Below, in pieces: positions 1 to 27,097 of a DNA stretch of 27,097 nucleotides (position 1 is its first letter; each line of letters starts with the position of its first letter). Under the pieces are notes generated by a model, which was not told the DNA's origin, did not search any database, and worked only from the letters and a program-made list of their open reading frames with translations. The stretch is from a virus. The position numbers and the translations under genes were made by a program. The stretch is from positions 1 to 27,097 of IMG/VR virus record IMGVR_UViG_3300037502_002481. The stretch is one strand, 5' to 3'.

Positions 1-48
1 GATAAAAACATTAACATAAATATTCAGTACCCACCTGATAACAAATAG
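1..48 (+). CDS. 3' end of an upstream gene, possibly small terminase subunit
   Basis: Only 15 codons lie in the window (ending ...IQYPPDNK, stop TAG at 46-48); the other two forward frames are closed at once. The position directly upstream of the terminase large subunit is where the small subunit normally sits, so that is the first guess, but the fragment is too short to show any family feature. Identity is inference from position only. Confidence 0.35.
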   Translation, partial: DKNININIQYPPDNK

Positions 49-138
49 CAACCGTTTTGCAATGGCGATAACATCATACTTCGCGGTGGTTGGATAAAGA
101 AGAATTGCTAAAACCAACCGTATTGCTATTTTAATACT
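49..138 (+). other. Gap upstream of terL with imperfect direct repeat
   Basis: No credible gene lies here. It holds an imperfect 14-bp direct repeat (AACCGTTTTGCAAT at 50-63 and AACCGTATTGCTAT at 116-129, 12 of 14 matching) and a weak inverted pair GGTTGG/CCAACC around 88-119. No Bacteroidota promoter is visible, so terL is probably read from upstream. Confidence 0.4.
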
Positions 139-1590
139 ATGCCAAGAAACATCGACATAACACTATACCGACCGCACTCAGGGCAACAGCGTATTTTACA
201 AAATAAACGGCGTTTTAATTGCATAGTTTGTGCGCGGCGTTTCGGTAAAACTGAATTGATTACATCGGTTGCGTTACCGTTGATTTCACCTGCTGTTTTT
301 GAAGGTAAGTTTGTAGGTATATTTGTTGATGATTTTAAAGATTTTGCACAAAGTTGGGCTAAGATTGTTGATACTTATAAGCTAAGTTCTGAAGGCGGCA
401 TAATATCGCATAAAGACGAAACATCAAAGATAATTCACTTTCTTAATGGTGGTGTTTTAGAAGTGTGGTCCATTGGCGATGAAGGGCGAAAAGATAAAGG
501 CCGAGGGCGCAAATACCACCGCGTTATATATGAAGAAACGCAAAAGATACCAAGCCACATTTTAGAATACCATTGGAAAACAGTTGCACGCCCTACCTTA
601 ACAGATTACAAAGGTGAGGCGTTTTTCATTGGTACTGCTGCAGGTAAAGATAACTATTGGTACGAACTATGCAGAAACGGTGCTATCGCTGGTAATGTTG
701 AACGAAACTGTTACGGCGATATTGATTTACCACAATCAGAAAATGGCAGCGATAGTTGGATAACGTTTAGGATGGAAACAACCGATAATCCAAACATAGA
801 CCCTGCTGAAGTTGCCGATGCAAGCCGCGACCTTGACCGCCTTACATTTGAACAAGAATACAAATCTGTGTTTGTAGATTATTCAGGTGAAGCATGGGTA
901 TATGTGCTAAAGGACAAAAGCATTCAGCAAAAAGTATTTCAACCATCTAAAAAAATCAGTTGGGAAACTGAACAGCTGTATGTTAGTTTTGACTTTAACA
1001 AAATACCAATGACCGCGGCCGTGATGAAAAAAACCGTATTGGCGCCTGACATATCTGCACGTTCACGGTACCGGTATGGTGTGCATATTATCAAAGAATT
1101 TAAGATAGGTAGTGAAGAACGCGGTGAAGCATCAATTTACGATACATGCCAGGCATTTCGAGAATGGGTATTTTCTGAAACAAATAAAAAGATAGGCCGT
1201 TGGTCTGATACTGCTATTTATCCATGTACTATACCGCTACTGATAACAGGTGATGCAAGTGGTGACCGTTCCGATGGTAGGCAGCGCGTTTCAAAAACAT
1301 ATTACGAAATTATACAAGAAGAACTACAACTGCCAGCGCGTTTTTTTGTAGTACCTAAGGCGAATCCACTACATGCTGAAAGTTACGTGCAAACGAATAC
1401 TATTATAAGCATGTGCCCTGACTTTCAGATATATGAAGATAAATGCCCAGGTTTACGGATGGACTGTTTACGTATCAAATCAGATAACAGCCGCCGAATC
1501 ATCAAAGGCAAAGGCGAAGAAAGGCAGGCCGACTTATTAGATAATCTTAGATACTTGCTTAACACGTTTTGTCAAGATATAAAACTATAA
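139..1590 (+). CDS. terL: Terminase large subunit (packaging ATPase-nuclease)
   Basis: This is the DNA-packaging motor of a tailed phage: the N-terminal ATPase pumps DNA into the prohead docked on the portal, and the C-terminal RNase H-like nuclease cuts the concatemer. A glutamine-rich adenine-contact segment at about residues 13-20 is followed by the Walker A loop ARRFGKTE (residues 32-39, Lys37). The Walker B strand is RVIYEE (128-133), with Glu where Asp is usual. The coupling motif FFIGTAA is at 162-168. Nuclease acidic residues are likely Asp285 (SFDFN), Asp372 (TGDASG) and Asp465/Asp468 (ADLLDNLRY). The length of 483 aa is normal for TerL. The ATG at 139 gives a conventional N-terminus just before the ATPase domain. 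The metallophosphoesterase follows after 3 nt, so the two are probably co-transcribed. Confidence 0.95.
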   Translation: MPRNIDITLYRPHSGQQRILQNKRRFNCIVCARRFGKTELITSVALPLISPAVFEGKFVGIFVDDFKDFAQSWAKIVDTYKLSSEGGIISHKDETSKIIHFLNGGVLEVWSIGDEGRKDKGRGRKYHRVIYEETQKIPSHILEYHWKTVARPTLTDYKGEAFFIGTAAGKDNYWYELCRNGAIAGNVERNCYGDIDLPQSENGSDSWITFRMETTDNPNIDPAEVADASRDLDRLTFEQEYKSVFVDYSGEAWVYVLKDKSIQQKVFQPSKKISWETEQLYVSFDFNKIPMTAAVMKKTVLAPDISARSRYRYGVHIIKEFKIGSEERGEASIYDTCQAFREWVFSETNKKIGRWSDTAIYPCTIPLLITGDASGDRSDGRQRVSKTYYEIIQEELQLPARFFVVPKANPLHAESYVQTNTIISMCPDFQIYEDKCPGLRMDCLRIKSDNSRRIIKGKGEERQADLLDNLRYLLNTFCQDIKL

Positions 1591-1593
1591 TCT

Positions 1594-2430
1594 ATGATTT
1601 ACCGCCCCAAAATTAAAGTACATTCGGATGATGAAATAAACTATTGGAAACATTTAATAAATGAAAAGCGCCGACAAAATAAAACATTGCAGCGCTGGTT
1701 AGTTGTTTCTGATGTTCACCGACCGTTTCATAATCAGATACTATGGCAAAAGCTGCTAAGGTTAATATCTGAAATTGGCACTAACTTACATGGCTTAGTG
1801 TTAGCTGGCGATTATTTAGATTTATACACCTTAGGCAGTTATAATGCTGAATCATTAGCCAACTTATCGGGGCTAACACTTCAAGATGAATACATAGATG
1901 GTTTGCAGGGCATTGATGATATTAACAGCGCGTTCAAAGGTGCTAAAAAGTATTTCTTATTCGGCAATCATGAAGATAGATACTTTAGGCACATAAAAGA
2001 AAAGGACAACGCGAAATACGGCGGCGCTTTGATTAACCCAACTGAAGCGCTGTATCTGTATGAACGCGGTTGGGAAGTTAAAACAGATTGGCAGTCTGAT
2101 TATTTCACATTAGGCAAACACTTAGATATAGTGCATGGCATTTACACTTCGATACATGCAGCAAAGGCGCATTTAGATAAAACGCAGCATTCGGTTATAT
2201 TTGGCCATACACACCGAGTTCAATGCTTCCATACCGGTAACAAAGCAGCTTTTAATATTGGCGGTTTATTCGATATAAAAAGTAAGGGGTTTTTCTACAT
2301 GCCACGATTTCAACGCCAGTTGTGGGCAAATGGATTCGCCATCGTCAATATTACTGACAATGGCGATTTTTATGTAGAACAAGTAAACGTTTGGGCCGAT
2401 AAGTTCTTAGCGAACGGTAAGATGTATTAG
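1594..2430 (+). CDS. Calcineurin-like metallophosphoesterase
   Basis: A binuclear-metal phosphoesterase with the complete motif set of the family: DVH (Asp40, His42), GDYLD (Gly72-Asp76), GNHE (Gly124-Glu127), the VHG histidine (His181) and GHTH (Gly204-His207). No metal ligand is missing, so the enzyme should be active; its substrate (nucleic acid, nucleotide or phosphoprotein) cannot be read from the sequence. It begins 3 nt after terL and ends in a 4-nt convergent overlap with the leftward gene at 2427-2810, suggesting co-expression with terL. A role in processing DNA ends or host nucleic acid during packaging is inference from the neighbourhood. The first 34 residues are a charged N-terminal extension before the catalytic core. 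Confidence 0.88.
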   Translation: MIYRPKIKVHSDDEINYWKHLINEKRRQNKTLQRWLVVSDVHRPFHNQILWQKLLRLISEIGTNLHGLVLAGDYLDLYTLGSYNAESLANLSGLTLQDEYIDGLQGIDDINSAFKGAKKYFLFGNHEDRYFRHIKEKDNAKYGGALINPTEALYLYERGWEVKTDWQSDYFTLGKHLDIVHGIYTSIHAAKAHLDKTQHSVIFGHTHRVQCFHTGNKAAFNIGGLFDIKSKGFFYMPRFQRQLWANGFAIVNITDNGDFYVEQVNVWADKFLANGKMY

Positions 2431-2810
2431 CGCATAAACATCGAAGTATAAGGATGGCTGGGATAATTAAATAACGGACCGTTATAAGCCCATTTAGCAC
2501 CGCTTGTTATATGTTGTTGCCAATATTGCCATGGTGTTTTAAACTTAGGTTCTTTAAAGTCTAACCAAAAATAACAACGGTGTGTTTTTAGTTCGTTATT
2601 CAGCAAAGCAACCCACGAATAATAACGATTTTCTGTTTCAATAACTGAATAGTAGCGCGATGGCTGCCAAAATTTTTTCTTAGCATTCTTTTTATAGAAC
2701 TTAGCAGTAAGCGGATAATAGTTAAACGTTAGATTCATAATTAAACCAAGTTCAATGTTATCCGGGTTACTGCTTAATATGAGTTTACGAACCCAATCCG
2801 ATTCCTTCAT
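2427..2810 (-). CDS. Hypothetical protein, last gene of the leftward operon
   Basis: I do not recognise this 127-aa protein. It is rich in Tyr, Trp, Phe and Lys, with clusters such as KKNAKKKFWQPSRYYS and CYFWLDFKEPKF, and has no signal peptide, membrane segment or known motif. The start at 2810 overlaps the sigma-factor gene by 26 nt; Met25 at 2738 would avoid the overlap and is the alternative start. The end overlaps the metallophosphoesterase stop by 4 nt on the other strand. Its tight placement behind the sigma gene argues that it is real and co-transcribed; function is unknown. Confidence 0.6.
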   Translation of the reverse strand: MKESDWVRKLILSSNPDNIELGLIMNLTFNYYPLTAKFYKKNAKKKFWQPSRYYSVIETENRYYSWVALLNNELKTHRCYFWLDFKEPKFKTPWQYWQQHITSGAKWAYNGPLFNYPSHPYTSMFMR

Positions 2811-3561
2811 ATTTATTTCTTATTTTTTGAAATGCTTGTTCTTGAATTTGCCTAACACGTTCACGGCTAATTTTTAGTTCATTGGCTACATTACTTAAAT
2901 CACGTGGGTAAAAATCCAAATATCTAAGTTCTAAAACATTTAACTCACGTTGTGTTAAGCATTCGGTTAGTTCTTTATAGATTTCTTTTTGTTCTACATT
3001 TAGAATATATTTATCTGTACGTTCATCGCCTGCAACCTGGTATATATTATCGCCATCTTCATCTGTTTCATCTAAACTAACAAAACCAGTTATACTTTTA
3101 GCTGTTTGGATTACATTTTCTTTCACATTCAGTTTTTTGGCTAATGTTTCAGTATCTAAATCTTCATATTTAGTCAAAGCATATTTAACTAATTGAACCC
3201 TATGCGGCAAATATACAAAGGTTTTTTTGGTATCTATGTATTCTTTGATTTGGCTTTGAATGTGAAACAGTGCATAGCTGATAAACTTATTTTGATAAGT
3301 TGGATTATAACTATCAGCTGCTTTTATTAAGCCTATCATGGCTTCAGATATTAGGTCCATAATATCGACCTGTGAATTATCATATCTAAAGGCAATTGAA
3401 GCAGCAAACAACATATTGTGTTTTATCAGCATATCGCGATTCGCGGTATGTTCCTGTTCCCTTGTAAGTGGTTTATATTTTTGCGCTTCGGTTAAAAACT
3501 TTTGCAGAATACCTTTTTTGCTACGCCTGTTATTTTCTTTAATGTTTACATGCTTAATCAT
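2785..3561 (-). CDS. Sigma-70 family RNA polymerase sigma factor
   Basis: This is a phage-encoded sigma factor expected to redirect host RNA polymerase. With the Met start at 3561 it is 258 aa. A region-1.2-like segment (KPLTREQEHTANRDML) leads into region 2 (DLISEAMIGLIKAADSYNP, then KFISYALFHIQSQIKEYI), a region-3-like helical stretch (DTETLAKKLNVKENVIQTA), and region 4 with the helix-turn-helix SNVANELKISRERVRQIQEQA near the C-terminus. An open frame continues upstream to 3621, but those 20 extra residues would overlap the preceding gene by 68 nt; starting at 3561 reduces this to 8 nt, normal operon spacing. Regions 2 and 4 are both present, resembling a housekeeping-type rather than ECF sigma factor. 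It probably controls a subset of phage genes; which promoters it reads is unknown. Confidence 0.9.
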   Translation of the reverse strand: MIKHVNIKENNRRSKKGILQKFLTEAQKYKPLTREQEHTANRDMLIKHNMLFAASIAFRYDNSQVDIMDLISEAMIGLIKAADSYNPTYQNKFISYALFHIQSQIKEYIDTKKTFVYLPHRVQLVKYALTKYEDLDTETLAKKLNVKENVIQTAKSITGFVSLDETDEDGDNIYQVAGDERTDKYILNVEQKEIYKELTECLTQRELNVLELRYLDFYPRDLSNVANELKISRERVRQIQEQAFQKIRNKYEGIGLGS

Positions 3562-3865
3562 AAGTATAGAAAGGATAATAGTTAGAAATTTGTTTTTTAT
3601 TACGGCGGCAAATAAACGCATCTTTGTGCGCGCGCTTCCAAGTGGTTAGCATTATTTCAGCTTCTTCATATGTATCATAAACAAACATGATTCTGTATAA
3701 ACTATCTGTTTGTTCTACCATTGCTTGTTCAAGTGTACACATGGCTAAGTGTTCAGCGCGTATGTATTCAGGATGGCGTGTGCTAAGTATCTGAATGCAG
3801 TACATAGTATCTGTTTGCGCGTATGCTGATGCGCTAAATAGTAATAAAAAAAGTAGTGTTTTCAT
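3554..3865 (-). CDS. Secreted SPOR-domain-like protein
   Basis: A 103-aa protein with a clear signal peptide: MKTLL, a hydrophobic core to about residue 14, and a probable signal peptidase I site after AYA (residues 14-16). The mature part, about residues 20-90, has the layout of a SPOR fold: an opening strand YCIQILST, a helix rich in Ala/Glu, a second strand YRIMFVYDTYEEAE, and a final helix and strand ending DAFICRR. SPOR domains bind denuded peptidoglycan strands at division sites. A periplasmic, wall-binding role is therefore plausible for this phage protein, possibly in lysis or superinfection control, but similarity is judged by eye only. It lies between a small head-type domain protein and the sigma factor in the leftward operon and overlaps the latter by 8 nt. 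Confidence 0.62.
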   Translation of the reverse strand: MKTLLFLLLFSASAYAQTDTMYCIQILSTRHPEYIRAEHLAMCTLEQAMVEQTDSLYRIMFVYDTYEEAEIMLTTWKRAHKDAFICRRNKKQISNYYPFYTYD

Positions 3866-3884
3866 GTTGTTAGTGTGTTAATGG

Positions 3885-4193
3885 TTATTTGTTGTTTTCC
3901 AATGATTCTATTTTTCTGATAGCCCAGTTAATACCAGCATCTGAGCCCCATGCATCCCACATGATGCCGCCGCAACCTTCGTTGTATGGTACATTTTTAT
4001 TCTGTTGATGCCTAATGAATGCCGCCATGCGTTTAACCGTTTCAATGCTGATTGGTTCGCCTTTGGCTAATTGGTTAGCGCGTGCCCAACCTACTAAAGT
4101 ACCGCAGCCTTTTGTATTGCCTGTTTCCTCTTTCCATTTTAGCGCACGTTTCGCCGCTTCGGTAGCAGCCTTTGGATAGTCTGTGAATGTCAT
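3885..4193 (-). CDS. Small phage protein with the KRMxxFxRH / WGSDAGxxWA module
   Basis: This 102-aa protein is a single compact module recognisable from many phage genomes: an N-terminal helix (ATEAAKRALKWKEE), a GWARANQLAKGEPIS segment, ETVKRMAAFIRHQ, and a C-terminal WDAWGSDAGINWAIRKI. In other phages the same module is often fused to or encoded beside head maturation proteases or head morphogenesis proteins; its biochemical role is not established as far as I know. Here it stands alone in the leftward operon, far from the head genes at 15.5-22 kb, which is unusual. There is no signal peptide or membrane segment. It is spaced 12 nt from the upstream gene and 19 nt from the SPOR-like gene, consistent with one transcript. 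Confidence 0.7.
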   Translation of the reverse strand: MTFTDYPKAATEAAKRALKWKEETGNTKGCGTLVGWARANQLAKGEPISIETVKRMAAFIRHQQNKNVPYNEGCGGIMWDAWGSDAGINWAIRKIESLENNK

Positions 4194-4205
4194 GGTGATT
4201 TAAAA

Positions 4206-4484
4206 TTATTTGTTGTTAAGAATATATTTTGCTGCGCCTGCTACTGTTTTGTAGTGGCGATTATTTCCATAAACACAAGTGCCTAAATCATTATAGATAT
4301 AGTCAAGTAATGCTGGGAGTGATTGAGCATTGCAGTACATCTCAAAATCAGAATACTGTTGATTCTCTTCATTAAAAAATCTTTGATAGCCTTCGTTTAG
4401 ACTTTTATATAGTTTAGAACCGATAAACATTGGTCTAACTAAATAAACATTTGTAGTAGTGCGCTGGATTCTAAAGGCTTTCAT
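4206..4484 (-). CDS. Hypothetical protein, leftward operon
   Basis: I do not recognise this 92-aa protein. It is mixed alpha/beta in character with many Tyr and Asn residues; the C-terminal part (TVAGAAKYILNNK) looks helical. It has no signal peptide, membrane helix or metal-ligand cluster. It sits second in the leftward operon, 60 nt after the 94-aa gene and 12 nt before the small module protein. No terminator is visible on either side, so it is probably co-transcribed from the promoter at 4896-4926. The codon use and A/T-rich start context (TTTATTATG on the minus strand) match the neighbours, so it is likely a real gene. Confidence 0.6.
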   Translation of the reverse strand: MKAFRIQRTTTNVYLVRPMFIGSKLYKSLNEGYQRFFNEENQQYSDFEMYCNAQSLPALLDYIYNDLGTCVYGNNRHYKTVAGAAKYILNNK

Positions 4485-4544
4485 AATAAAAAATATTTTA
4501 AGTTTTAAAAAATTACAGTGTAAGATGCTGCGCCCTATTTATAA

Positions 4545-4829
4545 TTAAACTATCTGTTTAGGATAGTGTTTTTTAAAATTTCCAAAAGATGGAACATTGC
4601 TCCAATCTAAATGGTAAAGAGGAGTTTCACCTACAAATAAAGGCATATAAGTAGCCTCACCTGATAAAACATCATCTTTTTGCAAAGATGTTAAAGTCCA
4701 TTCCTTGCAATTAAGCATTTTTTCAATGCCATTGCCAAAGGAAGCAACAAAGGTAGTTGAAACAAGGCTTTTTTTGCCTTTAGTTTCAATAAGTAATTGA
4801 GTTACTGAAATAAATTTAGGAAACAACAT
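4545..4829 (-). CDS. Hypothetical protein, first gene of the leftward operon
   Basis: I do not recognise this 94-aa protein. It is soluble in character, contains one Cys (NCKEW) and has no signal peptide or recognisable motif. As the promoter-proximal gene of the leftward operon it would be the most strongly expressed, with a leader of about 60 nt that carries a 13-bp palindrome (4854-4866). First genes of divergent phage operons are often small regulators or host-takeover proteins, but nothing in this sequence shows a helix-turn-helix, so no function is claimed. The 60-nt gap to the next gene contains no obvious terminator. Confidence 0.6.
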   Translation of the reverse strand: MLFPKFISVTQLLIETKGKKSLVSTTFVASFGNGIEKMLNCKEWTLTSLQKDDVLSGEATYMPLFVGETPLYHLDWSNVPSFGNFKKHYPKQIV

Positions 4830-4853
4830 AAACTAATAAGTTTATACCCTGAC

Positions 4854-4866
4854 CAGCGGGCCGCTG
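4854..4866. promoter_or_regulatory. 13-bp palindrome, candidate operator or leader hairpin
   Basis: CAGCGG-G-CCGCTG is a perfect inverted repeat around a single G, GC-rich in an AT-rich intergenic region. It lies about 23-35 nt downstream of the predicted leftward transcription start and 25 nt before the ATG at 4829. A dimeric repressor site is one reading. The arms are too close together to form a normal RNA hairpin without opening some pairs. Confidence 0.45.
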
Positions 4867-4895
4867 TAATAATACCCCTTCGTTGTATTGCGATT

Positions 4896-4926
4896 CAAAG
4901 ATACAACCTATTTTCAAAACTGCAAA
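4896..4926 (-). promoter_or_regulatory. Leftward Bacteroidota-type promoter
   Basis: Read on the minus strand this is TTTG (4923-4926), 19 nt, TATCTTTG (4896-4903), an exact match to the Bacteroidota consensus TTTG-N17-23-TAnnTTTG. Transcription should start near 4889 and run through the six leftward genes including the sigma factor. It therefore looks readable by the host's own primary sigma factor. Confidence 0.75.
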
Positions 4927-4970
4927 TATTTTTATAAAAAAGTTATAAAATGTTTTATCTTTTTTTGCGC

Positions 4971-4978
4971 TAACTTTA
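4971..4978 (+). promoter_or_regulatory. Candidate rightward -7 element before the tail block
   Basis: TAACTTTA matches TAnnTTTG at seven of eight positions and is followed by CAACC, 18 nt before the ATG at 4997. No good TTTG is found at the expected upstream distance (the nearest is ATG at 4950-4952), so this is weaker than the promoters at 4896 and 13580. It could need the phage sigma factor or another activator. Confidence 0.4.
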
Positions 4979-4996
4979 CAACCAAATTATAAACAC

Positions 4997-5557
4997 ATGA
5001 TTTTCAGAAAGCGAAACAGAGCAGAGCAAAACGAAAGTAATTATCAGAAGTGGCTTAAAACCTACATTCCCGAAACCACAAAGCAAAGAATAGAATTGGT
5101 TAGAGTTTTTACAGACCGCGCTGATAATAATTTTTATATTCTTAAAAACCCGGCTAACTTAACGCGTGAACGTGCACAAAGAATTGAAGAAGCTATGACC
5201 GCTATAGATTTTGGCATTAACAAAACTGAAGTAGTTGAAAAGCTAACTGGCATGTTAGAAATAGTTGAAGATATGCCATGGCAAAACATGACACGTGACA
5301 AGCTAAAAGAATTTCACACCAAATCTAAGGACCAGTTAAATGATATTCTGTATAGGCTTAAAAATGTTAAGATAGATGATTTGTTATTAGAAGCTGGTTT
5401 GTATTTCTTTTATATTGATGGCGAAAATCCCTATATTATCAACAGCGAAACGCAGCAGCGCAAAATGGATGCAATAAAGAAAGATGATGAATTGCGCGCT
5501 TTTTTTTTGAACAGTATAGAACAAATCTTGAAAGGTTCGAGCGCTTTAAACGTTTAA
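4997..5557 (+). CDS. Tail assembly chaperone, short (0-frame) form
   Basis: A 186-aa soluble, largely helical, charged protein directly upstream of the tape measure gene, the position of the lambda gpG-type tail assembly chaperone. Such chaperones coat the tape measure protein before tail-tube polymerisation and are absent from the finished virion. The sequence itself shows no signature motif; the assignment rests on position, length and the slippery T9 run at 5500-5508, where a -1 shift would continue the protein into a second open frame. The short form ends 16 codons after the slippery site at TAA 5555-5557. The start at 4997 follows the leader AAATTATAAACACATG, which recurs exactly before the gene at 22138. 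Confidence 0.7.
   Translation: MIFRKRNRAEQNESNYQKWLKTYIPETTKQRIELVRVFTDRADNNFYILKNPANLTRERAQRIEEAMTAIDFGINKTEVVEKLTGMLEIVEDMPWQNMTRDKLKEFHTKSKDQLNDILYRLKNVKIDDLLLEAGLYFFYIDGENPYIINSETQQRKMDAIKKDDELRAFFLNSIEQILKGSSALNV
5500..5508 (+). other. Slippery T9 run for -1 frameshift
   Basis: Nine consecutive T residues are read GCT TTT TTT TTG in frame 0. A slip of one base back gives TTT then GAA CAG TAT and opens a frame with no stop until 5809-5811. T-TTT-TTT fits the X-XXY-YYZ rule for -1 slippage. No strong downstream stem-loop is evident by eye; the GAAC/GTTC and AAAG/CTTT pairs between 5509 and 5551 are weak. Confidence 0.7.
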
Positions 5558-5811
5558 ATTTTCCAAGGCTAAACAAAATTGAACCGAACGTAAAACCAAG
5601 AAAAAAACCACAAACATATCAGCACGCAATACAGAAATTAAAAGAACAAAACCGCGAAAATGATTATATTATAACTAAGGGTGACCCGGTACAGATGCAG
5701 AATGTTAGATTTTGGGTTATTCGTGATTATTACAGCGCATTAGAACAGATACTTAAAGATAATGATAGGGCTGAACAAGCCAATAAAAAAATAAACAATG
5801 GCAGAAATTAA
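5506..5811 (+). CDS. -1 frame extension of the tail assembly chaperone (gpGT-like)
   Basis: After the slippery run the -1 frame stays open for 101 codons (5509-5811, including stop TAA), fills the otherwise gene-less 240 nt before the tape measure gene, and overlaps its start by 14 nt. The frame has no early start codon (first ATG is codon 63), so it can only be translated well as a fusion. It reads as a proper protein: charged and helical (EQYRTNLERFERFKRL), a basic Pro-rich linker (NVKPRKKPQ), then RFWVIRDYYSALEQILKD. The fusion would be 271 aa. In lambda the equivalent T domain binds the tail-tube protein and recruits it to the tape measure. The shift is inferred from sequence, not measured. 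Confidence 0.75.
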   Translation, partial: FEQYRTNLERFERFKRLNFPRLNKIEPNVKPRKKPQTYQHAIQKLKEQNRENDYIITKGDPVQMQNVRFWVIRDYYSALEQILKDNDRAEQANKKINNGRN

Positions 5812-8593
5812 AGATGTATATAGTTTAGAATTTAATGGTTCACAGTTTCAGTCTGAACTTGACAGCGCGATAGCTAAAGTTGAAGAACTTAACTCGGCCA
5901 TGGCTGAAGGCGCTGATGTAGCAGGTGAACTTGAAGATGCGCAAAGTAACTTAGTTTCTGTTTTAGGCATGGAAGCTAAAGGTGTTGACCAGTTGAATCA
6001 AAAACGTGATGCGCTGGTTAAAACACAGAAAACATTAAATAATGAATCAAAAGCTGGTGTAGCTGTTGGTAAACAATTAGATGCCACAAATAAACAGATA
6101 GCAGTTAGCACAGGTCAGGCGGCAACACAGCAAAAAAGTTTTGCAGGTTCGTTACTACAAGGCGCACGAAATATAAATTCATTACGCCGCGCTGGTATGT
6201 TATTAGGTAATGTATTTAGATTGTTAGGTGGTTTAAATCCTTTTGGTTTGTTACTAACTGCTATACCTACCGTTATAAGTCTTATAACTGGTGCAACTAA
6301 TGCTCAAAAAAGTTTTAATGAAGCGGCTGAATCTGCAATAGATAATTATGCAAAAGAAAAAGTAGCTTTAGATGAATTATTTAATTCGCTTACTGATGTT
6401 AATGTTAAAGGTGATGAAAGAAGTGCTGTTATTGAACAAATAAATCAGCAATACGGCGATTATTTGCCTAACTTATTAACTGAAGCATCAACAGCTGAAG
6501 AAATTGCAGCGGCTTACGATTTAGTTAATCAGGCATTGATAAGAAAGGCGGTTACACAGGCTAAAACGCAAGCATTAGAAGAGGAAACTTCTAAATTATT
6601 AAAAGGTCAGATGTCATCTTTAAAAGAGATTGCACTAAATGAAAAAATAATTCAAGAACAAAAAGAAAAAGGTATAAGGCCTTCAAAAAATGCCTTGGCA
6701 AGAATTGAATTAGAAAAGAAAAATATTAAAACATATCAAAAACAATATGAAGAATCTTTAAAAGTTATTGACAAAGCATCCAAAGACCTTGAAAAAACAT
6801 TAGGTTTAAATGCAGAAAACGGCGGCAAACGACAAGTTAAAACTGCTAAAAAAACACAAAAAGATATTAAGCAAGTAAATAAAAATGCTGCTGATGATAA
6901 ATTAAAAGCATTACAAGAAGAACTAACAAACCTTGAAAATGCTTTGAAAATTGAAATCGGTTTAACTGAAGAAGGTACAGAAGCGCGTGCAAGGGCTGAA
7001 TTAAAATATATAGATGTTATCGAAGGATTTAGAATACAGAATCAAAAAGGTTTTGGCGATACTGAAGCTGAAATAACTTTGATGATGCAAGACAATGTAG
7101 CTAAGCGCAAAAAAATAAACTTAGACTATTTTAATTCATTAGATGAAAAAGAAAAAGAACGTATTGAAAAAATCAAAACACAAATTGATGAAACTGAAAC
7201 GCTATTAAATTTACAAATTCAAGATACGCAAGAAGGCAGCCAAGAACGTATTAATGCAGAAATGCAATACTATGATGTGCTAAAAGATTTATATACAAGG
7301 TATGCTAAAGAATTAGGCATGACCGAAAACCAAATAAATGATTTTGTAAAACAAGGGCTTAAAAAACGTTTTGGCCTATATGAAGATTTTTATAATAAGC
7401 AGTCAACTAATCAGCTAAATAATTTAGAACGCGAACTAAATAACCAGCTAACTGTATTAGAACAAGAACGTAACGTACTATTGCAAGCAGCAACAGGTAA
7501 TGCTGAAGAACAAGAAAAGATTAACAAAACTTTTGATAAGCGCCGTTTAGAACTTGAAAAAGATTCTAATAAAAAAATATTAGATGCAAGGTTAACGCTA
7601 TTAAATCAGCTAAGAGCATTGGCCGTTTCAACTGGTGATGCTAATTTACTAACTGACATTGATAAGCAAATATCAGAAGTAGAATTAAAGTTAGTTGAAT
7701 TAGGTAAACTTACCGAAGATGGCATAGAACCGCCCGACCCTAAAAAACTTATTGAACAGATAGGCCAAGTTATTACCGGTGTTTCTGATTCTGTTTTCTC
7801 AGTTCTTAATGCCCAAGTTCAAGCCTACATTAGCGGACTTGACAAGGCCATTGATAAAAGCAAATCTGCGTTAGATGAAATCAGAAATAATAGTGAAGAA
7901 TATAATGCAAGGCAGTTGGAAATTGAAAAGGAACGTTTAGAACGTTTAGAACAAGAACGAGCACGTGCTGTTGAACGTGAAAAGAATTTAGCGCAGGTAC
8001 AGATAGCTATCAATGCTGCTATTGCAATTTCAAAGGCGGTGGCTGAAGGTGCTGGAGTTGCATCGGCTGTAACTGTTGCATTAACATTGGCTTCATTGGT
8101 TGCAGGTTTAGCACAGGCGCGCGTAGCAGCTGGTAATGCGTTCTTCAAAGGTGTTGAATATCTTGAACGTGGCAATAATAAGGCTGGCCGAGATACAATA
8201 CCTGCCATGCTTAACGAGGGTGAACGTGTTATTACAACCGATACAAACGACCGTTATTGGGATGTGTTGACAGCTGTACACAATAACAGAATACCTGCCA
8301 ATGTACTTAACACATTTGCTAAGGCATATCAGCAAGGCGGCATTAAAAACGCTTTGGGTGCGTTCGGTGATAATGTTTCACTTAGTAGTGAACTTGGCCA
8401 AAAATCAATCTTTGTAAACGTGGCGCAAACATACGGCGGCCTTGAAAACAGATTAGAACGTATTGAAGCCGTTTTAACTGATTTACCTAAGTACATGCCG
8501 CGAACTACTGTAAGTGCCAATGCTAACGGTATATTCAAGATTGTAGAACAAAGACAGGCGCGTAAAAACTATTCACGTAATTGGTCAAAATAA
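5798..8593 (+). CDS. Tail tape measure protein
   Basis: The protein spans the tail lumen, sets tail length and is ejected ahead of the DNA. At 931 aa it is the longest product here. An N-terminal helical region is followed by a hydrophobic segment around residues 145-168 (GLNPFGLLLTAIPTVISLITG), a long coiled-coil centre rich in Glu, Lys, Gln and Asn, a second hydrophobic, Ala-rich region at about 725-775 (IAINAAIAISKAVAEGAG onward), and the C-terminal segment GRDTIPAMLNEGERVITT common to tape measure proteins of Bacteroidota phages. Residues 376-449 and 463-536 form two copies of a helical unit, about 30% identical without gaps at an 87-residue offset. Translation starts inside the end of the frameshifted chaperone frame (14-nt overlap), a normal arrangement for this gene pair. 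Confidence 0.92.
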   Translation: MAEIKDVYSLEFNGSQFQSELDSAIAKVEELNSAMAEGADVAGELEDAQSNLVSVLGMEAKGVDQLNQKRDALVKTQKTLNNESKAGVAVGKQLDATNKQIAVSTGQAATQQKSFAGSLLQGARNINSLRRAGMLLGNVFRLLGGLNPFGLLLTAIPTVISLITGATNAQKSFNEAAESAIDNYAKEKVALDELFNSLTDVNVKGDERSAVIEQINQQYGDYLPNLLTEASTAEEIAAAYDLVNQALIRKAVTQAKTQALEEETSKLLKGQMSSLKEIALNEKIIQEQKEKGIRPSKNALARIELEKKNIKTYQKQYEESLKVIDKASKDLEKTLGLNAENGGKRQVKTAKKTQKDIKQVNKNAADDKLKALQEELTNLENALKIEIGLTEEGTEARARAELKYIDVIEGFRIQNQKGFGDTEAEITLMMQDNVAKRKKINLDYFNSLDEKEKERIEKIKTQIDETETLLNLQIQDTQEGSQERINAEMQYYDVLKDLYTRYAKELGMTENQINDFVKQGLKKRFGLYEDFYNKQSTNQLNNLERELNNQLTVLEQERNVLLQAATGNAEEQEKINKTFDKRRLELEKDSNKKILDARLTLLNQLRALAVSTGDANLLTDIDKQISEVELKLVELGKLTEDGIEPPDPKKLIEQIGQVITGVSDSVFSVLNAQVQAYISGLDKAIDKSKSALDEIRNNSEEYNARQLEIEKERLERLEQERARAVEREKNLAQVQIAINAAIAISKAVAEGAGVASAVTVALTLASLVAGLAQARVAAGNAFFKGVEYLERGNNKAGRDTIPAMLNEGERVITTDTNDRYWDVLTAVHNNRIPANVLNTFAKAYQQGGIKNALGAFGDNVSLSSELGQKSIFVNVAQTYGGLENRLERIEAVLTDLPKYMPRTTVSANANGIFKIVEQRQARKNYSRNWSK

Positions 8594-8621
8594 CATATTT
8601 CTGCACAAATAATTAAACACT

Positions 8622-8747
8622 ATGCCACTAATAAAATGCACACCCGGCGATAACAAATGTATTTCTAAAAACATCAGAACATTAAGAGCCGAAGGTTATA
8701 GCCAAGTGCAAGCCATTGCCATCGTTTTAAATTTGGTTAAAAAATGA
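8622..8747 (+). CDS. 41-aa conserved small phage protein
   Basis: A very short gene, MPLIKC... to ...VLNLVKK, ending in an ATGA overlap with the next gene. It has the pattern of a widespread family of about 40-70 aa phage proteins: an N-terminal MPL followed by Lys/Gly/Cys-rich residues, then KNIRTLRAEGYSQVQAIAIVL, where the second half is an amphipathic helix. The internal positions usually include a conserved Asn-Ile, Gly and Gln-Ala-(I/V)-A-I-A, all present here. No function is established. The 28-nt gap after the tape measure gene and the 4-nt overlap downstream place it firmly in the tail transcript. Confidence 0.7.
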   Translation: MPLIKCTPGDNKCISKNIRTLRAEGYSQVQAIAIVLNLVKK

Positions 8748-9073
8748 AATACTTAATAGCTGTTTTGATATTGTTAGTATCTATATTGCTTTACATAAGT
8801 ATAGATAATGGTAATAAGCTACACAAACAAATACTAAAAAGTGAACAGCGAACCCGTGACAGTTTGTCACAAATATATGCTAAATTTGTGACAAAATCAG
8901 ATAGCTTACAAGCGCATATAGATACGATGCAATCAGCATTAGATAAACAAATAAAACAGTTTAGATATGATTTACACAGAATTAAGATTATACAAATACC
9001 GAGTGTTAATTATAGCACTGTTTCTGATACTTTGCTCATTAGCCGCCTCATGTCAGGTTACAAAGGTAAATGA
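8744..9073 (+). CDS. Membrane-anchored coiled-coil protein, i-spanin-like
   Basis: A 109-aa protein with one N-terminal membrane helix (about residues 3-20, YLIAVLILLVSILLYISI) and a hydrophilic remainder predicted to be a periplasmic coiled coil rich in Lys, Gln, Asp and Ser. This is the topology of an inner-membrane spanin subunit, which disrupts the outer membrane in the last step of lysis of Gram-negative hosts. The last third is overlapped by the signal-peptide region of the next gene in another frame (107 nt), the same kind of arrangement as lambda Rz/Rz1. It does not resemble Rz in sequence by eye. A tail-associated membrane protein is the alternative. It starts through an ATGA overlap with the 41-aa gene. 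Confidence 0.55.
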   Translation: MKYLIAVLILLVSILLYISIDNGNKLHKQILKSEQRTRDSLSQIYAKFVTKSDSLQAHIDTMQSALDKQIKQFRYDLHRIKIIQIPSVNYSTVSDTLLISRLMSGYKGK

Positions 9074-9425
9074 TGGGTTTTTGATTAGCCGCGAATATGC
9101 AGAATATATTACAGCACGTTTTGATAGCTTGGATGCTTATAAAATTGCATATGGTGAATGTGTTGATAGGGCTGTTGAATGTGATGCACTACTAAATAAA
9201 TCTGAAAGGCTTATACTTGATTTAAAAAAACAGCAAAACATACAAAGTGACATGCTGTTATTAAAAGAATCTGTAATAAAAAGCCATGAACGCGATATAA
9301 TGATTTATAAGGATATTGAAAAGCAGCTGAAGAAAGAAAAACGAATGAAAAAGATGTGGAAAATAACAACTTACGCTTTTATAACCGTATCTTTGAGCGC
9401 AATAACATATAGTATACTTAAATGA
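8967..9425 (+). CDS. Lipoprotein with C-terminal membrane helix, spanin-like
   Basis: A 152-aa protein with a lipoprotein signal: basic n-region (RLYKYR), hydrophobic core at residues 13-25 and a lipobox-like LAASC with Cys29 as the predicted acylated residue. The middle (about residues 55-125) is a charged coiled-coil-like segment, and a second hydrophobic helix lies at the C-terminus (about 130-150, MWKITTYAFITVSLSAITYS). An outer-membrane lipid anchor at one end and an inner-membrane helix at the other is the architecture of single-molecule u-spanins such as T1 gp11. It could act alone or partner the overlapping i-spanin-like protein. An in-frame GTG (codon 13) would remove the basic n-region, so ATG 8967 is preferred. 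It ends in an ATGA overlap with the hub gene. Confidence 0.6.
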   Translation: MIYTELRLYKYRVLIIALFLILCSLAASCQVTKVNDGFLISREYAEYITARFDSLDAYKIAYGECVDRAVECDALLNKSERLILDLKKQQNIQSDMLLLKESVIKSHERDIMIYKDIEKQLKKEKRMKKMWKITTYAFITVSLSAITYSILK

Positions 9426-11122
9426 ATGGATTAGCAATATATTTTGATGGCATACCTCAAGATTTAAATAATTTTAACGGTACCGAATCTGCAAGTTTTG
9501 TTTTTCGCCGCAAAGACGAAGCAGGTGATTCTGCGTTTAGTTTTGCCCCTGAATTAACTGTTGTAGGTGATACTTACGAATATGTTAAGCAACAAATAAT
9601 AAACGCGCCAAATCCAAATATAGCAGCTATTGATGTACTGATATATGATACATGCTGTTTAAATTCTGATGGTTCAGATAGGTTATTATTCACTGGCAAA
9701 ATTGAAGGCGGTTCAGTTCGTTGGTGTACGTTTCCAACATGTGAAGCGCAAGTAACGGTTGTTGATAATAGTGAGGATGCAAAAGCTATCAGATGTTTGA
9801 AGAATAATTTTCCATGGGATACATTAAGGGCAAACACAATAAATAATACAGCTACATTAGGTATTGATGAATTTAGATATGCACCAAATTTATATTATTG
9901 CAACGATTTAAAACCAAGTGCATCACAGGAAGCGATAATGATTTTAGGTATATTTTTATTTATTGCAATTGGACCTATATTGTTTATAATACAATTTTTT
10001 AATTTGATAGGTGGTACAGATGAAAATGTATTTGAAGATTTATCAAACTTTATTGTAGGTTGTGGGCGCCGACATATAGCGCCATATTTAGATAGCCAAT
10101 TTAAAAACTTATGTAAACGTTGCGGTTTAGCTTATCAAAGTTCATTATTTGATGTAGGTGGTTATTATCACAATACCGTTAGATTAGATATTGGCTTTGT
10201 ACCTGGTCCAAGAAATGACGGTGAAGAAGATATTAGAGATTCAAGGGCATTATTAAATAATAAAGTAAATCTAAACGGCATTCAGTTTTTAGATGAACTA
10301 AAACAATGGAATATAGAATGGCGTGTTGTTAATGGTGTTTTGCAAGTTGAGCGAAAAGATTATTTTGCAGGAGTTCAATGGTTTGATACTGACAATTTAG
10401 CAGAAAATCAATTGCTTTCTATATGTTATGAATCTTTAGGTGAAAGGCCAGCGGCTTATGCTGAATATGAATATGCTAAAGATGGTGTTGATAATAGTGG
10501 CGATGAAGTTGCACGCCGTTGGACTGACCGCGTTATAGATTGGAATCCTGCAGATAATCCACAACAAGCAGGTTTATTTAGTAAAACATTTACATTTTCA
10601 GCAACACAATTTAGGTTTGATTATAACGCCCATGATGTTAATCCTATTGATAAGCCTTTTTATGTAACGTTTTATCCGTTTGTTCAAAATGGTGAAAATG
10701 CAGCTGCAATGTTTTTAGAAAAGGGCATTTCTGCTTTTCCTAAACTTATAAATTTGCGCGAAGTTGTAAATCAAAATATAAGTAGTAGTTATTTTGATAG
10801 GGGTGTTGGTATTCCTGATGTTACTTCAATGCCTGATGGTAAACGCGCATATAATTATAAATGGTATGTTAAGGCTAATCCATTTGTAGATGCAGCTGGT
10901 AATTCATACGACACAGCCTACCAACGCCTTTTTTACATCGATGACCCGCGCTTAACAACTGTAAAAACACGCAAAGTTACCATTTCGGTAACTGCTGATT
11001 GTGACCTATTAACAAGTTTAGATATTGATAAATATGTTACAACGCCGCAAGGTCAGGTACAGATAACAGAAATAACATACGATACTGATAACAATTCACT
11101 AACTATAAACGGTTTGATATAA
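9422..11122 (+). CDS. Tail hub/baseplate-like structural protein
   Basis: A 566-aa protein that follows the tape measure region, where distal tail, hub and tail-associated proteins are encoded. The central part, around residues 270-320 (RALLNNKVNLNGIQFLDEL, then WNIEWRVVNGVLQVERKDYF), has the form of the hub domain in which a short helix is followed by beta strands reporting 'definitions' of a local frame, as in gp27/gp44-like hubs; the C-terminus ends in a beta strand pair (GQVQITEITYDTDNNSLTI) also typical of hubs. Assignment is by position and texture, not by a diagnostic motif. Residues 171-198 are strongly hydrophobic and membrane-helix-like, unusual for a hub. Several Cys pairs occur (DTCC, CGLAY). 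The stop at 11122 overlaps the next ATG by 1 nt. Confidence 0.55.
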   Translation: MNGLAIYFDGIPQDLNNFNGTESASFVFRRKDEAGDSAFSFAPELTVVGDTYEYVKQQIINAPNPNIAAIDVLIYDTCCLNSDGSDRLLFTGKIEGGSVRWCTFPTCEAQVTVVDNSEDAKAIRCLKNNFPWDTLRANTINNTATLGIDEFRYAPNLYYCNDLKPSASQEAIMILGIFLFIAIGPILFIIQFFNLIGGTDENVFEDLSNFIVGCGRRHIAPYLDSQFKNLCKRCGLAYQSSLFDVGGYYHNTVRLDIGFVPGPRNDGEEDIRDSRALLNNKVNLNGIQFLDELKQWNIEWRVVNGVLQVERKDYFAGVQWFDTDNLAENQLLSICYESLGERPAAYAEYEYAKDGVDNSGDEVARRWTDRVIDWNPADNPQQAGLFSKTFTFSATQFRFDYNAHDVNPIDKPFYVTFYPFVQNGENAAAMFLEKGISAFPKLINLREVVNQNISSSYFDRGVGIPDVTSMPDGKRAYNYKWYVKANPFVDAAGNSYDTAYQRLFYIDDPRLTTVKTRKVTISVTADCDLLTSLDIDKYVTTPQGQVQITEITYDTDNNSLTINGLI

Positions 11123-13575
11123 TGGCTTATACGTTTAATAATATTACAATAGATGAAATAGATAGCGCAGGTGCATTATTGTACAATATAGGTACATTTA
11201 CAGCTGCAACTATACCTGCATTAACAGATAGTTTTTCAATAGGTAACAGAATAAAACTTACACTTACAATTGATGCAAGTGGTGCTGATACATTTAACAA
11301 TAGGTTTTTAAGATTTAATCCAGGTTTGTATACAAATGCAAACAATTCCAATGCTTACAGATTTGGTTATGAAACATTGAATCCTTTAACAACAGTAGCA
11401 CAACAGGCTGTTTTAGATTTAACAAGTAACAATGAAGAAAAAACAAATATCTACTGTGAAATGTCACGCAATTTAGCAGGTACAACTGCAACAGTAGTAT
11501 TTATATTTTATGTTACTTATGATACAAATTCATACATAACAAGTCAGGGTACTGAAGTTAATATAAATAGATTATTATCAGCAAATAGAACGGGTATTTT
11601 TAATAATTTCAGTACTAATTCTGCTTATAGGCAAACAAAAAACTTTGGTATAGTTAGCTATGTTTATGATAATATAGGTTTTGGCCAAGATGTTTTCACA
11701 CCTGCAGGTGCAAGGTTTATGAATATACCTGTTAGGCTAAGATGGTTTAATAGTGATTATAATGGCATAACTACTGGCATGCGTTATATCAAAGAATTTG
11801 AAGTTAGTTCAGCTTCACAAGTTGCAGCTGGTTTACCTTTATTATCTGATATAACATCTACTGCATCTCAAACACAAACACAAATAGCAATAGCACAATT
11901 TACAGTAAATACAAATCAACTTTCAGTAGGCGAAGCAAATAACGTTCGTATTTTGTTACGTGGCGATGCTTTTGTAGGTTCGGTAAATAACCCTGCTATA
12001 TCTGATATTCGCATTTTGCTTTTTACAATTGATAGTGCAACAAGTACCAATGATTTTGTTACAGACATTATGTTATCTGATGCTGTTATTCCACAAGCTA
12101 CACCGGGCAGCGGTCAGTTAAACGGCGCTATTTATTCGCCTTCAGATTGGTTTGAAAATGTACCATTAGCAGATGATATTGAAATACAATTTGTAATTGA
12201 TGGTTCACAGTTGATACTAAACAATAATTACTATATTGTTGTTAATGTACATGATTCGGCAAATCCTGATTATGTTACTTCACATTTAACACCTGCTTTA
12301 GCTGCAACTTACACAGCGCCTGCAATACCAACGCTAACAGGTTATTTAAGTACATACAATACACAATACAGCGGTAACGAACTTACAATAGCGCCACATC
12401 AACGTATCAAAGCACGTTTAGAAATAGATAAAACAAGCTATGCAACTGCTTTAACTGCTTTAGGTTTATCTGGAACCTTTGATAGTAGTTTAGCTGGTAT
12501 TGTTTGTGTATTACCTAACGTTACGGGCGTTGTAAATCAAGTGCAGGCCTACATACCAGCTACACCGCCAAATGTTACAGCTGATATGACAATAGTAACT
12601 GATAATGCAACTGATTTAGTTTTAGATTGTATTTTTAGAATAGCTGAAGAATATGCAGGCACATCAACTACAATAGTATGGACCGTATCATTTAATCAAC
12701 CTACAAATGTGAATGGTATAACGCAATTAACAAGAATCAACTATGTACAAAAATTAGATGTTAATGTATTCGAAAATGATGCAATAACACCTAATTTATT
12801 GAATGTTCGTTTTTATGATTTTGATGATTATTTCAATGGCATTAAAACTGAAATAGTTGATATTTGCGATGCCGACCAAATTATAGCTGAAGTTGAAAAA
12901 GACCCTACATTCACAGGTTCAATTAACTTAATAGCTACAATTTACCCTGCTGATGAATTTGGCAATACAAATAACAATGCGATTCAAGAAGAAGAGGATT
13001 GGGCGCCGATTGTAATACAGATGCAACAGTTGGTAGCTGGTAAACTCGATGATGTTGATGCATCGTTTGGCCCAGATGATTATGCAATGTTTAGAATAAA
13101 TACTCAACAGCTAACATTAGGTCAGCGTTATTGGGTTACTGCAATAGCATTTCAGCAAATACCTGATTATTGTCCTATTGGTTTAACTTCTTCTACAAGT
13201 ACAATAACACAAAGAAGTTTAACTGCATTGCCTGCATGGTATGTTACAGGTGACCCTACATTAGTTATAGCTGAAATTTTAGCACATCCTGATTATGTTG
13301 GCGGTTTAAATATTGTTCAGAATAATGTAACTGATATATCAAATAACCAGGTAGGCTTAATTACATCTTATGCAGGTAATGTAGTAACTGCAACAGCTAT
13401 TGACCAAACAATAGGTACTGCTTTTTATAGATTTATAGTTGATGCTAATTTTGATACCGGTAGCGGTCCGCATGTAATAAGGCATTCTATTATAATTGGC
13501 ATACCAATACCGCCTGCAAATACATTACCTAGCTATCAGTTTGATAATACATACGTTTGTACAGATTTAGGTTAA
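11122..13575 (+). CDS. Large beta-rich tail protein with internal duplication
   Basis: An 817-aa protein of low charge, rich in Thr, Asn, Ala, Ile and Tyr and dominated by predicted beta strands, as expected for a tail fibre, tail-tip or virion surface protein. Two related parts can be seen. Around residues 41-140 and 425-530 both carry an RIK..L.ID segment followed by a 'L.LD...E..AGT(T/S)TT(V/I)V' pattern. Around 300-380 and 600-680 both end in Q-L-x-L-x-x-x-Y-(Y/W)-(I/V)-x followed by PDY. This suggests an internal duplication of Ig-like modules. No enzymatic motif (glycosidase, lyase, protease) was recognised. It is coupled to the hub gene by a 1-nt overlap and is followed by a promoter at 13580. 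Confidence 0.55.
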   Translation: MAYTFNNITIDEIDSAGALLYNIGTFTAATIPALTDSFSIGNRIKLTLTIDASGADTFNNRFLRFNPGLYTNANNSNAYRFGYETLNPLTTVAQQAVLDLTSNNEEKTNIYCEMSRNLAGTTATVVFIFYVTYDTNSYITSQGTEVNINRLLSANRTGIFNNFSTNSAYRQTKNFGIVSYVYDNIGFGQDVFTPAGARFMNIPVRLRWFNSDYNGITTGMRYIKEFEVSSASQVAAGLPLLSDITSTASQTQTQIAIAQFTVNTNQLSVGEANNVRILLRGDAFVGSVNNPAISDIRILLFTIDSATSTNDFVTDIMLSDAVIPQATPGSGQLNGAIYSPSDWFENVPLADDIEIQFVIDGSQLILNNNYYIVVNVHDSANPDYVTSHLTPALAATYTAPAIPTLTGYLSTYNTQYSGNELTIAPHQRIKARLEIDKTSYATALTALGLSGTFDSSLAGIVCVLPNVTGVVNQVQAYIPATPPNVTADMTIVTDNATDLVLDCIFRIAEEYAGTSTTIVWTVSFNQPTNVNGITQLTRINYVQKLDVNVFENDAITPNLLNVRFYDFDDYFNGIKTEIVDICDADQIIAEVEKDPTFTGSINLIATIYPADEFGNTNNNAIQEEEDWAPIVIQMQQLVAGKLDDVDASFGPDDYAMFRINTQQLTLGQRYWVTAIAFQQIPDYCPIGLTSSTSTITQRSLTALPAWYVTGDPTLVIAEILAHPDYVGGLNIVQNNVTDISNNQVGLITSYAGNVVTATAIDQTIGTAFYRFIVDANFDTGSGPHVIRHSIIIGIPIPPANTLPSYQFDNTYVCTDLG

Positions 13576-13579
13576 TATT

Positions 13580-13609
13580 TTTGTTATACAATAATTATTT
13601 GTAACTTTG
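13580..13609 (+). promoter_or_regulatory. Bacteroidota-type promoter with near-leaderless start
   Basis: TTTG (13580-13583), 18 nt, TAACTTTG (13602-13609) is an exact consensus match. Transcription would begin at about 13614-13617 while the ATG is at 13618, so the message would have almost no 5' leader. It lies in the 42-nt gap after the large tail protein and would drive the two structural genes up to the stem-loop at 15494-15521. Confidence 0.75.
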
Positions 13610-13617
13610 CAAACATT

Positions 13618-14571
13618 ATGAATTTAAATTATCCTATAACATATACGCCTGAAAATAGTAGAACCTATGCATTTAGGCAAGCTGTACCGATTCGGTATGC
13701 ATGCCCTGTTTTACCTGGTAACTTTATGCAAAGTGAAACCGATGCATGGAACTGTAATCTTTGCGGTTCAGATATTCCATTTTATATACCTTATGTACAG
13801 GGCGATGTTATACCGTTTCAAACACAATATGCAGATAAGTATAATCAGCCTAATAGCGTTTTAACTGCAGGTTTTTTTACTGATAATACCGAACCGTATT
13901 ATGTAAAAGTTAATTTATATGATTGTTGTGGTAATTTAATTACAGATAATATAGCTGAATTTTCAGAAAGTTACCATGTAGGTCAAAGCCTTTCAACTGG
14001 CAGTATTCAAACTTGGTTTGTGAATACCGGTATGTTTACAACTGGCTTTGATTGTTTTAGATTAAAGGTTGAATTTTACAAACTTAATCAGATAACATTA
14101 GAACCTGAATTAGATAAAACGCTTTGGACTGAATATTATAAAGCTGTTGAAGATTGCGGCAACTTAGTTGACACTTCAATTATTTATAGTACTTATGCAA
14201 ACTTTGACTGCAATGGTAATTTTTACGGAACTTTGCAAAATTATTTAGGTTCTAATAATACAGCATTTTACAATTCGCTTCGCATTTTTGGTACAGTTGA
14301 ATTTTTTGGTGATACTGAAGCGGTTGTAGAAAATGATAGAAATGTAGTTATTAGTAAAGATATAACAGAAAATTACGGTATAATATCGGCAGCGGTACCG
14401 CCATTTTATATTCGGTTATTACAACAAGCTGTGAGAGGCAATTATGTAACCGTTGATGGTGTGCAGTATCAAAACTTTAGATATGATTCTAAGCCTGAAG
14501 ATAACCGAATGTTTTTGTTAGATTTGTCGTTTGACAAAAAATGTCGTTTAGATAACAAACAATGTAGGTGA
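13618..14571 (+). CDS. Structural protein with CxxC motifs
   Basis: I do not recognise this 317-aa protein. It is beta-rich, aromatic-rich and has a CNLC pair near residue 45, a CC pair (YDCCGN) near residue 104 and a basic Cys-containing C-terminus (KKCRLDNKQCR). There is no signal peptide or membrane helix. It is the first gene behind its own strong promoter and is followed by the tail-tube candidate in the same unit, so it is probably a virion protein needed in quantity, for example a tail or adaptor component. The paired cysteines suggest zinc binding or disulfide stabilisation, but which of these cannot be told. The stop is followed by a 35-nt gap before the next ATG. Confidence 0.55.
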   Translation: MNLNYPITYTPENSRTYAFRQAVPIRYACPVLPGNFMQSETDAWNCNLCGSDIPFYIPYVQGDVIPFQTQYADKYNQPNSVLTAGFFTDNTEPYYVKVNLYDCCGNLITDNIAEFSESYHVGQSLSTGSIQTWFVNTGMFTTGFDCFRLKVEFYKLNQITLEPELDKTLWTEYYKAVEDCGNLVDTSIIYSTYANFDCNGNFYGTLQNYLGSNNTAFYNSLRIFGTVEFFGDTEAVVENDRNVVISKDITENYGIISAAVPPFYIRLLQQAVRGNYVTVDGVQYQNFRYDSKPEDNRMFLLDLSFDKKCRLDNKQCR

Positions 14572-14606
14572 GGTCGTATTTATTTACAATTTTAAAAACA
14601 AAAAAC

Positions 14607-15485
14607 ATGAATAATATTGATTTTATAAAAGGCTTTTTAGGTGCATTCGGAGTTTGCCCTCCATGCGTTGATGATGCAAATGTGCCTAATTATCTTTGCG
14701 ACCCATGTGATTCTACTGTTTATTCAGGTGGTATCGCAGGTTGGTTTGCAAAAAAATGTTCTTATGAATTTGATGATATTACAGATTCTACTGAATGGGA
14801 AACTGCAATAGCTAACAAAGATGTATTTGGCCGCGTAAACGGTTCACGTATCAGCGGTGGTTTGCCTGCACCTGAATTTACTACTAAAAAGCGTGGTAGC
14901 TGCGGACAAGAGGAGGTAGTAAAACAGTCGCGTGTTGTATCTCTTACTGATGCTGAAAACGACATTACATTTACTATTGATTCGCTTTACAATTTCCTAT
15001 CTAACCCTGCTAAAGCTGCAGGTTATGAATTTGGCTTTGTAACTTGTGATGGCCGTTTCTTAGGTTGGTATTCAAACGTAACAGTTCGCCCATTTTATCA
15101 GATTGCTGAAACTGATGAAGATGATGCCTATTGGACTATTGAATTTAGATACAATGAACAGTTAGGTACATTTAGCCAAATATCATTAGACTTCTTACTT
15201 ACACAGTCTTATAATGTTTGTTGGATTACTTCAATTGTTGTAACTGGTTTTGGTGGCGCTACAACTGTTGCCGATGGCGATACATTGCAAATGATTGCAA
15301 CTATTCAGCCTATCAATGCTACTAATACAAATGTTGTATGGTCAGTTGTTAACGGTTCAGGTTCTGCAACTATTAGTGTAGGCGGTTTACTTACTGCTAC
15401 AGGTGCAGGTACTGTTACTGTTATCGCTACGGCTGCCGATTCAGGCGCTGTAACTGGTCAGCTTGTTGTTACTGTAACTCCATAG
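14607..15485 (+). CDS. Candidate major tail (tube) protein with C-terminal Ig-like domain
   Basis: A 292-aa protein. The N-terminal part has CPPC and CDPC pairs near residues 13-33; the middle (about 60-200) is beta-rich; residues about 207-292 form a bacterial Ig-like (BIG_2-type) domain: strand VVTGFGG, NVVWSVVNGSGSATIS, GLLTATGAGTVTVIATA. Tail-tube and capsid proteins of tailed phages often carry such C-terminal Ig domains exposed on the virion. Support for a major structural role: codon use has more C-ending and 'optimal' codons than neighbours, shared only with the capsid candidate; a strong promoter upstream; a stem-loop just downstream. An open frame extends back to 14568, overlapping the previous stop, but Met at 14607 follows an A-rich leader (AAAAAC) and begins a conventional N-terminus. 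A surface decoration protein is the alternative. Confidence 0.55.
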   Translation: MNNIDFIKGFLGAFGVCPPCVDDANVPNYLCDPCDSTVYSGGIAGWFAKKCSYEFDDITDSTEWETAIANKDVFGRVNGSRISGGLPAPEFTTKKRGSCGQEEVVKQSRVVSLTDAENDITFTIDSLYNFLSNPAKAAGYEFGFVTCDGRFLGWYSNVTVRPFYQIAETDEDDAYWTIEFRYNEQLGTFSQISLDFLLTQSYNVCWITSIVVTGFGGATTVADGDTLQMIATIQPINATNTNVVWSVVNGSGSATISVGGLLTATGAGTVTVIATAADSGAVTGQLVVTVTP

Positions 15486-15493
15486 ATAGTTTA

Positions 15494-15521
15494 AGGGCGG
15501 TTGCTTAAATGTAGCCGCCCT
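15494..15521 (+). terminator. Stem-loop after tail-protein candidate
   Basis: AGGGCGG (15494-15500), a 14-nt loop, CCGCCCT (15515-15521), followed by ATTTAAAAAT. The stem is strong but the T run is short, so this may be a partial terminator or an mRNA-end stabiliser; no promoter is visible before the portal gene, which argues for readthrough. Confidence 0.6.
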
Positions 15522-15539
15522 ATTTAAAAATCAAACAGA

Positions 15540-17297
15540 ATGAATATAGAACAGTTTTACGAATTTCTAAATACTGTAAATGCTACAATACTAAATCCAC
15601 CAGTGCATCCATTTCGCGCTGATTGGAAACGTATATATGAAAGCATTAAGCCACACTTCTACGGTGAAGTGCCACCTGCATTGGATAAGGCTTTTCCGAA
15701 TGAAGATGAACAAATATTACAGTATAGAAAAAATACCTATCAGCCTAAAACAGAATCACCACTTGTTAAGGCAATAACTGAACTGCATAGGCTTTTAAGT
15801 TCTGCAAAACATTCTGTACGTTTTGAAAATACAGATATGAAAGAATTTGCCGAAAATGAAAAGTTTGGCGATTCTAATTTACAAAGCTATATATTTTCTG
15901 TATTTATACCGAATCGCGTACTTGACCCTAACGCTGTTTTGTTAATCGAACCGAAAGGCGAAGGATTAGAAACCGATAACGTGCGCGTTAACATTGACAT
16001 GAAAGTAATACAGTCTGATAGGATTGTTTTTAATGACCCTGAATACAGACTACTAATATATAAAGGCATATCAAAAAATAAATATGCTACATTAGGTATT
16101 GAAAATCCGCTCTATTATCACATTGTAACTGATATGTTTTATGCCCAGGCGCGCGCGTACGGTGACAAAACAATGTTTGAAGTTATTTATGAACACAATA
16201 GCGGCATTATGCCATGGGTAACTTTAGGCGGTCGCGTTGTACCTAAATATGATAGTTATGGCAATACGTTTAAAATTTACAAGTCTGATTTTAGCCCTGC
16301 GATACCGTATCTTAATGATGCTGCTATTTTTGACAATCAGCATAAATCGGTTATGCTTGCGACATGCTTCCCTATTAAATTTGTTGAGGGTGTTGATTGT
16401 AATAGTTGTAATGGTGTTGGCCGCGTACCTGACCCAAATAATTATGATAGCAGCATAACTTGCAAAACATGTCAAGGTCATGGCAAAACATTAAGTATAA
16501 CACCATTGGCCGCTTATAATTTAAACCCTACTACTTCGAAATTTGGCGATATAGATAAACAACAAGTAGAACCGATACGTTATTATTCACCTGATGTTTC
16601 GACTATTCAAGAAACAAATAAGGTAGCTGATTCTGCATTAGCTAAAGCTGAACAAGTATTGAATATTAACCGTTCTTTAAAGTCAGCGCAAAGTGGTGTT
16701 GCTAAAGAACTTGACCGCGAACCTGAATATATAGAAGTTGGTAAAATTAGCGATGATGTTTATGCGCGTTATAAAGATGTGTTAAAAATAATTCAGGCGA
16801 TTGTATTTTTAGATACTGAAAGTCCTATAATGGTAAATGCGCCGATTTCGTTTGACTTGAAAACAGAAACAGAATTGATGGCAGAATTTGCAGCATCGCA
16901 AAAAGGATTACCAGCGGCTATACGTTACGAATCTTACATTAGCTATGTTGACCGCCGTTATAATGCTGATGCTGTTGCACGCCAAATAGCGACCATTTGC
17001 GCTATGTATAATAGTGCCTATCTTTACACAGTTGAAGAACGTGTACAATTACTTGCAAGCGGTCAAATAACAGAAAAGGATGCAATTAGCGCACAGTTCG
17101 TTTTTGATGCTATTACTGAACTTTATTATGATGAAGGTTTTGATATTATGAACAGCGAATACACAGCTATTAAAGATGCTATTGATGCAAAGTTAGCGCC
17201 AAGGTTTGAAGCGGTTGCAAGTGTTGAAGTGCCTGAAATAAATATGAATCAGTTTGAAAATGATGATATAGAAGATAGCGACAACGATAATCAGTAA
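15540..17297 (+). CDS. Portal protein with inserted zinc-finger-like knuckle
   Basis: The portal forms the dodecameric ring at the capsid vertex through which DNA passes. At 585 aa the length is typical. The stretch at about residues 340-395 (PIRYYSPDVSTIQETNKVAD, then LNINRSLKSAQSGVAKEL) is characteristic of portal stem/clip regions, and the acidic Asn/Asp-rich C-terminus is also common. Residues 287-311 contain two CxxC(x)GxG knuckles (Cys287/290 and Cys308/311) like a DnaJ-type zinc site, an insertion seen in some Bacteroidota phage portals. The 1-nt stop/start overlap with the Mu-F-like gene (17297) is the usual portal-MuF pairing and supports the call. The gene starts 19 nt after the stem-loop at 15494-15521. 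Confidence 0.82.
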   Translation: MNIEQFYEFLNTVNATILNPPVHPFRADWKRIYESIKPHFYGEVPPALDKAFPNEDEQILQYRKNTYQPKTESPLVKAITELHRLLSSAKHSVRFENTDMKEFAENEKFGDSNLQSYIFSVFIPNRVLDPNAVLLIEPKGEGLETDNVRVNIDMKVIQSDRIVFNDPEYRLLIYKGISKNKYATLGIENPLYYHIVTDMFYAQARAYGDKTMFEVIYEHNSGIMPWVTLGGRVVPKYDSYGNTFKIYKSDFSPAIPYLNDAAIFDNQHKSVMLATCFPIKFVEGVDCNSCNGVGRVPDPNNYDSSITCKTCQGHGKTLSITPLAAYNLNPTTSKFGDIDKQQVEPIRYYSPDVSTIQETNKVADSALAKAEQVLNINRSLKSAQSGVAKELDREPEYIEVGKISDDVYARYKDVLKIIQAIVFLDTESPIMVNAPISFDLKTETELMAEFAASQKGLPAAIRYESYISYVDRRYNADAVARQIATICAMYNSAYLYTVEERVQLLASGQITEKDAISAQFVFDAITELYYDEGFDIMNSEYTAIKDAIDAKLAPRFEAVASVEVPEINMNQFENDDIEDSDNDNQ

Positions 17298-18148
17298 TGG
17301 ACCTCAACGCACCTGAAAGAATAAACGATAAAGCATTAGAAATTTTACAAAAGCGGTTTGATAAAGTTGAACCTAAGTTTGTAAAAGCTGTTGTTGCATG
17401 GATTGAAAAGTTTAGAACAAGTTCAGGTAATTTAGTACGAAGTAAAGAAAATATAGGCCGCCTTAGTACATTTAAACGTGCAATAGAACGTTATTTAATT
17501 CAGTCGGGGTATAATGACATGGTCAGCGGTTTTTTGTCTAATTTCGATACCTTAGCCGCTGAACAACAAGCGATACAAAGCGAACTAAACGGTTTAGATA
17601 TTACAAAAAGTTTTTTGAATCCTTTTAAACGTTGGGCCGTTAATAATGTTATAGCGGCGATGCAAGGCCAAGGATTAACACAAACACTAATAAATCCGCT
17701 TAAACAAGAATTATTAGTAGCAGTTAACCAAGGTAGCAGCCTTACAGATGTTGTGGCATCTATTGCAGGCCAATTAACTACAACACCAGCGCGACAAGGT
17801 GTATTAAAACGAATATCTTTGCAGGCTTCACGCGATGCGTTATTACAATACGATGGTGTTGTTAATGAAGCGGTCCGCAAAGTTTATAAAATGGATGCGC
17901 TGTTATACGTTGGCAGTATTGTAAAAGATAGCCGCGCGCAATGCGAAAGATGGGTAACAGAAACTAAAAATGGGAAAAAAGGTTTAATTTTGTTTGCCGA
18001 TTTGCAAGATGAAATAGATTGGGCTGATGATAACGGTACCGGTATGATACCGAATACAACGCCTGAAAACTTTTGTCAAAATCGCGGCGGTTATAATTGT
18101 AGGCATATAGCTTACCCGGTTAGGTCACAAAACTATAAAAAAGATTAA
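17297..18148 (+). CDS. Mu-F-like minor head (head morphogenesis) protein
   Basis: A 283-aa protein with the C-terminal signature of the Mu gpF/SPP1 gp7 family: about residues 200-285 include SIVKDSRAQCERW and the terminal NRGGYNCRH (residues 262-270) whose Cys and His residues are conserved in the family. These proteins are incorporated in a few copies near the portal and help head assembly and DNA ejection. The N-terminal two thirds are helical (KALEILQKRFDKVEPKFVKA and onward). Its position immediately after the portal is classical. No fused toxin or ADP-ribosyltransferase domain is present; the protein ends right after the signature. Confidence 0.88.
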   Translation: MDLNAPERINDKALEILQKRFDKVEPKFVKAVVAWIEKFRTSSGNLVRSKENIGRLSTFKRAIERYLIQSGYNDMVSGFLSNFDTLAAEQQAIQSELNGLDITKSFLNPFKRWAVNNVIAAMQGQGLTQTLINPLKQELLVAVNQGSSLTDVVASIAGQLTTTPARQGVLKRISLQASRDALLQYDGVVNEAVRKVYKMDALLYVGSIVKDSRAQCERWVTETKNGKKGLILFADLQDEIDWADDNGTGMIPNTTPENFCQNRGGYNCRHIAYPVRSQNYKKD

Positions 18149-18151
18149 CAC

Positions 18152-18778
18152 ATGCAGAACTTTCAAAAAATACTACAAAGCAAAGGTTATTACCATGCTG
18201 CCATTGATGGCATTGTAGGACCTAAAACATTAACAGGTGCAAAAGCATGGATAGATACAGAAATGAATATTCGCGGATGGGTAAAACCTGTTAATGATTT
18301 TGTTTGGATTCGTACGGGTCAAACATTTGATAATAGATTTTCGGACTTTGTTGTGAGGTTTCAAAACAGAATTGCCGACATGATTATGCCCTGCACAACA
18401 AAACCTGGTGACTTTTACATATTCAATCCTTTGACCGTTGGTGGCATCACAGGTGCAGCGGTTGCATGTGAGCAGCAAGTTATAGGCTCTCATAAGTTTG
18501 TCACATCTGGTACATGGTCATCTTTATGGCTCGGTGCTCCGTACTTTTATCAATCTGGTGCAATAGAAATTTACCGCGATGGCAATAAAGATAGAAATTT
18601 AGATAAAAATATTAAAACTCGCGGTTGGTATGGTATCAACTTTCATCGCGGCGGTTTAGGTAGCATAGTTGACCAATGGTCAGCAGGTTGTATGGTAGTT
18701 CCTGATGCGCGTTGGTTCGAAGCTATTAAAATATTTCAGCCTAATCAGTTAATAAATTTTACCTTAATAGAATGTTAG
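18152..18778 (+). CDS. Endolysin: peptidoglycan-binding domain plus HxnSAGC domain
   Basis: A 208-aa cell-wall protein. Residues 1-37 form a PG_binding_1-like repeat (FQKILQSKGYYHAAIDGIVG, then PKTL). The C-terminal domain carries GINFHRGG (His165) and WSAGC (Ser177-Cys180), an arrangement like the HxnSxGC active site of L,D-transpeptidase (YkuD)-fold proteins and seen in phage lysins of Bacteroidota. A peptidoglycan-cleaving or remodelling role at lysis, or in DNA entry, is therefore likely; the exact bond is unknown. There is no signal peptide, so export would need a holin, none of which was identified here. The gene lies inside the head cluster, 3 nt after the Mu-F-like gene and with a 7-nt overlap with the next gene. 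Confidence 0.72.
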   Translation: MQNFQKILQSKGYYHAAIDGIVGPKTLTGAKAWIDTEMNIRGWVKPVNDFVWIRTGQTFDNRFSDFVVRFQNRIADMIMPCTTKPGDFYIFNPLTVGGITGAAVACEQQVIGSHKFVTSGTWSSLWLGAPYFYQSGAIEIYRDGNKDRNLDKNIKTRGWYGINFHRGGLGSIVDQWSAGCMVVPDARWFEAIKIFQPNQLINFTLIEC

Positions 18779-18966
18779 TAATAAAAGCAAAGCACAAAAC
18801 AACAGGTACAGAATATCAGTTTACACCTATGCAATGGTATAATGAACAACAAACTGGCAATTATAACTATTTAGGCACTATACATGTATCTGAACCTGCA
18901 CAACCTATTCAACAAAAAACAGTAACAACTAAACGCGGTTGCGGCTGTTCAAATAAACGTAAATAA
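18772..18966 (+). CDS. Small protein with C-terminal basic Cys motif
   Basis: I do not recognise this 64-aa protein. The first half (MLVIKAKHKTTGTEYQFTPMQW) looks like a beta hairpin; the C-terminus is basic with a CGC pair (KRGCGCSNKRK). Small proteins of this shape, beta N-terminus and C-terminal Cys/Lys tail, recur before capsid genes in Bacteroidota phages, but no function is known to me. It overlaps the endolysin by 7 nt and is followed one base later by the next gene, so translation is coupled. Confidence 0.55.
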   Translation: MLVIKAKHKTTGTEYQFTPMQWYNEQQTGNYNYLGTIHVSEPAQPIQQKTVTTKRGCGCSNKRK

Positions 18967-18967
18967 T

Positions 18968-19327
18968 ATGCCACGTTTTTGTAAATTTGTTATTCAATTA
19001 GAATATGATAATGAACCATTAACACTTGAAGAATTGCAGAATGATTATAACGAAGCAGTACAAGCTGAAGATTATAAAGAAGCAGGTAAAATTAAAAAGT
19101 TAATAGATGAAAAGTTGAATAACAAAGAAACTGAATTTGTTGTTGAACTTGAAGATTATTGTTATATTGATTTAGACGAAGTAGCGACATTTTATAAAGC
19201 TGATTGGCAAGATGGCAGCGTTTTTACAAAGGTTATTTTAAAGGGCGGTTATGAATTGCCGTTAAGTATAGATTTTGATGAATTTACTAAAATATTTTTT
19301 AATTTAAACACACATGGAAATGCTTGA
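18968..19327 (+). CDS. Hypothetical protein with UVR-like helical pair
   Basis: A 119-aa acidic protein. Residues about 17-50 (LTLEELQNDYNEAVQAEDYK, continuing EAGKIKKLIDEKL) match the pattern of the UVR motif, a helical hairpin that mediates protein-protein contact in UvrB, UvrC and ClpC-type proteins. The C-terminal half is alpha/beta with many aromatic residues. It overlaps the start of the scaffold candidate by 14 nt. A role as a small assembly factor or adaptor in head formation is inference from place; the motif match is by eye. Confidence 0.5.
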   Translation: MPRFCKFVIQLEYDNEPLTLEELQNDYNEAVQAEDYKEAGKIKKLIDEKLNNKETEFVVELEDYCYIDLDEVATFYKADWQDGSVFTKVILKGGYELPLSIDFDEFTKIFFNLNTHGNA

Positions 19328-20144
19328 AAAATTTGTAGAAAAATTGGGTATCGAACCTGAACTAATTTTAAAACTTGAAGCTAACGAAATTAGTTTAGAT
19401 GATGCCGTTACCGGGTACGTTTCTAAATTTGAAAAAACCATTGCCGAACGTTTAGGCAAACAAATTGAAGAAAGTAAAAGTGCTGAACTATTTGGTGCTG
19501 CTTATGCCAAAACTGAAAAGCAAATAGCTGATGCATTTGGTATTGACCTAAAGAAATACGAACCAGTTGATAAAAAAGATAGGTTTAAGACAATTGTTTC
19601 TGATTTAAAGAATAGCCAATTAGAAATGATTGAAAAACTTAAAATGGAATACACTTCAGCCGATGCGCAAAAATTGCAGCAACTTACACAACAATTAGAA
19701 TTAGCTAACGCAAAGCTAAATGAAAAAGAAATGTTGATGCAACAGGCTATTAAAGAAGAACAAGGCAAATTTCAAAGCTACATTAAGAATCAGCAAATAG
19801 ATAAAGTACGCGGTTCGCTTGTCGAATCTGTAAAGAATGCAAGATTAGCACCTAAAGAAATGCGCGCTATTTTAGAAGCTGAAATACGTGAACGTGGTTT
19901 TGATTTTGAAATTGATGCTGATAATAACATTTGGGTAAACAAAGATGGCAACCGCGTAAAGCATCCATCTAAACCTACTGAAAATTTAAGATATGAAACA
20001 CTATTTGAAATTATTGCAGCTGAATACAACTTTGAAAAGCAAAGTAACGGTGGTCAACAAAAAAGTTTTGAAATAGATGAAAAAACGAAAAGCGGTATTC
20101 ACCCGGCACGTTTGAAGTATTTACAAGAAAATGGCATGATATAG
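19314..20144 (+). CDS. Candidate capsid scaffolding protein
   Basis: A 276-aa, highly charged, almost wholly helical protein with a long coiled-coil-like centre (about residues 100-165, rich in Gln, Glu, Lys and Leu) and a compact C-terminal part. It lies immediately before the major capsid candidate, where scaffolds that guide prohead assembly and then leave are encoded. No protease motif was seen in it, and no separate prohead protease is recognised in the window. Met at 19320 is an alternative start two codons in. The stop at 20144 is followed by the terminator at 20171-20196, separating it from the capsid transcript. Confidence 0.65.
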   Translation: MEMLEKFVEKLGIEPELILKLEANEISLDDAVTGYVSKFEKTIAERLGKQIEESKSAELFGAAYAKTEKQIADAFGIDLKKYEPVDKKDRFKTIVSDLKNSQLEMIEKLKMEYTSADAQKLQQLTQQLELANAKLNEKEMLMQQAIKEEQGKFQSYIKNQQIDKVRGSLVESVKNARLAPKEMRAILEAEIRERGFDFEIDADNNIWVNKDGNRVKHPSKPTENLRYETLFEIIAAEYNFEKQSNGGQQKSFEIDEKTKSGIHPARLKYLQENGMI

Positions 20145-20170
20145 GTTTTAGGTTTTGGTTTAATAGGAGG

Positions 20171-20196
20171 GGCAGTTCGAAAGGGCTGCCTTTTTT
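20171..20196 (+). terminator. Rho-independent terminator after scaffold gene
   Basis: GGCAG (20171-20175), loop TTCGAAAGGG, CTGCC (20186-20190), then six T (20191-20196). It would end transcripts coming from the portal-to-scaffold genes. Confidence 0.75.
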
Positions 20197-20247
20197 CGTT
20201 AAAACATTCTATAAAAAAATTATAAAATTATTTATTTTTAAACATCT

Positions 20248-20255
20248 TATCTTTG
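20248..20255 (+). promoter_or_regulatory. Promoter -7 element for the major capsid gene
   Basis: TATCTTTG is an exact TAnnTTTG match followed by CAGTAA. The upstream -33 region is AT-rich without a clear TTTG (ATTA near 20227-20230). Location between a terminator and the capsid gene supports it as the capsid promoter. Confidence 0.6.
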
Positions 20256-20369
20256 CAGTAACGACCTCTCACAAAAAATAAGGTGCTAAGGCACAGTAAA
20301 AAACAGTACGCTCGGCAGCGTGGTAAATGCCAAACAAAAACAATTTTTTATATTATTAAATTACAATAA

Positions 20370-22088
20370 ATGTCAACTATAAAACTCGCTGATGCGTGGA
20401 AAATTATAGACCTATCGTTGAATAATAACAACGGTATGCGCTCCATGCCATCGCCAAACATTGGACTTTTGCAATTGCTTGTTAGCGCTGCAAACAAATC
20501 CGCTTCACAGGTTAAACTCGGTAACGTTCAGGCAGTTGAACAAGGTAACGGTAAAGTTTACAAAGTTACACGCCGTTTTTTCCCTCGCCTTTCTGAATCT
20601 ACAAATACTTCACTTGAATATTGCCCTACTGATGGCGATGTAGTTAAGCCTTTGTACGATGAAGTTGAAATTAAAAACAAAACAGTTTCTCAGAAAATTA
20701 AGATTGATGATGAACTGATGCGTTGTATCAAAGAAAGCCGCGCTGATTATCAAAACAGCTATGTTAATGAAGTTCTTAGAAATCACATTAACAAACTTGG
20801 CAAAGAAGTTTCTACTGTTGTAGCTAACGGTGGTTTTGTAGGTAACTTCGTTAAATGCGATTGTAACAGCCCTGCAGTAACTTCTAAATCTTTGCCTTTG
20901 TTCCTTTCAAGTGGTTTGGGTATCAATCCAGTTGGTGAATCAATTTTGGATAGCGACCGCAAACAAGCAGAAATTGAACAACAGCTTATCTTAGTTGGTG
21001 GTACTTTGTTGGACCAATACCGTAAAGCTCGCGCAATTGCTTCAGGTAACGATGCTGGTTTTGATGCTTCATTACTTGACATCACACGTTCAATTTTCTA
21101 CGATACTAACTTAGGTGCTGCATTCGGTAACACTAACGAAATTATCGCAATGGCACCGGGTGCGCTTCAACTTATTACATACGCTAAAAATAAAGGTCAG
21201 TTTAGCTATGACTTTGAAGACCAAATGCGTACGACTGTTGTTGACCCTTGGTTAGGTATTGAGCATGATGTTGTTATGTCTTACGTTAAGTGTAACGATG
21301 AAATCGAACTTTACATCCAATTCGCTACTAACTGGGCGGTTGTAGGTATGCCTAAATGTTGGGCACAACAAGACTGTCTATTCGATGGCGTTCTTGATGT
21401 ATTCAAATACGAAGTTGTTTGCGCTGATACAGGATACTGCGATATTGAACCAGCTTGCGGTGCTGCAGGTGCGCCTGTTGCTACTGATGCTCAATTCTGC
21501 GAATCAGCTGAACAATGCGAAGTTACTTGCAATGCTTTATTTTACAGCAAATCTGTAACAGCTGAAAACTTTACAGGTGAAGAAGTTGATGTAGCTGATG
21601 CTGTTGCTATTCAAATAAACGGTTTGCCTATCAGCTTAGGTGGTACATTTGATACAGGTACTGAAGCTGGTGCTAATGCTTATGTTGCTGCTGTACAAGC
21701 TGCTTTAGCTGCCGCTGGTTATGTTTATAGCGTATCAGGTGGTTGGGATGGCACAGGTTTAAATATCTCAATTATCACTACTGCCGCTGTAACTTCAGTA
21801 GTTATTGTTTCTGCAACTGGTGCTGATGTTGCGCTAAGTGTTTCTACAAAAACATTTACAAATATCTATGATGCTTCAACAGCTTCAACAGGTGCAACAC
21901 TTACAGACCTCGCTTGGACTTTAGCTGGTCCAGTATCATTTAACGGTGCGCCAACCGAATCAATCATTGGTACACCTGATGTATTTGGTTTGTATGGTAA
22001 TTTCTTTGCTGTTGAATATTCAGGTGCAACACAACTTATCATTACTGATAGTGTTGATTGCGAAGATACTTACAACAAAACAATATAG
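20370..22088 (+). CDS. Major capsid protein with C-terminal Ig-like extension
   Basis: A 572-aa protein after the scaffold candidate. Residues 1 to about 360 have the texture of an HK97-fold capsid protein of Bacteroidota phages: N-terminal segment with MPSPNIGLLQLLVSAANKSA, a KIKIDDELMRCI helix region, and EIIAMAPGALQLITYAKNKG, a pattern seen in capsid proteins of this group. A Cys-rich linker (about 365-395, including QFCESAEQCEVTCNALF) leads to a Gly/Ala/Thr/Val-rich beta extension that looks like one or two Ig-like surface domains. Codon use is richer in C-ending codons than the surrounding genes, as expected for the most abundant virion protein. It sits alone between a promoter (20248) and a strong terminator (22101-22123). 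Confidence 0.78.
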   Translation: MSTIKLADAWKIIDLSLNNNNGMRSMPSPNIGLLQLLVSAANKSASQVKLGNVQAVEQGNGKVYKVTRRFFPRLSESTNTSLEYCPTDGDVVKPLYDEVEIKNKTVSQKIKIDDELMRCIKESRADYQNSYVNEVLRNHINKLGKEVSTVVANGGFVGNFVKCDCNSPAVTSKSLPLFLSSGLGINPVGESILDSDRKQAEIEQQLILVGGTLLDQYRKARAIASGNDAGFDASLLDITRSIFYDTNLGAAFGNTNEIIAMAPGALQLITYAKNKGQFSYDFEDQMRTTVVDPWLGIEHDVVMSYVKCNDEIELYIQFATNWAVVGMPKCWAQQDCLFDGVLDVFKYEVVCADTGYCDIEPACGAAGAPVATDAQFCESAEQCEVTCNALFYSKSVTAENFTGEEVDVADAVAIQINGLPISLGGTFDTGTEAGANAYVAAVQAALAAAGYVYSVSGGWDGTGLNISIITTAAVTSVVIVSATGADVALSVSTKTFTNIYDASTASTGATLTDLAWTLAGPVSFNGAPTESIIGTPDVFGLYGNFFAVEYSGATQLIITDSVDCEDTYNKTI

Positions 22089-22100
22089 TTCTAATGACCA

Positions 22101-22123
22101 GGGGCGGGAAACCGCCCCTTTTT
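22101..22123 (+). terminator. Strong terminator after major capsid gene
   Basis: GGGGCGG (22101-22107), loop GAAA, CCGCCCC (22112-22118), then five T. A perfect 7-bp GC stem with a GNRA tetraloop, 12 nt after the capsid stop. Confidence 0.9.
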
Positions 22124-22137
22124 AAAATTATAAACAC

Positions 22138-22512
22138 ATGGTAAACTATTCAAAAAAGATAGCACAAGCACTAACAATAATTCGTAAATATTACGGCGCT
22201 ATAAATGTACAGCGTACCGATAATGAAGATGTTGTTTATTTATTCGACTATACAACAAATAAAAAAACAGTTGGTAGCGAAAAGATTAACAAAGCTGTCG
22301 AAAAAGCTGTAAAGCAAAATGATTTTCCTAAGGATATTTATTATTCTGAAGGTATGTTATCAACAATTAAAAAAGAAGAAAATTTACAAGGACAAGGACA
22401 AACCGAAGCCATCGAAGCCAATGAAACCATTGAAGCCGAAGAAATAATACAAACTGAACAGCCTAAAAAACGCGGCCGTAAAAAACAAACTGATATAGAT
22501 GCTGAATCTTAA
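22138..22512 (+). CDS. Hypothetical protein with basic C-terminal tail
   Basis: A 124-aa protein. Residues 1-80 form an alpha/beta unit (KKIAQALTIIRKYYGAINVQ, with a following beta pair VVYLFDYT), residues 85-110 are a low-complexity acidic run rich in Glu, Ala, Ile and Thr, and the end is the basic cluster KKRGRKK, resembling an AT-hook-like GRP/GRK sequence without a full match. DNA binding through the tail is possible. It lies after the capsid terminator in the connector cluster and begins with the same 16-nt leader as the chaperone gene at 4997. No promoter is obvious, so it may depend on readthrough from the capsid gene. Confidence 0.5.
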   Translation: MVNYSKKIAQALTIIRKYYGAINVQRTDNEDVVYLFDYTTNKKTVGSEKINKAVEKAVKQNDFPKDIYYSEGMLSTIKKEENLQGQGQTEAIEANETIEAEEIIQTEQPKKRGRKKQTDIDAES

Positions 22513-23479
22513 TACACCTACTTGTTTAGAAAACTACATAATTAGCTTAAATGGCTGTTATGAAGAAGGAACGGTACCAAGCAGCGGTTATTATTTAGAA
22601 AACCTTGAAGGTTTAACTATAAATAACGTTGCTGCTATTAGTTCTGAAGCGCTTATTTCTGCTACCTTAACGGTTCAGGAAAAGATGTATTTTGCAGCTG
22701 ATATAATTGAAAAACGTTTGAAGGCTGTATTAAATGCGCGTGGCATTAAGCTAAACAGCATTGGTTCTAAATATTCAGTTTGCAGCGCATCAAATAGCGT
22801 TGATATGCCTGTTTCTGTTAATCGGGGTATAAAGATTTCTAAAAAGTGGATTGATAGCCCACAAAGCAGAATATATATTGATACAGTTAGATTTAAGGCA
22901 TCAAACAACGGTAATAGCACAATTTACGTAACTGATTATGTTGGCAATATATTATTTAGTCAGGCTGTATCTGTTTTTGCAGATACGGAAATGCATATAT
23001 TTATTAAAAAATCATTCAAAGAAGATGTATTATTAGTAACAATTGATACTACTAATATATCGCCATATTTGTACACTTGTAATGCTGCTACAAACTGCAA
23101 GCCATGTGGCGATACGGTTTTAGATATAACTGGTTGGAATGGCATTGCAGCACAACCGCAGGGTTATTTAGGTGCATGTGTACGTGTTGATTGTGTAGAT
23201 ACTGATATTATATGTCAGTTTTTGGACCGTTTAGGCATGGCCATTCTGTATCAAACAGGCGTTCAGATTCTTAAAGAATGGGTATCACCTAATAACCGTT
23301 TAAATCTAATTAAAACGCACGGCAACGAATGGGCAAATGTTAAGATAACAGAATGGGAAAATGCAAGTATTGAAGCATTAGATAATGAAATTGATAATAT
23401 TATTCAGTTATTAGAAACTGACCGTTTTTGTTACAGATGTGAACCAAGATTAAGAATGTATCCAATGTTCCCAGGCTAA
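22499..23479 (+). CDS. Structural/connector-region protein with Cys pairs
   Basis: I do not recognise this 326-aa protein. The N-terminus (to about residue 85) has helical stretches typical of head-tail adaptors; residues 110-185 are beta-rich; CKPCGD near residue 200 and FCYRCEP near the C-terminus are CxxC pairs, and several other single Cys residues occur. It starts 14 nt inside the previous gene and ends in a 1-nt overlap with the next. Its place just after the capsid gene is where adaptor and neck proteins are encoded, so a connector role is the best guess, from position only. Confidence 0.5.
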   Translation: MLNLNTPTCLENYIISLNGCYEEGTVPSSGYYLENLEGLTINNVAAISSEALISATLTVQEKMYFAADIIEKRLKAVLNARGIKLNSIGSKYSVCSASNSVDMPVSVNRGIKISKKWIDSPQSRIYIDTVRFKASNNGNSTIYVTDYVGNILFSQAVSVFADTEMHIFIKKSFKEDVLLVTIDTTNISPYLYTCNAATNCKPCGDTVLDITGWNGIAAQPQGYLGACVRVDCVDTDIICQFLDRLGMAILYQTGVQILKEWVSPNNRLNLIKTHGNEWANVKITEWENASIEALDNEIDNIIQLLETDRFCYRCEPRLRMYPMFPG

Positions 23480-24045
23480 TGACTATCATAGAACGTTTAG
23501 AAATACTTGCGCAGGTTGTAGCTGATGATAATACGGCAAAACGTATTTCACAGGCAGCCGCCTTTCAAGTTATAGCTGAATATAAGCAAAGAATATTTTT
23601 TGAAGGTTTAGATAGTTCAGGCAGTTCAATTGGTCAGTATAGCACAAATCCGTTTTATATAAATCCTTTAACGTTAATTTCTGTATCATCTGCAGGCATA
23701 ACACCTGAAGGTAAAAACGGTCAAAAAGTTTTCAAAAATGGAAACCCTCACAAAACAAAGTATTTAATGCAGGGTTATAGGCAATTACGCGATTTAACAG
23801 GTAGGCAATCTTCAACAGTAGATTTAAATTTTAGCGGTTCATTATTTCAAAGTATAAAGGTAACTGAAGAAGGTTTAAACAGCAAAGTAACTTACACAGT
23901 TGACAAACTTGCAGATGTTATGGTTAGTCAAGAAGATAGGTTTGGTAAAGATATATCAACAGTATCAGATAATGAACGAGAAATCGGTGAAATAGCCGCA
24001 CGAAATGAACTGTTAGCAATTTTAGAAGAAATAGATACAATTTAA
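23479..24045 (+). CDS. Neck/tail-completion-type protein
   Basis: A 188-aa protein. The pattern around residues 35-135 (KQRIFFEGLDSSGSSIGQYS, then YLMQGYRQLRDLTGRQSSTV and NFSGSLFQSIKV) is one I associate with a conserved family encoded in the connector region of Bacteroidota phages; these are often grouped with HK97 gp10-like tail-completion proteins. The Tyr/Gly-rich segment followed by a GRQxxxVxLxxSGSL strand is the distinguishing part. No enzymatic residues are evident. It is translationally coupled to the previous gene (1-nt overlap) and precedes the 190-aa gene by 2 nt. Confidence 0.6.
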   Translation: MTIIERLEILAQVVADDNTAKRISQAAAFQVIAEYKQRIFFEGLDSSGSSIGQYSTNPFYINPLTLISVSSAGITPEGKNGQKVFKNGNPHKTKYLMQGYRQLRDLTGRQSSTVDLNFSGSLFQSIKVTEEGLNSKVTYTVDKLADVMVSQEDRFGKDISTVSDNEREIGEIAARNELLAILEEIDTI

Positions 24046-24047
24046 TA

Positions 24048-24620
24048 ATGTACGTAACACAAGATATAATAACCGAACTGATAAAGCAAATTGATACTGC
24101 AATGGCCGCTGTGAATGTGAACGTTCATGGTAATGGCATAGCTGTAAAAGATACCGCTGGTCAGGTTGTAAGTTTAAATGTTACGCAAAACGGACATAGA
24201 AACTATGTGGGCATCACAGACACCGCGAGAACGGGTTATTATATCCGTGTTAATGGTATTGTTTCTGAAACAAGAAAAGCTGCAAACACTAAAAGGGGAA
24301 GTTGTGGTATCGAACTTGATGTGCGTATTCCATTTAAATTAGTTTTTTGGCATCTTTGCGCTGACCCTCGTATGTTATTAGATTCTGTTAAGTTTGCGCT
24401 ATATGGTGCAAGTTTTAAAGGCGTACAATGGCAATATGCAATAGTTAATCCGCGATTGTTTCCGGTATCAAATGAAATACTACCTTGGACCGTTTATGCT
24501 GCTGAAACAGGCAAAGATGCTAAAACGCTACAAAGTTTAATGCAAATAGTTAGTTTAGATTTTGAGTTAAGATATGATTTCAGCTTAACAGAAAAGTGTA
24601 AACCGTTTAAGATATGTTAA
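24048..24620 (+). CDS. Connector-region protein, possible tail terminator
   Basis: I do not recognise this 190-aa protein with certainty. It is alpha/beta: an N-terminal helix (ITELIKQIDTAMAAV), several beta strands, a Cys-containing helix (FWHLCADPRMLLDSVKFAL) and a C-terminal strand (VSLDFELRYDF). The size and layout would fit a tail-terminator or neck protein capping the tail tube, and it is the last gene of the connector cluster before the terminator at 24666. It has Cys residues near the C-terminus (EKCKPFKIC). The assignment is positional. Confidence 0.45.
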   Translation: MYVTQDIITELIKQIDTAMAAVNVNVHGNGIAVKDTAGQVVSLNVTQNGHRNYVGITDTARTGYYIRVNGIVSETRKAANTKRGSCGIELDVRIPFKLVFWHLCADPRMLLDSVKFALYGASFKGVQWQYAIVNPRLFPVSNEILPWTVYAAETGKDAKTLQSLMQIVSLDFELRYDFSLTEKCKPFKIC

Positions 24621-24665
24621 GATTCACAATGCCGCCAAGTTTCGCTACCTTAGGCAATCATTGCA

Positions 24666-24694
24666 GGGGGTTGGAATAAATACCCCCTTTTTTT
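24666..24694 (+). terminator. Terminator between connector and fibre genes
   Basis: GGGGGT (24666-24671), a 10-nt loop, ACCCCC (24682-24687), then seven T (24688-24694). No clear promoter lies between it and the ATG at 24717, so fibre expression probably depends on readthrough or on an unrecognised promoter. Confidence 0.88.
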
Positions 24695-24716
24695 AGAATA
24701 ATAAAATTTTATACAT

Positions 24717-25040
24717 ATGCCATGCTGTAATTGTTGTGAAAAAACGTTAAATTTGGGCTGCTTTAATGCGTGCGATGCTGTTTATAATACAGGTATTGTT
24801 GTAGATGCATTAACTGAAGGCACTTATATTTTAGAATTGACATTTGGTAGTGTAAATATTTATTATAGTGTTAATGTTTTAGATGGTGAAACGGTAATAT
24901 TTACGCTTACAAATCTAAATGAAAATTATACCTATTCAGGACAAATAATTGACCCTAACGGCAAAATTATAAACATTGAAGTAGATGGCATTGAATATGA
25001 TTGTATCGAATTTAGTACTAAAATAATAATAAACTCATGA
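24717..25040 (+). CDS. Small Cys-rich beta protein ahead of the fibres
   Basis: A 107-aa protein that begins with a dense Cys cluster (PCCNCCEK, then GCFNACDA, six Cys in the first 19 residues) and continues as a beta-sandwich-like domain (TEGTYILELTFGSVNIYYSV onward). A small Ig-like or fibre-adaptor domain is likely. The Cys cluster could bind zinc or form disulfides in the virion. It overlaps the fibre gene by 4 nt (ATGA-type), so the two are translated together, suggesting a role as baseplate adaptor for, or chaperone of, the fibre. Function is inferred from position. Confidence 0.5.
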   Translation: MPCCNCCEKTLNLGCFNACDAVYNTGIVVDALTEGTYILELTFGSVNIYYSVNVLDGETVIFTLTNLNENYTYSGQIIDPNGKIINIEVDGIEYDCIEFSTKIIINS

Positions 25041-26383
25041 TTGATATAGTAAAACTTACAAATGGCAACGTTGCCGTTTATGATTCAACTTCAGGTGATT
25101 TTATCAACAGCCTAAGCCCTGATGTTGTAGAAATTGAATGTAATGTTAACGGTACCGTAAAAGTTATTCAAGATAACGGTAACGTTGAATATTTTGACCC
25201 TGCAGCTGTTGCAAATACTGAAGTTCAACCAGCTGCAGCTATACCATTTAGCGGCGATTGTGCTGCACTTGCTGCTTTATTAAGCACTGATTTTTTTTTT
25301 GTAGTTAGTGGCGGCGGTGGTTCACAAAATCTAAATAGTGTATTAACTATTGGTAATTCTGCAGGTGGTTTAGATATTACTGATTTAAATTTATTAGATT
25401 TTGATACAGCTACAACTTCAACGGTTGGCGCTGGTGAATTGGCGTGGAATGATAGTTTAGGCACTTTAAACTTAGGCTTAAAAGGCGGTAACACAATATC
25501 AAATTTAGGTCAGCATTTGCATGCAAGGGTAGTAAACAAAACAACACCTTTGGTAAATTTGACAAAGGCAGGTTATGAAGTTGTAATTGTTTCAGGTGCT
25601 GCAGGTCAAAGATTAGCAGTAAGATTAGCTAAAGCGGATAGCGATGCAAACAGCGCTGGCACTCTCGGTATTGTTTGTGAGAATATAGCAGGCAATCAAG
25701 AAGGTTTTATTTGTTCAGTTGGTCAGCTAACAAATATCAACACAACTGGTTCTTTGCAGGGTGAAACTTGGAACGATGGTGATTCGCTTTATTTAAGCCC
25801 CACAACTTTCGGAGCTATTACAAACGTAAAACCGAGCGCTCCGTTTCACGATGTAAGGCTTGGTTATGTTGAATATGCACACGCTGTAAACGGTAAAATT
25901 TACGTTAAAATTGACAACGGCTATGAGTTGGATGAATTGCATAATGTGGCGATAAATTCGCTCACGTTGGCGAATAAAGACATTTTGCAGTATAATTCAT
26001 CTACGCTAACTTGGCAAAATGTAAAACAGCCAATCGAGATACAGGCAGCTGCGAGTGATGAAACCACAGCACTAACAACAGGAACGGCAAAGGTTACATT
26101 TAGGCTGCCAGTTGCATTTACTTTGACAGGCGTTCGTGCTTCGCTTACAACTGCACAGGCTTCAGGTTCTATTTTTACCGTTGACATAAATCAGGGCGGA
26201 ACTTCGGTTTTAGGCACTAAGCTGACCATTGACAATACAGAAAAAACAAGTACAACGGCTGCAACACCTGCAACTATTACAACAAGTGCACTAACTGACG
26301 ATGCCGAAATTACGGTTGACATTGACCAAATCGGAGACGGAACGGCAAAAGGTTTGAAAATAACACTAATCGGAACAAGATGA
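25037..26383 (+). CDS. Tail fibre / receptor-binding protein
   Basis: A 448-aa protein with the layout of a phage fibre: a short N-terminal adaptor (about 1-70), a Gly/Ser/Ala linker with GGGGS around residue 95, a beta-rich shaft containing WNDGDSLYLSP (about 250-260), and a C-terminal domain of about 110 residues (DETTALTTGTAKVTFRLPVA through IGDGTAKGLKITLIGTR) that I recognise as a module shared by many unrelated phage fibres. Receptor binding is the likely role. A run of ten T (25291-25300) lies early in the gene, and both alternative frames stop within a few codons. The 3' part uses visibly more G/C-ending codons than the 5' part, consistent with recombination of the module. Confidence 0.72.
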   Translation: MIDIVKLTNGNVAVYDSTSGDFINSLSPDVVEIECNVNGTVKVIQDNGNVEYFDPAAVANTEVQPAAAIPFSGDCAALAALLSTDFFFVVSGGGGSQNLNSVLTIGNSAGGLDITDLNLLDFDTATTSTVGAGELAWNDSLGTLNLGLKGGNTISNLGQHLHARVVNKTTPLVNLTKAGYEVVIVSGAAGQRLAVRLAKADSDANSAGTLGIVCENIAGNQEGFICSVGQLTNINTTGSLQGETWNDGDSLYLSPTTFGAITNVKPSAPFHDVRLGYVEYAHAVNGKIYVKIDNGYELDELHNVAINSLTLANKDILQYNSSTLTWQNVKQPIEIQAAASDETTALTTGTAKVTFRLPVAFTLTGVRASLTTAQASGSIFTVDINQGGTSVLGTKLTIDNTEKTSTTAATPATITTSALTDDAEITVDIDQIGDGTAKGLKITLIGTR

Positions 26384-27097
26384 TAATAAATCCATACGCT
26401 TTCGGGGTAAGTTATGACCCTGACGCACAGGCATTTTTCACGGCTTCAGGCTTAACAGGTGCTACCAATCTAACAGCTATCAATCAGCTTGTTTTAGACT
26501 TGAAAAGCTACGGCATTTGGACAAAGATGAAGGCTATTTACCCTTTCATCGGTGGTACGGCTGCCTTGCATAAGTGGAATTTAAAAGACCCACAAGATAC
26601 AGATGCAGCCTTTAGATTGGTGTTTGCAGGTGGTTGGACACATAGTAGCACAGGGGCAAAACCAAATGGCACAAATTCCTATGCTGATACAAAACTAACA
26701 AGCTCTGTATCTTTAAGCCAAAACAGTACACATATATCGTATTATAGTAGAACACAAAGTAATGGAATAGAAGTCGAAATTGGTTCGGCATCTGGACCGA
26801 ATGCAGGTGACCCTGGTTCATTATTAGAAATTAGGACAAGTGGAATATCTTATTATAGGGTAAATTCAGGCGCTAATTATTTAACCTATACCGATGCAGA
26901 TAGTAGAGCTTTTTATATTGGTAATAGAACAGCTTCAAATGTAGTAAATGGTTGGAGAAATAGTACAAAGGTTGCAACAGGCACAACAGCAAGCACAGGG
27001 CTATCAAATAAAGTTTTTGTTCTTGGTGCTTTATTTACAGGCGGCTTTGCTTTTTATTCAGTAAAAGAATGCTCATTTTCTTCAATTGGTGACGGAC
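26380..27097 (+). CDS. Fibre-type protein with LamG-like domain, cut by window end
   Basis: The frame from ATG 26380 (4-nt overlap with the previous stop) stays open to the window end, 239 codons. The N-terminus has DPDAQAFFTASGLTGATNLT followed by a helix (LVLDLKSYGIWTKMKAIYPF) and HKWNLKDPQDTDAAFRLVF, a pattern common to tail proteins of Bacteroidota phages. What follows is a concanavalin/LamG-like beta sandwich (strands such as SISYYSR-like and RAFYIGNRT). Such domains bind glycans, so host-surface recognition is likely. Codon use resembles the end of the preceding fibre gene more than the rest of the window. The C-terminus is missing. Confidence 0.7.
   Translation, partial: MIINPYAFGVSYDPDAQAFFTASGLTGATNLTAINQLVLDLKSYGIWTKMKAIYPFIGGTAALHKWNLKDPQDTDAAFRLVFAGGWTHSSTGAKPNGTNSYADTKLTSSVSLSQNSTHISYYSRTQSNGIEVEIGSASGPNAGDPGSLLEIRTSGISYYRVNSGANYLTYTDADSRAFYIGNRTASNVVNGWRNSTKVATGTTASTGLSNKVFVLGALFTGGFAFYSVKECSFSSIGDG

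Follow-up and report, generated by a model that had tools for sequence, protein, structure and literature searches.

The stretch of DNA analysed here (the window) comprises 27,097 nucleotides from a virus, positions 1 to 27,097 of IMG/VR record IMGVR_UViG_3300037502_002481. Directly before its tape measure gene lies an ORF that carries a run of nine T's (T9) near its end, and from this run a second frame, displaced by -1, remains open up to the start of the tape measure gene (Table 1). The 0-frame codons across the run are GCT TTT TTT TTG AAC, such that T9 begins at a third codon position, and the 0-frame tryptic peptide over the junction is AFFLNSIEQILK. The -1 frame has no stop between 5491 and 5808 and is closed at 5809-5811; counted from the slipped codon 5506-5508, its 101 codons lead to a fusion of 271 aa. 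The tape measure ATG at 5798 gives an overlap of 14 nt with the -1 frame, and 240 nt (5558-5797) separate the 0-frame ORF from the tape measure gene. The coordinates that had been put forward in a first-pass annotation made from the letters of the DNA all hold, the position of the run being borne out to the base. The same annotation had described the -1 frame as having no early start, and indeed its first ATG, GTG or TTG is an ATG found 62 codons past the run; the peptide RFWVIRDYY, which it had given as an example of the -1-frame product, is indeed found in that frame.

Table 1. Features of the recoding locus and of the predicted tail genes, in window coordinates
Feature	Position	Strand	Description
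0-frame ORF	4997..5557	+	186 aa; shorter, gpG-like product (proposed tail assembly chaperone)
Slip site T9	5500..5508	+	Invariant length and phase in 75 sequences
-1-frame extension	5506..5811	+	101 codons and stop; C-terminal domain of the 271-aa gpGT-like fusion (proposed)
Tape measure protein	5798..8593	+	931 aa; phrog_9959 tail length tape measure, E 2.6e-6
Candidate major tail protein, C-terminal Ig-like domain	14568..15485	+	Several PHROG 'major tail protein' families; tentative

The 0-frame protein served as the query in a protein-based search for relatives among 2.9 million viral contigs, which returned 75 loci at 55-99% identity; further scans added a few more. Three loci of the first scan do not reach T9, their matches ending before it at a contig end. 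In total, 75 sequences (the window and its IMG/VR relatives, an uncultured phage family) span T9, of which 62 are distinct and complete; grouping these at 85% N-part identity gives seven clusters, with N-part identity extending down to 51-55%. Protein-based scans exert no selection for the nucleotides of the run. A DNA-pattern scan that demanded T9 yielded one distant relative (L232), in which both frames are open, plus four chance matches; owing to the way in which it was found, L232 is not independent support for the conservation of T9. Using the two most divergent relatives as queries brought up no further ones, and neither frame found a match among 50,697 deposited phage records or among GTDB genomes, the latter scan requiring exact short peptide matches as a first step and being liable to miss distant relatives.

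A run of exactly nine T's, never eight or ten, is present in 75 of 75 sequences and stands in one and the same phase (NNT TTT TTT TTG). By the first-pass annotation's own criterion, related phages in which the T run or the -1 frame is destroyed would have spoken against it; instead, every relative keeps the run in phase, and the -1 frame is open over its full length wherever it is not cut by a contig end. Across the 62 distinct sequences just four codons of the N part never vary, namely one Trp codon and the TTT TTT TTG of the run. The codon before T9 varies between Ala and Ser (GCT, AGT, TCT), yet it ends in T in all of them, and positions 5500, 5503 and 5506, which are third positions open to synonymous change, show no variation in relatives. 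Five other columns of the alignment hold at least 50 Phe each: four of these mix TTT and TTC, and one is TTT in 61 of 61 sequences. Because TTT is already the commoner Phe codon (312/366 in the window), one TTT pair alone would mean little; its fixation across synonymously divergent lineages (pS 0.74 among the diverse members) carries more weight. The run by itself is not beyond chance in a genome of 35.6% GC: dinucleotide shuffles of the window gave an expectation of 5.8 overlapping T9 matches against three observed, and when synonymous codons were shuffled 0.9 coding runs of at least T9 were expected against two observed (P=0.13). Its conservation and phase in the relatives, together with the selection on the -1 frame described below, are far beyond chance.

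Both frames have been maintained at the protein level. Past the 0-frame stop, pN/pS of the -1 frame is 0.22 among close relatives and 0.41 among diverse ones, and the frame contains no stops, whereas the other two frames reach pN/pS values of 1.2-1.7 and hold 3-13 stops per sequence; this combination of low pN/pS and lack of stops marks the -1 frame as a real coding region. The N part, at 51-99% identity between the relatives, has a pN/pS of 0.32 among the diverse members. The 0-frame stop is likewise kept, at a distance of 55 nt from where the run begins in every tabulated locus except the divergent L069 (70 nt), and the short and the fused products thus both appear to be needed. Taken together, we regard programmed recoding at T9 as close to certain.

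Other origins for the two frames fare poorly against these data. In tailed phages certain neighbouring chaperone genes are separate, and the -1-frame domain could by analogy be a gene of its own, with its own start or coupled after the 0-frame stop, the T run then being incidental. The first -1-frame ATG, GTG or TTG is located ~60 codons past the run in 53 of 62 sequences, however, whereas conservation of the domain extends back to T9; independent initiation does not fit a start so far inside a domain that is conserved from the run onward, and it would leave the invariant T9 unexplained, so that we consider a separate gene very improbable. Homopolymers are error-prone, and the layout could in principle be an artefact of sequencing or assembly, or reflect gene decay, in what is naturally one continuous 271-aa ORF; against this, exactly T9 is found in 75 sequences from many samples with N-part identities from 99% to about 51%, with purifying selection on both frames and the 0-frame stop kept, which makes error or decay hardly credible. 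Homopolymers within genes can also act as contingency loci, their length differing among individual phages and thereby toggling the fusion, but zero length variation in 75 sequences, and a tail chaperone being an atypical phase-variable function, make such switching just as implausible.

The way in which the frame is changed is less clear-cut. Two heptamers of the form X_XXZ_ZZN stand in the correct 0-frame phase, T_TTT_TTT at 5500-5506 and T_TTT_TTG at 5503-5509. The slip sequence, which the first-pass annotation did not recognise, is not unfamiliar in kind, U_UUU_UUU and U_UUU_UUG both belonging to the X_XXZ_ZZN class. Such heptamers have been measured in E. coli, where U-rich sequences are among the shift-prone motifs and where, even with no stimulator, shifting is measurable for 61% of heptamers, albeit only 2- to 10-fold over a background of ~0.05%; U_UUU_UUC is used by IS elements of the IS1/IS3 family (PMC4066793). 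Positions 5507-5509 are held by dual coding, since they specify Leu in the 0 frame and Phe followed by Glu or Asp in the -1 frame, and the invariance of 5500, which lies outside T_TTT_TTG, points to either T_TTT_TTT or the length of the run as the element that is kept. Stimulators accompany many known bacterial -1 sites, being common there rather than required, and neither a conserved downstream structure nor an upstream SD-like element was found to serve as one at T9. A stimulatory RNA structure was considered and rejected, as single-sequence folds vary between lineages and the downstream consensus amounts to four weak pairs, none of them backed by compensatory change; nor is nucleotide conservation in the 54 nt after T9 evidence for a structure, because this segment codes in two frames at once. 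In the window no SD-like element precedes T9, and among the 62 sequences 9 have one within 20 nt upstream of the run.

The first-pass annotation had the ribosome slip back by one base. Recoding into the -1 frame is supported, but the T9 sequence would also allow RNA polymerase to slip, in which case some transcripts would carry ten U's, be read straight into the -1 frame, and yield the same fusion alongside the same short product. In many bacteria a run of nine A or T is enough for RNA polymerase to slip, and nine is the run length that was surveyed and found in use there (PMC1088944); in addition, all nine T's are kept at this locus, including 5500, which is dispensable for U_UUU_UUG, and the structure and SD searches brought up no ribosomal stimulator. 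The exact length does not require a slipping polymerase, however, because U_UUU_UUU, too, requires 5500, and dual coding constrains 5507-5508. AT-rich slippage-prone genomes tend to avoid long runs, whereas runs of at least T9 are not avoided in the genes of this phage (the two against 0.9 given above, a small sample), and the tail-chaperone frameshifts in the cited literature are ribosomal. We therefore favour ribosomal slippage as the more probable mechanism, by roughly two to one, although the sequence does not separate it from slippage of the polymerase. The transcriptional route is the less likely of the two but a possible one, under which the chaperone ratio would be fixed at transcription, in a host that is probably a member of the Bacteroidota and makes no use of SD pairing.

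That the product is a pair of tail assembly chaperones is suggested by the genomic position. The gene that follows is a tape measure by profile, and this adjacency is kept in the relatives, L069 excepted; the end of the -1 ORF ranges from a 26-nt overlap with the tape measure start to an 18-nt gap. In L069 a 99-aa ORF (6803-7102) follows the -1-frame stop and precedes the tape measure; it was absent from the other representatives examined. The chaperone assignment is made mainly because this layout matches that of phage lambda, and a gpG/gpGT-like role, as the first-pass annotation had also put forward, is well supported by position and layout and very probably correct. The sequence and fold comparisons linked neither half to a known tail chaperone: searches of PHROG, Pfam and PDB sequences gave no match to such a family, and AlphaFold models built from 30-31 sequences reached pLDDT values of 68 and 74, too weak to exclude a chaperone fold, so that the lack of matches in a fold search with them is not counted as evidence. 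A sub-threshold Pfam match of the C domain, to PF23992 Pam3_gp32, is located at window positions 5578-5754 and recurs in 24 of 30 members (best E 8e-5); if it is real, that family may belong to the tail chaperones. A major tail protein gene, which usually though not by strict definition lies a little upstream in this type of system, is not found shortly upstream of the chaperone, where the terminase lies instead, with or without an intervening minus-strand cassette. The protein encoded at 14568-15485 matches PHROG 'major tail protein' families with a best E of 4e-8, over its Ig-like C-terminus only, and is tentatively put forward as the likely partner of the -1-frame domain.

Our overall reading, to which we assign a probability of about 0.8, is of -1 recoding on T9, most likely by the ribosome, that makes gpG-like and gpGT-like chaperones from one gene. 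Most ribosomes would stay in the 0 frame and produce the 186-aa gpG-like protein, whilst a minority of products, we infer, would arise by a -1 shift on T9, in which either tRNA-Phe slips on U_UUU_UUU or the tRNAs for Phe and Leu slip on U_UUU_UUG; translation would then run on for 101 codons and end the gpGT-like fusion at the tape measure start. The computation shows the two frames, the invariance of T9, selection on protein in both frames and the place ahead of the tape measure; from these we deduce that a shift takes place, with some rate and by way of the ribosome, and what the chaperones do. In systems of this type the fusion is a low-ratio product that does not enter the virion and that binds both the tape measure and the tail tube protein. 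In lambda the two parts bind different partners, the tape measure for G and the tail tube protein for T, and the ratio of gpG to gpGT, ~30:1, is crucial (PMC5009743). By analogy, binding of the tape measure would fall to the common N-terminal part and recruitment of the tail tube protein to the rarer -1-frame domain, and the ratio of the two products would matter for tail assembly.

The surroundings of the locus bear on the likely host. None of the 28 genes of the window has an SD-like tetramer (GGAG, GAGG or AGGA) upstream of its start, the leaders being A/T-rich. This suggests a host without SD pairing, which would point to the Bacteroidota. In three relatives (L054, L061 and L062) the chaperone directly follows the terminase; in the window the two are separated by a metallophosphoesterase gene and by a minus-strand cassette, which is missing in some relatives, and the cassette includes a gene for an RNA polymerase sigma factor (2785-3621, minus strand; phrog_351, E 2e-34). 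A predicted peptidoglycan-active protein is encoded at 18152-18778 (phrog_33083 endolysin, E 5e-6), and because a protein with a similar start (MKNFQKILKDRGYYSGAIDGIVGPLTLTATKQWIDAEMNIRGWVKPV) is encoded in the minus-strand cassette upstream of the chaperone in L053, the lysis gene may have moved. A run of ten T's at 25291-25300 is found inside the coding frame of the ORF at 25037-26383 (...STDFFFVVSGG...); neither of the remaining two frames stays open for more than a few codons, and the run looks incidental, without a second frame.

The kind of event proposed, a frameshift in tail building, is known; here it would take place in unrecognised proteins and at an unusually bare site. The analysis gives a likely function and a recoded product to a pair of domains without a match in any annotated family, including a 101-codon extension that would be missed by gene callers. 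With neither a conserved hairpin nor an SD-like element at T9, and with SD motifs at none of the 28 genes, the locus offers a clean case for asking how a homopolymer alone can set the ratio of two products, be it through the ribosome or the polymerase.

Known systems resemble the locus in different respects. Transcriptional slippage, as in Thermus dnaX, Shigella mxiE and spa13 and some IS elements (PMC1088944, PMC5009743), shares with it a nine-T homopolymer at the frame change, the lack of a visible stimulator and an extended product; it differs in that a phage tail chaperone case is not described in that literature, and in that long T runs are not avoided in the genes of this phage. The U_UUU_UUC site of the IS1/IS3 family (PMC4066793) is the same kind of slip sequence and also gives an extended fusion as the second product, although the genes and functions are others, and many frameshifting IS elements have a stimulatory structure, which was not found at T9. 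A human-gut phage, MT837556.1 (L289), has a related tape measure (36% over 123 aa), preceded by a 160-aa ORF and an overlapping -1-frame ORF that ends 1 nt before the tape measure ATG, an identical arrangement that speaks for the present reading; its chaperone ORFs have no detectable similarity to those of the window, T9 is lacking, and the record is marked unverified. Positions 3279-3973 of this unannotated record probably represent a second frameshifted chaperone, for which T_TTC at 3680-3683 is one candidate slip site. Lambda and many long-tailed phages have a -1-frameshifted chaperone at this position (PMC5009743), a feature described as conserved among long-tailed dsDNA phages (Xu, Hendrix and Duda 2004, as cited in PMC5009743). 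The window differs from lambda in its upstream gene, a terminase rather than the major tail protein, in its slip site, T9 rather than a heptamer of the GGGAAAG type (GGGAAAG in TP901-1; PMC4493119), and in that no sequence or fold similarity to its chaperone was found; the frameshift is conserved in tail chaperones despite low sequence similarity, and similarity is thus not expected in all members. As in lambda, the gene stands directly before the tape measure, its second frame adds a domain that ends at the tape measure start, and the short and the fused products are both conserved.
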